The position numbers were made by a program, and so were the translations under genes. A stretch of 64,000 nt of DNA from Tenacibaculum agarivorans. Lineage in GTDB: Bacteria; Bacteroidota; Bacteroidia; Flavobacteriales; Flavobacteriaceae. Below, piece after piece: positions 1 to 64,000 of the stretch. The notes under the pieces were generated by a model. The model made no database searches, was not told where the DNA came from, and saw only the letters and a program-made list of their open reading frames with translations. Within the stretch, counting starts at the first letter, position 1. Each line of letters opens with the position of its first letter. The stretch lies in contig NZ_MSMP01000003.1 in the NCBI RefSeq assembly GCF_001936575.1, positions 173,229 to 237,228 of the forward strand. Direction: 5' to 3'.

Positions 1-65
1 GGTTTTGCTTTGCTAAAACTGATGAAACTTTATTAAAAGCTTGTGAAAAATTAGCAGTAATATAA
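1..65 (+). CDS. C-terminal end of a PLP-dependent aminotransferase (partial)
   Basis: The third frame from the window edge reads FCFAKTDETLLKACEKLAVI and then a stop at 63-65. This resembles the last residues of class I/II aminotransferases (methionine/kynurenine type), which commonly end in a [RF]CFAK..ETL..A.E.L pattern. Only about 20 residues are present, so the assignment rests on that tail alone and the substrate cannot be judged. Confidence 0.5.
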   Translation, partial: FCFAKTDETLLKACEKLAVI

Positions 66-208
66 ATTAAAACTTTAGGCATTTAATCTCCTTAGTGAAT
101 TGTATATACCATTTTCATTTCTAAAAAGTTATTGATTTATATAAATCTATAATGTATATTTACAATTGACCGCACACCTAAAAAAGCATTACTCTAAAAT
201 ACAACCGA

Positions 209-1960
209 TTGATAATCAAAAAAATAAACTTCAAATACTTTGTTATAATTATATGTAATCTTCTGTTTTTTCTTTCTAATAAAACAATATATAGTCAACA
301 AAATATTGCAAATCAGATATCTATAATAACTAATGAAGAACGTAATTTTATTTTAAATACCGATACTAATAAAGTAGAAGATGTACTTTTTGATGTATGG
401 TTAAAAGAACCAAACAAAGTAGTTACCTACAATACACTGTATTTAAAGAGAGGAAAAAATACAAATAACGAAAACATAAAATATGTTAGTTATTACTATT
501 TAAGTCTTTATTATAAAAATCGGTTATCAAAATTTGAAACTGCTATTTCTTATGCAGATTCTGCATTTACTGCAGCAAAAAAAGTTGGAATTCCAAGTAA
601 ACTGATAAAAGTACTTAACCTAAAAGGAAATTCTGAGTTTCAACGAGGAAGCTACCAAAATGCATTGGAAGTATATTTACAAGCTCAAAAAATGGCTAAG
701 GAATTTAACCTTTATGAGGAAGAAATTTATTCGATAGGACATATTGGACATATTAAAAAAGAATTAAAAGAATATAAGGAAGGAATTGAATTATATAATG
801 AAATATTGCAGCTATTAACTTTAGAGAAGTATAAAAGTATTAACTCATATAATGGAGCTTACACTAATGCAATTAACGTGTTATCAATTTGTCATAGAGA
901 ATTAGGAAATACTCAAAAAGCAATTGAATTATGTAAAGAGGGACTATCATTTATTAACAAATTAGATATTACTACAACAACTAAAATGGATAAAGCGATG
1001 TTATTATCTAATATGGGAAGGGCATACACTTTTCAAGGAGATTATAAGACAGCTTTGAATAATTTATATTTGGCACAAACAATCTTTTCAAGTGAAAATA
1101 TAACAAAAAATCATATTTACTTTCATAATCAATTGTTTATTGCTGAAGTGCTTAACAACCAACATCAGTATAAAGAAGCACTTGTTACACTTGAAGAGAC
1201 GATTGCACAAGCTAAAGGTGAAATCTATTCGGATATTTTTTTAGACATATGCGACTTGGCTGTTGAATTGAGTAATAAAATTAAAAACAATGAAAAAGAA
1301 CTGAATTACAGCAGATTAAGAAATAAGATTAGCGACTCTATACATACTGAAAACATACGTACTAGAAAACTTTTTAATAAAGAACTTAAAAAAAAGAATC
1401 ATGAACTATCTTCTGACAATAGTTTACAATCAAAAAGGTTAGGAAGAACAAAAATTATAATCATTGTATTATTAATAAGTCTACTGGGGATAGTAATTGT
1501 TTATGTATACAACCATTTAAAAAATAAAAAGAAATTTACAGAATTGCTAGATAAAATAGAGCATATAGAGCAAAACAAATCATCCGCTCAACTTTCCATT
1601 TCTGATGAAAAGGCAGCCAAAATATTATTAAAATTAGAAAGTTTAGAGCAGAAAGGATTCTTTCTTCAGAAAGATTGTAGCTTACATAAAACGGCCACAA
1701 AATTGAAGACTAATACCACTTATTTATCTAAAATTATCAACTCCTATAAGCACAAAACATTCAAGGAATACATTAATGAAATAAGAATAGCATTTATTTT
1801 ACATCAAATAAAAGAAAATCCACGCTTCCGCCATTATACTATCAAAGCTATAGCAGAGGAAACGGGATATAAAAGTATTAATACATTAAATCAAGCTTTT
1901 AAAAAACAAACACAATTAAGTCTCTCATATTATATCAAACAATTTAATGTAAAGTCCTAA
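209..1960 (+). CDS. Membrane-anchored TPR sensor with cytoplasmic AraC-type DNA-binding domain
   Basis: The 583-aa protein has a hydrophobic N-terminus like a signal peptide. A long helical region of tetratricopeptide-like repeats follows (about residues 90-370), then one membrane segment near 415-435 (rich in I, V and L), and an AraC/XylS helix-turn-helix region over the last ~100 residues (ATKLKTNTTYLSKIIN and AIAEETGYKSINTLNQAFKK). This layout is common in Flavobacteriia: periplasmic TPRs are thought to sense a ligand or partner and the cytoplasmic HTH acts on DNA. The start is a TTG because no ATG in this frame precedes the signal segment. It converges with the next gene with no spacer. 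Target genes are unknown. Confidence 0.8.
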   Translation: MIIKKINFKYFVIIICNLLFFLSNKTIYSQQNIANQISIITNEERNFILNTDTNKVEDVLFDVWLKEPNKVVTYNTLYLKRGKNTNNENIKYVSYYYLSLYYKNRLSKFETAISYADSAFTAAKKVGIPSKLIKVLNLKGNSEFQRGSYQNALEVYLQAQKMAKEFNLYEEEIYSIGHIGHIKKELKEYKEGIELYNEILQLLTLEKYKSINSYNGAYTNAINVLSICHRELGNTQKAIELCKEGLSFINKLDITTTTKMDKAMLLSNMGRAYTFQGDYKTALNNLYLAQTIFSSENITKNHIYFHNQLFIAEVLNNQHQYKEALVTLEETIAQAKGEIYSDIFLDICDLAVELSNKIKNNEKELNYSRLRNKISDSIHTENIRTRKLFNKELKKKNHELSSDNSLQSKRLGRTKIIIIVLLISLLGIVIVYVYNHLKNKKKFTELLDKIEHIEQNKSSAQLSISDEKAAKILLKLESLEQKGFFLQKDCSLHKTATKLKTNTTYLSKIINSYKHKTFKEYINEIRIAFILHQIKENPRFRHYTIKAIAEETGYKSINTLNQAFKKQTQLSLSYYIKQFNVKS

Positions 1961-2800
1961 TTATTTACGGATTAATTTTCCCTCTTTAATAGTATTCTTA
2001 GCTATAAGTTTGTAATAATAAATCCCAGGATTTAATTGATTATTATAATAAGACAACTGTTTTATATTTTCGTTTTTAAAGGTTCGAATGTCTTGTAATT
2101 CTCCTTTATCATTATAAAGTTCTAAAGAAATAGGAAAACTAAGCTCTTGTTTACTTATGTCAAATAATACGTTGTCATTAAATGGATTAGGATAAGTATA
2201 TACATCTTCTAAATTATTAGTTGTTTTTGATACATACTCACAGCCATATCTATCTTTTTCTTTTGAAAAAATTACGTTTAAATTCATTTCTTTTTGAGTT
2301 CTCAACTTACCCAGACTATTATCTGAATTAAGCTGGTAAACCTTTAAATTATATAAATGTTTACCCGGAGATATAAGGCTTAATCGACCATCAGCATTAG
2401 GTGTTATAGTTTCGCTATAATAATCTGTATCTCCAGGATCTAAAGGTCTGATGACAACTCCTCCAACTCCTCCTTTAATTTGTTCACAAGTAGTAGGATT
2501 AACATAATATCCATTGATGTGTTCAATACAAAAGATAAATATGTCTTTTCCCTTTGATATAGTATGACTACTTTCATTAGATACAAAAAACTCTAATTCA
2601 ATAGTGCTTAATTGAGAAACAGTATTTGGATCATCTTTGATGTAAAAGGAAAAATTAGGAGTGTTGTTTTCTAGATGACTATCAGTAATTACAAGTTTAA
2701 TTTGCTTACGGAAATTTACGCCTGTATGTGCATGTTTAGTTTGAGCATTCACAAAAAAAGTGATTAGTAATAGCAATAAAAAGCTTTTAATTTTTTTCAT
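1961..2800 (-). CDS. Secreted protein with type IX secretion (Por) sorting domain
   Basis: The 279-aa protein begins with a signal peptide (MKKIKSFLLLLLITFFVNAQ). Its C-terminal ~80 residues match a T9SS type A sorting domain: YPNPFNDNVLFDIS near residue 200, a central LELYNDKGEL strand and a final GIYYYKLIAKN...GKLIRK. Proteins of this kind cross the outer membrane through the Por machinery and are released or anchored after the sorting domain is cut. The middle (about 40-190) looks like a beta-sandwich and carries no motif I recognise. Confidence 0.8.
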   Translation of the reverse strand: MKKIKSFLLLLLITFFVNAQTKHAHTGVNFRKQIKLVITDSHLENNTPNFSFYIKDDPNTVSQLSTIELEFFVSNESSHTISKGKDIFIFCIEHINGYYVNPTTCEQIKGGVGGVVIRPLDPGDTDYYSETITPNADGRLSLISPGKHLYNLKVYQLNSDNSLGKLRTQKEMNLNVIFSKEKDRYGCEYVSKTTNNLEDVYTYPNPFNDNVLFDISKQELSFPISLELYNDKGELQDIRTFKNENIKQLSYYNNQLNPGIYYYKLIAKNTIKEGKLIRK

Positions 2801-3091
2801 AATTATAGGTTTATTTGATTGAATTACTAAATGTAAAAAACCTAAAGAAATATTACTAAAACTATACTATCAATTTTATAAAATTGAAACTTGTAAAACA
2901 CACACAAACAACTGTTTTAAAGTTATTTAAGTTCTGTTTTTTGTTTCTGAATCTAACTATTGTTTTTCACTTTTAATTTTATAAAAATGACTTTCCTTCT
3001 TTTTTATAATAGCCGATTTACATATAATTTTAATAACGTATTCTAGTCGACCAGAATCTAAAATCATTTTTTAACTATGAATTTAAAAATC

Positions 3092-3775
3092 ATGAAAAAT
3101 ATATTTATAAAAGCTGTATTTACATTACTACTATTAACTATTATTAGTTGTCAAAATAACGAAGACGAAATCATTCCTGCTGAGAATACCACTACAGAAG
3201 AAACACTTATAGATACTGAAAAGCTTATCGAAGAGAATGAATTAAAAAAGGAGAATCTTTCACCAGAGTTAAAGAACGATATTCTACAAGAAAGAAGTAG
3301 TATCAGACGCTTTTGTTCTATTTTTAATCCTATTATTCCTATTGGCTATAGAGTACTTTATTACGAAAACAGTGTTCCTTGTGATTTTACTACTTTTCCT
3401 GCTAATTTGTATTTAGGACTTTATAATACGGCTGTCTGTATACATGATCCTATTATTATTCCTCCATCAACTACGCCATTAATTAAAAGAGCAGGATCTG
3501 GCTGTGATGATCACTATTGTATCTGGATCTTAGGAAAGAATTTTGATGATAATTCTTATGTAGATGTTCGAACTAAAAATGGTTCTGAAATTATTGCAAG
3601 CTATAGAGGAGCTGATCGTGTTTTAACCACAAGTGGTGCTGATCAACTAATTACAGTACGATTTAAAACTGAGTTTGAAAGAAGGGAGTTTGCCACTAGA
3701 GGACTACGTATTTGGGTAGTGAATCCTGATCCTAGAAAATGGGCAGATGGTAGACTGATTAAAAGATTTCAATAA
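3092..3775 (+). CDS. Lipoprotein upstream of the precursor-peptide array, possible IPT/TIG-like domain
   Basis: The 227-aa product has a lipoprotein signal ending in LLTIISC, so the mature N-terminal Cys should be lipidated. I chose the ATG at 3092 because it places a typical signal directly at the N-terminus; an in-frame ATG at 3077 is possible. An acidic linker follows, then a region with several Cys (FCSIF, VPCDF, AVCIH, GCDDHYC). A final ~75-residue segment (CIWILGKNFDDNSYVDVRTKNG) resembles an IPT/TIG immunoglobulin-like fold. The gene stops 27 bp before the first mini-gene, on the same strand, so it may belong to that locus. A role as immunity or surface-binding partner is speculation. 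Confidence 0.65.
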   Translation: MKNIFIKAVFTLLLLTIISCQNNEDEIIPAENTTTEETLIDTEKLIEENELKKENLSPELKNDILQERSSIRRFCSIFNPIIPIGYRVLYYENSVPCDFTTFPANLYLGLYNTAVCIHDPIIIPPSTTPLIKRAGSGCDDHYCIWILGKNFDDNSYVDVRTKNGSEIIASYRGADRVLTTSGADQLITVRFKTEFERREFATRGLRIWVVNPDPRKWADGRLIKRFQ

Positions 3776-3802
3776 CCTTTTAACTTAAACTTATTTTCAT
3801 CA

Positions 3803-3922
3803 ATGCACACAAACAAAGAATTCGACATCGAGGTCTTAGAAACTAGACTAGAAATGGCATCATGGTTACAAACGAAATGTAATCTAGGAGACCAAGAAGC
3901 ATGTGAAATGTTAGAAAGGTAA
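3803..3922 (+). CDS. RiPP-like precursor peptide 1 (39 aa)
   Basis: Reads MHTNKEFDIEVLETRLEM followed by a C-terminal part ASWLQTKCNLGDQEACEMLE plus R. The N-terminal half matches the four following mini-genes (consensus EFxIEELETRLEM), while the C-terminal half has Trp21, Cys26 and Cys34 (C-x7-C). A conserved leader with a variable core is the hallmark of precursor peptides. It is very close to peptide 2 in its core (SWLQ..CN.G...AC). The product family is not one I recognise. Confidence 0.75.
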   Translation: MHTNKEFDIEVLETRLEMASWLQTKCNLGDQEACEMLER

Positions 3923-3980
3923 TAATAGTTATTTAGATCTAAATCAAACAATAATAACATAAACATTTAAAAAAATATAC

Positions 3981-4106
3981 ATGAATAATCATAAAGAGTT
4001 TAACATGGAAATATTAGAAGCCAGACTAGAAATGGTTTCATGGTTACAAGCACAATGTAACATAGGAATCGGAGATGCTTGTGCAGCTTTAAGAGTAGAA
4101 AAATAA
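3981..4106 (+). CDS. RiPP-like precursor peptide 2 (41 aa)
   Basis: Begins MNNHKEFNMEILEARLEM; the C-terminal part contains VSWLQAQCNIGIGDACAALR. Trp21, Cys26 and Cys34 occupy the same positions as in peptide 1 (C-x7-C), so the two form one sub-group. It lies 58 bp after peptide 1 on the same strand. Shared leader and shared spacing support translation. Confidence 0.75.
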   Translation: MNNHKEFNMEILEARLEMVSWLQAQCNIGIGDACAALRVEK

Positions 4107-4115
4107 TAACATATT

Positions 4116-4223
4116 ATGAATACCAATAGAGAATTTAATATTGAGGAATTAGAAACTAGGCTGGAACTATGTACATGGGTTTTCCAAGGACAACAACTGG
4201 ATTGTGACACTGAGCCTAAATAA
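4116..4223 (+). CDS. RiPP-like precursor peptide 3 (35 aa)
   Basis: Begins MNTNREFNIEELETRLEL, then CTWVFQGQQLDCDTEPK. The core has Cys19, Trp21 and Cys30 (C-x10-C), unlike the C-x7-C of peptides 1 and 2. It starts only 9 bp after the stop of peptide 2, which indicates co-transcription. Confidence 0.75.
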   Translation: MNTNREFNIEELETRLELCTWVFQGQQLDCDTEPK

Positions 4224-4292
4224 TAATTCAAACCAAAAGGCGGAAACTGAAAAGCCTATAATAGAGTAAGTATATACTAAAATAAAGTAAAA

Positions 4293-4400
4293 ATGAAAAA
4301 CAACGAATTTAAAATTGAAGAACTAGAAACTCGATTAGAAATGGCTTGTCATTGGCAAAATGGAAGACCAGCAGATGGTTTTTATTGTGAAAGAGAATAA
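4293..4400 (+). CDS. RiPP-like precursor peptide 4 (35 aa)
   Basis: Begins MKNNEFKIEELETRLEM, then ACHWQNGRPADGFYCERE. The core has Cys19, Trp21 and Cys32 (C-x12-C). Its first 51 bases are nearly identical to those of peptide 5, pointing to a recent duplication of the leader with a changed core. A 69-bp gap with an imperfect short hairpin separates it from peptide 3. Confidence 0.75.
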   Translation: MKNNEFKIEELETRLEMACHWQNGRPADGFYCERE

Positions 4401-4451
4401 TGTATAACCATATAACAACGAAAAATAAGTATAACCTTAAATTTTATAATG

Positions 4452-4559
4452 ATGAAAAACAACGAATTTAAAATTGAAGAACTAGAATCTAGATTAGAAA
4501 TGCTAACATGTAGTGGTACTTGGAATAGAATTGATTGTCCACCACAACAACAAGAATAG
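4452..4559 (+). CDS. RiPP-like precursor peptide 5 (35 aa)
   Basis: Begins MKNNEFKIEELESRLEM, then LTCSGTWNRIDCPPQQQE. The core has Cys20, Trp24 and Cys29 (C-x8-C). Two tandem ATGs (4449 and 4452) could both start it; the second gives the same leader as peptide 4. It is the last mini-gene before the hairpin that precedes the enzymes. Confidence 0.75.
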   Translation: MKNNEFKIEELESRLEMLTCSGTWNRIDCPPQQQE

Positions 4560-4575
4560 GCATAGTGTAAAACCC

Positions 4576-4634
4576 AAAAGGTTGTCTAATAAGTGTTAAC
4601 TACAGTAAGGAACTACACTTTTAGACAGCCTTTT
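4576..4634 (+). terminator. Hairpin between precursor genes and enzyme genes (terminator or attenuator)
   Basis: The arms 4576-4596 and 4615-4634 pair over about 20 bp with one G-U pair and one bulge, around an 18-base loop. The descending arm ends in CCTTTTATTAT. The enzyme ATG follows at 4649. The position between small peptide genes and large enzyme genes suggests partial termination, giving more precursor than enzyme mRNA, or an RNA processing/stability element. Confidence 0.65.
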
Positions 4635-4648
4635 ATTATAAATGAGTT

Positions 4649-6640
4649 ATGAATAACATACTTAAGACAAAAATTTACGAAAATAATTCTTCGGATTTAA
4701 AGAGGAAGTTCATTATGCTATTAAACAAGTATCTTGAAAATCAAAAATTTCCTAAAAAGATCATATATGCGTTAGTTGACGAGAATTTTATTAATAGTAA
4801 CCCTTCGTACTACACGTATTATCCTTTTTTATTCCATAAGGCTTTCAGAGTTAATGATAAAGATATTCTAGAAACACTAACATTAGCAGGTTTTTTCTAT
4901 TATAAAGGGATTATAAGTATTGATGATATCTTTGATCAAAAAGCACCTGAAAATGTATTTAATAAGTATGTTATTGCTAATGTTTGTCAAGAAGAGACTA
5001 TTAAATTATTATCAAGCCTTTTTCCTAAGACTCATCCATTTTGGGAACTATGGAATTTGAGAAAAATTGAATATATAAAGGCTTATGATATGGATAGAAA
5101 TCCTGAAAAAATTATAAATCATGAGCAATTTGAAACCTTAGCAGATTACAAGTGTGCTTTTGGAAAAATAGCAATTGATAGTCTTTTTCACTTATCTACA
5201 TCTAAAAATGAAAATTTATATAAAAAAATCTTAGCATCACATAAATTTTTCTATGTAGGCTTTCAACTTATTGATGATATCACAGATTTTATCGAAGATA
5301 TGGAGAATGAACAATTCAACATATTACATTTTGAGTTGAAAAAGCTAAAAAATAAAGCTGTTATAGAAAAAGAGGGATTAAAAGATTTAAAAACAGAAAT
5401 GTACTTAAATGGAACCATAAATAAAGTACAAGAAATGGCCATAAAAAACCTTGAAAAGTCGCTTTCTTTTGTTAATGATATAGCATTAGATCAATGGAAA
5501 CAAGAGGTTCAAGGTTTATATAATACAGCTATTAGTCAATATTTAAATACTAGCGCATATGTATCTGTTTTTGAAACAAAGCAAATATTAGCTACTGAAG
5601 TAATTAAGCATAATAATCTAAAAATTGCAATAACAAAATCCATTGATTTCATAAATAAATCACAACAAAAGGACGGAAGTTGGAATGACTATTTTAATGA
5701 AGCCGGTGTTAGTAATTCTTGGACTACAGCATTTATGCTTACTTATTATTCAAAAGATATAACTATCGATCAAACTAATATTCTCAATCATGCTATAGAG
5801 TTTCTTAAGAAAACAAGAGGTAGTAACAAGCTTTGGGGATATAATAGTTCCTGGATACCTGATGCAGATTCTACTAGTTTTGTAATGCTAAGCTCTCTTA
5901 ACCATAAAAATGCTATAGATCCACAAACAATAGCTAATTGGTTAACATATCAAAATGAAGATGGTGGTTTTTCAACATATAACAATCCAAAAGAGGTACT
6001 CATTTCATTAAATTCTACTGCAATTCAAAATGTGGAAGGCTGGACACAATCTCACTTTTGTGTTAGTGCTACGGCATATTACGTATTATCTAAACTAGCT
6101 ATAAAAAATGATGCATTACATAAATTAAGAACGTATTTAATTCAAAAAATAAAGCAAGAAAAATCAATCCATTCTTACTGGTGGACCGATGCTATCTATG
6201 CCATAACTTTCTTAGTGAAAGGAGCTGAAATATATAAAGACACTGAATTACTAACAATCTGTAATCAATTTATTGATAATTATTTACAAGAAAAAAAAGA
6301 GTTAAATTACTTCTATCAAGGTTTATTATTAGACTGTATATGTAGTTCTGAACATCTATTTAAAATATATGAAAATGAAGCTCATAAAATAGTTATAGCA
6401 CTGTTACAAAATCAATTTTCAGATGGATCTTGGAAGGAAAGTTATGCACTTAGAATACCTGAACCTAGCGTGAAATCTCCAGAAAATCAAAATATACTTT
6501 GGACTAAAGCTGATCAAGGAACAAATATTTTAGTAAATGATTATCACCGTTTATTCACCACAGTGGTTTGTCTATCAGGATTAAGCAAGTATATAAAAGT
6601 TAAAAATGAAACTGAAAAACAAATTGTTTTACATGGATAA
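4649..6640 (+). CDS. Isoprenyl-diphosphate-synthase-like domain fused to terpene-cyclase-like alpha/alpha barrel
   Basis: The 663-aa protein has two parts. Residues about 60-300 carry both aspartate-rich motifs of class I prenyl-transferring enzymes: DDIFD at 92-96 and FQLIDDITD at 205-213. Residues about 320-655 show QW-type repeats of the prenyltransferase/squalene-cyclase fold (QQKDGSW 339-345, QNEDGGF 425-431, QFSDGSW 589-595). DADST at 405-409 stands where class II cyclases have DxDD, so the usual catalytic third Asp is replaced by Ser. It is predicted cytosolic, with no signal or membrane segment. It follows the precursor array and overlaps the next gene. It may add or cyclise an isoprenoid on the peptides, or the barrel may act in a LanC-like way; a free-standing terpene synthase is the alternative. 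Confidence 0.7.
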   Translation: MNNILKTKIYENNSSDLKRKFIMLLNKYLENQKFPKKIIYALVDENFINSNPSYYTYYPFLFHKAFRVNDKDILETLTLAGFFYYKGIISIDDIFDQKAPENVFNKYVIANVCQEETIKLLSSLFPKTHPFWELWNLRKIEYIKAYDMDRNPEKIINHEQFETLADYKCAFGKIAIDSLFHLSTSKNENLYKKILASHKFFYVGFQLIDDITDFIEDMENEQFNILHFELKKLKNKAVIEKEGLKDLKTEMYLNGTINKVQEMAIKNLEKSLSFVNDIALDQWKQEVQGLYNTAISQYLNTSAYVSVFETKQILATEVIKHNNLKIAITKSIDFINKSQQKDGSWNDYFNEAGVSNSWTTAFMLTYYSKDITIDQTNILNHAIEFLKKTRGSNKLWGYNSSWIPDADSTSFVMLSSLNHKNAIDPQTIANWLTYQNEDGGFSTYNNPKEVLISLNSTAIQNVEGWTQSHFCVSATAYYVLSKLAIKNDALHKLRTYLIQKIKQEKSIHSYWWTDAIYAITFLVKGAEIYKDTELLTICNQFIDNYLQEKKELNYFYQGLLLDCICSSEHLFKIYENEAHKIVIALLQNQFSDGSWKESYALRIPEPSVKSPENQNILWTKADQGTNILVNDYHRLFTTVVCLSGLSKYIKVKNETEKQIVLHG

Positions 6641-8693
6641 AAATATACCTAGAATATCAAATGAAGTTGAAATTATGCCATTTGATAATGGTGGTTATTT
6701 AGTTCACCATAAGAAGTTAGGATATCGAATCAACATTAATACCATAACCTATCAATTATTAAGTTTAATAGATGGTAAACTCACTATTGAAGAAATAATT
6801 AGAGCTTTTAAGCAACGCTATGAAATCAATTTAAAAAAAGAGAATGTTCTTGATATTTTGTATCAAAAGTTAGCTAAATATCATATCATAGAAAACGAAC
6901 ATTTTGAATTTAAGCCTAAAGAAAAACCATCTTACTTAAAATTAAGCTTTACAGTGGTCAAAAAAGATTGGATTGATGGAATAGTTTCTAAAATGGGATT
7001 CCTGTTTTCAAAGAAAATATTTTATCCTACATTATTTGCCATGGTCATTTTTATGGCATTTGTTATACTCTTAAATATAAATACCGTAAAATCAGATTTA
7101 GCAACAATAAACACAGCCGATGGGAGCCTTTATTTTTTAATTTTTGGAATTGTTGTTGTATTACACGAACTCGGGCATGCCGCTGCTTGTAATAAGTTTG
7201 GCGCAAAGCATGGAGATATTGGATTCGGGTTTTATTTACTATCTCCAGTGATGTATGCAGATGTTTCTGATGCTTGGAAACTAAAGAAAAGTGAACGAAT
7301 TATTGTAAATCTAGGAGGAATCTACATACAGCTGATCATTGCAAGTATTTTTGCATGTATTTATTTAATTACCAACAATAATTTTTTATTAATCCCAGCA
7401 TTTAGTATAGGTGGACTGAGTATTCTATATAATCTAAACCCCTTCTTTAGAACAGATGGATATTGGGTATTATCAGATTATGTAGGAATAGCAAATCTTA
7501 GGGAGAATTCTAATATTGCATTAAGTAGCTTTTTTAAAAGAAAAAAGAATACAGTAACTAACCTTTTTTCTTTAAAAAACATTTTATTGGCCTTATATGC
7601 ATTGATTAGTATAGGCTTTATTTTTGTATTTCTTTTTGTCATTCTCATACAAAACCCAAATTCAATTTTTAATTATCCTTACAATTTTATTCAGTACATA
7701 AAATTAGTGTTTACAACACAAGAAATACATTTAAATGAACTGAAAACATTAATATTACCTACTTTGTTTTTTATTATTTTGTTTAGGTTTTTAGTACGGT
7801 TTTATAAAACTAAAATCAGTTCATTATCTAAAGTAGAGAAAAAAAAGAGTATTATACTCGGTGTTAAAATCATTTTAGCAACTGTATTTTTTCTTTCAGC
7901 AGTTGGTAAAACACTTAGTTTTAATTCTTTTTCAAGAAATATTAATGAATTTGTATTTATTCCATATCAAATAATTCCATACGGAATATTACTAATAGAA
8001 TATAGTTTAGCTATCGGTTTCATGACATTTATTTTTTCTAGACAAATAGCTAAAATCTCTTTTGTGTTTTTAATCTTAATGACAATATCCTATAGTTACG
8101 GTCATTTTACTCTAGACATAAAAAAGTGTGGTTGTTTTGGATACTTCAAATTTTTAACCCCAAGTAATTATTTTATTTATATAGTTAAAAATGTCTCATT
8201 AATTATAGCTTGTCTATATATTTTAAAATATACTAAGAATATAACTATCAACAAGCGATTACTAAAGACAACTATTTCAATATTCACTGTATTTGTATTG
8301 AGTTTTTTCGCTTATAAAACAGAAGTTAAATTTATTCGTGATTTTGCTAAAACAAACATAGGTAAAGTACTAAGTAATATTTTACCCGAAAAGGACCATG
8401 TAGTAAAAGAATATCAATATGTATTTTTGTTTTCTCCAAAATGTCAACATTGCTTAGATGTAATTCCGAAAATTGAAAAAATTAAGCATACAGTTGATTT
8501 AATTGGAATAACTTCAGTTAAAAATGAAAAAGAATTGAAAAATTTATCTACTGATTTTCAAGTAAGAATGATCAGTTCTGAAGGCATATCAAAATTGTCT
8601 AAAACTGTTCCTAAAATATTCGAAATAAAAAACGATACCATTCAAAATGTATTAAGCGTACAACAGTTTCTAAAAAACGTTAAACTAAAATAG
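6633..8693 (+). CDS. Four-domain membrane maturase: PqqD-like RRE, M50 site-2 protease, MauE-like, thioredoxin-like
   Basis: The 686-aa product starts (ATG 6633, overlapping the previous stop; 6606 is an alternative) with a PqqD-like domain (residues 1-90, LGYRININTITYQLLSLIDG), the fold that binds RiPP leaders. Next come membrane segments with a zinc protease site HELGH (178-182) and the distal NPFFRTDGYW motif (269-278) of M50 site-2 proteases. A multi-pass region at about 400-560 with KCGCFG (498-503) resembles MauE/DoxX-like redox proteins. The C-terminal ~100 residues are thioredoxin-like with CQHC at 604-607. The paired Cys of the peptides are natural substrates for the redox half and the leader for the RRE and protease. 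The domains are seen; the peptide substrate is inferred. Confidence 0.75.
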   Translation: MDKNIPRISNEVEIMPFDNGGYLVHHKKLGYRININTITYQLLSLIDGKLTIEEIIRAFKQRYEINLKKENVLDILYQKLAKYHIIENEHFEFKPKEKPSYLKLSFTVVKKDWIDGIVSKMGFLFSKKIFYPTLFAMVIFMAFVILLNINTVKSDLATINTADGSLYFLIFGIVVVLHELGHAAACNKFGAKHGDIGFGFYLLSPVMYADVSDAWKLKKSERIIVNLGGIYIQLIIASIFACIYLITNNNFLLIPAFSIGGLSILYNLNPFFRTDGYWVLSDYVGIANLRENSNIALSSFFKRKKNTVTNLFSLKNILLALYALISIGFIFVFLFVILIQNPNSIFNYPYNFIQYIKLVFTTQEIHLNELKTLILPTLFFIILFRFLVRFYKTKISSLSKVEKKKSIILGVKIILATVFFLSAVGKTLSFNSFSRNINEFVFIPYQIIPYGILLIEYSLAIGFMTFIFSRQIAKISFVFLILMTISYSYGHFTLDIKKCGCFGYFKFLTPSNYFIYIVKNVSLIIACLYILKYTKNITINKRLLKTTISIFTVFVLSFFAYKTEVKFIRDFAKTNIGKVLSNILPEKDHVVKEYQYVFLFSPKCQHCLDVIPKIEKIKHTVDLIGITSVKNEKELKNLSTDFQVRMISSEGISKLSKTVPKIFEIKNDTIQNVLSVQQFLKNVKLK

Positions 8694-8758
8694 TTTTAAG
8701 ATTCGGATTACTGTATAATCTCATTTTAAATACTATTTAAATGTTGTACTTTTATACT

Positions 8759-9022
8759 ATGAAAAGTACAATTATCATACAGAACTTAAAATGTTCAGGA
8801 TGTTCAAATACAATTACTAAAAAAGTATCTCAACTTCATAATATATCTAATGTAGAAGTTAATGTGGAAGATTCAATGGTTAGTTTTGATCATACTACTG
8901 ATAATGATTTAGATGTAGTAAAAGCAACTTTATTTAATCTTGGATATCCTGAAGAAAATGACAAGAATTCTATCTCTAGGAAAGTAAAATCCTTTATTAG
9001 CTGTGCTAATGGTAGAATATAA
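8759..9022 (+). CDS. Small HMA-type metal-binding protein
   Basis: The 87-aa protein carries KCSGCSNTITKKV, a variant of the heavy-metal-associated CxxC motif (here C-S-G-C), then the usual beta-alpha-beta pattern and a GYPEE loop typical of copper chaperones. A C-terminal extension contains one more Cys. ATG 8759 is preferred over 8741 because the domain begins there. It lies 65 bp after the maturase gene and before a strong terminator, so it could share the transcript; it could equally be an independent copper carrier. Confidence 0.75.
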   Translation: MKSTIIIQNLKCSGCSNTITKKVSQLHNISNVEVNVEDSMVSFDHTTDNDLDVVKATLFNLGYPEENDKNSISRKVKSFISCANGRI

Positions 9023-9044
9023 CTGATTTTAATATTATAAAAAT

Positions 9045-9084
9045 AAATGCAGGAGAGTTATAATTAACTTCTTCCTGCATTTTT
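9045..9084 (+). terminator. Intrinsic terminator after the peptide locus
   Basis: Perfect 10-bp arms AAATGCAGGA (9045-9054) and TCCTGCATTT (9073-9082), followed by T residues. It closes the transcription unit that runs from the precursors to the HMA gene. Confidence 0.75.
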
Positions 9085-9131
9085 AAAAAGATAATCCCCA
9101 TTATCTATTATTTATTTTGCAATTTCTTGAG

Positions 9132-9281
9132 TTATAAATTCACGAAAACATACTCATCACTATTACGTATCTTGTTGTAATAATATTCATTTACAATTAC
9201 GGGTACATTCAAATACGGAAATTTAATTTTGTAGTTTGATTTATCTCTCCCTAAGAACTTTAGTTTTGTCTTTTTTTTCAT
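9132..9281 (-). CDS. Possible small basic protein (49 aa)
   Basis: An open frame begins MKKKTKLKFLGRDKSNYKIK and ends EYVFVNL. It is Lys- and Tyr-rich with no signal peptide. The composition is protein-like, it starts with ATG, and it fills an otherwise empty gap. No family recognised; it may be spurious. Confidence 0.35.
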   Translation of the reverse strand: MKKKTKLKFLGRDKSNYKIKFPYLNVPVIVNEYYYNKIRNSDEYVFVNL

Positions 9282-9400
9282 AATTCAATAATCTATTTTA
9301 AATTGTTAAACCATAAAAAACTTCTATAAAGTAATCAGCGAATTTTGTACCAAACCTAACCATGATTTATGAAAATACTAAATGGATATAATCACTCTTT

Positions 9401-9748
9401 TTAATAATTTAATATTCTTTTTAACCCCAACGTTACATTTCTTTCGAGTATAGAAAACTCATCATCAGAGTCAAAAACTGTTTTCATTTCAGTAAATAAA
9501 TCTTGGATTTGTACTTTGTTATAATTTAAATCCTCTACAGTGTTACGAATCTTCTGAATACTTTCATAATCATTATCATTTTCAAATTCCTTAGACATTT
9601 TGTCATATATTTCTTGTCCTACAGATTCAATTATGATTTTTATTTCCTGCTCAGCTTCCTTCATATCAGCATTCATACAGTAAATTAAAGTATATGCCTT
9701 TAACTCTGTCTGATTCCAGTTCGTTTTTGTTCTTGTTAGCGTTGCCAT
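9401..9748 (-). CDS. Helical cytosolic protein, possibly TerB-like, controlled by the FNR-type site
   Basis: The 115-aa protein is predicted all-helical and soluble. The stretch LKAYTLIYCMNADMKEAEQE faintly recalls the opening helix and acidic turn of TerB-type domains, but the match is weak. The gene sits behind an FNR-like promoter (9777-9820) identical in layout to those of the oxidase genes, so it is probably made under low oxygen. The adjacent 136-aa gene has a similar look. Function unknown. Confidence 0.6.
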   Translation of the reverse strand: MATLTRTKTNWNQTELKAYTLIYCMNADMKEAEQEIKIIIESVGQEIYDKMSKEFENDNDYESIQKIRNTVEDLNYNKVQIQDLFTEMKTVFDSDDEFSILERNVTLGLKRILNY

Positions 9749-9776
9749 AGTATTAGATTTTTAAATTAATTCAAAA

Positions 9777-9820
9777 TAAAATTAACTAGTTAAAAGTTAG
9801 AATACTATGACAAAAGTCAT
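9777..9820 (-). promoter_or_regulatory. FNR-like promoter for the 115-aa gene
   Basis: The palindrome ATGACAAAAGTCAT (9807-9820) is followed on the minus strand by AGT and, exactly 22 bp after the palindrome, by TAATTTTA (9777-9784), a near match to the Bacteroidota -7 box TAnnTTTG. The start codon is 59 bp from the palindrome. Confidence 0.7.
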
Positions 9821-9856
9821 GTTCGGAAAATATGTGGATTTATACAGATCTACTTA

Positions 9857-10267
9857 TTAAGAGGTAATACTATTAAGTTCTAATTCCAATTTTTCAAGAA
9901 TTAACTGTTCAGTTGTATTTGTTCCTCTAAATGCATTTGCAATACGTTTAGAAGTCTCCGTGATTAAATTTTTAATTTGATCTGTAAAGAAGTAATGATG
10001 GTTATGGTAATATTCAACAAAGTCTAAAAAGCAATCCTCAGAAGTTGCATTTTTACTGTATAACCAATCAAAAACAATTTCTATCTGATAAGCTGTATCT
10101 GTACCAAAAACATCAAAAGTTTCATCAATCATCAACCATTTGTCTTTAACTACTTTTTTTAAGGCCTTTATTTCATTAATATTAATGACATTATCAGATT
10201 TAGCAACTGCATAAAAAATCTTGGCAATATTCTGATAAAACTTTATGTTTAGCTTTTTTGTTTTCAT
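9857..10267 (-). CDS. Small TerB-like helical protein, divergent from the oxygen-sensor kinase
   Basis: The 136-aa protein has AKIFYAVAKSDNVININEIK near its start, which resembles the TerB pattern LFYAVAxADGxIxxxE with an acidic turn. The rest is helical, with aromatic clusters (EYYHNHHYFF). Predicted cytosolic. It is read from a shared palindrome (10317-10330) away from the kinase gene, with a perfect TATTTTTG -7 box, so it appears to be co-regulated with the respiratory genes. Its role is unknown. Confidence 0.6.
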   Translation of the reverse strand: MKTKKLNIKFYQNIAKIFYAVAKSDNVININEIKALKKVVKDKWLMIDETFDVFGTDTAYQIEIVFDWLYSKNATSEDCFLDFVEYYHNHHYFFTDQIKNLITETSKRIANAFRGTNTTEQLILEKLELELNSITS

Positions 10268-10286
10268 TATAAATACTATTCAATTA

Positions 10287-10330
10287 CAAAAATAAGATAG
10301 ACCTCTGGGGTAAGAAATGATAAATATCAG
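10287..10330 (-). promoter_or_regulatory. FNR-like promoter, minus-strand side of a shared palindrome
   Basis: Palindrome ATGATAAATATCAG (10317-10330). On the minus strand 22 bp separate it from TATTTTTG (10287-10294), a perfect TAnnTTTG box. It drives the 136-aa gene, whose ATG is 50 bp from the palindrome. Confidence 0.75.
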
Positions 10331-10360
10331 CTGCAGTTTTTTTAATAAAATATATCTTTA
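10317..10360 (+). promoter_or_regulatory. FNR-like promoter, plus-strand side of a shared palindrome
   Basis: The same palindrome (10317-10330) is followed on the plus strand by 22 bp and then TATCTTTA (10353-10360). It drives the kinase gene at 10379, so the sensor pair may be autoregulated through one operator serving both directions. Confidence 0.7.
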
Positions 10361-10378
10361 TCTCAAATTTCTAATTGA

Positions 10379-11626
10379 ATGTTCGATAAAGAAGAGAGAA
10401 TAATTTTTGACACCCTTTTTGAAGCTGTTTCTGAAGGCATAATTGTAGTGGATGATCATCAAAAAATTATGGTTGTCAACTCATCTGCTGAAGTAATGTT
10501 TGGATATAATAAAGGTGAATTGTTACACCAACAATTAAAGACTTTAATTCCTCAAAAATATAAAGGAACTCACGATGCACATTTTAATTCGTTTTTAAAA
10601 GTACAACAGAAAAGACAAATGGGGCATGGTAGAGACTTATATGCAGCACATAAGAATGGAAGTGTATTTCCTATAGAAGTGGGCTTAAATCCTTTCGAAA
10701 TGCAAGGAAAAATGTATACAATGGCTCTAGTTGTAGACATTTCTTTACGAAAGCATCAAGAACTAGAAATTTTAGAGCTGAATACCAAACTAGAAAATAA
10801 AGTAAAAGAAAGGACTAAAAGTTTAAGTGAAACCGTTGATGAGTTAGAAAAAATGAATCAGCAACTAGATGAAGAAAACAAAAAAAGAATTGTAGCTGAA
10901 AATAAAGCTAATATTGCTTTAAAAAAAGAACGAGAACTAAATGAATTAAAAACCAAGTTTTTATCACTAGTCTCACATGAGTTTAAAACACCGTTAAGTG
11001 GAATTTTAACATCCACTATGTTGCTAACCAAATACAAACTCACAGAACAACAAGAAAAAAGAGAAAAACACTTGTCTATTATAAAGAACAAAGTTCATTA
11101 TTTAAATAATATCCTAAACGACTTCCTATCTGTCGAAAAACTTGAAAAAGGAGAAATTAAATATAACCTGACATCTTTTCAGATTAAGAAAACAATAAAG
11201 GAAGCTATAAGCGGAGCAAATTTACTGTTGAAAAAAGGGCAGGAGATCATTTGTAATTCTGATATGGAAGATATTACGATTTATCAGGATGAAAAAATTA
11301 TGGAGCTGACTTTTCTAAACCTTATGAGTAACGCAGTAAAATATTCTCCTGAAAACACAACAATAACTATTTCTGTCCGCCAAAATCACTCAGAAACTAC
11401 AGTTCAAGTAGAAGATCAAGGGTTTGGAATTCCTGAGAAGGATCAAAAAAATATATTCCAACGTTATTTTAGAGCTGAAAATGTATTATTAAATGAAGGA
11501 ACAGGAATCGGTTTAAACATTGTAAAAAGTCATTTAGAAAATTTAGGAGGAACAATAACTTTTACGAGTAAAGAAAATATAGGCTCAACATTTATAGTCA
11601 CTATACCAAACAAAGCTGAATTATGA
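10379..11626 (+). CDS. FixL-like PAS histidine kinase (probable oxygen sensor)
   Basis: The 415-aa soluble kinase has a PAS domain (residues 8-122), a coiled coil (125-190), a HisKA domain with the phospho-acceptor in VSHEFKTPL (His200), and an ATPase domain with NLMSNAVKYS, DQGFGIP and GTGIGLNIV. The PAS domain follows the FixL pattern: LIPQKYKGTHDAHF places His65 where FixL has its heme-ligating His, and GHGRD places Arg85 near the FixL gating Arg. That suggests heme-based oxygen sensing, although heme is inferred. It overlaps the response regulator by 4 bp. Confidence 0.8.
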   Translation: MFDKEERIIFDTLFEAVSEGIIVVDDHQKIMVVNSSAEVMFGYNKGELLHQQLKTLIPQKYKGTHDAHFNSFLKVQQKRQMGHGRDLYAAHKNGSVFPIEVGLNPFEMQGKMYTMALVVDISLRKHQELEILELNTKLENKVKERTKSLSETVDELEKMNQQLDEENKKRIVAENKANIALKKERELNELKTKFLSLVSHEFKTPLSGILTSTMLLTKYKLTEQQEKREKHLSIIKNKVHYLNNILNDFLSVEKLEKGEIKYNLTSFQIKKTIKEAISGANLLLKKGQEIICNSDMEDITIYQDEKIMELTFLNLMSNAVKYSPENTTITISVRQNHSETTVQVEDQGFGIPEKDQKNIFQRYFRAENVLLNEGTGIGLNIVKSHLENLGGTITFTSKENIGSTFIVTIPNKAEL

Positions 11627-12672
11627 GAAAAATTCTATTAATTGAAGACGATATCACCTTAAGAGAAAACACAGCAGAATTACTAGAGTTAACAGATTAC
11701 TACGAGGTAATTATGGCTGAAAATGGTAAAGTTGGTATAGAAAAAGCGTTGAGTGAATTACCTGATTTGATTGTTTGTGATATCATGATGCCAGAAATAG
11801 ATGGTTATGGCGTGTTAGAAATCTTATCTAAAAACCCGAAAACACAATTTATACCTTTTATATTTTTATCAGCAAAAACGGAGCGTAGTGATGTACGAAA
11901 AGGAATGAATCTAGGTGCTGACGACTATATTACTAAACCTTTTACAGAAGAAGAATTAATTAGTGCAATTGAAAGTAGATTAGCAAAATCTTCGATATTA
12001 AAAGAACAAAAAACTGTTGTAATTGAAGAGCCTAATGAAAATGAAGTTAGAGATTTAAACGATCTAAAGAATTTCTTTGATGACAATGGAACTATTTTTT
12101 CATTTCAAGGAGAAGAGAAAGTGTATGAGGAAGGAGATAATTCCAATTACATTTATTTGGTAACTAAAGGCGGAGTAAAATGTTCCAAACTTAATGAACA
12201 AGGCAAAGTATTAACGACTTCATTATATAAAGAAGACGATTTATTCGGATACACTTCTTTCTCTCAAAATATTCCTTATCAAGAAACAGCTGTGGCCATG
12301 GAAGCAACAGAACTTGTCGGAATTCACAAATCGGAGTTGATTTCAGTTTTACATAAAAATCATAAGGTTGTATTAGATTTAGTTGATCTTTTAGCAGATA
12401 ATTTAAAAGATGTAAAAGAACAATTATTGGATATGGCCTATAATTCTGTACATAAAAAAACGGCGGCAACACTACTAAAGTTTGCTGAACGCATGAATAG
12501 AAATCCAGATGATAGTATTAGAATAGCACGACATGATTTAGCTAGTGTAGCGGGTATTGCTACCGAAACTTTAATTCGAAGCATCTCTAAACTAAAAAAG
12601 AACGGAATTATAGAAATTGAAGGGAGAAATATTAAAATTGTTGATATGGAAGCTTTAAAATTAGTAGAATGA
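11623..12672 (+). CDS. Response regulator fused to a CRP/FNR transcription factor
   Basis: The 349-aa protein combines a receiver (residues 1-125; phospho-acceptor Asp53 in VCDIMMPE, Lys105 in ITKPF) with a cyclic-nucleotide-binding-type beta-barrel (about 150-260) and a Crp-type winged HTH (about 280-345, VAGIATETLIRSISKLKKNG). No N-terminal Cys cluster of classical FNR is present, so the oxygen input should come by phosphorylation from the adjacent kinase. It is the obvious candidate to bind the ATGAYnnnnRTCAT palindromes of this region. Confidence 0.85.
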   Translation: MRKILLIEDDITLRENTAELLELTDYYEVIMAENGKVGIEKALSELPDLIVCDIMMPEIDGYGVLEILSKNPKTQFIPFIFLSAKTERSDVRKGMNLGADDYITKPFTEEELISAIESRLAKSSILKEQKTVVIEEPNENEVRDLNDLKNFFDDNGTIFSFQGEEKVYEEGDNSNYIYLVTKGGVKCSKLNEQGKVLTTSLYKEDDLFGYTSFSQNIPYQETAVAMEATELVGIHKSELISVLHKNHKVVLDLVDLLADNLKDVKEQLLDMAYNSVHKKTAATLLKFAERMNRNPDDSIRIARHDLASVAGIATETLIRSISKLKKNGIIEIEGRNIKIVDMEALKLVE

Positions 12673-12712
12673 TTTTTATCATTTTTTAGGAGTACTACGA
12701 TACATACTTTTA
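12669..12712 (+). promoter_or_regulatory. FNR-like promoter for the 288-aa lipoprotein gene
   Basis: ATGATTTTTATCAT (12669-12682) overlaps the regulator stop codon. After 22 bp comes TACTTTTA (12705-12712). The ATG at 12734 is 52 bp from the palindrome, matching the other promoters and favouring that start over 12725. Confidence 0.7.
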
Positions 12713-12733
12713 TCATAATTAAACATGTCGATT

Positions 12734-13597
12734 ATGAGAATTGTATCTTTTTTAATAGTGGTATTGGTAATTACTAGTTGCAAGTTAGACAAAGAACCAA
12801 TTCATACTACTACTGAAATTAGGAGTAAAGATTCATTAATTATTAATGATACTGTTATCATTCAACTTAATACGGAAGAATTACAACAAAATGTAAAAAT
12901 TAACCCTATAAAATCAGATGAAGATGATAGTAACTTTATCAAAGATTATGTGGTGCATAAACAGCTGTATAAAGAAACAGATAATTATATAATTGATTTC
13001 TGTTATCCTCAGTTAGATGAAAATTACAATCCCAAATTTGAACTTTTCAATGATTTTATTGAAAATGAATTAATACAACTTTCTAGAGTAGAGCAAGATC
13101 TTTTAGAAAGTCAAGAACTATTGTGTGATACATTACATTATAAACCAATACGAGAACATAGAATAGCGGAATATAAAATTTATCAGCAAAAAGAAACCCA
13201 CATAAGCATACTGTTTTATTTAGAAAATCACTATGCGCAAACCAAAGCAGCTTACTACACTTTTAAAACAGTAAATTTTGATAAGATAAAAGGAAAATTA
13301 CTTCACTTCGAAGATTACTTTTTACCTGGAAGTTTATCAGAAGTTCATAACATTTTAAATTCAGAAATTAGAACACAGATAGCTGAAGGAGATTTATTTT
13401 ACGAATGTTTCGAAGTAAGTTTAGATGATTTTAAAATAGCTAAAAATGACTTTGTAATCAATGATGATCATGTCATATTTTATTTTAATGATTGTATAAT
13501 GTGTCCTTCATTTGTGGGAGCATACAGTATTGAAATTCCTTTAGAAAAATTAACACCAGTATTACAACAAAATTGGTCAGATCGCTTCATTTTATAA
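12734..13597 (+). CDS. Lipoprotein of unknown function in the low-oxygen regulon
   Basis: The 287-aa protein starts MRIVSFLIVVLVITSCKLDK, a clear lipoprotein signal with Cys as the first mature residue. The rest lacks membrane segments. The C-terminal part (VIFYFNDCIMCPSFVGAYSIEIPLEKL) looks like a DUF3298/RsiV-type domain, which often ends in a strand of this sort; this is tentative. It has its own FNR-like promoter and precedes ccoI. Confidence 0.65.
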   Translation: MRIVSFLIVVLVITSCKLDKEPIHTTTEIRSKDSLIINDTVIIQLNTEELQQNVKINPIKSDEDDSNFIKDYVVHKQLYKETDNYIIDFCYPQLDENYNPKFELFNDFIENELIQLSRVEQDLLESQELLCDTLHYKPIREHRIAEYKIYQQKETHISILFYLENHYAQTKAAYYTFKTVNFDKIKGKLLHFEDYFLPGSLSEVHNILNSEIRTQIAEGDLFYECFEVSLDDFKIAKNDFVINDDHVIFYFNDCIMCPSFVGAYSIEIPLEKLTPVLQQNWSDRFIL

Positions 13598-13605
13598 TAT
13601 CAAAA

Positions 13606-13649
13606 CTGATTAATATCATAGTTTACTTTTCTTTTCATATGGAAATTTG
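13606..13649 (+). promoter_or_regulatory. FNR-like promoter for ccoI-hemN
   Basis: CTGATTAATATCAT (13606-13619) followed by AGT; 22 bp further lies GAAATTTG (13642-13649), which keeps AnnTTTG of the -7 box but has G for the first T. ATG is at 13669. Confidence 0.65.
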
Positions 13650-13668
13650 CTTTACGTAAATCGTGTAT

Positions 13669-16038
13669 ATGAAAACAACATGTTATCACTGTGGAGATGA
13701 ATGTAACGAACATCAAAAAATAGAATTTGATGATAAATCATTTTGTTGCAATGGTTGTAAAACAGTATATGAGATTTTTTCGCTAAACAATTTAACATGT
13801 TATTACGATCTGCAAGAAAGTCCGGGAGCTACACCATTAGACATTCAAGGAAAATACGATTATTTAGATGACGAAAGTATTATTGAAAAATTACTTTCGT
13901 TTAACGATGAAAATGTTCAGATTGTAGATTTATATATTCCACATATTCATTGTAGCTCATGTATTTGGGTGTTAGAAAATCTTCAGAAACTTCAAAAAGG
14001 AATCGTAACTACACAAGTCAATTTTCCTAAAAAAAGCATACGTATTACATACAAAGTTGATCAAATTAGTCTAAAGGAAATAGTAGTACTGTTGAGTTCC
14101 ATAGGTTACGAACCTTATATTTCTTTAGAAGATTATGAATCAGGAAGTAAAAATGTCGATCGTAGTTTAATTTATAAGTTAGGTTTGGCTGGTTTTGCTT
14201 TTGGAAATGTAATGTTACTTTCTTTTCCAGAATACTTTGAAGTGAATGAATTTTGGTTAGAGAAGTATAAGCACACATTTCGTTGGTTAATGTTTGCTTT
14301 TTCCATTCCTGTAGTTGTGTATGCTGCACAGGATTATTTAATTTCTGCATATAAAGGTTTACGATCTAAATTATTGAATATAGATGTTCCTATAGCATTG
14401 GGGATTTTAGTGCTTTTTATTAGAAGTGCTGTAGAAGTACTCTTTGATTTAGGAAGTGGTTTTTTCGACAGCTTAACAGGTTTGATTTTCTTTTTATTAT
14501 TAGGCAAATTCTTTCAGCAAAAAACATACAATTATCTATCCTTTGAACGTGATTATAAATCCTATTTTCCTATTGCTGTCACAAAAGTGAGTAAAAACGG
14601 AAATGAAGAAACGATTCAGATTTATAAGATTGAAAAAGGAGATCGCATTTTAATTCGAAATCAAGAATTAATTCCTGTAGATGGAATTCTAATCAATGGA
14701 AATGCTCAAATCGATTACAGTTTTGTTACTGGTGAAGCAAATCCGGTTCAGAAAAAATCAGGAGATAAATTATTTGCTGGAGGAAAACAATTGTCAGGAG
14801 CCATAGAAATTGAAGCAATCAATTCTGTAGAACAAAGTTATTTAACGCAATTGTGGAGTAACGCCGTTTTTGAGAAAGATAAAACCAGCAGATTTACAAC
14901 CATTACCAATAAAATAAGCAAAAATTTTACTATTGCTATTCTTTCCATCGCTGCTCTAGCAAGTATGTTTTGGTTTTTTACAGATGCAACTAAAGTTTTA
15001 AATGTTTTTACAGCTGTGCTTATTATCGCTTGTCCGTGTGCAATTGCGTTAGCAGCTCCATTTACTTTAGGTAATATGTTACGAATTTTTGGTAAGCAAA
15101 AGTTCTATTTAAAAAACGCTACAGTTATAGAGCAGTTAGCAAAAGTAGATGCGTTGGTTTTCGATAAAACAGGAACCTTAACAACTAGAACAAATAGTGA
15201 AGTAAAATACACAGGTTCAGTCTTAAGTTTTAATGAAGAAAAAGCTTTAAAAGCAACATTACGGGCTTCTAATCATCCTTTAAGTAGAACAATTTATGAA
15301 ACTATGACGAATATTCCTTTGGAAAAAGAAAGTCAGGTTTATGAGTATACTGGAAAAGGTTTACAAGCTACAGTGGCAGCTCTTGATGTCAAAGTTGGAT
15401 CTGCTTCATTTGTAAAAAATGAAAAAGAACAATTCAGTTCTGACACTTCTGTTCATTTGAGTATTCAAAACGATTATAAAGGAAAATTCACGTTAAAAAA
15501 TACCTATCGTAGACATGTAGATGAAGTATTTCAAACTTTTTCAGATTATGATCTTTCTGTTGTTTCAGGAGACAATGAAGGAGAAAAAACGTATTTGAAA
15601 AAAAGATTACCCGAAAACACGACATTATTATTTAATCAAAAACCAGAAGACAAATTAGCTTATGTTTCTCAACTTCAAAAGAAGCATAAAAATGTCGCTA
15701 TGATTGGAGACGGATTAAATGATGCTGGGGCTTTAATGCAAAGTGAAGTTGGTATTGCAGTATCTGAAGATATCAACGTGTTTTCACCAGCTTGTGATGC
15801 AATTTTAGATGCAAATCAGTTTGAAAAACTACCAAAATTCATAAAAGCTACAAAACAAACCATGCGTATTATCGAATACTGTTTTGTCATTTCTCTGATA
15901 TATAATAGTGTTGGATTGTATTTCGCTGTAACCGGACAATTATCACCTGTAATTGCTGCGATTTTAATGCCTTTAAGCTCAATAAGTATCGTCGTGTTTA
16001 CCACGATAGCAACTACTATTTTAGGAAAAAAACTATAA
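13669..16038 (+). CDS. ccoI: CcoI/FixI copper-translocating P1B-type ATPase for cbb3 oxidase assembly
   Basis: The 789-aa protein begins with a Cys-rich segment (CYHCGDEC, FCCNGC) typical of CcoI, then an HMA domain with CSSC in YIPHIHCSSCIW, multiple membrane helices, the ion-binding CPC in ACPCAIAL, the phosphorylation motif DKTGT and the hinge GDGLND. It exports copper across the inner membrane to build the CuB centre of cbb3 oxidase. ATG 13669 is used; a GTG two codons upstream is less likely. hemN starts one base after its stop. Confidence 0.92.
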   Translation: MKTTCYHCGDECNEHQKIEFDDKSFCCNGCKTVYEIFSLNNLTCYYDLQESPGATPLDIQGKYDYLDDESIIEKLLSFNDENVQIVDLYIPHIHCSSCIWVLENLQKLQKGIVTTQVNFPKKSIRITYKVDQISLKEIVVLLSSIGYEPYISLEDYESGSKNVDRSLIYKLGLAGFAFGNVMLLSFPEYFEVNEFWLEKYKHTFRWLMFAFSIPVVVYAAQDYLISAYKGLRSKLLNIDVPIALGILVLFIRSAVEVLFDLGSGFFDSLTGLIFFLLLGKFFQQKTYNYLSFERDYKSYFPIAVTKVSKNGNEETIQIYKIEKGDRILIRNQELIPVDGILINGNAQIDYSFVTGEANPVQKKSGDKLFAGGKQLSGAIEIEAINSVEQSYLTQLWSNAVFEKDKTSRFTTITNKISKNFTIAILSIAALASMFWFFTDATKVLNVFTAVLIIACPCAIALAAPFTLGNMLRIFGKQKFYLKNATVIEQLAKVDALVFDKTGTLTTRTNSEVKYTGSVLSFNEEKALKATLRASNHPLSRTIYETMTNIPLEKESQVYEYTGKGLQATVAALDVKVGSASFVKNEKEQFSSDTSVHLSIQNDYKGKFTLKNTYRRHVDEVFQTFSDYDLSVVSGDNEGEKTYLKKRLPENTTLLFNQKPEDKLAYVSQLQKKHKNVAMIGDGLNDAGALMQSEVGIAVSEDINVFSPACDAILDANQFEKLPKFIKATKQTMRIIEYCFVISLIYNSVGLYFAVTGQLSPVIAAILMPLSSISIVVFTTIATTILGKKL

Positions 16039-16039
16039 T

Positions 16040-17401
16040 ATGAAATCACTAATTCAAAAATATAATATTCCAGGTCCAAGATATACGAGTTATCCCACTG
16101 TTCCATACTGGGATGCCGCTACTTTTTCAAAAGAAAAATGGCTTAAGAGTTTTAAAAAATCATTTGAAGAAAGTAATCAAACCGAAGGAATAAGTTTGTA
16201 TATACATCTACCTTTTTGCGAAAGCTTATGCACATTTTGTGCTTGTCATAAACACATTACAAAACGTCATGAAGTTGAGATTCCATATATCAAAACTCTA
16301 ATTAAAGAATGGGAGTTATATAGAGAAAAAATGACTCAAACTCCTATTATTAAAGAAATTCATTTAGGAGGAGGAACACCAACTTTTTTTGCTTCAGAAC
16401 AATTAAAAGAATTGATCAATTCAATTTTAACAAGAAGTCAAAAACATCCTGATTTTGAATTTAGTTTTGAAGGACATCCAAACAATACAACAAAAGAACA
16501 ATTAAAAGCCTTATATAATCTAGGATTTACACGTGTAAGTTTTGGTATTCAAGATTATGATACAACAGTTCAGAAAGCAATTCATAGAATTCAATCTTTC
16601 GAAAACGTAAAACAAGTCACAGAATGGGCTCGTGAAATTGGATATACATCTGTGAGTCACGATTTAATTTTCGGATTACCGTTTCAAACTAAAGAAAGTA
16701 TTACTGACACAATTTTAAAGACAAAAGAATTACTTCCTGATCGAATTTCATTTTACAGTTATGCGCATGTGCCTTGGGTAAAAGGAGTTGGTCAGCGTGG
16801 TTTTAGTGAAGAACATTTACCTAAGTCAGATGAGAAAAGAACTTTATATGAATTAGGAAAAGAAATGCTAACCAATATCGGATACCATGAAATAGGAATG
16901 GATCATTTTGCATTGCCTTCTGATAGTCTATATAAAGCCACGGAATCACAAAAACTCCACAGAAATTTTATGGGTTATACATCGAACAAAACCAAACTTA
17001 TGATCGGTTTAGGAATGTCGGCAATTAGTGATTCTTGGTATGGATTTGCACAAAATGTAAAAACCGTAAAAGAATATCAAGAACTAGTCAATAATGGTGA
17101 AATCCCTGTATTTAGAGGCCATATTTTAACTGAGGAAGATTTGGTGATCAGAAAACACATTCTAAATATTATGTGTCATTTTTCTACCAATTGGAAAACG
17201 AAAGAAATGTATTTTGAAGCATTACCTAAATCATTGGCATTACTTCAAGAAATAGCTTCTGATAATTTAATCAAAATTAACAGAAACTCTTTAAGTGTTA
17301 CTCAAGAAGCTCGACCATTTATTCGAAATATTTGTATGGCTTTTGATGTTCGATTGCAACGTAAAAAGCCAGAGACAAAGTTGTTCTCAATGACAATATA
17401 A
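16040..17401 (+). CDS. hemN: Oxygen-independent coproporphyrinogen III dehydrogenase (radical SAM)
   Basis: The 453-aa protein contains LPFCESLCTFCACH, the CxxxCxxC iron-sulfur motif of HemN-type radical SAM enzymes with the extra Cys typical of true HemN. GGGTPTFF (SAM binding) and the early NIPGPRYTSYPT segment also fit. It decarboxylates two propionates of coproporphyrinogen III for heme synthesis without oxygen. Its operon with ccoI behind an FNR-like promoter fits micro-oxic use. Confidence 0.9.
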   Translation: MKSLIQKYNIPGPRYTSYPTVPYWDAATFSKEKWLKSFKKSFEESNQTEGISLYIHLPFCESLCTFCACHKHITKRHEVEIPYIKTLIKEWELYREKMTQTPIIKEIHLGGGTPTFFASEQLKELINSILTRSQKHPDFEFSFEGHPNNTTKEQLKALYNLGFTRVSFGIQDYDTTVQKAIHRIQSFENVKQVTEWAREIGYTSVSHDLIFGLPFQTKESITDTILKTKELLPDRISFYSYAHVPWVKGVGQRGFSEEHLPKSDEKRTLYELGKEMLTNIGYHEIGMDHFALPSDSLYKATESQKLHRNFMGYTSNKTKLMIGLGMSAISDSWYGFAQNVKTVKEYQELVNNGEIPVFRGHILTEEDLVIRKHILNIMCHFSTNWKTKEMYFEALPKSLALLQEIASDNLIKINRNSLSVTQEARPFIRNICMAFDVRLQRKKPETKLFSMTI

Positions 17402-17458
17402 TTTAACAAACATTCGATATTAGAATTTAAAATTATCAAAATTGTCAAATTCGATACT

Positions 17459-18047
17459 CCCAACAAAAATTTTGTGAAACGGCTGTAATATGATATTACT
17501 AAAAAAATGACCTATTGATAAGAATTTTTAAAAATCAAGGTAGCAGCGTTAGCTGTAAGATGAAAAGTTGTTTGAGCGTCAGCGAGTTCTTTTCATCTGT
17601 GGCTGGAGATACCGTAGTATTTTTTAAATTCTTATCATTTCAGTCTTGATTTTTGCTCCTTTGTATCAAGGCAAAGGAGAGGAAACATAAGTTATTACAT
17701 ATTTATAAACATTTGTTTTTCAGTGTTTAAAAAAGATGCTAATGATAGTGATTTTCTTTAGAAAATTGTACTTCGACTTCGCTATTAGTAGAGCTATCTA
17801 GAAAGGCAATTTTGATAACTAAAAGCTAGTTCTCGATACAATCCCGATTAGCATCGGGATCACTCGAACTGACATCTTTTTAGTCATTGCGAAGAAGTGT
17901 AACGAATGAAGCAATCTTTGTCTTAAAAAAACAAGATTTTTATTCTTAAATGAACAGATTACTTCATTACTTCACTATGTTTTGTTCATCGTAATGACCG
18001 TTTAAATTTGATGTCATCAAAATCCGTTTCACAAAATTTTTGTTGGG
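17459..18047 (+). repeat. 589-bp non-coding element with 24-bp terminal inverted repeats
   Basis: The ends 17459-17482 and 18024-18047 are perfect inverted repeats of 24 bp (core CAACAAAAATTTTGTGAAAC). Inside are a predicted cruciform (17558-17567 AGATGAAAAG with 17589-17598 CTTTTCATCT; an outer stem 17517-17535 with about 17620-17638) and a perfect hairpin 17841-17860 (ATCCCGAT arms). A 25-bp motif at 17863-17887 recurs at 18051-18075 just outside. No convincing reading frame is present. It fills the gap between hemN and ccoS and looks like a mobile non-autonomous or REP-like element. Confidence 0.7.
17863..17887 (+). repeat. 25-bp direct repeat, copy 1
   Basis: A 25-bp sequence beginning CTCGAACTGACATC and ending TTAGTCAT. 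An exact second copy lies at 18051-18075. Confidence 0.8.
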
Positions 18048-18050
18048 GAT

Positions 18051-18075
18051 CTCGAACTGACATCTTTTTAGTCAT
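18051..18075 (+). repeat. 25-bp direct repeat, copy 2
   Basis: Exact copy of 17863-17887, placed directly after the right terminal inverted repeat of the 589-bp element. Confidence 0.8.
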
Positions 18076-18113
18076 GTATAACTCATATTACATAAAGAAT
18101 AAAAACTTCAAAC

Positions 18114-18157
18114 ATGACCAATGTCATAGTATAAAAATCTTCTCAAAACTACTTTTG
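18114..18157 (+). promoter_or_regulatory. FNR-like promoter for the ccoS-NO-Q-P operon
   Basis: ATGACCAATGTCAT (18114-18127), then AGT, then a perfect TACTTTTG -7 box (18150-18157) exactly 22 bp after the palindrome. ATG of ccoS follows at 18181. This is the best-formed promoter of the set. Confidence 0.8.
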
Positions 18158-18180
18158 ACTTATAATTAAAAAACAACAAG

Positions 18181-18348
18181 ATGGGGGTAATTTATTTGTT
18201 GCTTACGGTAAGTGTGTTAGTAGCTATAGTCTTCTTTATTGCATTTATAATTTCAGTAAAAAAAGGGCAGTATGATGATACCTATACACCATCAATTCGA
18301 ATGTTGTTTGATGACGAATTAGTAACCAAGAATACAAATAAAAAATAG
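18181..18348 (+). CDS. ccoS: CcoS, cbb3 oxidase assembly protein
   Basis: The 55-aa protein MGVIYLLLTVSVLVAIVFFI... has one N-terminal membrane helix, then KKGQYDDTYTPSIRMLFDD, the typical CcoS tail (GQYDD..P..R.L.DD). CcoS is needed for cofactor insertion into cbb3 oxidase. It starts 24 bp after the promoter box and is followed 20 bp later by ccoNO. Confidence 0.9.
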   Translation: MGVIYLLLTVSVLVAIVFFIAFIISVKKGQYDDTYTPSIRMLFDDELVTKNTNKK

Positions 18349-18368
18349 ATTTTAATTCAATTTAAATT

Positions 18369-20567
18369 ATGGAAATGCAACAATTTTATTACGATAATAA
18401 AATCGTGAAAAAATTTATTTACGCTACCTTATTATGGGGAATCGTAGGTTTTTCAGTAGGGCTTCTCTTAGCTTTCATGTTTTTATTCCCAAATATAACC
18501 GATGGGATTTCATGGCTTAGTTTTGGACGTTTGAGACCGTTACATACTAATGCTGTAATTTTTGCTTTTGTTGGAAATGCAATATACGCAGGTGTATATT
18601 ATTCGCTTCAGCGCTTGTTAAAAACAAGAATGGCTAGTGATCTTTTAAGTAATATAAATTTTTGGGGATGGCAGTTAATCATTGTAGCAGCTGCAATTAC
18701 ACTCCCTTTAGGGTATACAACATCTAAAGAATATGCCGAGTTAGAATGGCCTATTGATATTGCTATCGCTTTAGTATGGGTGGTGTTTGGAGTGAATATG
18801 ATTTGGACAATCTTAAAACGTCGTCAACGTCATTTGTATGTTGCTGTTTGGTTTTACTTAGCAACCTTTGTTACTGTTGCTGTTTTACACATTTTTAATA
18901 GCTTAGAACTACCTGTAAGTGGATTAAAGAGTTATTCTGTATATGCTGGTGTTCAAGATGCTTTGGTGCAATGGTGGTACGGACATAATGCTGTGGCATT
19001 TTTCTTAACGACTCCTTTTTTAGGATTAATGTATTATTTCATTCCTAAAGCCGCAAACAGACCTGTATATTCTTATCGTTTATCGATCATTCACTTTTGG
19101 TCTTTAATCTTTATTTATATCTGGGCAGGACCACATCACTTATTATATTCAGCGTTACCTAATTGGGCTCAGAACTTAGGGGTAGTTTTTTCGATCATGT
19201 TAATTGCTCCGTCTTGGGGAGGAATGATCAACGGATTATTAACCTTAAGAGGAAACTGGGATAAAGTGCGCCAAGATCCTGTTTTAAAATTCATGGTAGT
19301 TGCAATTACAGGATATGGTATGGCAACTTTTGAAGGACCAATGTTATCGCTAAAAAATGTAAATGCAATAGCACACTTTACCGATTGGATTATTGCTCAC
19401 GTTCACGTAGGAGCTTTAGCTTGGAATGGATTTATGACTTTCGGTATGATTTATTGGTTGGTCCCAAAATTATTTAAAACAAAATTATACTCTAGAACTT
19501 TAGCTAATTTCCATTTCTGGATAGGAACTTTAGGAATCATCATCTACACATTACCTATGTATGTTGCAGGTTTTGTTCAAGCTTTTATGTGGAAACAATT
19601 CAACCCAGATGGAACATTAACTTATGCAAACTTTTTAGAAACTGTTCAAGAAATTTTACCAATGTATTGGTTACGTGCTATTGGAGGTAGTTTATATATC
19701 GTAGGTGCTCTTGTAATGGTTTACATAATTGTACAAACAATCAGACAGGGTGAAAAAGTAACTGATGATTTGGCAGAAGCAGCTCCTTTAGCTAAAGTAT
19801 CAAAATATAGAACAAAAGGAGAAACATGGCATACTTGGCTAGAGCGTAAACCAGTGAAATTAACCTTATATGCTACCATAGCAATTTTAATTGGTGGAGT
19901 AGTACAGATTGTACCAACGTTAATGGTTGAATCTAATATTCCATATATCGAAGCTGTAAAACCGTATACACCATTAGAGTTAGAAGGTAGAGATATTTAT
20001 ATCTCAAATGGTTGTGTATCGTGTCACTCACAAATGATTCGTCCATTTAGAAGCGAAGTAGAACGTTATGGAGAATACTCTAAAGCAGGAGAATTTGTGT
20101 ACGATCATCCTTTCTTATGGGGAAGTAAACGTACAGGACCAGATTTACATCGCGTCGGAGGTAAATATAATGATAGTTGGCATTTTAATCATATGTACGA
20201 TCCACAAAGTACTTCACCAGGTTCAATTATGCCTGCTTATCAATGGATCATTAAAAATAAGCTGGATAAATCTCAAACAGAGAAGAAAATGCGTGCTATG
20301 ATCACTTTAGGAGTTCCTTATACTGAAGAAGATGTAAAGAATGCTCAAAAGAGTATGAATGAACAAGGAATGCAGATTCAACAAAACTTATATGAAGACC
20401 CTGATTTTGCGAGCAATTATGATGAAAGTAAAAAATATGCTTTAGCAAATGATATTCCTTTTATAGAAATGAAAGATAGAGAAATTGTAGCTCTTATAGC
20501 GTATTTACAACGTTTAGGAGTGGATATTAAAGTAAACGATGTAAAAGACAAGTTATCAAAAAAGTAA
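18369..20567 (+). CDS. ccoN: Fused cbb3 cytochrome oxidase subunits I and II (CcoN-CcoO)
   Basis: The 732-aa protein carries the twelve-helix CcoN catalytic subunit (about residues 1-480, including WYGHNAVAFFLTTP and HVHVGALAWNG with heme and CuB histidines). It is joined to a membrane-anchored CcoO with one c-type heme site CVSCH (549-553) followed by QMIRP. It reduces oxygen to water at the inner membrane with high affinity. CcoN and CcoO are separate genes in proteobacteria; the fusion is usual in Bacteroidota. Confidence 0.93.
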   Translation: MEMQQFYYDNKIVKKFIYATLLWGIVGFSVGLLLAFMFLFPNITDGISWLSFGRLRPLHTNAVIFAFVGNAIYAGVYYSLQRLLKTRMASDLLSNINFWGWQLIIVAAAITLPLGYTTSKEYAELEWPIDIAIALVWVVFGVNMIWTILKRRQRHLYVAVWFYLATFVTVAVLHIFNSLELPVSGLKSYSVYAGVQDALVQWWYGHNAVAFFLTTPFLGLMYYFIPKAANRPVYSYRLSIIHFWSLIFIYIWAGPHHLLYSALPNWAQNLGVVFSIMLIAPSWGGMINGLLTLRGNWDKVRQDPVLKFMVVAITGYGMATFEGPMLSLKNVNAIAHFTDWIIAHVHVGALAWNGFMTFGMIYWLVPKLFKTKLYSRTLANFHFWIGTLGIIIYTLPMYVAGFVQAFMWKQFNPDGTLTYANFLETVQEILPMYWLRAIGGSLYIVGALVMVYIIVQTIRQGEKVTDDLAEAAPLAKVSKYRTKGETWHTWLERKPVKLTLYATIAILIGGVVQIVPTLMVESNIPYIEAVKPYTPLELEGRDIYISNGCVSCHSQMIRPFRSEVERYGEYSKAGEFVYDHPFLWGSKRTGPDLHRVGGKYNDSWHFNHMYDPQSTSPGSIMPAYQWIIKNKLDKSQTEKKMRAMITLGVPYTEEDVKNAQKSMNEQGMQIQQNLYEDPDFASNYDESKKYALANDIPFIEMKDREIVALIAYLQRLGVDIKVNDVKDKLSKK

Positions 20568-20571
20568 AGTC

Positions 20572-20739
20572 ATGTTAAAGTTTGTAAAAAATCATTTAGA
20601 GAGTATCACAGGAATAGAAATCTATCCATTGATTTCGTTAAGTATATTTTTCACCTTTTTTCTATTACTTTTTTGGTGGGTCTTTACGGCAAAGAAATCA
20701 TACATAAAAAAAGTAAGTAACATACCATTAGATAATTAA
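20572..20739 (+). CDS. ccoQ: CcoQ-like small subunit of cbb3 oxidase
   Basis: The 55-aa protein starts MLKFVKNHLESITGIEIYPL, has one membrane helix (ISLSIFFTFFLLLFWWVFTA) and a basic tail. Size, topology and place between ccoNO and ccoP fit CcoQ, which stabilises the complex. It starts 4 bp after the ccoNO stop. Confidence 0.8.
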   Translation: MLKFVKNHLESITGIEIYPLISLSIFFTFFLLLFWWVFTAKKSYIKKVSNIPLDN

Positions 20740-20749
20740 ACTGAACATC

Positions 20750-21619
20750 ATGAAAAGAATTTTTCAATCAATCATATACCTTCTGTTTGTTTTTGTAAGT
20801 TTTTGGATTTTAATCAAAGCTATTACTTCATATGAAAATCCATTTAGTTTGTACGAAAACCCATTAGTGTGGATACTTCTAATCTTTTTAATTCTAGTGA
20901 TTATAGCTAAAGAATATTTTAGTTACACAGTGTATAAAATGACAGAAGAATTGCAGCTAGAAAAAAAAGGTATTGTTCCTAGTGAGGTAGAAGACGAATG
21001 GGAGTTATGGATTAAAAACGTATTCAAAAAATTTACGCGATCTAAAACCATCGAAGAGGAAGAAGAAATCATTTTAGATCATAATTATGATGGTATAAAA
21101 GAGCTAGACAATGTACTTCCGCCTTGGTGGGTATATTTATTCTATGCCACTATAGTTTTCGGAGTTATCTATTTAATTAGATTCCATATTGCAGGAGGTG
21201 ATACGCAAGAAATGGAGTTCGAAAAAGCCATGACAAAAGCTAGGTATGAAATAGAACAATATAAAGCAGCAACACCTAATACTTTTGATATTGAAAATGT
21301 AGCTTTATTAACAGAAGATGATGCTATAGCCAGAGGAAAAGCAGTGTTTAACTTAAACTGTGCTTCTTGTCATGCTCCAGATGGAGGGGGAGGTATTGGT
21401 CCTAATCTTACTGATGAATATTGGATTTTAGGTGGCGGATTTGATAATGTATTCAACACCGTATACAATGGAGGTAGAGCAGGTAAAGGAATGGTACCTT
21501 GGAAAGGTGTACTAAAACCACAAGATATACAAAAGGTAGCGAGCTTTATTATTTCTTTAGAAGGAACTACTCCTGCGAAACCTAAAAAGTCACAAGGAGA
21601 AATCTGGGTTAAAGAATAA
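20750..21619 (+). CDS. ccoP: CcoP, c-type cytochrome subunit III of cbb3 oxidase
   Basis: The 289-aa protein has two N-terminal helices, an acidic cytoplasmic loop, then the FixP N-terminal motif LPPWWVYLFYATIVFGVIY and a periplasmic cytochrome c domain with CASCH (204-208) and later the Met ligand region GKGMVPW. Only one CxxCH is present, whereas proteobacterial CcoP is diheme. It passes electrons to CcoO. Confidence 0.92.
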   Translation: MKRIFQSIIYLLFVFVSFWILIKAITSYENPFSLYENPLVWILLIFLILVIIAKEYFSYTVYKMTEELQLEKKGIVPSEVEDEWELWIKNVFKKFTRSKTIEEEEEIILDHNYDGIKELDNVLPPWWVYLFYATIVFGVIYLIRFHIAGGDTQEMEFEKAMTKARYEIEQYKAATPNTFDIENVALLTEDDAIARGKAVFNLNCASCHAPDGGGGIGPNLTDEYWILGGGFDNVFNTVYNGGRAGKGMVPWKGVLKPQDIQKVASFIISLEGTTPAKPKKSQGEIWVKE

Positions 21620-21643
21620 TAATTAATGTTAGTTCGAAACCCT

Positions 21644-21944
21644 CAACAAAAATTTTGAGAAACGACTGTAATGACATGTTGCTAAAAAAAAGGACCTATT
21701 GATAAGAATTTTTAAAAATCAAGGCAGCAGGGTTGGCTGAAAGATGAAAAGCTGTTTGAGCGATAGCGAGTTCTTTTCATCTGTGGCTGTAGATGCCGTA
21801 GTATTTTTAAATTCTTATCATTCCAGTCTTGATTTTTGCTCCTTTGCATCAAGGCAAAGGAGAGGAAATATAGACTATTTTACAATTTTAGTGAATGTTT
21901 GTTTTTCAGTTTTTAACAAAAAGATGTCAATGATAGTGAATTTT
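21644..21944 (+). repeat. Second, diverged copy of the non-coding element, downstream of ccoP
   Basis: Bases 21644-21868 align with 17461-17685 almost without gaps at roughly 90% identity, and weaker similarity continues to 21944. The left terminal motif CAACAAAAATTTTGAGAAAC is kept; the right inverted repeat is not found. The internal stems AGATGAAAAG/CTTTTCATCT and the outer GATAAGAATTT stem are preserved. With the first copy it brackets the ccoS-NO-Q-P operon in direct orientation. Confidence 0.75.
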
Positions 21945-22090
21945 ATGAATGTAATAAGTAAAATTTTTATCAAGAATATTGAATAAGTTACATCTCGATA
22001 CACTCTTAAACTTTATCTAATAAAGCTTAAAAGCACTCGAAGTGACAACAAATAAAAGAAAAGTTAGTAATTAGTTTTTAATAGTTGATC

Positions 22091-23512
22091 ATGGAAACAC
22101 CCAAAAACGAAAAATTTAGGGATAGTATTGGAACCATAAATGCTGATGGAAAACGTGCTTGGGTGTTTCCTAAAAAACCAAAGGGTAAACTTTATAAATA
22201 CAGAAGCTATGTAAGTTATGGACTACTACTTTTCTTATTTTCAGCGCCATTTATAAAGATTAAAGGAAATCAGTTTTTACTATTTAATGTTTTAGAGCGT
22301 AAATTCAATATTTTCGGATTTCCATTTTGGCCTCAAGATTTCCACTTAGTAGTCATTTCTATGATCATAGGAGTGGTGTTTGTAACACTTTTTACCGTCG
22401 TCTTTGGTCGTGTTTTTTGTGGATGGATATGTCCTCAGACTATTTTCCTTGAAATGGTTTTCAGAAAGATAGAATATTGGATTGAAGGAGATCGAGGAAA
22501 ACAAATTCGTTTGGCTAAACAACCATGGAATGCTGAAAAGATTAGAAAAAAAGTTTTGAAATGGTTTGTATTCTTCTTGATTTCATTTGGTATCGCAAAT
22601 GTTTTTTTAGCATACATCATCGGAAGTGATGAGTTGTTGCTATATATAAGTAATGGGCCAGCAAATCATATATCAACGTTTATAGCTTTATTAATTTTTA
22701 CAGGTGTATTTTATTTTGTTTTTACTTGGTTTAGAGAGCAGGTATGTATCATCGCCTGTCCCTATGGCCGATTACAAGGTGTTTTATTAGACAATCAATC
22801 AGTAGTAGTTGCATACGATTATAAACGGGGAGAGAAAGAAAAGGGGAGAGCTAAATTTAATAAAAGGGAAGATAGAATTGCATCTGGAAAAGGAGATTGC
22901 ATCGATTGTAAGCAATGTGTACATGTTTGCCCTACTGGAATTGATATTAGAAATGGAACGCAATTAGAATGTGTGAATTGTACAGCTTGCATTGATGAAT
23001 GTGATACTATAATGGAAAATATTGGGTATCCTAAAGGGTTAATTCGTTTTGCAAGTATCGAAAATATAGAAAAAAAGAGTCCATTTAAACTTACAGCCAG
23101 AATGAAAGGGTACGCTGCTGTGCTTACTATTTTATTCGGAGTATTAACTGGAATGTTATTCTTAAGAAATGATGTTGAAGCTAAAGTATTTCGATTACCA
23201 GGTCAGCTGTATGAACGAAAAGCTGAAGGAATTATCAGTAATGTGTATTCTTTTAAAATAGTCAATAAAACTACTGAAGAAATTAACGATATACATTACG
23301 AACTATTATCTCATAAAGGAAAAATAGAAACTGTTACACACCAAGATTTTAAGATACCAAAACAAGGTATGGCGGAAGGTTCTCTTTTTATTGAATTACA
23401 TCAAAGTCAGTTAAAAAAAGACAGAGTTAAACTCAAAATAGGAGTGTACAGTAAAGACAAATTAATAGAAACTACCACAACAAATTTTTTAGGACCTAGA
23501 AAATTTTGGTAA
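22091..23512 (+). CDS. ccoG: CcoG, membrane ferredoxin-like cbb3 maturation protein
   Basis: The 473-aa protein has several membrane helices, VFCGWICPQTIFLE, and two 4Fe-4S clusters in CIDCKQCVHVCPTGIDIRNG and CVNCTACIDEC. The C-terminal ~120 residues form an immunoglobulin-like periplasmic domain. CcoG (RdxA/FixG) is thought to reduce copper for cbb3 assembly. ATG 22091 is chosen over the TTG two codons upstream. It starts a second cluster (ccoG-ccoH-safE-like) after the repeat, with no FNR-like palindrome visible in front. Confidence 0.9.
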   Translation: METPKNEKFRDSIGTINADGKRAWVFPKKPKGKLYKYRSYVSYGLLLFLFSAPFIKIKGNQFLLFNVLERKFNIFGFPFWPQDFHLVVISMIIGVVFVTLFTVVFGRVFCGWICPQTIFLEMVFRKIEYWIEGDRGKQIRLAKQPWNAEKIRKKVLKWFVFFLISFGIANVFLAYIIGSDELLLYISNGPANHISTFIALLIFTGVFYFVFTWFREQVCIIACPYGRLQGVLLDNQSVVVAYDYKRGEKEKGRAKFNKREDRIASGKGDCIDCKQCVHVCPTGIDIRNGTQLECVNCTACIDECDTIMENIGYPKGLIRFASIENIEKKSPFKLTARMKGYAAVLTILFGVLTGMLFLRNDVEAKVFRLPGQLYERKAEGIISNVYSFKIVNKTTEEINDIHYELLSHKGKIETVTHQDFKIPKQGMAEGSLFIELHQSQLKKDRVKLKIGVYSKDKLIETTTTNFLGPRKFW

Positions 23513-23531
23513 CACTTAAAATACAAGTAAT

Positions 23532-23978
23532 ATGAAAATAAATTGGGGTACAGGAATAGTAATATCTATCATAGCTTTTATCGGTTTTATTATGTTTATG
23601 GTAACTACAATGATTACAGATCACAAATACAATCATGATTTGGTAACCGATCGATATTATCAAAAAGAATTAAAATATCAAGATAATATCAATGCGGAAC
23701 GAAATATAAAAGAAATCAAAAATGCAGTAGTAGTTGAATCAACACAAAAAGGTTTAGAAATCATATTCTCAAAAGAATTTCAAACCGAACTTATCAAAGG
23801 AAAACTATTCTTATACAGACCGTCAGATAAAACTTTAGATAGTGAATTTCCTTTAGTACTAAAAGATCATAAATTACATATCTCTGAAAACTATTTAGTT
23901 GAAGGTCGTTGGAATATTACTATTGATTTTACGTATAAAAACATTCCATATTTATATCATAAAGAACTAATTTATTAA
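23532..23978 (+). CDS. ccoH: FixH/CcoH family protein
   Basis: The 148-aa protein has one N-terminal helix (GIVISIIAFIGFIMFMVTTM), then DHKYNHDLVTDRYYQKELKYQDNI, the FixH signature (Y..DY..K.. pattern), and a small periplasmic beta domain. FixH/CcoH helps assemble cbb3 oxidase with the CcoI copper pump. It sits 19 bp after ccoG and directly abuts the next gene. Confidence 0.85.
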   Translation: MKINWGTGIVISIIAFIGFIMFMVTTMITDHKYNHDLVTDRYYQKELKYQDNINAERNIKEIKNAVVVESTQKGLEIIFSKEFQTELIKGKLFLYRPSDKTLDSEFPLVLKDHKLHISENYLVEGRWNITIDFTYKNIPYLYHKELIY

Positions 23979-24680
23979 ATGTTATATACCGCTTTTATAT
24001 TAGGTTTTTTAGGGAGTTTACATTGCTTAGGTATGTGTGGACCTATAGCATTTATGTTACCTTTAAATAGACAAAATCAAGTAACTCAATTTTTTCAATT
24101 GATGAGTTATCATTTAGGCCGCCTAACTACTTATACATTAATAGGAGTCTTTTTTGGTCTTTTAGGAAGGGGATTTGAATTATTTACATTTCAACAACAC
24201 TTATCTATTTTTACAGGCGTTTTAATGATTAGTATTATCATTTTTCCAAAGCTATTTGCTAAACTCCCTTTTTCAAAAGCGATACATCAATTTTTAATTA
24301 AAATTAAATCAGAGTTAGGAAAGGAATTACAACAAAAAAAGAAAAATACATTTTTTCTTATTGGTTTTTTAAATGGTTTTTTACCCTGTGGGCTTTTATA
24401 TATGGCCATATTAGGCGCCATAGCTACTCATAATATATTTTACGGAAGTTTATACATGTTGCTATTTGGTTTAGGTACAATTCCATTAATGAGTTCTATT
24501 GTATACTTAGGAAAGTTTACACATTTTACATTTTACAATTATTTCAGAAAAATAGTCCCTATTGCGGTAATTATTATTGGCGTATTATTTATTCTTCGAG
24601 GTTTAGCTCTAGATATTCCATACATTTCTCCTGCGAATTCTATAAGTAACTTGGCAGAACATCAAACAGTTTGCAAGTAG
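23979..24680 (+). CDS. SafE/TauE-like membrane protein of the cbb3 cluster
   Basis: The 233-aa protein has about six membrane helices with GFLGSLHCLGMCGP near the start and NGFLPCGLLYMA at about residue 133. These Cys/His-containing loops are typical of the SafE-like branch found beside ccoGH, often listed as sulfite exporter TauE/SafE family. A role in copper or heme delivery to the oxidase is likely from context. Its ATG immediately follows the ccoH stop. Confidence 0.8.
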   Translation: MLYTAFILGFLGSLHCLGMCGPIAFMLPLNRQNQVTQFFQLMSYHLGRLTTYTLIGVFFGLLGRGFELFTFQQHLSIFTGVLMISIIIFPKLFAKLPFSKAIHQFLIKIKSELGKELQQKKKNTFFLIGFLNGFLPCGLLYMAILGAIATHNIFYGSLYMLLFGLGTIPLMSSIVYLGKFTHFTFYNYFRKIVPIAVIIIGVLFILRGLALDIPYISPANSISNLAEHQTVCK

Positions 24681-24689
24681 TTTTAACAC

Positions 24690-24703
24690 ATGATTTTAGT
24701 CAT
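24690..24703 (+). promoter_or_regulatory. Extra FNR-like palindrome upstream of the first usp gene
   Basis: ATGATTTTAGTCAT has one half of each type (ATGAT and GTCAT). Its centre is 31 bp upstream of the promoter-proximal palindrome at 24721-24734 and no -7 box lies at the standard distance, so it looks like an auxiliary site. Confidence 0.55.
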
Positions 24704-24720
24704 GTTTTTAATAAGTATAA

Positions 24721-24764
24721 CTGATTCATATCATAGTTTTTACTTGAGAGTTACGGTAGTTTTA
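24721..24764 (+). promoter_or_regulatory. FNR-like promoter for the first universal stress protein gene
   Basis: CTGATTCATATCAT (24721-24734), AGT, and TAGTTTTA (24757-24764) exactly 22 bp after the palindrome. ATG lies at 24792. Confidence 0.75.
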
Positions 24765-24791
24765 CAGTATTAATTTTTAAGTCTCTCAATT

Positions 24792-25625
24792 ATGAAAAAA
24801 ATTATGGTCCCAGTAGATTTCTCATTACATTCTGAGAATGCACTAAGAACAGCTGCTTTTTTTGCTAAAGAAAACCAATCAGAAATTATTGTAGTTCATA
24901 TGTTAGAATTATCGAATGCTGTAATGTCTGTTTCTCAAGCCTATTTGAATGAACAAACAGTATTTGAATTAAAACTAGCTGAAAAAAAATTCAAAGAATT
25001 TTTAGACAAATCATACCTTTCAGATATCAAAATTACTTCTATAATTCAGCATTATAAGAGCTTTAGTGATCTTCATAAGATTGCTATCGATGAAAAGATT
25101 GATTTGATTATTATGTCTTCTCAAGGAGTTTCAGGAATTAAAGAGATTTTCTTTGGTTCTAATACTGAAGTAGTGGTTAGAAATTCTACAATACCAGTAT
25201 TGGTAATTAAAGGGCTTCCTATAGCTAATACATTTAAAAAAGCAGTATTTGCTTGTGATTTTTCGAATGATTTTATTGAACCTTATAAAAAAGCAAAGGA
25301 AATTTTAGATTTTTTCCAATGTGATCTGCAATTATTGTACGTAAATACACCTGGAGCAAAGTTTAAAACAACTAAGGAAAAACAAGAACGAATAGAGAGA
25401 TTTTTAGCACAAATAGATACTAATGATGGTAATTTACCAAATACTGTAGAGGTATCTGATTATAGAATTGAAGATGGTATATTAGAATATGCCCAATCAA
25501 ATGAAAGTGATTTGATAGTGATGCCAACTCACGGAAAACATGGTATTGAACATTTTTTTGAAGGTAGTATTGCTGAAGACGTAGCAAACCACTCTAAACT
25601 TCCTGTACTTACAGTTAGAATATAA
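24792..25625 (+). CDS. Tandem universal stress protein (two UspA domains)
   Basis: The 277-aa cytosolic protein contains two UspA domains (about 1-140 and 148-277). Each ends with a nucleotide-loop-like segment: IDLIIMSSQGVSGIKEIFFGSNTEVV and LIVMPTHGKHGIEHFFEGSIAEDV, the second of the G-x2-G-x9-G(S) type. Such proteins help survival under low oxygen and energy stress. Its promoter ties it to the respiratory regulon. Confidence 0.88.
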   Translation: MKKIMVPVDFSLHSENALRTAAFFAKENQSEIIVVHMLELSNAVMSVSQAYLNEQTVFELKLAEKKFKEFLDKSYLSDIKITSIIQHYKSFSDLHKIAIDEKIDLIIMSSQGVSGIKEIFFGSNTEVVVRNSTIPVLVIKGLPIANTFKKAVFACDFSNDFIEPYKKAKEILDFFQCDLQLLYVNTPGAKFKTTKEKQERIERFLAQIDTNDGNLPNTVEVSDYRIEDGILEYAQSNESDLIVMPTHGKHGIEHFFEGSIAEDVANHSKLPVLTVRI

Positions 25626-25632
25626 AAAGAGA

Positions 25633-25778
25633 TGTCTAAAAAGTAATTGTAAGATGTTATTCTGATTTTTTTAGTGTTGAAGGAATCTTAATTATTAAGA
25701 AATTAATTTTAAAGATTCCTTCATTTCTTTTGTCTTAAACACCAATCTAAAACGACTCTGAATGATAATTTTTAGACA
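25633..25778. repeat. Nested inverted-repeat structure between usp and CBS genes
   Basis: Outer arms TGTCTAAAAA (25633-25642) and TTTTTAGACA (25769-25778) enclose a second perfect pair TGAAGGAATCTT (25678-25689) and AAGATTCCTTCA (25712-25723). The outer arm is followed by a T-run. It could terminate the two convergent genes and may be a dispersed intergenic repeat. Confidence 0.6.
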
Positions 25779-25811
25779 GTTTTTTTCTGCTAACAATTTT
25801 TTTTAAATGTT

Positions 25812-26222
25812 TTAAGATATAAAGAATTGTATCAAATCTGTAGTAGTTAAAATTCCTACTAAAACTTTAGCTTCAACTACAGGTAGTGCATGAAATTCTT
25901 TAGTACTTAAAATTTTTGCAGCATCTCTAATTGAGGTTTTAGAATCTACAACCACTACATTTTTTGTCATTAACTCTTTGACTGTAAGTGTACTTTCTAA
26001 TTTAATATCCGCATTAATAAAATCCCTGAAATTTTCATCATACTGATCCTCCAATACATCAATTTTACTTAAAATTCCCACAATATTTTGTCCACTAATT
26101 ACAGGTAAATGTCGGATTTTATGGAGTTCAAATAAATTTTTAATAGATGATACTCTATCCGTAGGTTTAACAGTAACTAAGTTAGTACTCATAATTGATG
26201 ATACGAATTCATTTCCCTTCAT
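25812..26222 (-). CDS. Two-CBS-domain protein
   Basis: The 136-aa protein consists of two CBS motifs: VSSIMSTNLVTVKPTDRVSS...RHLPVISGQNIVGILSKIDVL, and VKELMTKNVVVVD...FHALPVVEAKVLVGILTTTDLI. CBS pairs bind adenosine nucleotides and act as energy sensors. It is divergent from a usp gene and is closely related to the 139-aa CBS protein at 27273. Confidence 0.85.
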   Translation of the reverse strand: MKGNEFVSSIMSTNLVTVKPTDRVSSIKNLFELHKIRHLPVISGQNIVGILSKIDVLEDQYDENFRDFINADIKLESTLTVKELMTKNVVVVDSKTSIRDAAKILSTKEFHALPVVEAKVLVGILTTTDLIQFFIS

Positions 26223-26244
26223 TTTAATGCTATTTGAATACTTT

Positions 26245-26288
26245 CAAATTTCTAAAACTTATGATTTTTTCACTATGACTTTTGTCAT
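26245..26288 (-). promoter_or_regulatory. FNR-like promoter for the minus-strand CBS gene
   Basis: ATGACTTTTGTCAT on the plus strand (26275-26288); reading the minus strand, AGT follows and GAAATTTG (26245-26252) lies 22 bp away, the same imperfect -7 box as at ccoI. The ATG is 53 bp from the palindrome. Confidence 0.65.
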
Positions 26289-26317
26289 GTTTAATTGCAC
26301 AAAAAAGTGCTGTTTTA

Positions 26318-26361
26318 CTGATAAGTATCATAGTAAAACAGCTGTATTAACCCTAGTTTTA
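26318..26361 (+). promoter_or_regulatory. FNR-like promoter for the usp-CBS operon
   Basis: CTGATAAGTATCAT (26318-26331), AGT, then TAGTTTTA (26354-26361) exactly 22 bp after the palindrome. The ATG at 26383 is 52 bp from the palindrome, which supports that start over the longer frame opening at 26227. Confidence 0.75.
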
Positions 26362-26382
26362 TCCTATAAAATTTCAATAGTG

Positions 26383-27228
26383 ATGAGAAACATATTAATA
26401 CCTACAGATTTTTCTAAAAATGCACATGAAGCTTTATTTTATACTATAAAACTATTTAAAAATGAACCTTGTACATTTCATATTCTACATACGTTTGAAG
26501 TAAATACTCCAATTTTTACAAGTAGGCTGAATACTGTAAAAGGAAAGTTGTTGTACAATGAAAAACTAACTGCTGCTCAAAACCAAATGAATGAGATTTT
26601 AGTTAGTGTATCAATTATTTCTGAGGAGGAGGCACATTCGTTTGAGACATTGATTTTTTCTAAACCTTTAATAGAAACTATTCATAAAACAATTCAAAAT
26701 AAGAAAATAGACCTTGTAGTTATGGGAACTAAAGGAACTTCAGGATTAAAGGAAAAGCTTTTTGGAAGCAATACTGTAAAAGTGCTTAAATCAATTCAAA
26801 ATACTCCTTTATTAATCGTACCATTAGCCATTGATAAATTTACATTAGACCGAATTGCTTTTGCCACCGATTTTAAAAATGGATATACAAAACGATCACT
26901 AGCTACTTTAAAAGAATTCTGTGAATTACATGATGGAGAAGTTGAAACTATTCATGTTGACAATTTAGAACCCTACACTATAACAGAACGTAATAATATT
27001 CAAGTACTTGAAAAAGGATTACAAAATACAGAATACAATGTTAGCTTTATTAGCAAAACTAAATCTACTGAAAAACATATCCTAGAATATATTGATGAAG
27101 TACAAGATTTTGATTTGTTAGCCATGATAAAGTATCAACATGATGATTTCTATAACTGGATGAATGAACCTGTAATCAATAAACTTGGGTATCATACTAA
27201 AATTCCTTTTCTAGTAATACCTGAATAG
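26383..27228 (+). CDS. Tandem universal stress protein, diverged
   Basis: The 281-aa protein starts MRNILIPTDFSKNAHEALFY, a classic UspA opening. The first domain ends IDLVVMGTKGTSGLKEKLFGSNTVKV, a clear nucleotide-binding loop. The second domain (about 150-281) has lost that loop (DLLAMIKYQHDDFYNWMNEPV), so it probably no longer binds ATP in the same way. It is the first gene of a pair with the CBS protein 44 bp downstream. Confidence 0.85.
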   Translation: MRNILIPTDFSKNAHEALFYTIKLFKNEPCTFHILHTFEVNTPIFTSRLNTVKGKLLYNEKLTAAQNQMNEILVSVSIISEEEAHSFETLIFSKPLIETIHKTIQNKKIDLVVMGTKGTSGLKEKLFGSNTVKVLKSIQNTPLLIVPLAIDKFTLDRIAFATDFKNGYTKRSLATLKEFCELHDGEVETIHVDNLEPYTITERNNIQVLEKGLQNTEYNVSFISKTKSTEKHILEYIDEVQDFDLLAMIKYQHDDFYNWMNEPVINKLGYHTKIPFLVIPE

Positions 27229-27272
27229 AAGAACAAATTTCACATAAAAAACAATAAATAAATTAATATATC

Positions 27273-27692
27273 ATGAAAAAAAGAGAACCTGTATCAAAAA
27301 TAATGAGTGAAAACTTAGTTACATTAAATTCAAAAGACGATTTAACTACTGCGGAAGAACTTTTTAAAACACATCAAATTCGACACATCCCAATTGTACA
27401 AGGACAAGAAATTATAGGTATGCTAAGTCATACAGATTTATTAAGAGTGAGTTATGCAGAAACTATCCAAGAATATGAAACCGAATTTGATATTGTATTG
27501 AATAGTATTTTTACAATAGAGCAAGTAATGACACAAAATGTAGTTACAGTACAAGCAAACAGTACAATCAGAGAAGTAGCTGAAATTTTAGCTGAAAGAG
27601 AATTCCATGCCTTACCTGTTGTAGAGAATAATGATCTAGTTGGTATAGTTACAACTACTGATTTAATTACATATTTGTTAGAGCAATATTAA
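27273..27692 (+). CDS. Two-CBS-domain protein, paralogue of the one at 25812
   Basis: The 139-aa protein has two CBS motifs (VSKIMSENLVTLN...RHIPIVQGQEIIGMLSHTDLL and IEQVMTQNVVTVQ...FHALPVVENNDLVGIVTTTDLI). It aligns along its length with the 136-aa protein, so the two arose by duplication around the divergent promoter region. Confidence 0.85.
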   Translation: MKKREPVSKIMSENLVTLNSKDDLTTAEELFKTHQIRHIPIVQGQEIIGMLSHTDLLRVSYAETIQEYETEFDIVLNSIFTIEQVMTQNVVTVQANSTIREVAEILAEREFHALPVVENNDLVGIVTTTDLITYLLEQY

Positions 27693-27851
27693 TTTTGTAA
27701 TCGTTTTTTAAGTTAGTTTTCATGCTATAAATCATGGTGAAGTTTGCAACTGATTTTTAGACTTATAAAATTATGTTAAATGAATTCATAACTATTTTAA
27801 AAAACATTTTGTTTATATATTTTTATTATAACTTAAACAAAACAGGTTATT

Positions 27852-28076
27852 ATGGATATTATAAACGAAGCATTAGCATTTGAGCAAGCAAAAATGAAAA
27901 ACATGTCCACTAGTGACAGGGTGGTAGCATCTAGAGAAGCTAAGAGATTAGTATTGGCTATAAATGAAATCTACAAAAAAACTAAAGATTCTAAATTAAT
28001 GGATATCATGAAAAGAATCACAGTTAAAAAAAGAAAAATAGAATCAAGATTAAAAGGGAAACCTTTAACAATTTAG
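27852..28076 (+). CDS. Small basic helical protein of unknown function
   Basis: The 74-aa protein is charged and helical (SREAKRLVLAINEIYKKTKD, KRITVKKRKIESRLKGKP), with no signal or membrane segment. Regular codon composition, an ATG start and a following terminator support it as a real gene. I do not recognise the family. Confidence 0.65.
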   Translation: MDIINEALAFEQAKMKNMSTSDRVVASREAKRLVLAINEIYKKTKDSKLMDIMKRITVKKRKIESRLKGKPLTI

Positions 28077-28163
28077 CATTACGCTAGTTAATTTAGTTGT
28101 ATTCTAAGTAGATCGGATGATCTACTTTTAAAACTAAAAATTACAATTAGTTACTACACATTA

Positions 28164-28190
28164 AAACTTCTGATTTTCAGAAGTTTTTTT
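28164..28190 (+). terminator. Intrinsic terminator after the 74-aa gene
   Basis: Arms AAACTTCTGA (28164-28173) and TCAGAAGTTT (28177-28186) with a three-base loop, followed by a T-run. Confidence 0.8.
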
Positions 28191-28202
28191 ATTTAGTATA
28201 TG

Positions 28203-28233
28203 AAAAAAAGGCCTAGTTAATAAACTAGACCTT
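28203..28233 (-). terminator. Intrinsic terminator of the sbtA transcript
   Basis: On the minus strand, 11-bp arms (28208-28218 and 28223-28233, one G-U pair) with a four-base loop are followed by a run of T. It ends the unit containing the bicarbonate permease. Confidence 0.75.
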
Positions 28234-28282
28234 CAGAGAGAAATATAGAAAAGAATAACAATGAAAAAAGTTATATTTTCAT

Positions 28283-29248
28283 TTAAAAAGTATGTTGAAC
28301 CACATACATATAAATAGGCATTCCGAAAGTAATATTAAAAGGAAACGTTATTGCCAAGGCCATAGGGAGGTACAAACCTGGGTTAGCTTTCGGTGCAGCT
28401 ATTCGCATTGCAGCTGGAACAGCTATATAAGAAGCACTAGCAGCAAGAATAGCTATCAAAAATCTATTTCCTAATTCTTCTAACCATATTCCTGAAACGT
28501 AAGCAACTAATAGTCCATTTAAACACGGTATGACAATAGAAAATAAAAAGGCAAACTTTCCTTTTTTTAATAAAGGCTTTATTTTTCTTCCACTAGTAAT
28601 TCCCATATCTAATAAAAACACTGCTAAAAAGCCTTTAAAAATATCAGTTGTAAAAGGTTTTATACCAGCAGCTTGTACATCACTAGTGAAATATCCAATG
28701 AAAAGACTACCTATGATTAGTAAAACACTACCATTAGTTACAGCATGTTTTACTAATCCAACTAACTCTTTAGTAGATTTTTTGCCATTTGAAAATATTT
28801 GCATTAATAATACCCCTATGATTATTGATGGTGCTTCCATAAGAGCCATAACAGCTACCATATGTCCACCATAGTTTATATTTTCCATCTCTAAAAAGCT
28901 GACGGAGGTAATAAAAGTTACAGCACTAACAGACCCATAGGCTGCTGCTATTGCACCTGCGTTTTCTGTAGAGAATTTTTTCCTAAGAATAAAAAATGTA
29001 TAAAAAGGCACAAAAATAGCCAATAGAAACCCCATAAAAATACCTCCATAAATCTCAGAAGTAAAAGTACTATGTGCTAATTCTTGCCCCCCTTTAAATC
29101 CAATAGACAGCAACAAATACAAGGAAATAAACTTAGATGAATTTTTAGGTATTTCTAAATCACTTTTTACTTGAGATGCTAAAATTCCTAAAAAGAAAAA
29201 TAAAAGTGCTGGATTTGTTAAATTATCTATTAATAAGTGAATATCCAT
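28283..29248 (-). CDS. sbtA: SbtA-type sodium-dependent bicarbonate permease
   Basis: The 321-aa protein is built almost wholly of membrane helices in two halves. SDLEIPKNSSKFISLYLLLSIGFKGGQEL at the start and GITSGRKIKPLLKKG in the middle, with AASASYIAVPAAMR near the end, match the SbtA/DUF897 family. It would import bicarbonate with sodium across the inner membrane, feeding carboxylation reactions. It lies 9 bp after a 100-aa partner gene and opposite a LysR gene, a common arrangement for this family. Confidence 0.85.
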   Translation of the reverse strand: MDIHLLIDNLTNPALLFFFLGILASQVKSDLEIPKNSSKFISLYLLLSIGFKGGQELAHSTFTSEIYGGIFMGFLLAIFVPFYTFFILRKKFSTENAGAIAAAYGSVSAVTFITSVSFLEMENINYGGHMVAVMALMEAPSIIIGVLLMQIFSNGKKSTKELVGLVKHAVTNGSVLLIIGSLFIGYFTSDVQAAGIKPFTTDIFKGFLAVFLLDMGITSGRKIKPLLKKGKFAFLFSIVIPCLNGLLVAYVSGIWLEELGNRFLIAILAASASYIAVPAAMRIAAPKANPGLYLPMALAITFPFNITFGMPIYMYVVQHTF

Positions 29249-29257
29249 TTGATAAAT

Positions 29258-29560
29258 TTATTGATCAGTGTATTCTACAGTTATAGTTCCGTTGAGCTTT
29301 AACTTTTTATTATTTTCTAAAGCGTATTGAATCATTTTTGATAAATTATTTTTTTCTGCTTCTAATTCTTTAATCCTGCTACTATCAAAAATGGTTTCAT
29401 CATTATGGTTTCCTTCTAAAACAATTAATCGGTGTAGTTTATGATAATTCATTTTTGTATTAATAAGGTTTTTAATCACTTCAGCTGCTTGTGATGGAGT
29501 AAAGCTTCCTTCAACTAGCTTCAAGTTCTGAGTTAACTTTTGTGTTTTTGTAGCTTCCAT
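29258..29560 (-). CDS. Small soluble partner of the SbtA permease, unknown family
   Basis: The 100-aa protein opens with a helical part (TPSQAAEVIKNLINTKMNYHKL) and has a central coiled-coil-like stretch (SSRIKELEAEKNNLSKMIQYALEN) and a short strand at the end. It does not show the PII-like fold of cyanobacterial SbtB. Being first in the operon with sbtA suggests a regulatory or structural role with the transporter. Confidence 0.6.
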   Translation of the reverse strand: MEATKTQKLTQNLKLVEGSFTPSQAAEVIKNLINTKMNYHKLHRLIVLEGNHNDETIFDSSRIKELEAEKNNLSKMIQYALENNKKLKLNGTITVEYTDQ

Positions 29561-29701
29561 AAATTTTAATTTTAGATACTATATTTTTAATCGATGGGGT
29601 AAAATTCATACTTTTATTTCATTTATTATTATATATATATTATTTAATAATCATAAACATATTTTATAAAAAGTAGTTGACACTAGAAAAATGGCGGTTT
29701 A

Positions 29702-29735
29702 ATAAATAAAATCTTAATAATAAGATTTTATTTAT
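29702..29735. repeat. Perfect 15-bp palindrome in the sbtA/lysR intergenic region
   Basis: Arms ATAAATAAAATCTTA (29702-29716) and TAAGATTTTATTTAT (29721-29735) around ATAA. It lies between divergent genes and may be an operator. Confidence 0.6.
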
Positions 29736-29744
29736 GCATGAAAT

Positions 29745-29774
29745 TTTAATCATAAATAATAATAAATGATTAAA
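29745..29774. promoter_or_regulatory. Probable LysR-type operator
   Basis: TTTAATCAT (29745-29753) and ATGATTAAA (29766-29774) form a perfect 9-bp dyad with a 12-bp spacer, 25 bp before the LysR start codon. LysR proteins typically bind interrupted dyads in the gap shared with their target. Confidence 0.5.
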
Positions 29775-29799
29775 TTTGAGATGTCAATCAGGTTAGATT

Positions 29800-30723
29800 A
29801 TGAATTATACATTACATCAATTACGTGTTTTTATAGAAATAGTTGAAAAAAAGAGTATTACCAGAGCTTCTGAGGCACTCCATTTAACGCAGCCTGCGGT
29901 GTCTATACAATTAAAAAATTTTCAAGATCAATTTCCAATACCGTTGACAGAAGTAGTAGGGAAGAAGTTGTATGTAACAGATTTTGGCCTAGAAATAGCT
30001 GAAACTGCCAAGAGAATTTTAATAGAAGTAGATACTATAAATCATAAAACACATGCATTCCAAGGTAAATTAGCAGGAGTCTTAAAACTATCTATAGTAT
30101 CCACAGGGAAATATGTAATGCCTTATTATCTAGCTCAATTTCTAGATGAACATCCTGCGATTGACTTTTCAATGGATGTTACTAATAAACAAAAAGTAAT
30201 TAGTCATTTAGAGAATAATGAAGTAGATTTTGCTTTAGTTTCTGTATTGCCAACACATATCGACTTAAAAGCGATTCCTTTACTTAAAAATAGTTTATAC
30301 CTAGTAGGAGGAAAAGAAAGAGTTGAGCAGCGAAAGGGGAAAAAATCATTAATTTTTACTGACGAGCCTTTGCTATTTAGAGAAAAGGGATCTGCCACAA
30401 GAAATGCTATGGAAAACTTTATGGATAAGAAGAAATATCCTACTTCAAAAAAAATAGAGCTAACTTCTAATGAAGCATTAAAACAAGCTGTAATTGCAGG
30501 TATGGGATATTCAATAATGCCTTTAATTGGAATTAAAAATGCATTAAAACATCAAGAAATTTCAATTATACCTTATCCTGGCTTGCCTATAGAAACAGAA
30601 TGGAATATTATATGGAGAAAAGATAAGAAGCTAACACCTGTGGCCAAAGCTTTTATAGATTATATTGCTTTAAACAAAAAAGCAATTCAAGAAAAATATT
30701 TCTCATGGATTGATAAATTTTAA
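29800..30723 (+). CDS. LysR-family regulator divergent from the bicarbonate permease
   Basis: The 307-aa protein has an N-terminal winged HTH (MNYTLHQLRVFIEIVEKKSI, then TRASEALHLTQPAVSIQLKNF) and a C-terminal substrate-binding domain (about 90-300). It resembles the CbbR/CysB side of the family, in keeping with control of inorganic-carbon uptake. The effector is unknown. Confidence 0.88.
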   Translation: MNYTLHQLRVFIEIVEKKSITRASEALHLTQPAVSIQLKNFQDQFPIPLTEVVGKKLYVTDFGLEIAETAKRILIEVDTINHKTHAFQGKLAGVLKLSIVSTGKYVMPYYLAQFLDEHPAIDFSMDVTNKQKVISHLENNEVDFALVSVLPTHIDLKAIPLLKNSLYLVGGKERVEQRKGKKSLIFTDEPLLFREKGSATRNAMENFMDKKKYPTSKKIELTSNEALKQAVIAGMGYSIMPLIGIKNALKHQEISIIPYPGLPIETEWNIIWRKDKKLTPVAKAFIDYIALNKKAIQEKYFSWIDKF

Positions 30724-30728
30724 TCAAA

Positions 30729-30759
30729 AATAAGGTATTGATTTTTTCAATACCTTATT
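30729..30759. terminator. Terminator between lysR and the double-glycine peptide gene
   Basis: Arms AATAAGGTATTGA (30729-30741) and TCAATACCTTATT (30747-30759), perfect over 13 bp. It begins 5 bp after the lysR stop. A-rich and T-rich flanks let it serve both convergent genes. Confidence 0.75.
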
Positions 30760-30806
30760 CTCAAATCAATAGCTAATTAAATGTTGTATTAATTCTAATA
30801 AAAACT

Positions 30807-30974
30807 CTAATCACACAAAGCTTTACAATCATCTATAAGAAAATCATTGCCATGTAATTTAGCAGTTTGTATACATTTTCTTCTATAATATCCACAGCCT
30901 CTTAAGCCTCCATTTATTCTTTTCAAAGAAGATTTTTCTAATTCATACCTTTTAAGCATTTCTAGTGTACTCAT
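30807..30974 (-). CDS. Double-glycine leader peptide (bacteriocin/natural-product-like), 55 aa
   Basis: Starting at the ATG at 30974, the peptide opens MSTLEMLKRYELEKSSLKRI and then NGG, a leader ending in the Gly-Gly cleavage site read by C39 peptidase-ABC exporters. The 32-residue core (LRGCGYYRRKCIQTAKLHGN then DFLIDDCKALCD) has four Cys and several basic residues, as in disulfide-bonded bacteriocins or modified Bacteroidota GG-leader peptides. No exporter or modifying enzyme is adjacent, so it is an orphan precursor. A longer frame from 31049 is unlikely. Confidence 0.7.
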   Translation of the reverse strand: MSTLEMLKRYELEKSSLKRINGGLRGCGYYRRKCIQTAKLHGNDFLIDDCKALCD

Positions 30975-31237
30975 AATTAATAGTATTTTGGTTAAAAAAT
31001 TATTTATCCAAATATGATAAAAACAAGAAGTTAATTCGTGTAAATACAACTTAAAGATGTTCGTCTGGATACAAACGGACTTAGTTTTTTAAAACAAATA
31101 TTTTGATTCGGTTTTTTTCAACAAAACCTATCAAAACACCAGTTAAATCCTATTACATATGTTAAAAAATTACTAAAAAAAAGGATTACTTATCAGTTAT
31201 ATACAATAGTGGTATATTTAGTTTTTTATTAAAGTTA

Positions 31238-31261
31238 ACTATAAATAGTGCTATTTATAGT
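31238..31261. promoter_or_regulatory. Perfect palindrome before the YfcC-type carrier gene
   Basis: ACTATAAATAG (31238-31248) and CTATTTATAGT (31251-31261) form an 11-bp dyad with a two-base centre, ending 26 bp before the ATG at 31288. It looks like a repressor operator. The upstream gap 30975-31237 shows nothing else. Confidence 0.5.
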
Positions 31262-31287
31262 ATTTTCTGTCATCCTCGAATCAACAA

Positions 31288-32691
31288 ATGAGTCATACAT
31301 CAAAAACTAGATCATCCTTTTTTAGTCATATTCCACATGCAATTACCATGTTATTTGGTATTATCATTTTTGTTTCGCTGTTAACTTATATATTACCTGC
31401 TGGAATGTATGAACGCGTATTAGTGAATGGGAGAAAGACAGTTATTCCAAATTCTTATCGAACCATTATATCAACTCCTATTGGAATATTAGACATGTTT
31501 AAAGCTATTCCTTTAGGTTTTAAAGCTGCTGTAGAAATCATTTTTATTGTACTGGCAGGAGGAATTATGTTCGGCTTTATGGATAAAACTAAAGCTGTTG
31601 AAAATGCTGTAGGTACACTCGTTAAAAAATTAGGGTTAAGAAATAAATATCTCATCATTGTTATTATGACTTTCATCTATGGGATTCTTGGTATTGCTGT
31701 AGGATATGAAAATAATATAGCTATGGTACCAATAGCTGCAGTATTAAGCCTTGCTTTAGGAGGCGATTTAATTTTAGCCACAGGTATATCTGTTGGAGCA
31801 ATGACCGTTGGTTTTGGACTATCACCAATCAATCCTTATACGGTAGGTACTGGACATAAACTGGCAGAATTGCCAATGTTTTCAGGTGCTTTACTCCGTA
31901 GTTTACTTTGCTTTGCAGCTTTATCTATTATGGCATTCTATAATGTGCGTTACTTTAAGAAAATTACTTTAGATCCCACCAAGAGTCTGGGAAAAGATCT
32001 TGACGTTAGTGAATTATCGTTATCCCAACCTATAGAAACATATCGCTTAACAATCAGAAATTGGATAGTCATTTCTATTTTTTTCCTAGGACTTGCGATA
32101 ATTTTATATGGTGTTTTTAATCTAAATTGGTACATCAATGAGTTGTCAGCCATATTTTTAATGATTGCATTACTTTCTGGTTTAGTGTCCAATATGAGTG
32201 CCACTAAAATGAGTGAAACAGTATTAAAATCAGTAAGTTTAGCAGCACCAGGTGCATTTATGGTTGGTTTTGCTACTTCTATTAAAGTATTAATGGAAAT
32301 GGGAAATATTGGAGATACTATTTCACATCAACTGTCAACCATATTACAAGGTTTACCATTACATGCATCAGCTATTTGTATGTCAATTTCACAATCTGTA
32401 ATTAACTTTTTTATACCATCTGGAAGCGGACAAGCCTTAGCCACACTACCTGTAATGCTTCCTTTAGGGGAATCACTTGGTTTAACAAGGCAAATTACTA
32501 TTCTGGCCTTTCAAATAGGTGATGGTGTTTCAAACCTTATTAATCCTACTTTAGGAGGATTAATAGCAATGTTAAGTATGTGTCGTGTACCTATAGATAG
32601 ATGGTTAAGATTCATATTCCCAGTTTTATTAAGTATTGTAGCTATATCTTTTTTAACATTGATTATAGCAGTAACTATAAATTACAATTAA
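31288..32691 (+). CDS. YfcC-family membrane carrier
   Basis: The 467-aa protein has about twelve membrane helices. SHIPHAITMLFGIIIFVSLL with YILPAG at the start, VGYENNIAMVPIAAV and the FFIPSGSGQALATLPVMLPL helix-break motif are typical of the YfcC/basic amino acid (ArcD-like) carrier family. Substrates in this family are amino acids or small carboxylates. It is followed by a deacetylase gene one base after its stop, so it may import an N-acylated amino acid or dipeptide. Confidence 0.82.
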   Translation: MSHTSKTRSSFFSHIPHAITMLFGIIIFVSLLTYILPAGMYERVLVNGRKTVIPNSYRTIISTPIGILDMFKAIPLGFKAAVEIIFIVLAGGIMFGFMDKTKAVENAVGTLVKKLGLRNKYLIIVIMTFIYGILGIAVGYENNIAMVPIAAVLSLALGGDLILATGISVGAMTVGFGLSPINPYTVGTGHKLAELPMFSGALLRSLLCFAALSIMAFYNVRYFKKITLDPTKSLGKDLDVSELSLSQPIETYRLTIRNWIVISIFFLGLAIILYGVFNLNWYINELSAIFLMIALLSGLVSNMSATKMSETVLKSVSLAAPGAFMVGFATSIKVLMEMGNIGDTISHQLSTILQGLPLHASAICMSISQSVINFFIPSGSGQALATLPVMLPLGESLGLTRQITILAFQIGDGVSNLINPTLGGLIAMLSMCRVPIDRWLRFIFPVLLSIVAISFLTLIIAVTINYN

Positions 32692-32692
32692 A

Positions 32693-33859
32693 ATGACCGT
32701 AGAAAATATTCTTGAAAAACTTGTCGCATTCCCAGTGTTAGGTGGTGAAAGTAACTTAACTATCATCCATTGGATAAAAGAATATATTGAATCGTATGGA
32801 ATACAAACAAATTTGGTTCCTAATGCAGAAGGAAACAAAGCTTCTTTACATTGTAGAATCGGACCAGAAATTGATGGTGGTGTAATTCTTTCAGGTCATA
32901 CAGATGTGGTACCTGTTGCTGGACAAAAATGGGATACAGATCCTTTTATATTGACCGATAAAAACGACGGAAAATTATATGGAAGAGGTTCTTGTGATAT
33001 GAAAGGTTTTGTAGCGTGTTGTTTAGCTGTATTACCTGAAATGATAAAAGCTGACTTAAAAAAGCCTATTTATTTTGCGTTTTCTTATGATGAAGAAATA
33101 GGTTGTTTAGCAGGAACTGAATTAGCGCAAACTATCAAAAGCTTTTATACAGAAACACCAAAATATGCCATAATTGGGGAGCCTTCTTTAATGGAACCTA
33201 TTGTTGGACAAAAAGGAATCCACATTTTAGAAACTTATGTAAATGGTTCTGAAGGACATAGTAGTCGAATAAAACAAGAGGTTAGTGCTATTCATGAATC
33301 TATGCGTTTGATTCTTTGGTTGGAAAATAAAATGAATCAATTAATTGCTGATAAGCAATTTGATGATCGTTTTCATCCACCACATTCTACTATACACATT
33401 GGGCAAGTAAGTGGCGGAATTGCTCCTAATATCATTGCAGACAAAGCCCATTTTTATTGGGATTTACGTACTATACCTATGGACGATGTAACGGCTATAG
33501 TTGCTGAGTTTGAAAACTATTGTAGTGAACGAGAGGATCAATTAAGAAAAACATTCCCAGGTTTTAGTATTAAGTCCATTGAAAATCATCCAGCTGTTCC
33601 ACATTTAGATACTAAAGATAATGCAGATGTGGTTGACTTTATCAAAAGAATTTGTGGTAAATCAAAATTAAATACAGTTGCTTATGCTTCGGAAGCTGGT
33701 CAGTTCGCTAATGAAGGTTTTCAATCTGTTATCTGCGGACCAGGATCTATTGCTCAAGCACATAGAGCTAATGAATTTATTACTAAAGAACAATTAGAAA
33801 AGGGAAAACAAATGATTCAGAAACTCATTCAAGAATTATCTTCTGATAATTTCATGTAG
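32693..33859 (+). CDS. argE: Acetylornithine deacetylase (ArgE-type M20 metallo-hydrolase)
   Basis: The 388-aa cytosolic enzyme shows the M20 metal-site motifs LSGHTDVVPV, GRGSCDMKGF, YDEEIGC and IGEPS, plus a dimerisation domain (VNGSEGHSSRI) and a C-terminal GPGSIAQAHRANEF. It removes the acetyl group from N-acetylornithine or related N-acyl amino acids. Its tight coupling to a carrier rather than arginine genes makes a catabolic or scavenging use likely; the exact substrate is open. Confidence 0.82.
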   Translation: MTVENILEKLVAFPVLGGESNLTIIHWIKEYIESYGIQTNLVPNAEGNKASLHCRIGPEIDGGVILSGHTDVVPVAGQKWDTDPFILTDKNDGKLYGRGSCDMKGFVACCLAVLPEMIKADLKKPIYFAFSYDEEIGCLAGTELAQTIKSFYTETPKYAIIGEPSLMEPIVGQKGIHILETYVNGSEGHSSRIKQEVSAIHESMRLILWLENKMNQLIADKQFDDRFHPPHSTIHIGQVSGGIAPNIIADKAHFYWDLRTIPMDDVTAIVAEFENYCSEREDQLRKTFPGFSIKSIENHPAVPHLDTKDNADVVDFIKRICGKSKLNTVAYASEAGQFANEGFQSVICGPGSIAQAHRANEFITKEQLEKGKQMIQKLIQELSSDNFM

Positions 33860-34028
33860 CTAATGAAAGTTTATAATTAAAAAGCGTACTAAGGAGAATA
33901 AAATGCTTTGTATTATATGATAATGATAAAATGTAAGAGAGAAAGAAATCATTTATTGTGAATTAGAAATTTGAAAACCAATAACAGGAAATTATTCAAC
34001 TTAACTAAATACATATAAATCTTAAAAC

Positions 34029-37000
34029 ATGAATTCATTTTCAAAATTATTATTTGCATTGGGATTAATGCTCTTAATAATTCCACTACAAGCTCAAAAA
34101 ACGGATAGTAAAACCTTTGCAGGTTTAAAACTTAGAAACATCGGACCCGCTTTTACTTCAGGAAGAATTGCAGACATTGCGATTCATCCTACCAATGAAA
34201 ACATTTGGTATGTTGCTGTAGGATCTGGTGGGGTATGGAAAACAACCAATTCAGGAACTACATGGAAGCCTATTTTTGATAAAAAAACAACATTTTCTAT
34301 AGGTTGTGTAGCTATAGATCCTAATAATCCACATACGATTTGGGTAGGTACAGGAGAAAATGTAGGAGGGCGTCACGTAGCTTTTGGTGATGGTATCTAC
34401 GTAAGCCATGATGATGGTGCGAGTTGGAAAAATATGGGTTTAAAAAAATCAGAGCATCTTTCTAAAATTATAGTTCATCCGGAAGATTCTAATATTATTT
34501 GGGCAGTTTCACAAGGCCCATTATGGACTTCTGGAGGAGAAAGAGGTGTATATAAATCTACAGATGGAGGAAAGTCTTGGAAAAGAACTCTAGGAGATAA
34601 CAAATGGATAGGAGCTACTGATTTAGTTATGGATCCTAGAAATGCAGATGTTTTATATGCAGCTACTTGGCAACGTCATCGTACTGTTGCAGGATACTTA
34701 GGTGGAGGACCGGGTTCAGGAATTCATAAAAGTACTGACGGTGGTGAAACATGGACATCCTTAAAAAAAGGAATTCCTAGCTCGAACTTAGGTAAAATAG
34801 GTTTAGCAATTTCACCATTCAATCCAGATGTAATTTATGCTGCTATTGAGTTGGATAGAAGAAAAGGAGGCGTATTTATGTCTACAAATAGGGGAGCATC
34901 TTGGAAAAAACAATCTAATGCTGTTTCTGGAGGTACTGGACCACATTACTATCAAGAATTATATGCATCTCCTCATCATGAAGGTAAATTGTTTTTAATG
35001 AACAATTATGTACAGATTTCAGACGATCATGGTAAGACATTCTATACCATGAACGAGAAAAATAAGCATGTTGATAGTCATGCAATGGCATTTAAAGCTT
35101 CAGATCCAAATTATGTATTATTTGGAACAGACGGGGGTTTATATGAAAGTTTCGATTTAACTAAGAGTTGGAAGTTTATTAGGAACTTACCCATTACACA
35201 GTATTTTAAATTAGCTGTAGATGATTCTAAACCATTTTATAAAATTTATGGAGGAACGCAAGATAATGGATCGCACGGTGGACCTTCTCAAACTATGTAT
35301 TCTGATGGAATTACTAATTCTGATTGGTGGAAAACATTAGGTGCAGATGGACATCAATCTGCTATAGAACCTGGTAATCCAAATATTACATATGGAGAGT
35401 TCCAACAAGGAGCACTATGGCGAATTGACCAAACTACTAAGGAAATTGTGTTTATTCAGCCACAAGCTATGGAAGGAGATCCTTTTGAGCGTTTCAACTG
35501 GGATGCGCCTATTTTAGTGAGTCCTCACAATCCAAAGCGTTTATATTTTGCATCACAACGTGTGTGGAAATCAGAAAATAGAGGAGATGATTGGACTCCT
35601 ATTTCTAAGGATTTAACACTAAATCAAGATCGTATTACATTGCCTTTCTATGGAAAACAACAAAGTTGGGACAATGCATGGGATGTATATGCCATGTCTA
35701 ATTACAATACGATTACATCATTAGCAGAATCACCTAAACAAGAAGGTTTAGTGTATGCAGGTACAGATGATGGAATTATCCAAACTACTGAGGATGGTGG
35801 TACAACATGGAGAAAATCTTCATTAAACACTGTTAAGGGACTTGGTTTTGTTCCTTTTGTAAATGATGTTCGTACAGATTTATTTGATGCTAATACTGTT
35901 TATGCAGCAGTTGATAATCATAAATATGGCGATTATAAACCTTATATACTTAAAAGTACAGACAAAGGAAGAAGTTGGTCTATAATTAGTGGCGATTTAC
36001 CTGATCGTCTTTTAATTTGGAGATTAGTTCAAGATCATGTCAATAAAAACTTATTATTTGCTGCCACAGAATATGGTATATATTTCACAAATAATGGTGG
36101 TAAAAACTGGATACAATTAAAAGGAGGAGTTCCTACTATACCATTTAGAGACATTACCATACAAAGAAGAGAAAATGATTTAGTTGGCGCTTCTTTTGGA
36201 AGAGGTTTCTTTGTATTAGATGACATTACACCATTACGTAACTTTACTACATCAATGTTATCTAAAGAAGCTACGTTATTCCCTATCAAAGATGCATATT
36301 GGTATAGAGAATGGAGTAGAGTTGGGAGTCAAGGAGATGCTGAATATAAAGCACCAAATGCACCATTTGGAGCACGATTTACGTACTTTATGGCCGATAA
36401 AGTGAAATCATTAAAAGATGTACGTAAAGAAAAAGAAAAAACAAATACAGATTTTCCAGGTTGGGAAGCTATTGAAAAGGAGAAAAACCAAGAGTCTCCT
36501 GCTATTTTGTTGATTATAAAAGATACTAAAGGAAATATAGTAAATACTGTTAAAGGAACCAATAAAAAAGGGTTCAATAGGGTAAATTGGAAATTAGATT
36601 ATCCAGACAAAAGAGGAGAAAGGTTAACGCCTAGAAAACGCAGTGGTTTCGGCGGAGGTGGAGGTATGTTGGTCACTCCTGGAACATATACAGCTACTTT
36701 AGTTAAACGTGTAGATGGAGTTACTACAGTACTCCAAGGACCTGAAGAATTTAAAGTAGTTCCTATGTATGATGGTGCTTTACCAAGAAAGTCTTTTGAT
36801 GAAATGAATCAGTTTAGAGAGAGTTTTGTTGCTTTTCAACAAGATTTGACAGCTACAAATATGATGATGGACCAGCAACTTAAAAAAGTTGGAGCAATGA
36901 AAAGAGCTGCTGATAAAACAATAGCACCTAATGATGCACTGATAAAAGATATTAATACAGCTAGATTACGACTATTAGCTATTCAAAAAGAGTTAAGAGG

Positions 37001-37259
37001 TGATGCTGTTAAAAATGAAGTTGGAGAAAAATCAAATCCAACTGCTAATGATGGTGGACGTCTTGGATGGGCTGGATTTACTAGTACTTATGGACCAACT
37101 GGCACACATAAAGCGCTATTACAACGTGTAAAAAATCAGTTGAAATCGGTTAAAAGTAAACTAAACACTATTACTATTAACGAATTACCTGCTATTGAAA
37201 GACGTTTAAAAGAAGCTGGAGCTCCTTGGATAGAAGGGCAAGGATTAATCAAAAATTAG
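34029..37259 (+). CDS. Secreted VPS10/BNR-repeat propeller protein
   Basis: The 1076-aa protein has a signal peptide ending in LQAQ. Repeated Asp-box/BNR motifs follow (GGVWKTTNSGTTW, GIYVSHDDGASW, GVYKSTDGGKSW, GIHKSTDGGETW, GGVFMSTNRGASW, GIIQTTEDGGTTW and others), forming one large or two beta-propellers over about residues 30-750, as in sortilin/VPS10-like exoproteins. The last 300 residues include a FlgD-like strand region (LIIKDTKGNIV...NRVNWKLDYPD) and helices. It has a paralogue at 39554. The role is unknown, possibly peptide binding or hydrolysis at the surface. Confidence 0.82.
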   Translation: MNSFSKLLFALGLMLLIIPLQAQKTDSKTFAGLKLRNIGPAFTSGRIADIAIHPTNENIWYVAVGSGGVWKTTNSGTTWKPIFDKKTTFSIGCVAIDPNNPHTIWVGTGENVGGRHVAFGDGIYVSHDDGASWKNMGLKKSEHLSKIIVHPEDSNIIWAVSQGPLWTSGGERGVYKSTDGGKSWKRTLGDNKWIGATDLVMDPRNADVLYAATWQRHRTVAGYLGGGPGSGIHKSTDGGETWTSLKKGIPSSNLGKIGLAISPFNPDVIYAAIELDRRKGGVFMSTNRGASWKKQSNAVSGGTGPHYYQELYASPHHEGKLFLMNNYVQISDDHGKTFYTMNEKNKHVDSHAMAFKASDPNYVLFGTDGGLYESFDLTKSWKFIRNLPITQYFKLAVDDSKPFYKIYGGTQDNGSHGGPSQTMYSDGITNSDWWKTLGADGHQSAIEPGNPNITYGEFQQGALWRIDQTTKEIVFIQPQAMEGDPFERFNWDAPILVSPHNPKRLYFASQRVWKSENRGDDWTPISKDLTLNQDRITLPFYGKQQSWDNAWDVYAMSNYNTITSLAESPKQEGLVYAGTDDGIIQTTEDGGTTWRKSSLNTVKGLGFVPFVNDVRTDLFDANTVYAAVDNHKYGDYKPYILKSTDKGRSWSIISGDLPDRLLIWRLVQDHVNKNLLFAATEYGIYFTNNGGKNWIQLKGGVPTIPFRDITIQRRENDLVGASFGRGFFVLDDITPLRNFTTSMLSKEATLFPIKDAYWYREWSRVGSQGDAEYKAPNAPFGARFTYFMADKVKSLKDVRKEKEKTNTDFPGWEAIEKEKNQESPAILLIIKDTKGNIVNTVKGTNKKGFNRVNWKLDYPDKRGERLTPRKRSGFGGGGGMLVTPGTYTATLVKRVDGVTTVLQGPEEFKVVPMYDGALPRKSFDEMNQFRESFVAFQQDLTATNMMMDQQLKKVGAMKRAADKTIAPNDALIKDINTARLRLLAIQKELRGDAVKNEVGEKSNPTANDGGRLGWAGFTSTYGPTGTHKALLQRVKNQLKSVKSKLNTITINELPAIERRLKEAGAPWIEGQGLIKN

Positions 37260-37282
37260 TACTAGTATTGGTATAAAAAATT

Positions 37283-37314
37283 AAAGTGATTGTATGTCTA
37301 CAATCACTTTTTTT
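37283..37314 (+). terminator. Intrinsic terminator after the first propeller gene
   Basis: Perfect 12-bp arms AAAGTGATTGTA (37283-37294) and TACAATCACTTT (37299-37310) with a TGTC loop and a T-run. Confidence 0.85.
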
Positions 37315-37477
37315 GTGTTTAATAGATACTAAAATGATTTAGAGCATTTATTTAATGAGTATTACATCGAATTAAATAGGTTTGTTCAGTTTTTATCATG
37401 TTAACAATTCATGTTTTTTAGGTTAAATCTTGTTTATTTATGAAATACATAAAATTTACAATGTAAAATCATCAATA

Positions 37478-39355
37478 ATGAAAAAAAACATACTGCTTTT
37501 AATCAATTTACTTATAATTAACTTTCTGTATTCACAATCTATAGAAGTAACTCTTGATTTTAGTCATAAACATGTAGTAGGTACAGTAGATACATTTGAA
37601 AGATCTAAATTTATCACCATTCATTCTGCTAATCACGAAGAATTAACAGCTGGTCAACAAAAATTAATGGAATATCTAATCAATGACTTAGAAGTTTATT
37701 ACGGTAGAGAAGCTGGAACATTAACTAATTTTGGTCCTTTATATCCTGAAAAACATATCAAGGGGTTACAAGATTATAATACCTACTATAAACAAAATCA
37801 CTTTGCTCATCAACTTGAAAAAGCTCAAGAATTGGTATTAGCAGGACAATACAGCTTATATGATGTATTTGTATCAGCAGCAAAAGACAATCATGCTTTA
37901 GCAGGTAAAAATTATGGGGCATATGTATGTGATTATTTACGTAATGTAAATGGAACGGGAGGAATAAACGGACTACCTAGAGCTAAATATATTGAACTAC
38001 TTAACGAACCTTTATGGGAACAAATTGATCAGTATATAGTTTGGAAAGGTGGAGGTCCAAATAAGGAAGAAGAAAAAGTAATTTTAAGTGAAATTTTCAC
38101 TTTCCATAAAGAAGCTGCTAAAGAAATTCATAGACAATTACCAGGTACTAAAGTTGGAGGATTTGCAGAAGCATGGCCAGATCCAGAATCTAGAGATTTT
38201 TTCAATTGGGAAACACGTTGGAAAACCTTTATTGATGACAATGGAGCAGATATGGATTATTTTTCATTTCATTTATATGATAAACACTGTTTAGGAACTA
38301 AAAAGACCTATCGTATGGGAGGGAATTTAGAGGCTTTCATGGATTTACTTTCACATTACAGTCATTTGACTTTAGGAAAAGAAAAACCTTTCTTAATAAC
38401 AGAATATGGAGGTAGATCTCATTGTTATGAAAATAGTGGTACAAGAAGTGACATTCATGATTGGCTATTCACAAGTTCTATGAATGCTATGATGATGCAA
38501 TTTATGGACCGAACAGATATGATAGAAAAAGCTATTCCATATATCATGGCTATTTGGACACCTGAATGGAATATTTTTAGATTAGATCTTCCTATTAATA
38601 AACAAGATGTATTTTCAGAATATATAAAGTTCTATGAATTATGGAAAGGTGTAAATGGGACTAGAAAAGTAACAACATCTACTGATCTAGATTTACAAGT
38701 AGATGCTTATAGTGATGGAAATAAAACCTATCTAATTCTAAACAATATTGATAATAAAGCTGTAACCGTAAATGTAAAAGAATTAGGTCTTTTAAAAAAT
38801 GAGATTTCAAATATAACATCGAGACATTTTCATTATAAAAACTCAGATTTTAAATTAGATACCAATACCTATAAAAACTTACCCAAAAAACTAAAAATAG
38901 GAGGATTTGGTACTAGAATTTTAGTTTATGAGACTAAGAATACTCCAGATATTGAATTTACATCAACAGAAACAAGAAATTATGCTACTGAATACAAAAA
39001 AAAGATAACAAAGAATACCGCTATTCATTTTGACATTAATAGCATAAATAAAGGAATGAATGGCGCTGCATTGTTGAAATTAGGATTGGGAAGAGATCAT
39101 GGTTTATCTTTACAACCGAAGGTTAAAATCAACGAGGAATTATTAAGCGTACCTAGAGATCTTCGTGGAGATGCACAAACTGATAAAGCTTCCTTTTTTG
39201 GAATGTTAGAAATTAAAGTTCCTCATAATTTAATAAAAGAAAATAATATTGTTACAGTTGAATTCCCTGACACAGGAGGATATATAACAAGTGTAGTACT
39301 GCGTTCATTCAATATGAACAAAGGAAATGTAAAAGTAACGAAGAAAAGTCTTTAA
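37478..39355 (+). CDS. Secreted GH86-like beta-agarase/porphyranase
   Basis: The 625-aa protein has a signal peptide (start at ATG 37478, which gives it cleanly). A TIM-barrel-like region has Glu177 in IELLNEPLW and Glu309 in FLITEYGGRS, the acid/base and nucleophile pattern of clan GH-A enzymes. VGTVDTFERSKFITIH near the start resembles GH86. Beta-sandwich modules follow (about 380-625). It would cut agar- or porphyran-type galactans from red algae. It has no T9SS domain and no SusCD neighbours, so it is not in a standard polysaccharide locus. Confidence 0.65.
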   Translation: MKKNILLLINLLIINFLYSQSIEVTLDFSHKHVVGTVDTFERSKFITIHSANHEELTAGQQKLMEYLINDLEVYYGREAGTLTNFGPLYPEKHIKGLQDYNTYYKQNHFAHQLEKAQELVLAGQYSLYDVFVSAAKDNHALAGKNYGAYVCDYLRNVNGTGGINGLPRAKYIELLNEPLWEQIDQYIVWKGGGPNKEEEKVILSEIFTFHKEAAKEIHRQLPGTKVGGFAEAWPDPESRDFFNWETRWKTFIDDNGADMDYFSFHLYDKHCLGTKKTYRMGGNLEAFMDLLSHYSHLTLGKEKPFLITEYGGRSHCYENSGTRSDIHDWLFTSSMNAMMMQFMDRTDMIEKAIPYIMAIWTPEWNIFRLDLPINKQDVFSEYIKFYELWKGVNGTRKVTTSTDLDLQVDAYSDGNKTYLILNNIDNKAVTVNVKELGLLKNEISNITSRHFHYKNSDFKLDTNTYKNLPKKLKIGGFGTRILVYETKNTPDIEFTSTETRNYATEYKKKITKNTAIHFDINSINKGMNGAALLKLGLGRDHGLSLQPKVKINEELLSVPRDLRGDAQTDKASFFGMLEIKVPHNLIKENNIVTVEFPDTGGYITSVVLRSFNMNKGNVKVTKKSL

Positions 39356-39380
39356 ATTATTTAAAACTATCTCAAAAAAG

Positions 39381-39424
39381 AAAATCGAAGATCTGTTTTA
39401 ATCAACAAATCTTCGATTTTTTTA
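39381..39424 (+). terminator. Intrinsic terminator after the GH86-like gene
   Basis: Arms AAAATCGAAGAT (39381-39392) and ATCTTCGATTTT (39409-39420) followed by T residues. Confidence 0.8.
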
Positions 39425-39496
39425 TTTCTAAATAATAAGTAAATTTCCTCGGGGCAAGCCTAAGAGGTATTTATAATTGACTAACCATTTTTATTT

Positions 39497-39523
39497 CGAG
39501 ACAAGTCTCGGGGTATTATACCC
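39497..39523. repeat. Two small abutting hairpins
   Basis: CGAGAC/GTCTCG (39497-39510), then GGGTAT/ATACCC around one base (39511-39523). This lies in the 3' region of the convergent propeller gene and may be part of its terminator. Confidence 0.4.
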
Positions 39524-39553
39524 TTTGGCGGTGCCAATAAAAGAATTATTTAT

Positions 39554-42500
39554 CTATTTTGTCTTAATAGCTCCAATTCCAGCATTCCATAGTTGTTTAT
39601 TGTAATTAGGAATCTTAATGTTGATCAAATTTTCTGCTGTTGCTTTTAAGCTTATCCACTGTTTATCCAATTCAGCTTTTCTATCTATTGACGCTTGTGT
39701 AACTTTGGGTAAACTACTATTCGTTTGGTTCATTAGGAACAAATACTCCGCGGTAAATTTATTCTCAAAATTTTCTACATCATCATAAGCTTGTGATCTG
39801 CGTTGTACCATTTGCTCATCCCATACTTTTATCTCTTTTAAAAGTGCTTTCCCTTTTTCAATTAATGCAGTTTCTTTATTTTGTTTTTTCAATTGTTTTA
39901 GAGCTTCTTTGATATCTTTAGACATGGCACTCAATAAATTAACTTTAGTATGCATTTCTGTCGCACTAGCTTCAAGTTGGCTCATAATCAAATCATAAGC
40001 ATTATAGTCCTCTTTAGTGATTGTATACTTAGGATTTTCTTTAATTATCGCTTTAGTAGTATATGTTTTTCCATCGTATTTTAAATTCATAGTATATGTA
40101 CCTGGAACAACTTTATGTCCTCTGAAATTTGCTTCAATATAAACCTTAGGAACACCTGGAACAATTTTATGTTGCATATTCCATACAAAACGATTCAATC
40201 CTTTTTTCTTAGGTAACCTAGGTGCTCTCGGTGCGCCACCTCCATTATGAGGCACATAATTTTCATCCTTTTTAGACGTATATGAATTGATAAGTTTACC
40301 AGAACTATCTGTGATTGTTAATTCAACAGGTTTTGATTTGTCAATCTTAGGAAGTTCATAATATAATTCAATTCCATTCGTAGGATTTACTCCTACAAAG
40401 TTTTGCATTCCCTTGAATTTATCTACATTACCATTCATTCTACTTCCCCAAAAACCATAATAAATTGGCTCTGGATTGTAAACCTTTACTTTTTCACTCT
40501 TAGAACCATCATATTGAGATAATAACGATAAATTATCTAAAATCCAGAAAGACCTTCCAGAAGTAGCCACAATTAAATCATTACGATGCACCTTTAAATC
40601 TAAAATAGGTGTGGTAGGTAAGTTTCTTTGAAAAGGTTCCCAGGTTTTCCCATCATTAAAAGAAATATAAATTCCTAACTCTGTACCTGCATATAATAAT
40701 CCTTTTTTAGTCTTATCTTCACGAATAACTCGTGTATGAGCTCCGTTAGGAATTCCAGTATTAATTGATTTCCATGTTTTTCCATAGTTATCACTTTTGA
40801 AAAGGGCAGGAGTGTAGTCACCTAATTTATACTTGGTAGTAGCAATATATACTACTGCAGGATTATGAGGCGACACTTCAATTGCATTAACTAATGTTTC
40901 TCCTAAATTTTTAGGTGTAATATCTTTCCAGTTTTTTCCATTATCCTTAGTAACATGCACTAAACCATCATCACTTCCAGAATAAAAAACGCCTTTTTCG
41001 TGAGGAGATTCTATTAAATAACTAATCGTTCCATAATTTTCTGCACCAACAGCTTCATTGGTATATGGTCCTCCACCTTTACCTTGTTTTTCATCTATAT
41101 CTCTCGTTAGGTCAGGAGAGAAATGTGTCCAGTTTTTACCCAAATCTGTTGATTTTAACACCAATTGAGCAGCATGATAAATTGTATTCGGTTCGTGCTG
41201 AGACCAAATAATTGGAGCGTTCCAATTGTATAGATACTTCATATCTCTAGCAGCTTTACCTAAATATTGAATAGGCGCACTCATTATTTTTGTGCTAATC
41301 TTACTATTCATATCCAATGCGTTGATAGTTCCTAAGTAACTACCACCTACAGTAATGTTAGGATTGTTTTTATCAAACGCTAAAAATGCACTTTCACCAC
41401 CAGCAGCTGGAGTCCAATTACGTTCAGAAATACTACTTCCAGTCATATTCATACTGGCAATTTTTAAAGATGTATTGTCTTGTTGACCCGCATAAATATT
41501 ATATGGAAATAAGTTATCTACATTAATTCTGTAAAATTGTGCGGTTGGCATGATACTTTGAGTAGACCAGGTTTTCCCAAAATTGTAAGAAATAGCTGCT
41601 CCACCGTCATTCGCAATTACCATATTCTTTGGATTATTAGGATTGATCCATAAATCATGGAAATCACCATGTGTTCCAGTAATTCTTGACCATTTCTTCC
41701 CTCCATTTAAAGAGCGTAAAGCAGGAGCACTTAATACATACACAATTTGATCATTTTTTGGATCAGTGAAAACTTCTGCATAATACCATGCACGTTGAGT
41801 TAATCGATTATCTCCACTTACTTGTGACCAGCTTTTACCAGCATTATTCGATACATATAAGCCACTTTTATCTGTTTGCGTATCACTTTCTATTAAAGCA
41901 TATACTTTATTACTATTACTTCTACATACTGAAACTGCTAGTTTTCCTAATTTTTTAGGTAATCCTTTTTCTAATTTTGTCCATGTTTCTCCAGCATCTA
42001 CAGATTTATACAAGCCACTACCAGAACCACCACTAATCATTTTCCATGGTGTTCTTTGATGATGCCATAAAGCCGCATATAATACTTGTGGATTGTTCAT
42101 ATCTATAGACAATTCTGAAGCACCTGAATACTCATTACCATATAATGTCTTTTTCCATGTTTTTCCCCCATCAATAGATTTATAAACCCCTCTTTCCTTT
42201 GTTGGCAAACTATATTTACCTTGAGCAGCAACATATACAATATCTGGATTTGTAGGATGAACTACAATCCTTGAAATTTGTTCTGTTTTAGTTAAACCAA
42301 TATGTTTCCATGTTTTACCAGCATCAGTAGATTTATATACACCATCTCCGTAAGAAGTCATTACACCACGAATAGCGTGCTCTCCCATTCCTACATAAAC
42401 AACATTAGGATTACTCTCTGAAACAGCTACAGCTCCTACAGAGCCTGTTTTAAAAAAACCATCACTTATATTATTCCAGCGTTGACCAGCATCTTCTGTT

Positions 42501-42694
42501 TTCCACAATCCTCCACCTGTAGTTCCCATATAATAGGTGAGTGGATTATTTACAGTTCCTGAAGCCCCCACAGAACGTCCACCTCGAAATGGTCCAATAT
42601 TTCTATACTTCATGGAAGAAAAATATTGATCTGCTTTTTGAGCTAGCATCAATATTGGTAATAACAATACAATCAAAGTAACCTTAGATCTCAT
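39554..42694 (-). CDS. Secreted VPS10/BNR-repeat propeller protein, paralogue
   Basis: The 1046-aa protein starts with a signal peptide ending in LMLAQ and shares [11 protein letters not shown] and the following BNR motifs ([74 protein letters not shown]) with the protein at 34029. The C-terminal FlgD-like segment ([11 protein letters not shown], then [11 protein letters not shown]) and terminal helices are kept too. The pair flank the GH86-like gene in opposite orientation. Confidence 0.82.
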
Positions 42695-42978
42695 AAGTTC
42701 AGTATTTATTCGGTATTTATTAAGTGTCCTAAATTAAAAAGAATTATTGGGTTTGTAGCGTGTATCATAAAGGAAATAAAGACGATAAAATCGTAAAAGT
42801 GTTATTTATTTAACAAAATAATGCAAAAGCACAATTAAAATTAGTGCACTTATACCTTATTTAAGGTCTTTTATGTATTGATTTCATGATGTTTATGTTA
42901 TTAAATAAGAGTTTAAACTTCTTTCTGTGTATCTTAAAAGTAGTTAAATCTGTCTATTAATACTTAAAAATAAAAAAC

Positions 42979-44163
42979 ATGAGTAATCAAACACAAAAAG
43001 CCGTATTAGTACCTGTTGCAGTGAATTCAGAACAAGAGTTAAACTCTGCAATTCAACAAATTAATTCAGGCATAGGAGCCACTACTATAGATGTGCAAAC
43101 TAGTTTTACCCTAACAAAAAATGTAGAAACTATTACTGAAAGTTTACAATTGACAAGTTCTAATAATAGTAAAATTAATGATGGAGGTTTTGCTTTTATT
43201 ACTATAGAGGATAATAGTGTAGAAGGCATTAAAGTATTTCTTTCTATGGATGCAGGAGGCACAGGTACATCTAAAAACCTTACTTCTGGTAATGGAACTA
43301 CTTTAATTGGTTTAACTGGAGGAGTATTAGCAAACCTTTCTAATAGTGGTAGTTTTTTTATACCAGAAGGGCACGTGTTTAAGGTAGGAGAAGTTATAGG
43401 AAGTGCTAATGTATGTGGAACATTAGATAACAGCAAACCTATAACATGTCCGCAACCTTATACAGGTATTATGAATGTTACAAGTGATGGTACTACTGCT
43501 AATGGGAAAATGAATGATGTTATACTTCCTCCTGTAAGTGAAGGAATGGTAATAGTAACAGAAGAAACCAATCTATCTATCAAATCAATTAAATTAGGAG
43601 AATTGTGTTCTGTAAATTCATCAGGAAATAATTGTGGTACTATTACTACTTCTGATGGAATTATAGCTCATGGTAATAACAGTATACAAACGCCAGGCTC
43701 TGTTAATGGGGTTAATATAAATGGTACTTTGACGCTAAAAGATGGAGGCATTTATCAGTATCAATCTAATGAAACATTGACTAAAGAAATAGGTTGTAAA
43801 GCTACAGAGGTTTTAAATGAAAGTGGTTTAGTTGAGCTTGGTAGTTCTGGAAACTGGAATTTTGATACTTATATTCAAACTACTGGTACATTACGATTTA
43901 CCATACCTAATTATAAAGGAGGTGCTGCATTTTTAAGTTTAAATACAGGGACTTTTAATGGAGGAGATATAGAGATAAATGCAGGTAAATATTATGATCC
44001 CAAAGGATTTAATGGAGAGAAAATAAAGTTAATGCAAGCTTCAAAAGAGTTCAAAGGAGATGTAACAAGCTTAGTAAAATTTAATTATTTTCCTGAAGGA
44101 ATATCCCCTTCTGTTGAAGTAAAAGATAATACTCTTTTTCTTATTTTAAGTGTTAATTCATAA
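42979..44163 (+). CDS. Asn/Ser/Thr/Gly-rich beta-structured protein of unknown function
   Basis: The 394-aa protein begins MSNQTQKAVLVPVAVNSEQE, with no signal peptide. The rest is rich in G, N, S and T with short alternating strands (TLIGLTGGVLANLSNSGSFF, GIIAHGNNSIQTPGSVNGVN), like beta-solenoid or adhesin repeats. It has four Cys-containing stretches. The composition is that of a surface or extracellular protein, so the lack of an export signal is odd; it could use a non-classical route or be cytosolic. No family recognised. Confidence 0.65.
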   Translation: MSNQTQKAVLVPVAVNSEQELNSAIQQINSGIGATTIDVQTSFTLTKNVETITESLQLTSSNNSKINDGGFAFITIEDNSVEGIKVFLSMDAGGTGTSKNLTSGNGTTLIGLTGGVLANLSNSGSFFIPEGHVFKVGEVIGSANVCGTLDNSKPITCPQPYTGIMNVTSDGTTANGKMNDVILPPVSEGMVIVTEETNLSIKSIKLGELCSVNSSGNNCGTITTSDGIIAHGNNSIQTPGSVNGVNINGTLTLKDGGIYQYQSNETLTKEIGCKATEVLNESGLVELGSSGNWNFDTYIQTTGTLRFTIPNYKGGAAFLSLNTGTFNGGDIEINAGKYYDPKGFNGEKIKLMQASKEFKGDVTSLVKFNYFPEGISPSVEVKDNTLFLILSVNS

Positions 44164-44340
44164 CAGAGATAATTTAATATAACCCAGAATGTAAAAATCT
44201 AAAGAACATAGTTTTTTATATAAATTCAAAAAATATTATTTCCTGAACTTTGTTCGGAATAAGACAGTAATTACTATAAAAACAATTCATAGATATAGAT
44301 AATAACAGGTAAAGAAAATAATATTTGTTTTTCAAGTATT

Positions 44341-45033
44341 TTATTGTTTCAATAAACTATTCAAGTTATTCTTATACATTTTGCCAATTGGGATAATAAA
44401 ATCTTGGATTAAAATTCTATTTCCTTCGATTTCATTGATATGTTTTTTAGCAATAATAAATGATTTATGAACCTGAAAAAACTGATCATTAGGTAATACG
44501 TATAACATATCTGATATTTTTTCTCGTACTTGTATCTCGTTGTCAACCGTTATAACTTTAATATAATTACCAATAGCTTCTACAAATAAAATATCATCTG
44601 TTTTAACTTGAATATGTTTTGTACTTGATTTTAAAAACAAACTTTTAGGTTCACTTTTAATAGTAATAGCTTCTTTAGTGAATGTTTTATCATCAATTTT
44701 ATTAATTGCTTTTACAAAGCGTTCAAAACTAAATGGTTTTAATAAGTAATCAACAATATTAAGTTCATAGCCTTCTAAAGCATATTCCTGATACGCTGTT
44801 GTAACAATTACTTTTGGTGCATTTTGTAGTGTTTTTAAAAAATCGAAACCTTTGAGTTTAGGCATATTTAAATCTAAAAATATAAGATCTACTGTATTGT
44901 TTTGTATGCATTGCATGGCTTCAATAGCATCATAACAATTCTCTACAAACGAGAGGTTAGGTAATAAATCACAATATCCCTTTATAATATCATGAGCAAT
45001 ATGTTCGTCATCAACAATTATATACTTAATCAT
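44341..45033 (-). CDS. LytTR-family response regulator
   Basis: The 230-aa protein has a receiver (phospho-acceptor in LIFLDLNMP, Lys in YLLKPF) and a C-terminal LytTR DNA-binding domain (ILFVEAIGNYIKVIT, FQVHKSFIIAKKHI). It is the output of the kinase gene that overlaps it by 4 bp upstream. The divergent ABC/peptidase genes are a candidate target. Confidence 0.88.
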   Translation of the reverse strand: MIKYIIVDDEHIAHDIIKGYCDLLPNLSFVENCYDAIEAMQCIQNNTVDLIFLDLNMPKLKGFDFLKTLQNAPKVIVTTAYQEYALEGYELNIVDYLLKPFSFERFVKAINKIDDKTFTKEAITIKSEPKSLFLKSSTKHIQVKTDDILFVEAIGNYIKVITVDNEIQVREKISDMLYVLPNDQFFQVHKSFIIAKKHINEIEGNRILIQDFIIPIGKMYKNNLNSLLKQ

Positions 45034-45818
45034 AGCTGTAAAGTTAATTTAGAGGTGTAAATATTCATGTGTATAGAAGTTGTAAACTCGTGTTTTTTAG
45101 GATACGCTAAGGCTAAGCGTCTTTCTAAATTTTTCAAACCGATACCATTTTCTCCTTGTATTTCCTCATCAAAATTATTTTCAATTATTAACGTAATTCT
45201 ATTTTCTTTAGCTGTTAGTATAATTGAAATAAAAGCATTCTTTCTTAATACTTCAATACCATGTTTAAAAGCATTTTCCACCAAAATAATAAACAGTAAA
45301 GGCATTATTTTTAAATCTTTATTAGCTACATTAATATCAAATTTCACATTAATATCTTTATGATAACGCATTTTATGTAATTCAATATAGTTACTGATAA
45401 AATCAATTTCTTGTTGTAATGAAACATATTCTTTTTGTCCTTCATAAATACTATAACGCATCATATCAGACAGTTTTAAAATCAGTTTTTTAGCCTTTTC
45501 ACTGTCTTTATCTACCAATCCATATAGGTTATTCAACATATTAAAGAAAAAATGTGGATTTACCTGAGATTGTAAATGCATTAACTCTGTTTTTGTTTTT
45601 TCATTTTTCAGATTGATAATGAACTTAATATTTATAAACACCCAATGAAAAACAGCAATGCATACAGTAATGAAGTACATAAAAATGAACTCGATAAAAC
45701 CCTCTAATTTTCCAAAAGTATCATTAAATAAGACAATGATTAAACCAATAATGACAAGTGCTATACGAAGGTTACGCATTGAAAATACAGCTCTACGATT
45801 CAAAAATTTCAAATTCAT
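45030..45818 (-). CDS. LytS-like membrane histidine kinase
   Basis: The 262-aa protein has two N-terminal membrane helices, then the His_kinase box LQSQVNPHFFFNMLNNLYGL with the phospho-acceptor His, and a short ATPase domain (LFIILVENAFKHGIEVL and ENGIGLKNLERRL). It lacks a periplasmic sensor, as is usual for this family. It partners the LytTR regulator. Confidence 0.87.
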   Translation of the reverse strand: MNLKFLNRRAVFSMRNLRIALVIIGLIIVLFNDTFGKLEGFIEFIFMYFITVCIAVFHWVFINIKFIINLKNEKTKTELMHLQSQVNPHFFFNMLNNLYGLVDKDSEKAKKLILKLSDMMRYSIYEGQKEYVSLQQEIDFISNYIELHKMRYHKDINVKFDINVANKDLKIMPLLFIILVENAFKHGIEVLRKNAFISIILTAKENRITLIIENNFDEEIQGENGIGLKNLERRLALAYPKKHEFTTSIHMNIYTSKLTLQL

Positions 45819-46026
45819 AGGTCAATATTACTCAAATAAAATTCAGAGTACAAATTAGTTGATAAACGACTTAAAATGTAACATAAACATTCTAATATAT
45901 GTGATAAACATCTTTGATCCCTTTTACCAATAAGAATATCACTACTTAATAGCTATACATCCCAATTTCTTTTTATTGAAACGCTTGATAATTAGGTTTG
46001 TCCATATCAAAATAAAAAAGAATCGT

Positions 46027-46893
46027 ATGCAGCTAACTATTAATAATTTGAGTAAAACTTATGATAATGGTGTGAAAGCACTCCAAAATATATCGTTAGA
46101 AATGTCAAACGGAATGTTTGGGTTGTTAGGACCAAATGGTGCAGGAAAATCAACATTAATGAGAACCATTGCAACACTACAAGATGCTGATCAAGGAAAC
46201 ATAATGTTAAATGACCTAGAAGTACAAACCAATAAAAACGCTGTTAGAAGATTGCTAGGGTATTTACCACAACAGTTTGGAGTATATCCTAAAATGTCGG
46301 CAGAAGTATTGTTACATCATCTAGCTGTATTAAAAGGGATTACAAATAAAAAAGAGCGAACTAATATTGTAAATGCCTTATTGCATAAAACAAACTTATA
46401 CGATGTTAAAAAACAAAGTTTGGATGGTTTTTCTGGCGGAATGAAACAACGTTTTGGAATAGCTCAAGCACTTTTAAATAATCCTAAATTACTAATTGTA
46501 GATGAGCCTACAGCAGGGTTAGATCCTAAAGAACGTAATCGTTTTTATAATCTTTTAAGTGAAATTGCTGAAAACACCATTGTTATTTTTTCTACACATA
46601 TAGTAGATGATATTAAAGAATTGTGCACCAATATGGCAATTATTAATAAAGGAAAAGTAGTGTTAAAAGGAAATCCATTAGAATTGATCCATCAATTAGA
46701 AGGCAAAGTATATCAAAAAGTAATTCATAGAAATGATTTAAATAGATATAAGGATTCCTATAAAGTGATTAATGAAAAATTATTTTTAGGTAAACCTGTC
46801 ATTCATATTGTAAGTGATACGAATCCCGATAATGGATTTACTCCTGTGAAAGCTAGTTTAGAAGATGTGTATTTCTCTCAAATTAATAACTAA
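46027..46893 (+). CDS. ABC transporter ATP-binding protein
   Basis: The 288-aa protein has Walker A GPNGAGKST, Q-loop LPQQFGVYP, signature FSGGMKQR, Walker B LLIVDEPTAGLD and the switch His in IVIFSTHIVDD. I set the start at ATG 46027 (MQLTINNLSKTY) because the upstream extension to 45976 is not family-like. It pairs with the permease-peptidase 12 bp downstream to form a transporter of unknown substrate. Confidence 0.9.
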   Translation: MQLTINNLSKTYDNGVKALQNISLEMSNGMFGLLGPNGAGKSTLMRTIATLQDADQGNIMLNDLEVQTNKNAVRRLLGYLPQQFGVYPKMSAEVLLHHLAVLKGITNKKERTNIVNALLHKTNLYDVKKQSLDGFSGGMKQRFGIAQALLNNPKLLIVDEPTAGLDPKERNRFYNLLSEIAENTIVIFSTHIVDDIKELCTNMAIINKGKVVLKGNPLELIHQLEGKVYQKVIHRNDLNRYKDSYKVINEKLFLGKPVIHIVSDTNPDNGFTPVKASLEDVYFSQINN

Positions 46894-46905
46894 AATAGTA
46901 TAATT

Positions 46906-49900
46906 ATGTGGTACGAAATATTCAAATTTGAGTTAAAATATAGAGTTAAAAGACCTGAAACTTACGTGTTTTTTGTGTTTTTATTATTGTTTTCAATTGT
47001 TGGTGTTGATTTTGTTTTTCAGGGTGTTGAAATTGGTATTGTAAAGAAAAATGCTCCGTTGATTGTAGCGAAAACAATGGGAGCCATAACAGGAATTTTT
47101 ATGATTATGGTATCTATGATTATGGGAATTCCAATTTTACGAGACTTTCAGTATGATACTGAAGCTTTGTTATTTATCAATCCATTAACCAAGCGAGATT
47201 ATCTATTAGGTCGATTTTTAGGTTCTTTTGTAGTATTACTATTCATTTTTAGTGGTCTATTATTTGGTATGATGCTAGGTTCACAAATGCCCTGGCATAA
47301 AGAAGAAGAAATGCTTGTTTTTAATGTGTTTTCTTATATTCAAACATTTAGTGTGGTGGTGGTGCCGACCTTGTTTTTTGGTGCATGTACTTTTTTTGTT
47401 ACAGGAATGCTAAGTAAAAAACTATTGGTAGTCTATACACAGGGAATTGTATTGTTTGTGTTGTTTTTATTGACTAAAGCCATTACAAATGAATACTTAC
47501 AAGGTCTTTTTGATCCGTTTTCTTTAACTACACTAACACAGTTTTCTAAAAACTGGAGTGTTGAAGAACGTAATTTATTAAGCATTTCATTAAGCAATAT
47601 TCTTTTACATAATAAGCTTTTATGGATTGGATTAGGATTGTTTGTATTGTATTTAGGGTATCATAAGTTTTCATTTACTGTACTTACTAAACAGCATAAA
47701 AAAAAGAAAAAAATCAGACAAGAACTCCCAAAAACAATAAATGAAAGTATAAATGTACAAATCCCAAAAGTACTGGTTAAAAGCGATTTAAAATCTAAAT
47801 GTATTCAATTGTTAGAGCTTACAAAATTTTATACATTTTCTCTTTTAAAAGAAACTTCTTTTTGGGCAATTATTATTTGCGGTATTATTATTATAGCTAT
47901 TAATTCTGTGAGTTTAGGAACCGTTTATGGGGTTGATAGCTATCCTGCAACGCATTTTATAATAGCTGAATTGCAAGAAATGTCAATGTATTTTTTCATT
48001 ATTTTATTACTTTTTTATTCAGGAGAACTTGTTTGGAAAGAGCGAAATATAAAGCAGTATGTTTTAAATGACAGTACTGCCATACATAACTTAATTCCAT
48101 TAACAAGTAAATTTTTAGCATTAGTGAATATTTACATCGTTTTAATGTTAAGTTTAATTGTTACTGGCATACTATTTCAGTTAGCAAACGGGTATTATGA
48201 ATTAAATTTAGGAGTCTATTTTTCTGGTTTTTTTATCGAAGTCCTACCTTTTCTAATACTCTATACCTTTATTGCTTTTTTCTTTCAGGCAGTGAGTAAA
48301 AACAAATTTATTGGAATTTTTTTAACGCTTATTTTTATAATCATTAATGTAAGTTCAGCGTATTTTGGCTTTAAAAATAGCTTGTACAAATTCGGAGGAA
48401 AATCACTTGGAATATATTCTGAGATGAATGGTTATGGGCATTTTTTACAACCCTATTTATGGATAAAAATGTATTGGATAGTATTCGGAATCCTAATTTT
48501 AACAATAAGCTCGTTACTTATACAAAGAGGTACAGCAACAAATTTATGGCTACGATTGAAACGTTTAAAATATCAAATAACAAAACCTGTTTTAAAAATA
48601 GTTATAAGCTTTTTTACACTATTTGTGTTAACAGGGATTTATATTTTTTACAATACGAATATTTTAAATACGTATTGGTCAGACGCTAAAGAACTAGAGT
48701 TTAGAGCTAATTATGAGAAAAAGTTGAAGTCTTTAGAATATCTTCCACAACCAAAAATTACCGATGTTAATTTAATTGTTGACTTATATCCTACAAAAAG
48801 GAGCTACCAAATTAAGGGGACTTACATATTAAAAAACACTACAAAAAAAACTATAAATGAGATTCATATTCAAAAATTAATAGCGTCTCATGTTTTATTA
48901 AAAAGTATTGTTTTTGATAGGGAAGTGGTAAAAAACTCACAGTATAGTGAGTTTGATTATACAATTTATAAGCTGAAAACTCCCTTACAACCAAATGCTA
49001 TTGTAAAAATGACTTTTGAACAATCGTATACACCTAAAGGTTTTGAAGATGATAATTCGGATACTCAATTTGTTTATAACGGAACTTTTTTTAATAATAA
49101 CATTTTACCAACGTTAGGGTACAATCTAAAATATGAATTAAAAGATGAAGATGAACGTTTACAATTCAACTTGTTACCTAGAAAAAATAAAGCAAGTATT
49201 CAGGATGAAAATGAATTGATAAATGCCAGATCTGGTGGTGATTCTGAAGGAATTAATTTAGAAACAATTATTAGTACTAGTAAAGCTCAAACAGCTATTA
49301 CATCGGGTAAACTACTGAAGAAATGGACTGAAAATGATCGTAATTATTTTCATTATAAAACACAAGAACAGATTATAAATTTTTACTCTATTGTTTCTGC
49401 TGATTATAAAGTCGCTAAGGACTTCTGGAAATCATCAAATTCAAACACGAAAAGCGTTGATTTAGAGGTGTTTTATCACAAAAATCATGTTTATAATATT
49501 GATAGAATGCTATTGGGTATGAAGGAATCCTTATCATACTTTTCTACTCATTTCAGTTCGTATCAATATGAACAATTGCGTATTATGGAATTTCCTCGTT
49601 ACAGAGAATTTGCGCAATCATTCCCAAATGCAATTCCGTTTTCTGAAGCTATGGGATTTGTTTTAGATATTGATAATGAAGAAGATATAGATATGGTGTT
49701 TTTTATAACAGCACATGAAGTTGCACATCAATGGTTTGGCATGCAAATAGAAGCAGCTAATGTTCAAGGACGTAATTTTGTTTTAGAAACCTTATCTCAA
49801 TATACTGCTTTAATGGTATTTAAAGAACAGTATTCTAAAGAAAAAGTACAGCAGTTATTAGATTTACAAAAAGAGATATATGAAGAAAAACGAAGAAAGG

Positions 49901-50196
49901 CTACACATGAACCTTCTTTAGTATTAGTCGAAAATCAAGATTTTGTTTATTATTATAAAGGAATACTAGCCATGCATAAATTAACTGAATTGATAGGAGA
50001 GGAGCGAGTAAACAAAGCCATACAGCGTTTTATTAATGACTGGAATAGTTGTGACGGAAAAATAAAAATGAATACAAAACATTATGCCACATCTAAAGAT
50101 GTATTAAAATACATCAAAGAAGAAAGTCCTAAAGATATGCATGCTATAATTCATGATTTGTTTGAAACTACAAAAGAGATAAAAAATCAGTATTAG
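46906..50196 (+). CDS. ABC-2 type permease fused to an M1-family zinc aminopeptidase domain
   Basis: The 1096-aa protein has about twelve membrane helices in two groups (about 1-250 and 310-570) followed by a large extracytoplasmic M1 peptidase domain. The zinc site is HEVAHQW (937-943) with Glu961 in LETLSQYTALMVF, giving a 19-residue spacer between HExxH and Glu rather than the 18 of classical M1 enzymes; this variant is shared by the permease-fused branch. It may trim or sense a peptide moved by the transporter. It is likely controlled by the divergent LytS/LytTR pair. Confidence 0.85.
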   Translation: MWYEIFKFELKYRVKRPETYVFFVFLLLFSIVGVDFVFQGVEIGIVKKNAPLIVAKTMGAITGIFMIMVSMIMGIPILRDFQYDTEALLFINPLTKRDYLLGRFLGSFVVLLFIFSGLLFGMMLGSQMPWHKEEEMLVFNVFSYIQTFSVVVVPTLFFGACTFFVTGMLSKKLLVVYTQGIVLFVLFLLTKAITNEYLQGLFDPFSLTTLTQFSKNWSVEERNLLSISLSNILLHNKLLWIGLGLFVLYLGYHKFSFTVLTKQHKKKKKIRQELPKTINESINVQIPKVLVKSDLKSKCIQLLELTKFYTFSLLKETSFWAIIICGIIIIAINSVSLGTVYGVDSYPATHFIIAELQEMSMYFFIILLLFYSGELVWKERNIKQYVLNDSTAIHNLIPLTSKFLALVNIYIVLMLSLIVTGILFQLANGYYELNLGVYFSGFFIEVLPFLILYTFIAFFFQAVSKNKFIGIFLTLIFIIINVSSAYFGFKNSLYKFGGKSLGIYSEMNGYGHFLQPYLWIKMYWIVFGILILTISSLLIQRGTATNLWLRLKRLKYQITKPVLKIVISFFTLFVLTGIYIFYNTNILNTYWSDAKELEFRANYEKKLKSLEYLPQPKITDVNLIVDLYPTKRSYQIKGTYILKNTTKKTINEIHIQKLIASHVLLKSIVFDREVVKNSQYSEFDYTIYKLKTPLQPNAIVKMTFEQSYTPKGFEDDNSDTQFVYNGTFFNNNILPTLGYNLKYELKDEDERLQFNLLPRKNKASIQDENELINARSGGDSEGINLETIISTSKAQTAITSGKLLKKWTENDRNYFHYKTQEQIINFYSIVSADYKVAKDFWKSSNSNTKSVDLEVFYHKNHVYNIDRMLLGMKESLSYFSTHFSSYQYEQLRIMEFPRYREFAQSFPNAIPFSEAMGFVLDIDNEEDIDMVFFITAHEVAHQWFGMQIEAANVQGRNFVLETLSQYTALMVFKEQYSKEKVQQLLDLQKEIYEEKRRKATHEPSLVLVENQDFVYYYKGILAMHKLTELIGEERVNKAIQRFINDWNSCDGKIKMNTKHYATSKDVLKYIKEESPKDMHAIIHDLFETTKEIKNQY

Positions 50197-50699
50197 GTTA
50201 TTATTATAATTTTAGCGTCATTCTGAGATTATAGATAAAATTTTGTGCTACCGATTCTGATGATATTGAATTTAAACGGTCATTACGATGAACGAAACAT
50301 AGTGAAGTGAAGAAGTAATCTGTTCATTTGATAACTAAAACCTCTTTTAAGACAAAGATTGCTTCATTTCTACTTCGATAAACTCAGAGCCCGTTCGCAA
50401 AGACTTCCTTATTTTACAAGGAGCTCAAGGTAAAATTACATCGAACTCCTATTATTTATTAGTAATGACTAAAGAGAATATTCAAAGTAAAAAGTATTCA
50501 TATTTGTGTTCATACAAATCGAATATATATCTACATAGATTACTGATCTAATTTATTAATAGATTTACAGAAGTTCTAAGATATAATTCAAAAACATCTA
50601 TATTAGGGAAATGGTTAAATGTTTTTCTATAATAATCTTTCCCTAATTAGATATTTTACCTCAAAACGGAATCCTAATTTTAAAGATATAAGCTAAGAA
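50197..50699. repeat. Non-coding gap with an inverted copy of the 589-bp element interior
   Basis: Bases about 50272-50330 (TCATTACGATGAACGAAACA and on) are the near-perfect reverse complement of about 17950-18008 in the 589-bp element, and the GACAAAGATTGCTTCATT stretch at 50351-50368 continues the match. The terminal inverted repeats are absent. Bases 50401-50699 show no gene or recognisable structure. Confidence 0.6.
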
Positions 50700-51647
50700 A
50701 TGAAGGTTATTAAACGAATACTAAAAGCAATTGGTATTATTCTCACCATTTTTATAGTGATGAATGGATCTTATATATATCGTCAGATGAGTATTTTATT
50801 TTCTAAACTACCTGATAAATATAAAGACTATAGTTACACTGGACGATTAGATAGTTTATTATTACATTCTAATTTGAAAGTAAAAATCTTTAAAAGTTTA
50901 TATCAAGAGCAAATAGTTACTCTAAACGATAGTACTCGCTATATGAGAATTAATCAGCTAGACAGCACTACTGTTTCTTGGTATAAAATTAATTCAAATG
51001 GTAAGATAATAGATTCATTACATTTTTATAATGATGAACACGTAGAGGATGTAGATTTTTACTTAATAAGCCCAAAAAAAGAATATTATCTGACTTGGTT
51101 ACGGGATGGAGACACTATAAAAAAGCCTGTAAAAATTCTGAATAATAAAATCATTAAAAATAATGATACGTTTAAAAATTATTTCAGTGATGTAGCATAT
51201 ACCAATATAGAATACGTAAATGATAGGAATTCAGAAGAAAGAATAAAAAAAGTTATTTTTTATAAAGACGCTACTTTTTATAAGTGTTATACAACAGAAA
51301 ATGCTTGGGTTCCATATGAAAATTTTTATCATTTCGATAATACAATTAAATATAATAGCTTCGGTAATGTAGTATTTTACGAACGTACTGATTGGAGAGC
51401 GGCAACATGGCCTGATTTCAGTCTATATTTAAACGGAAAAAGACCAGACCATTGGTATGGTTATACTTATATTGACTTTACAATTTTAGGAGAGACATTT
51501 AAAATTAAAGACTATAGAAAGGCATATGAAGATTATGATACTACTAAAATGTATGGTATTGATCTTTATGAAAATCCAAATAAGAAATATTATCTGTTAA
51601 GGGAACTTTCTCATTTCGAGAATGTGTATTATCTAATCACAAAGTAA
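50700..51647 (+). CDS. Membrane-anchored protein of unknown function
   Basis: The 315-aa protein has one N-terminal hydrophobic helix (LKAIGIILTIFIVMNGSYIY), then a Tyr/Asp/Asn-rich region without Cys clusters, typical of an anchored periplasmic or outer-surface domain. Motifs such as DWRAATWPDFSLYLNGKRPD do not match a family I know. It stands alone between two long non-coding gaps. Confidence 0.65.
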   Translation: MKVIKRILKAIGIILTIFIVMNGSYIYRQMSILFSKLPDKYKDYSYTGRLDSLLLHSNLKVKIFKSLYQEQIVTLNDSTRYMRINQLDSTTVSWYKINSNGKIIDSLHFYNDEHVEDVDFYLISPKKEYYLTWLRDGDTIKKPVKILNNKIIKNNDTFKNYFSDVAYTNIEYVNDRNSEERIKKVIFYKDATFYKCYTTENAWVPYENFYHFDNTIKYNSFGNVVFYERTDWRAATWPDFSLYLNGKRPDHWYGYTYIDFTILGETFKIKDYRKAYEDYDTTKMYGIDLYENPNKKYYLLRELSHFENVYYLITK

Positions 51648-52178
51648 ATAAAGTCTATTTTCAAAAATTTCTGTAGCTAAAAAACTTCTTCTTATTTAGA
51701 TTTTAGATTGAATGCTAAGAACTTACCCTTAACCTTATGCAAAGTTAATTCACTGATATTTAATTTTTTTAACAAAAAAAACACTATCTTGTAATAGACC
51801 AAATTATAATTTATAAACTAATGAAAAATCTATTAATAAGGAGCGTAAATTATACGTTAAAATCACCACACTAAGAGATAATTAAACTTTAAAAATTAAT
51901 AAAGAATAGCTCTCCATGAGAAAAGTCATTAAACTTCTCTCAAACTTGCTTTTCTTACATCTTACTCTACTAACAACAAATACTCTTGTAAATACTGATA
52001 AGCAACTAATTTATACAGGTAAAGAGTTAACGTGTTTTTAACTTTCTAAATATAAATCCTCATAATCAAAGTATTATTTCAAAAATATATTTGATCACTA
52101 TAAACGACTTCCTATAAAAACTTGGTGGAACCCGAAAAACCAATACTAAAAGAGTAGGGAAATTTTAAACCTTCTATT
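51648..52178. other. Non-coding gap, one weak small ORF only
   Basis: Apart from the 41-codon frame at 51916-52041 I see nothing convincing. The 3' part is probably the leader region of the lipoprotein gene at 52179. Confidence 0.4.
51916..52041 (+). CDS. Doubtful 41-aa ORF with hydrophobic N-terminus
   Basis: It begins MRKVIKLLSNLLFLHLTLLT and ends GKELTCF. The N-terminus could be a signal or membrane helix. There is no other support, and it may be chance. Confidence 0.2.
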   Translation: MRKVIKLLSNLLFLHLTLLTTNTLVNTDKQLIYTGKELTCF

Positions 52179-54032
52179 ATGAAAAAAACATTTTTTAAAC
52201 AATTAATTTATGCACTCGCTATCATTTTCTCTTTAATGGCTTGTGAACAGGAGACAAGTCTAATAGATAATAATACTGAAAACATAAGTGTAAACAACTT
52301 ACAAAGAAAAGCTAAACCTAAGAATGAGGTTGATGATAAATTACTCGAATACATCAAAGAGTATAGTGGAAAACAGGTCAAATCTAATTTTTTAGGTAGG
52401 ATAATAGACGAAAATGACCAACCTATTAAAGGAGCCAAAGTAATCATCGGAAATCAAGTAAAAGAGACCGATGAAAATGGAATGGTATCTTTTACAAGCG
52501 TAATAGTACAAGAATATTTTGCTTATATACAAGCCTTTGCTGAAGGATACTTAGATGGTTCTCGAGTTATTGTACCTAATTTTGATAAGGGAAACCAAAA
52601 TAATTTTACTATCAAATTATTTAAGTTTAAATCTGTAGGACGTATAGATTCAAAAAAAGGAGGAAAGGTAAGTTTTAAGTCTGAAAAAGGAGAAGGGGCT
52701 ATTTATTTTAATTCTGGATTTACTGATGAATCCGGTAATGTATATACTGGAGATGTTGCTGTAAGTGTAAACTACTTAAATCCTCTTAATCCAGATACGG
52801 CAAATACTATGCCTGGAGATTTATACGGTATCACAGAAAATTTTGAACAAGTTGCATTAGGATCTTATGGTATGGTACAAGTAGAATTAAGAGGAACATC
52901 TGGAGAAAAACTACAAATCATAGATCCTGCAAAATTAATTATGCCTATTCATCCAGATCAAGTTGCTACTGCTACAAATCAAGTCCCTATGTGGTCGTTT
53001 AATGAAACAGCAGGAGTATGGTACGAAGAAACAATTGCTGAAAAAGATGGAAATCATTATGTAGCTGAAGTATCGCATTTTTCATTTTGGAATTGTGATG
53101 CACCATTTCCTGTAGTTAACTTTTCAGCCACTGTGGTTGATGCTTCTACTTTAAACCCTATAACTGGGTTACGAGTTGAAATTACATATAGTGGATTTAC
53201 AAGGTACGCTACTACAAATGCTAACGGAATAGTAAGTGGTAAAGTTCCACAAAATCAAACTATGGAAATTAAAATACTCGACAGTTGTGGAAATGTATTA
53301 TACATTGATCCTTCTTTTGGTCCATTTGCAACCACAACTAATATTACCATTCCCGTTACGTTAAGTCCACTTCAAACTTTTACACTTTCAGGAACTGTTA
53401 ATGACTGTTTAGGATCTCCTGTTACCAATGGTTACGTTACGTTATCTTCTGCTTCTGGTCAGCATATTGCAGGTATTTTAGTTACTGCAGGTACGTATAG
53501 CTATACAGGTATTGGTTGTGTTTTACCTTCAAATATTACTATTACTGGAGTGGATTTAACAACAGCACAAAGTTTAACAACAGTAACAACGGTAAACTCT
53601 GGAACTAACACTGAAAATTTAATTCTTTGTGGAGGATTGGCAAGTGAATATATACGATATCGTGTGAATACGACTACAGGACCGTATGAATATGATTTAA
53701 TACAACCTTATGGAGGTATAAGAAGTAGTCGTTTTTATTTAAGCGCTTCTAATACTACAAGTGGTACATTTATATTTGGAAATACCTTAACTGTAGGTTT
53801 CGGATATCCATTTGGAACTATAGGAATAGAAAAACTAGGGCATGTTAATGGTATAAACCCAAGTGCAACTATGGCATTGGCAAATCCTATGACTTTTGAT
53901 TTAGTAGCTATTACTACAGGACCAGGAGGAATTGGTCAATATATATCAGTAGACTTTTCGGGTAATTACGTAGATAATAATGGAAATACCAATACTATTG
54001 AAGGAGAAGCTCGTATTTTCAGAGATTTTTAA
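52179..54032 (+). CDS. Large surface lipoprotein with carboxypeptidase-regulatory-like domains
   Basis: The 617-aa protein has a lipoprotein signal ending SLMAC (Cys after residue 20). Residues about 70-150 form a CarboxypepD_reg-like sandwich (GRIIDENDQPIKGAKVIIGN), residues 150-310 a domain with the phrase HYVAEVSHFSFWNCDAPFP common to this flavobacterial family, and then come two further Ig-like repeats (VVDASTLNPITGLRVEITYS; LSGTVNDCLGSPVTNGYVTL). It is probably displayed on the outer membrane. Its ligand is unknown. Confidence 0.8.
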   Translation: MKKTFFKQLIYALAIIFSLMACEQETSLIDNNTENISVNNLQRKAKPKNEVDDKLLEYIKEYSGKQVKSNFLGRIIDENDQPIKGAKVIIGNQVKETDENGMVSFTSVIVQEYFAYIQAFAEGYLDGSRVIVPNFDKGNQNNFTIKLFKFKSVGRIDSKKGGKVSFKSEKGEGAIYFNSGFTDESGNVYTGDVAVSVNYLNPLNPDTANTMPGDLYGITENFEQVALGSYGMVQVELRGTSGEKLQIIDPAKLIMPIHPDQVATATNQVPMWSFNETAGVWYEETIAEKDGNHYVAEVSHFSFWNCDAPFPVVNFSATVVDASTLNPITGLRVEITYSGFTRYATTNANGIVSGKVPQNQTMEIKILDSCGNVLYIDPSFGPFATTTNITIPVTLSPLQTFTLSGTVNDCLGSPVTNGYVTLSSASGQHIAGILVTAGTYSYTGIGCVLPSNITITGVDLTTAQSLTTVTTVNSGTNTENLILCGGLASEYIRYRVNTTTGPYEYDLIQPYGGIRSSRFYLSASNTTSGTFIFGNTLTVGFGYPFGTIGIEKLGHVNGINPSATMALANPMTFDLVAITTGPGGIGQYISVDFSGNYVDNNGNTNTIEGEARIFRDF

Positions 54033-54066
54033 TAATTAAAAGTTTATCATAAACTTAATTGACTTT

Positions 54067-54109
54067 AGAGACTTAAAATATATGTCATATTTTAAGTCTC
54101 TATTTTTTA
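54067..54109 (+). terminator. Intrinsic terminator after the lipoprotein gene
   Basis: Perfect 15-bp arms AGAGACTTAAAATAT (54067-54081) and ATATTTTAAGTCTCT (54087-54101) with an ATGTC loop, then T residues. It also faces the convergent FG-GAP gene. Confidence 0.85.
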
Positions 54110-54119
54110 ATGTAAATAA

Positions 54120-55325
54120 TTACTTTTTTCCAAAAAGAAGAAAATCTTGTGAGCCTCTATTACTTAAGAATATATCTTTAATCCCATCTCCATTTACATC
54201 CATAAAATCAATATCAAAGCCTTTACCCTTAATACTTTCTGGCATAAAAGTACCTGTGGCATCAGAAAATATTCCCTTTCCATTATTTACGTAAACACTA
54301 AAAGGAGTATTTCCATCAAATTGTTTTCCATTGGTATTTCCTGTCATAATATCCATATCTCCATCACTATCTATATCTAAAAAAGCTACACCAAAACAAC
54401 GATTGTCATCTTTAGGTAAATGTTGAGTTCCATCAGAAAAAATACCTTTTCCATCATTTAATAACAATCTATTTTGTCGTAATGCATTAGGTACAAAAGC
54501 TTGTACATTTCCATACAAAACATCCAAATCTCCATCTGCGTCAACATCAGCAGTAACTACTTCTCTAGTTTCTTCAGGTTCCTCTCGATAGGGTAATCTA
54601 TCTAAAGATTCATCTTTAAAAAATCCTTTTCCATCATTAATCAACAATCGATTCTTTCCTTCATTACCGACTAATAAATCTTGATCACCATCATTATCGA
54701 TATCACATAGGGTAAGATCTTGTGTTACGTCCATAAATTTACCAAATCGTTCAATGGTTTCATCCTTAAAATATCCTTTTCCATTGTTAATTAGTATATT
54801 ATTTTGACCGTTATTTCCAATAAGTATATCAGAAGCTCCATCATTGTTAATGTCGTAAACTACTACAGAATTAGAAGTACCAGTCACAGGAATTCTGCTT
54901 CCTCCATCTGAGAATGTACCATCTCCATTATTTACATATAGTTCATTAATTTTATCATCCTCACTAACAATTATAATATCTGGATCTCCATCCAAATCGA
55001 AATCTGCAATACCTATATCTTCACTATCATGAGCTATTTGAGGAATACGAGTACTACTTTCATTGGTGAATAGTCCCTTTCCATTATTCATGAGTAAAAT
55101 ATTAGGTCGATGCTCGTTGGCAATTATAATATCTGGATATCCGTCTAAATTAAGATCTCCAATTGCTGCATCCATAGAAAGCGATTGTAAGTCTTTATAT
55201 GGCAAATGGGTTAGAGTTACATCATCATAAAAAAGGCTTCCATTTTTTTTATGAGTGTTCTTTTTTTGACCATATCCAGCAACAATAATACCAATAAGAA
55301 GTAGTGATATACAGTTATTTTTCAT
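54120..55325 (-). CDS. Secreted FG-GAP/VCBS-repeat propeller protein
   Basis: The 401-aa protein starts with a signal peptide (MKNNCISLLLIGIIVAGYGQ) and contains about seven repeats of the calcium-binding form D-x-D-x-D-G-x-x-D (DLNLDGYPDIIIAN, DFDLDGDPDIIIVS, DINNDGASDILIGN, DIDNDGDQDLLVGN, DVDADGDLDVLYGN, DIDSDGDMDIMTGN, DVNGDGIKDIFLSN). They should form a seven-bladed integrin-like propeller. It ends without a T9SS sorting domain. The role is likely extracellular binding. Confidence 0.87.
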   Translation of the reverse strand: MKNNCISLLLIGIIVAGYGQKKNTHKKNGSLFYDDVTLTHLPYKDLQSLSMDAAIGDLNLDGYPDIIIANEHRPNILLMNNGKGLFTNESSTRIPQIAHDSEDIGIADFDLDGDPDIIIVSEDDKINELYVNNGDGTFSDGGSRIPVTGTSNSVVVYDINNDGASDILIGNNGQNNILINNGKGYFKDETIERFGKFMDVTQDLTLCDIDNDGDQDLLVGNEGKNRLLINDGKGFFKDESLDRLPYREEPEETREVVTADVDADGDLDVLYGNVQAFVPNALRQNRLLLNDGKGIFSDGTQHLPKDDNRCFGVAFLDIDSDGDMDIMTGNTNGKQFDGNTPFSVYVNNGKGIFSDATGTFMPESIKGKGFDIDFMDVNGDGIKDIFLSNRGSQDFLLFGKK

Positions 55326-55428
55326 TGATCCATTCAGTTTGTGCTAATTTAAGTCTTTTCAAAACTAAACTTGTAGTATTTTATATCAGATTGGTTAAAA
55401 ATAAGTCTTTCTTATGCTAAGCTTTTAG

Positions 55429-55454
55429 TTGTGTATCCTATTGTATTATTTTTG
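55429..55454 (+). promoter_or_regulatory. Bacteroidota-type promoter for the 199-aa gene
   Basis: TATTTTTG (55447-55454) is a perfect TAnnTTTG -7 box, with a possible TTG -33 element at 55429-55431 (spacing 15, slightly short). The expected transcript start falls about 18 bp before the TTG start codon at 55479. Confidence 0.5.
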
Positions 55455-55478
55455 TGCTTTATTTTTAAATTCTGAAAT

Positions 55479-56078
55479 TTGTTAGAGAAAAGACAACAGT
55501 TACCTCAAACACCTCTTATAGATGCAGGTTATTTTATATTCTGTTTGGAAGCAGTTCATGATATAGAAATGAACGAGACTACCGAAACGCAAAAGAAATT
55601 AGAACAATTAAGCTTACAATATGGAATAGCCAGTATTCACAAAACATGTGACACTATTGAAGGTTTAGAAGATAGCTTAAACGCTTTGGTTTTAGATGAT
55701 CACCATTTCAAAAATTATGAAATTATTTATCTGGTTATGACAGGCGAAGCGAATAGTATTTGCTTAAATGATTACTACTATACTCTACAAGAAGTTGCTG
55801 AGATTTTTGAAGGACGATTAAACGACAAAATCTTACATTTTTCAAACGCAAAAGCCCTTGATTTAGAAGAGGAAGAATTTCAATATTTCTTAGATATTAC
55901 AGGTGCAAAAGCTATTTCTGGCTACGGTAATGAGTTTAATGGAATTTCTAGTTCAAATCTTGATAGCGTGTTTTTTAACTTATTTAAAGAAGACGATAAT
56001 ATGTTAGATGTTGTGGAAGAACTCTATCAAAAGCATTATAAACTTTGTAAACTACTTGATTTTAGGTTGTATTATTAA
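55479..56078 (+). CDS. Cytosolic acidic protein of unknown function
   Basis: The 199-aa protein has no signal peptide. IYLVMTGEANSICLNDYYYT and ILHFSNAKALDLEEEEFQYF, then GAKAISGYGNEF, suggest an alpha/beta caspase- or CHAT-like fold of the kind seen in the DUF6642 group; that link is from memory and weak. The start is TTG, since the first ATG (55569) would drop conserved-looking residues and the promoter sits just upstream. Confidence 0.65.
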   Translation: MLEKRQQLPQTPLIDAGYFIFCLEAVHDIEMNETTETQKKLEQLSLQYGIASIHKTCDTIEGLEDSLNALVLDDHHFKNYEIIYLVMTGEANSICLNDYYYTLQEVAEIFEGRLNDKILHFSNAKALDLEEEEFQYFLDITGAKAISGYGNEFNGISSSNLDSVFFNLFKEDDNMLDVVEELYQKHYKLCKLLDFRLYY

Positions 56079-56301
56079 TCTGACTTCAATAAACTTACTC
56101 AACTAAATTTTATTGAATACATTTTCTTTTTAAGAAAGGGTAGAGGATTACAGTCAAAATGTATAAATTGGATAATTAGTTCTCTTTAACTTCACTTACA
56201 TAATTCCCTTTCTATTTGCGCTTAATAGCGATCCGTCTACTTTTAAATTTTCTCATTTCATTTCGTTATACATTCACACTGCACCAATAAAATAACGAAT
56301 T

Positions 56302-57624
56302 ATGAAACACGTAAAAAATGTATTTTTTATACTACTAATTTTCTTACCCTTTTCTAACATCGCACAATCAAAAAACGATATTATTAATGTCATAAAAAAA
56401 CGCATGCTAGAGAATTATATTTTTCTTGACAAAGCAAAAGAAACTAATGAGTATTTAGATCGCTTAATGACTATCAATTATTTTGAAAAATTTACAAATC
56501 CAAGAGATTTTGCCAGAGCATTATCGAAAGAAATGCAAAAAATAACAAAAGATAAACACCTAAATATAGCGCCACCAAGACAACGTCCACAAACACCAAA
56601 TAACTCTGATTTTATATCAAGACACCTAGCTAATTTAACTCGATTCCGTTCTGGTGGTTTTGGAAAAATTGACGTACTTGATGGTAATATCGGTTATGTT
56701 GAATTAAACGATTTTAGAAGGGAAGATATCTCTAAAGTTGATGACATTATGAAGTATTTATCCACCGCAGATGCTATAATTATTGACTTACGAAAAAATG
56801 GTGGTGGGAATAGTCTAGGGCAATATTGGAGTAGTTATTTCTTGAAAGAAAACACACAGTTATCAGGAATGTATGAAAGAAGAACTGATACAAAAACAGA
56901 GATAAAAACAACTTCAATTAAAGGAGAGCAACGGTTATCAGTTCCCTTATTTATTTTAACGAGTAATCAAACTTTTTCTGCGGCAGAAGCTTTTTCTTAC
57001 GATTTACAAAGTAGAAAAAGAGCAACCATTATAGGAGAAATTACTGGCGGTGGAGCACACCCTGTCAATTATATGTCTTTATCTAAAGGCTACGGAATCA
57101 TTATGCCTTATGCCAGATCTATAAGTCCGGTTACTAATTCTAATTGGGAAGGTATAGGGGTAATTCCAGATGTAAAAACCACAAAAGAAAAGGCATTAAA
57201 CAAAGCCATAGCCTTAGCCTTAATTTCATCTAAAAAATATAGACAAAAACCTTTTACAAAGTTAAAATTGATTTTAGAAAAAGATACTATTACACAAGCT
57301 GATGAAAACAAAATTCATGACCTATTTACAATATTACTTAAAAGAGGACATGTAGAATATTTTGTTATTAATGATTTAGGATATTCATATTTGGATAAAA
57401 ATAAAATAGCAACAGCACATATAATTTTTAAATTAAACCTTAAATTTTTTCCTAAATTACCTAATACACACGATAGTTATGCTGAAATATTAGCACTACA
57501 AGGAAATAAAAAAGAGGCGTTACAACATTATGAAAAAGCAGTCTTTTTAGCTGAAGAACAAAATCATAGACAACTTGCCTTGTTTAAAAAAAATCTATCA
57601 AAATTTAAAGCGAATAATAAATAA
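56302..57624 (+). CDS. S41-family serine peptidase with C-terminal TPR
   Basis: The 440-aa protein has a signal peptide ending SNIAQS, an N-terminal helical domain (about 25-100), an S41 tail-specific protease core (IGYVELNDFR, IIDLRKNGGG, catalytic Ser in SNQTFSAAEAF, ITGGGAHP) and a C-terminal helical part resembling TPR (KEALQHYEKAVFLAEEQN). No PDZ domain is visible, as in the IRBP-like branch. It probably degrades peptides in the periplasm. Confidence 0.85.
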   Translation: MKHVKNVFFILLIFLPFSNIAQSKNDIINVIKKRMLENYIFLDKAKETNEYLDRLMTINYFEKFTNPRDFARALSKEMQKITKDKHLNIAPPRQRPQTPNNSDFISRHLANLTRFRSGGFGKIDVLDGNIGYVELNDFRREDISKVDDIMKYLSTADAIIIDLRKNGGGNSLGQYWSSYFLKENTQLSGMYERRTDTKTEIKTTSIKGEQRLSVPLFILTSNQTFSAAEAFSYDLQSRKRATIIGEITGGGAHPVNYMSLSKGYGIIMPYARSISPVTNSNWEGIGVIPDVKTTKEKALNKAIALALISSKKYRQKPFTKLKLILEKDTITQADENKIHDLFTILLKRGHVEYFVINDLGYSYLDKNKIATAHIIFKLNLKFFPKLPNTHDSYAEILALQGNKKEALQHYEKAVFLAEEQNHRQLALFKKNLSKFKANNK

Positions 57625-57691
57625 CGTGAGTTCGAAGTAAAACTTCTGTTTTATTGTTGCTAACCCCAATAAATATAGCCATTGTCACTTC

Positions 57692-57747
57692 GAGCGCAGT
57701 CGAGAAGTCTTCAAAATTCGAATTTTAAATAGGTTTCGACTGCGCTC
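57692..57747. repeat. GC-rich inverted repeat
   Basis: Arms GAGCGCAGTCGA (57692-57703) and TCGACTGCGCTC (57736-57747), embedded in CACTTCGAGC / CTCAACCTGACA. This is a typical dispersed flavobacterial intergenic hairpin and contrasts with the AT-rich surroundings. Confidence 0.65.
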
Positions 57748-57873
57748 AACCTGACATAAAAATTTAATAGATTTATTTTCAGAATAATATGAGTTGTATT
57801 ATATCGAATTCATGTTAAATAATATTTTTAGTAATTATATCAGTTTATATTTATGCATTAGTATAAAAATTGA

Positions 57874-58944
57874 ATGCAAAATTTCAGAAAAATAAAACAG
57901 TTCATTTTCAATAAAAAAATAATTTTCCAGCTTGTTTTCTGGGTAGCTATTTTATTGTACTACATAAGTACTAAATGGCCATTAGAGAAAAATAAAATCT
58001 TTTTATTTGAAAAAATGTTCTTGTTAGTAGCTGTTCAAATTCTACTTACCTATTTTGTAGTTCGTTTTATAATTCCGAATCTATTATCCAGAAAAAAGAA
58101 ATTAAAATATATCATCGCGTTTATATGCTTAACTTTTATAGCTTATGTATTCTATACTGCGTTTCGATGTTACTATTTATTACCAAAGTATCCAGAAGTT
58201 TTTAGGTATAGGCCTCCGCTTATTTTTCAAGAACGAACAACCAATATTTTTGCTTTTTTAAACAATATTCCGTCGCTTATATTTCCAACAGTTATTGTAA
58301 TAATTATCAATTATTATCAACAGCAAAAAGAATTTCTAAGTCTACAAGAGCAAAAAAAATCATCGGAACTAGAAGCATTAAAAAACCAATTAAATCCACA
58401 TTTTCTATTCAATACATTAAATAATTTATATGCTTTATCACTAAAAAAATCAGACAAATCACCAGAAGTTATCGAGCGACTCTCTGATATTTTAGATTAT
58501 ATTTTATACAAGTGTAAAGACAAATATGTACCTATACGTGGAGAAGTAGCTCTATTAGAAAATTATATTTTATTAGAGAAATTAAGATATGGAAAAAAAC
58601 TACAGACTACATTTGATCATTCTATTGAAAAGGAGATGAAAATTGCACCTTTACTACTATTAACCTTAACCGAAAATGCATTTAAACATGGAGTAGAAGA
58701 AGAGATTAATAGGGCAAACATCGCAATAGTGCTAAAAGCTACTGAAAAAGAAATTGATTTTACTATTGAAAACACGATTCCTGCAGTGGTTTCAAATGAG
58801 AATGAAAATAGTGAACGTGAACCTATTGGATTAAAAAACATTCAAAAACAATTAGATCTTTTATACCAACCCAATAGCTATACATTACATTTTTATGAAA
58901 AAAACAATGTTTTTAGTGTAGTACTAAAACTAAAATCAAAATGA
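57874..58944 (+). CDS. LytS-like membrane histidine kinase (second)
   Basis: The 356-aa protein has four membrane helices (about residues 15-155), a coiled coil, the phospho-acceptor box LKNQLNPHFLFNTLNNLYAL, and an ATPase domain (LLTLTENAFKHGVEEE, EREPIGLKNIQKQLD). It overlaps the regulator gene by 4 bp. It is longer than the kinase at 45030 and its signal is unknown. Confidence 0.88.
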   Translation: MQNFRKIKQFIFNKKIIFQLVFWVAILLYYISTKWPLEKNKIFLFEKMFLLVAVQILLTYFVVRFIIPNLLSRKKKLKYIIAFICLTFIAYVFYTAFRCYYLLPKYPEVFRYRPPLIFQERTTNIFAFLNNIPSLIFPTVIVIIINYYQQQKEFLSLQEQKKSSELEALKNQLNPHFLFNTLNNLYALSLKKSDKSPEVIERLSDILDYILYKCKDKYVPIRGEVALLENYILLEKLRYGKKLQTTFDHSIEKEMKIAPLLLLTLTENAFKHGVEEEINRANIAIVLKATEKEIDFTIENTIPAVVSNENENSEREPIGLKNIQKQLDLLYQPNSYTLHFYEKNNVFSVVLKLKSK

Positions 58945-59618
58945 AATATAAATGCTTAATTGTTGATGATGAAGAATTAGCCAGAGAACTAATAGAAAGT
59001 CATTTATCTAAATTGAACGATTTTGAGTTAATAGCGTCTTGTGATTCTGCACTCGAAGCTCATAAAGTAGTAAAAGAACATGAAGTTGATTTAATTTTCT
59101 TGGATATTAAAATGCCAGTTTTAAAAGGAACTGAGTTTTTTAAAAGTTTAACTACAAAACCAAAAGTAATATTTACAACTGCATACCGAGAATATGCAGT
59201 TGAAGGTTTTGAACTCAATGCAACCGATTACTTACTGAAACCCATCACGTTTTCACGATTTTTTAAAGCTGTAGAACGATTTATAGAAAATAAAAAAACT
59301 ACAATACAAGACAACTATATCTATGTGCAATCCAATAGAAAGAATATCAAAATTTTATTTGATGAAATTCTCTACATAGAAAGTATAAAAGATTACATTA
59401 GAATTCATCTAGAAAAAGAAAAAATAATGATCAAACATGGTTTAAGTACTTTTTTAGAAAAATTAGATTATCGCTTTTTAAGAGTTCATAGATCTTATAT
59501 TGTAAACACTACTAAAATAACAGCCTTCACTAAAAAAGATGTTGAGATTAATGACATTGAAATTACTATGGGTGAATCTTATAAAAATGAGGTTATCCAA
59601 AAACTAAAAAATAGCTGA
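58941..59618 (+). CDS. LytTR-family response regulator (second)
   Basis: The 225-aa protein has a receiver (phospho-acceptor in LIFLDIKMP, YLLKPITF) and a LytTR domain (ILYIESIKDYIRIHL, FLRVHRSYIVNTTKI). It pairs with the preceding kinase. The stop codon lies inside copy 1 of a 29-bp direct repeat, so the 3' end may have been touched by a rearrangement. Confidence 0.88.
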   Translation: MKYKCLIVDDEELARELIESHLSKLNDFELIASCDSALEAHKVVKEHEVDLIFLDIKMPVLKGTEFFKSLTTKPKVIFTTAYREYAVEGFELNATDYLLKPITFSRFFKAVERFIENKKTTIQDNYIYVQSNRKNIKILFDEILYIESIKDYIRIHLEKEKIMIKHGLSTFLEKLDYRFLRVHRSYIVNTTKITAFTKKDVEINDIEITMGESYKNEVIQKLKNS

Positions 59619-59642
59619 GAATCGCGTATTTGAAAATTTCTG
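59614..59642 (+). repeat. 29-bp direct repeat, copy 1
   Basis: GCTGAGAATCGCGTATTTGA and on to TTTCTG. It begins inside the last codons of the LytTR gene. An exact second copy is at 60258-60286. Confidence 0.8.
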
Positions 59643-59816
59643 GAGGAATAATTATTAACATATAAAACACTAGCGTATTAGTTTAGTAATGCATTCTGTG
59701 AAATGAAATACATAGTATTTACTAAAAAATGTAGTCAAAAAATAGAGGATAAGGATATCCGTAAATTACTGTAAACCTATATATCTAATTTTGATTTGTA
59801 AACAAAATTTAATAAA

Positions 59817-60131
59817 ATGGCAAAATCAGCAAACTACTTTATATCTGGTGTATGGAAAGATAATAAGGATAATATTACTCATGTATTATTGCACACTGTA
59901 ACTGATAATAATACGTTTCAATACGGTGTCAAAACTACCGAGTTAACAGCTATCAACTTAATCAAACAAAAAAATATAATTAAGACTATTACTTGGGGAT
60001 ACCCTGGTTGGCAAATAGGAGCTTTAGTAACTTATGTAAATAATAATAACCGTGAATATCTTAGAACTGTTCCTAATGCAAAATTAAAAGATAACTTAGA
60101 TAATTCAATTAACATGGAACCAATTAGATGA
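59817..60131 (+). CDS. DUF3892-like small protein
   Basis: The 104-aa cytosolic protein has ANYFISGVWKDNKDNITHVL, then TELTAINLIKQKNIIKTITW, GYPGWQIGALV and REYLRTVPNAKLKDNLDN, matching the DUF3892 pattern (a small beta domain beginning with I.GVWKD). Function unknown. It lies between the two 29-bp repeats. Confidence 0.7.
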   Translation: MAKSANYFISGVWKDNKDNITHVLLHTVTDNNTFQYGVKTTELTAINLIKQKNIIKTITWGYPGWQIGALVTYVNNNNREYLRTVPNAKLKDNLDNSINMEPIR

Positions 60132-60140
60132 TGTTAAAGT

Positions 60141-60187
60141 GACCTCATAAAACTTGACTATATCAATAGGCAAAGTTTTATGAGGTC
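60141..60187. terminator. Inverted repeat after the DUF3892-like gene
   Basis: Arms GACCTCATAAAACTT (60141-60155) and AAGTTTTATGAGGTC (60173-60187) pair perfectly over 15 bp. There is no strong T-run, so termination is likely but not certain. Confidence 0.6.
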
Positions 60188-60257
60188 TTGATACTTCGGT
60201 AGCAATCTGTATAATCTTTTGTTCTTTTTCTAAGAATAGCATCTCATTAAAGTAATC

Positions 60258-60286
60258 GCTGAGAATCGCGTATTTGAAAATTTCTG
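60258..60286 (+). repeat. 29-bp direct repeat, copy 2
   Basis: Identical to 59614-59642. Read on the minus strand it encodes SEIFKYAILS in a 62-codon frame (60105-60293), perhaps the remnant of an older gene. Confidence 0.8.
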
Positions 60287-60293
60287 AATACAT

Positions 60294-60691
60294 ATACAGA
60301 ATATTAAATTCTCAGACATGTAGAATCCACTAGATTTAAATTGAGTAAAATTATGAATATTTTAATTCAAATAATTTTTGCATATCATTAGTAAATTCGA
60401 TTTTAAAAGCACTAAGAAATAAGACTTAATTATGATTATTTTTATATATCACAACTTAAATAAACATAAGACTTATCGATATAAATTCATAAGGAAGTTG
60501 TAGAATTAATTTATTCTTATAAAAGATTATGCATTTATAATGTCATTCAGAAAATTTTAAATATTTTTAATTCCCTATCATTATGTACACCAACTAAATT
60601 TAAAATCGTGAAAAATAAAACTTCAACTAATAGTATTACAAATCTTAGCAATATAATCACCAAAATTACGTAGTTTAAAATACTATAAATT
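60294..60691. other. AT-rich non-coding gap
   Basis: No gene, RNA or repeat recognised in this stretch. Confidence 0.4.
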
Positions 60692-61208
60692 ATGAATCGA
60701 GTCATCATTATTACTTTATTATCAATTACTATACAACTTAATGCGCAAGAAGCATATACTAAATTACCAAGCGCAAAAGAACAGAATCCTGTAGTGATTT
60801 TCAATCAGAAAATAAATAGGTAGTGAAAGTTTGTTAAAAAGTTATAAAGAATCTACTGAGGATCTAAAAAAAGTGGCAAATGCTATATCAATCTTAAAAG
60901 ATAAACCAGAGAAGGGCATACATGATTATTATAATCTTTCCGAACATGGAATCGTTTTCGTTGACCTAAAACAGATCATTCCCATGAATACCATCAAAAC
61001 ACAGGCTGAACTTAACACTTTTTTTGGTTTAGAAAAAACTTCAGACATTTATGTAGATGGATATTTGGTTGATAGTAAAGCCTATAAAATATCTTTGGCT
61101 GGTATTAGTGATATTGAATTGATTTATCCCAATACTGAAAATAAACTTTCAAGTACTGTATTGAATATATGGACATTACCTCTTGAAAAAAGATATAGAT
61201 CGAATTAA
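60692..61208 (+). pseudogene. Frameshifted secreted-protein gene
   Basis: Frame 1 runs from ATG 60692 (MNRVIIITLLSITIQLNAQ, a signal peptide) to ...VVIFNQKI and then a stop at 60821-60823. A second frame continues from about 60816 as IGSESLLKSYKESTEDLKKV to 61208. Removing one A near 60815 restores a continuous ~171-codon frame reading NQKIIGSESLLKSYKES. The encoded protein is a small periplasmic one with no family I recognise. Real inactivation and sequencing error are both possible. Confidence 0.7.
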
Positions 61209-61298
61209 GTTAAGATTTGTGGTCCCCTGAGTACTGTTTTAGTAGCTAAGAATCCTTGATTTTTGATTGTATCATTAATAATCTTCTATAAACAGTAA

Positions 61299-61325
61299 TT
61301 GCTAAGGAAACACTGGTTACCTTTG
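61299..61325 (+). promoter_or_regulatory. Promoter of the helicase pair
   Basis: TTG (61299-61301), 16 bp, then TACCTTTG (61318-61325), a perfect TAnnTTTG box. The ATG follows at 61340, which implies a very short leader. Confidence 0.6.
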
Positions 61326-61339
61326 CAAAAAATACATTC

Positions 61340-62674
61340 ATGTCTAAAAGTTTTACCGACTTAGGAATTATTCCTGAAATCCAACAGAGTTTAAATGATT
61401 TAAAAATCTCTGTACCAACAGATATACAAGAAAAAGCGATACCCAACATTTTAAACAAAAATGAAGATATAGTCGCTTTAGCAAAAACAGGAACTGGTAA
61501 AACTGCAGCTTTTGGATTACCATTACTTCAATTAATTGACACGAATAACTCCAATATTCAAGCAATTATATTGGCACCAACGAGAGAATTAGGTCAGCAA
61601 ATTCATGCAAACTTAAGCTCTTTCGCTTCACATATTCCTTCAATAGCTATTGCAGCCATTTGTGGTGGAACTCCAATAAAACCACAAATTGAACGATTAC
61701 AAGAAGATACGCATGTCGTAGTGGCGACACCAGGAAGATTAGCTGATTTAATAAAACGTGAAGCGATTCATATCAAAAACATCTCCTATTTTATTCTAGA
61801 TGAAGCCGATGAAATGGTCAGTGCTTTAAAAGATGGATTAGACACAATAATCAAAGAAATACCTAAGAAAAGGAGAACGTTATTATTTACAGCAACACTT
61901 TCTGGAGCAATCAAACAACTGATAAACAATTACATGTCTAAAGATGTTATTCAAATTGAAGCCGATATGGAAACTGTTGGACATCAAGGAATAAAACATC
62001 AATATGTAGTTGTAAAACCCATAGAAAAACTAGAAGTTTTATTACATTTTTTAGCTTCTAAAGAAAGAGAAAGAGGAATTATTTTTTGTAAAACTAAAGC
62101 GGCAGTAAATAAACTAGCGAAAAAATTAGCGATTAATAAATTCTCTTCAGGTGCTATTCACGGAAGTTTAACACAAGGAATTCGTGATCGGATAATGGAA
62201 CAATTCAGAGCTGGACACATCAATATTTTAGTAGCTACAGATTTAGCTGCACGTGGAATAGATGTAAAAGAAGTTTCTTACGTTGTGAATTATCATTTAC
62301 CAGACACTTATGAAACGTATGTCCACAGAAGTGGACGAACGGCAAGAGCAGGAGGGAAGGGACTTTCATTAAGTGTCATACAAGAAGAAGAAATAGAAGA
62401 AATTCCTGATTTTGAAGAAGAATTAGGCATTACTTTTCGTCAGTTTAAAAAAGCCGATGCACAAAGTATAGAAGAAAACAATACGTTATTATGGGCAAAG
62501 AAAATATTTAAAACCAAGCCCAATAGAACCGTTTCAGAGGATTTTAAAGATAAAGTTAAAACTGTATTTCATCATTTGACAAAAGATGAATTAATTGAGA
62601 AAGTTTTAGCCTATCATTTGGCAGAAATGAATACAAATAAATTGAAACAAGATTCTCAAAAAAATAAGAAATAG
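61340..62674 (+). CDS. DEAD-box RNA helicase
   Basis: The 444-aa protein has Q motif (FTDLGIIPEIQQSL...PTDIQEKAIP), Walker A AKTGTGKT, PTRELGQQ, ATPGRLADL, DEAD, SATLSG, and in lobe 2 ATDLAARGIDVKEV and HRSGRTARAG. A short tail of about 75 residues replaces the basic tails of RhlE-type enzymes. It unwinds RNA in ribosome assembly or mRNA turnover. The next helicase starts 2 bp later. Confidence 0.9.
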   Translation: MSKSFTDLGIIPEIQQSLNDLKISVPTDIQEKAIPNILNKNEDIVALAKTGTGKTAAFGLPLLQLIDTNNSNIQAIILAPTRELGQQIHANLSSFASHIPSIAIAAICGGTPIKPQIERLQEDTHVVVATPGRLADLIKREAIHIKNISYFILDEADEMVSALKDGLDTIIKEIPKKRRTLLFTATLSGAIKQLINNYMSKDVIQIEADMETVGHQGIKHQYVVVKPIEKLEVLLHFLASKERERGIIFCKTKAAVNKLAKKLAINKFSSGAIHGSLTQGIRDRIMEQFRAGHINILVATDLAARGIDVKEVSYVVNYHLPDTYETYVHRSGRTARAGGKGLSLSVIQEEEIEEIPDFEEELGITFRQFKKADAQSIEENNTLLWAKKIFKTKPNRTVSEDFKDKVKTVFHHLTKDELIEKVLAYHLAEMNTNKLKQDSQKNKK

Positions 62675-62676
62675 TT

Positions 62677-63990
62677 ATGGCAAATAACATTAAACAACAG
62701 CAGGATATTTTAGCTAAATTGAATATCCAAGAGTTAAACCCAATGCAAGAAGAAGCTCTAGCTGTTATTGAAAAAGAAAGAAACACTATACTACTTTCTC
62801 CAACAGGAACTGGTAAAACGTTGGCTTTCTTATTGCCATTACTAAAAACCTTAGATGCTAATAATTCCGAAATACAAGCTTTAATTTTAGTTCCTTCACG
62901 CGAGTTAGCCATACAAATAGAACAAGTAGCTAGAAATATGGGATCTGGTTTTAAAATAAATGCTGTTTATGGAGGAAGACCAATTGCTAAAGATAAAGCT
63001 GAATTACAGCATTTACCTGCTATTTTAATAGGAACACCAGGAAGAATTTCTGATCATTTTAGTAGTAATCGTTTTTCAAAGAATAGTATTAAAACAATAA
63101 TTTTAGATGAGTTTGATAAATCTTTAGAGGTTGGTTTTGAGTATGAAATGAGAGGAATTATAAATCAAATTCCTAATCTAAATAAACGAATACTAACTTC
63201 TGCTACCCAAGGTGTTGAAATCCCTGAATTTGTTGGGCTAGATAAACCTAAAATCGTTAACTACTTAAAAAACGAGAAAGTTTCAAAATTAGAGATAAAA
63301 AACGTTGTTTCTCCGAAAGAAGACAAAATAGAGACTTTAGTTGATTTACTTCGGTATATAGGAAATAAGCCCGGTATTATCTTTTGTAACTTCAAAGATA
63401 GTATTGCAAAGGTTAGTGATGTTTTACGGGAAAATAAGATTAGTCATACTTGTTTTTCAGGAGGAATGGAACAAAGAGACCGAGAACGTTCTTTAATTAA
63501 ATTTAGAAACGGAACTTCTCAATTATTGGTTGCAACCGATTTAGCCGCTAGAGGCATTGACATTCCTGAATTGAAATATATTATTCATTACGAACTTCCA
63601 AGAGCTATTGAAGAATTTACGCATAGAAATGGTAGAACAGCCAGAGTAGATGCCGAAGGAATAGCTTATGTATTACATTCAAAAAAAGAATTTTTACCTG
63701 AATTTATAAAGAAAATAGAAGGAATAGATATTACTGAAAAAGCAAAATGGAAACCACAATTTTGGACAACTTTGTTTATTTCAGGTGGACGAAAAGATAA
63801 AATATCAAAAGGAGATATCGCTGGACTTTTCTTTAAACAAGGAAACCTAAATAAAGAGCAATTAGGTATTATAGAATTAAAACAAGATTGTGCTTTTATT
63901 TCGGTTCCGTTAACTATTGCTGACAACTTAGCAGAAGAATTAAATAATTCTCGTTTAAAAAAGAAAAAGGTAAGGGTATATCGCATTTAA
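62677..63990 (+). CDS. DbpA-like RNA helicase with DEFD in motif II
   Basis: The 437-aa protein has SPTGTGKT, PSRELAIQ, GTPGRISDH, SATQGVE, ATDLAARGIDIPEL and HRNGRTAR. Motif II reads DEFD instead of DEAD (residues IILDEFDKSLEVG). The C-terminal ~75 residues (LFISGGRKDKISKGDIAGLF...VRVYRI) form a DbpA-type RNA-binding domain, which in E. coli DbpA targets 23S rRNA hairpin 92. A role in 50S assembly follows by homology. Confidence 0.87.
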   Translation: MANNIKQQQDILAKLNIQELNPMQEEALAVIEKERNTILLSPTGTGKTLAFLLPLLKTLDANNSEIQALILVPSRELAIQIEQVARNMGSGFKINAVYGGRPIAKDKAELQHLPAILIGTPGRISDHFSSNRFSKNSIKTIILDEFDKSLEVGFEYEMRGIINQIPNLNKRILTSATQGVEIPEFVGLDKPKIVNYLKNEKVSKLEIKNVVSPKEDKIETLVDLLRYIGNKPGIIFCNFKDSIAKVSDVLRENKISHTCFSGGMEQRDRERSLIKFRNGTSQLLVATDLAARGIDIPELKYIIHYELPRAIEEFTHRNGRTARVDAEGIAYVLHSKKEFLPEFIKKIEGIDITEKAKWKPQFWTTLFISGGRKDKISKGDIAGLFFKQGNLNKEQLGIIELKQDCAFISVPLTIADNLAEELNNSRLKKKKVRVYRI

Positions 63991-64000
63991 AATCAGAACA

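What the first reader, a model, noticed from the sequence alone, without database searches (positions are those of the whole stretch)
3803..9022. Undescribed RiPP-like locus: five two-Cys precursors, a prenyl-synthase/cyclase fusion and an RRE-protease-redox maturase
Seen: five mini-genes with a common leader and variable two-Cys cores, followed by two unusual multidomain enzymes on the same strand and a terminator at 9045-9084. Known: PqqD-like domains bind RiPP leaders, M50 proteases cut membrane or leader segments, and MauE/thioredoxin-like domains handle disulfides. Inferred: the leader docks on the PqqD domain, the core is modified by the isoprenoid-type enzyme, the two Cys are oxidised or linked, and M50 removes the leader at the membrane. 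No radical SAM, YcaO, LanM or ABC exporter is present, so no standard RiPP class fits.
Basis: partly seen in the sequence, partly recalled or inferred. Interest (0 to 1): 0.93.

Follow-up and report, generated by a model that had tools for sequence, protein, structure and literature searches.

The report
Terpene-capped, disulfide-closed peptide factory
This bacterium carries five tiny peptide genes beside two large fused enzymes that would likely attach a terpene to one tryptophan of each peptide and fold it into rings, and are then predicted to cut the peptide loose and join its two cysteines; the terpene step belongs to a class of peptide maturation already published, while its pairing with a fused cutting-and-oxidising enzyme looks like a new variant.

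The parts
3803..3922 (+). precursor 1, 39 aa, core ASWLQTKCNLGDQEACEMLER
3981..4106 (+). precursor 2, 41 aa, core VSWLQAQCNIGIGDACAALRVEK
4116..4223 (+). precursor 3, 35 aa, core CTWVFQGQQLDCDTEPK
4293..4400 (+). precursor 4, 35 aa, core ACHWQNGRPADGFYCERE
4452..4559 (+). precursor 5, 35 aa (alternative start 4449), core LTCSGTWNRIDCPPQQQE
4576..4634 (+). strong hairpin followed by a T-rich stretch between precursors and enzyme genes; proposed partial terminator or processing site
   Evidence: -23.7 kcal/mol, z -5.3; at the same gap 10 of 13 relatives that I picked fold with z -2.9 or lower (mononucleotide shuffles)
4649..6640 (+). 663-aa PC-type maturase: prenyltransferase (P) plus class II terpene cyclase (C)
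4667..5530 (+). P domain, aa 7-294, trans-isoprenyl diphosphate synthase fold; FARM D92xxxD96, SARM Q206xxDDxxD; no GKxxRP motif
5606..6604 (+). C domain, aa 320-652, monodomain class II terpene cyclase like MstE; D405-A-D407-S aligned with MstE's DADT
6633..8693 (+). 686-aa RRE-M50-MauE-thioredoxin fusion (alternative upstream start 6606)
6633..6902 (+). RRE/PqqD-like leader-binding domain, aa 1-90
6942..7817 (+). M50 site-2-type protease, HELGH at aa 178-182 and NPFFRTDG at 269-276
7830..8237 (+). MauE/DoxX-like helices, aa 400-535, with CGC (499-501)
8397..8648 (+). thioredoxin-like domain, aa 589-672, with CQHC (604-607)
9045..9082 (+). terminator-like hairpin, then T run
   Evidence: -17.9 kcal/mol, z -5.8
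209..1960 (+). TPR + AraC-type regulator, possible regulator of the cluster (uncertain)
   Evidence: relatives near clusters in L032, L035, L043/L103 and L064, weaker ones in L049 and in L107, which has no precursor

Best explanation
The locus encodes five leader-bearing peptides whose conserved core tryptophan is likely prenylated, and the attached prenyl chain predicted to be cyclised, by one 663-aa prenyltransferase-cyclase fusion, after which a 686-aa membrane fusion would bind the leader, cut it off and oxidise the two core cysteines to a disulfide. Shown by sequence or structure comparison: the precursors, the universal Trp, the P and C folds with their Asp motifs, the RRE-M50-MauE-Trx order, and the co-variation of MauE-Trx with two-Cys cores. 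Inferred from characterised relatives: Trp as acceptor, a C10-C20 donor, cyclisation on the peptide. Inferred only: leader cleavage by M50, disulfide formation by MauE-Trx outside the inner membrane, the order of steps, and export through the M50 protein. The biological role (antagonism or signalling) is unknown; I lean to a secreted lipopeptide acting on other bacteria.
Confidence: 0.72

Rival explanations
1. The prenyl group goes onto Cys (as in protein farnesyltransferase, whose beta subunit is also an alpha/alpha toroid), and the Trp is only a recognition residue.
For: Two Cys in every precursor of this window; protein farnesyltransferase is among weaker structural hits (rank 39).
Against: 40 of 83 peptides have no Cys although the same kind of enzyme is beside them; all have Trp. 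The toroid matches class II cyclases far better than farnesyltransferase and keeps the cyclase Asp motif.
Confidence: 0.05
2. The 663-aa protein first makes a free cyclic terpenyl diphosphate (drimenyl diphosphate synthase-like), which is then transferred to the Trp, so cyclisation precedes attachment.
Confidence: 0.12
3. The MauE-thioredoxin part keeps the core Cys reduced, or serves a metal-bound form, rather than forming a disulfide; the HMA-domain protein downstream would then be a metal partner.
For: MauE/DoxX-like and thioredoxin folds can run in either direction (recalled); an HMA gene follows in this window.
Against: The HMA gene has no relative in the other loci; both Cys motifs are predicted on the outer side; the distance between the two Cys varies from 8 to 13 residues within the window, unlike a fixed metal site.
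Confidence: 0.15
4. The mini-ORFs are small regulatory or structural peptides and the enzymes make an unrelated meroterpenoid.
For: No product is known.
Against: Enzyme and leader share 9 genomes of 11 each in 395; a domain like those solved with RiPP leaders sits in the partner protein; cores vary while the leader is fixed.
Confidence: 0.03

Closest known systems
[quoted passage not shown] 2024, doi 10.1016/j.chempr.2024.07.026; known to me only through the review PMC13290415 and reference lists)
   Same: One protein with a prenyltransferase and a terpene cyclase domain acting on a core Trp; the P domain of ChrPC is trans-IDS-like, as here; the C domain of NctPC is described as MstE-like, as here.
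   Different: Here a five-precursor cluster with two-Cys cores and an RRE-M50-MauE-Trx partner; whether ChrPC's cluster has such a partner could not be read. NctPC has an ABBA-type P domain, unlike this one.
ComQ/ComX and PalQ/PalX (Trp-prenylating trans-IDS-like enzymes)
   Same: Trans-IDS fold, first and fifth FARM Asp kept, small Trp-bearing precursor.
   Different: No cyclase domain reported; ComX has no obvious leader motif; ComQ's second Asp motif is degenerate, here it is intact.
MstE, monodomain class II terpene cyclase (PDB 6sbb-6sbg)
   Same: Fold and profile match over nearly the full length, DADT/DADS motif.
   Different: MstE is a single domain and acts on a prenylated benzoate, not a peptide.
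M50 RiPP proteases: daptide HExxH protein (NF041824) and YydH/LiaK (NF058609); EpeP
   Same: M50 protease of a RiPP cluster (E 8.7e-39, 133.7 bits to NF041824).
   Different: Score below the curated cut-off (300); fused here to MauE and thioredoxin.

Membership tests
PC-type (prenyltransferase-terpene cyclase) RiPP maturases | Prenyltransferase domain and class II terpene cyclase domain in one chain | tested here: met
   Structure: aa 7-294 trans-IDS, aa 320-652 MstE; profile E 1.8e-41
PC-type (prenyltransferase-terpene cyclase) RiPP maturases | Encoded next to a ribosomal precursor with a Trp in the core | tested here: met
   Five precursors, Trp in each; Trp in all 86 distinct cores of the relatives
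PC-type (prenyltransferase-terpene cyclase) RiPP maturases | Product carries a cyclised prenyl group on Trp | not testable with these tools
   Needs expression, mass spectrometry and NMR
Class II terpene cyclases | Asp motif DxD(D/T/S) in the toroid | tested here: met
   DxD(S/T) in 42 of 42 aligned relatives, aligned with MstE's DADT
Canonical isoprenyl diphosphate synthases (making free prenyl diphosphates) | Both full Asp-rich motifs plus the GGKxxRP motif (IPP binding, recalled) | tested here: not met
   GKxxRP 0 of 42, RRG 0 of 42; second FARM Asp in 17 of 42
ComQ family | Trans-IDS fold with FARM and a degenerate second Asp motif, no cyclase domain | tested here: not met
   QxxDDxxD intact in 42 of 42; cyclase domain present. 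It may still work like ComQ in choosing Trp.
Daptide or epipeptide M50 proteases | Score above the curated NCBIfam cut-off | tested here: not met
   133.7 against 300 (NF041824) and 80.8 against 225 (NF058609)
RRE (PqqD-like) leader-binding domains | RRE fold at the N-terminus | tested here: met
RRE (PqqD-like) leader-binding domains | Binds the EF.IEELE.RLEM leader | not testable with these tools
   Needs a binding assay
Lanthipeptides, sactipeptides, YcaO-modified RiPPs | LanBC/LanM, radical SAM or YcaO enzyme encoded in the operon | tested here: not met
   The operon's proteins match none in Pfam or NCBIfam; radical SAM genes do occur beside some related clusters

The most novel reading that the evidence does not exclude
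A 'release-and-oxidise' machine: one membrane protein captures a terpene-capped precursor by its leader, cuts it inside the membrane and, on the far side, closes its two cysteines through a built-in MauE-thioredoxin relay, so that leader removal, export and disulfide formation of a polycyclic-terpenoid RiPP are one coupled event. The module and the cysteine pair come and go together in the branches where they can be compared, which makes it a modular second maturase of PC-type RiPPs in Bacteroidota, giving doubly ringed products (terpene cap plus disulfide ring) of a kind not described in the papers I could search.
Probability: 0.4. Interest if true: 0.78.

Novelty: new variant of a known kind. 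Interest (0 to 1): 0.6.

Why it matters
It gives an easily searched signature (F.VEELE.R[LYF]E[MF] leader, then Trp within a few residues) for a family of likely terpene-capped peptides spread over Bacteroidota. Enzyme hits came from 11 of 395 genomes drawn from the phylum and 13 of 397 from the family, own genome included; 10 and 10 of these have a P domain, so about 2.5%. Cores vary freely behind a fixed leader. The relatives offer ready natural variants for asking how cyclisation depends on prenylation (P-only, P-C, and a three-domain enzyme), and the fusion is a testable case of a protease joined to a redox relay; coupling of cleavage, export and oxidation is not reported for RiPPs in the papers that I could search.

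Tried and rejected
Rejected: Cys prenylation (about half of the cores have no Cys); ordinary prenyl diphosphate synthase activity (no GKxxRP motif); a further copy of the precursors elsewhere in the genome (none); the HMA gene as a part (no relative in the other loci). No sign of the whole 686-aa protein in the plasmid collection (0 records cover 80% of it) and no PADLOC match for either enzyme. NCBIfam has no family for 8 precursors tried (5 of the window, 3 of relatives); Pfam gave three chance-level hits below cut-off for 10 tried. No structural match to Ord1 or ComQ appeared in the 50 rows shown; this says nothing against kinship.

Errors and corrections: the precursor regex missed two of the window's five; they were added by hand. 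The first trimming of cores cut four cores wrongly and gave 99 of 103 with Trp and a Fisher value of 0.008; one search used the first leader match and gave 103 of 103 and 6e-4. One search's output was cut in the middle (most of L036-L038); one search repeated the PC, M50, MauE-Trx and precursor parts in full, not the CarboxypepD and radical SAM parts. Sets overlap: 5 of the 20 regions (L092, L095, L096, L101, L103) are contigs or near copies already among the 55 loci; distinct cores and grouping at 80% identity (52 groups) take care of this. From the hits I left out the own genome, G368 (already L064) and G751 (near copy of G546) when fetching the 20 regions. Loci without a precursor: 5 of 55 (L025 and L052 start about 100 bases before the match, L062 and L066 hold gene fragments, L065 unexplained). 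Two P-domain regions without a confident precursor: L099 (weak Trp-less candidate) and L109 (a 146-aa gene fragment). Sigma-70-type promoter matches were at the shuffle level (36 against 43); a search for a Bacteroidota TTG/TAnnTTTG pattern (recalled) found nothing. Of 13 gaps folded, L048 (26 bases, z -0.3), L012 (-2.1) and L015 (-2.5) were weak.

Literature: nine searches of open-licence PMC papers only; for MauE with RiPP, the ten listed of 141 were unrelated; one search returned none. Papers: PMC13290415, sections 8 and 9 read, first part of its references and passages; PMC5331326, PMC10853753, PMC12715784, PMC10352776 and PMC10885120 passages only; Hubrich et al. 2024 not held, seen only as a reference; other papers only as listings.

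Full report
WHAT IS THERE. Five short ORFs on the + strand (3803-4559) share a leader ending in LE.RLE(M/L) and have variable cores; they are followed by a 663-aa ORF (4649-6640) and a 686-aa ORF (6633-8693) that overlap by eight bases, then a terminator-like hairpin. The leader is found nowhere else in the genome above control level. Between the last precursor and the first enzyme gene is a second strong hairpin, 4576-4634 (-23.7 kcal/mol, z -5.3 against dinucleotide shuffles). At the equivalent gap of 13 relatives that I picked, 10 fold with z -2.9 or lower, with unrelated sequences; L012, L015 and L048 do not (mononucleotide shuffles). I read it as a device that gives more precursor than enzyme (inference).

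WHAT IT ACTS ON. A scan of species genomes with the alignment gave 55 loci, nearly all from Bacteroidota, with three from Balneolota and two MAGs labelled otherwise. With the leader profile 50 of the 55 have a precursor in the fetched locus. A regex that does not ask for Trp found 83 peptides; with the two window peptides it missed there are 77 distinct, all with Trp in the core, against a shuffle mean of 53 and maximum of 61, and no other residue is universal. Cys is absent from 40 of the 83. With the 20 regions added, 103 of 103 rows and 86 of 86 distinct cores have Trp, first at core position 2 or 3 in 72 of 86; this profile includes six core residues and so leans towards Trp. Two genomes have the leader but no PC enzyme (L132, L133): of their 4 peptides 1 has Trp, and two of the three in L133 have Phe in the motif CCS(W/F)TDS(S/N)C; L133 has a radical SAM protein and an M50 protease instead. 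Trp thus follows the PC enzyme rather than the leader, on a small control.

Two separate searches of the same 395 genomes drawn from the phylum, one with the enzyme profile and one with the precursor profile, hit 11 genomes each and share 9 (expected 0.3; hypergeometric 5e-15; relatedness not removed, though the hits lie in 11 genera each). Of the two enzyme-only genomes one (G141) has only a cyclase-like match, broken by stop codons, and one (G320) a P-only gene; the two precursor-only genomes are those of L132 and L133. Among 20 regions taken from the phylum and family draws, 16 have a P domain, of which 14 have a precursor and 14 an M50 gene; the 4 with only a cyclase domain have neither, two of these 4 matching across stop codons. 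P-only enzymes with precursors (L049, L105, L110) suggest that prenylation stands alone in some lineages and that cyclisation is an added step.

WHY MAUE-TRX BELONGS TO THE CYSTEINES. Among 52 groups of clusters, all 6 with MauE-Trx have only two-Cys cores (22 of 22 peptides of the representatives), against 11 of 46 groups without (Fisher 6e-4). Groups are related, so the tree matters more than the p value: L015 lies among the MauE-Trx rows (98/95 with L014 and L016), has no MauE-Trx and no Cys, by loss or by never having had them; L032b, in a distant branch, has both, with MauE-Trx as a separate gene; and on the same Flavobacterium contig the neighbouring cluster L032a has neither (L035 repeats this). 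Against a strict rule, 11 groups have two or more Cys in every precursor without the module, some beside radical SAM (L040, L051, L061) or a weakly thioredoxin-like gene (L027); L038 (radical SAM) and L064 (thioredoxin) have mixed cores.

COMPARISON WITH THE KNOWN. The review PMC13290415 (sections 8 and 9 read) describes ChrPC, with a trans-IDS-like P domain that modifies an internal Trp with C10-C20 donors and a C domain that cyclises the prenyl group, and NctPC, with an ABBA-type P domain and an MstE-like C domain; both go back to Hubrich et al. 2024, which is not in the library. The window's protein fits the description of ChrPC in each feature I could test, so the class is known. Which branch of my tree ChrPC belongs to I cannot say. 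ComQ (passages) needs the same two FARM Asp but has a degenerate second motif, so membership in the ComQ family is not met while the working principle may be the same. Nine literature searches gave no report of an M50-MauE-Trx partner; that library holds open-licence papers only.

VERDICT. A member of the PC-maturase RiPPs, in a variant with a leader-binding protease fused to a redox relay that co-varies with a core cysteine pair. The chemistry is inferred, not shown.

Noticed in passing
P0050 (1035 aa, metagenome protein): Seems a three-part enzyme: P domain, the window's cyclase type, and a further squalene-cyclase-like toroid at its end.
   Followed up: partly
L013:10010-13973: Two different PC enzymes in tandem serve one cluster with three two-Cys precursors whose Trp positions differ.
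   Followed up: partly
L133:7282-11664: Same leader type with three Cys-bearing precursors, a radical SAM protein and an M50 protease but no PC enzyme: the leader/M50 pair seems shared with another RiPP chemistry.
   Followed up: partly
L038, L040, L041, L051, L061: Radical SAM genes beside PC clusters, hinting at a third core modification (Pfam for L038, L040, L051; by homology for L041, L061).
   Followed up: no
L099:3-260 and 3196-4218: A P-only enzyme with only a weak, Trp-less, Cys-rich peptide candidate nearby.
   Followed up: no
L021:8722-9894 and similar: A CarboxypepD_reg-like protein sits between precursor and PC gene in many relatives but is missing from the window's operon.
   Followed up: partly
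L015, between 2808 and 3115: What looks like a decayed remnant of a further precursor behind the single intact one.
   Followed up: no
window 8741-9022: HMA-type metal-binding protein downstream of the M50 fusion, not found beside the other clusters.
   Followed up: partly
window 3077-3775: Unknown 232-aa lipoprotein-like protein ending 27 bases before the first precursor, without relatives in the other loci.
   Followed up: partly
window 37430-39355: Protein with porphyranase domains, which would fit a degrader of red-algal polysaccharides.
   Followed up: no
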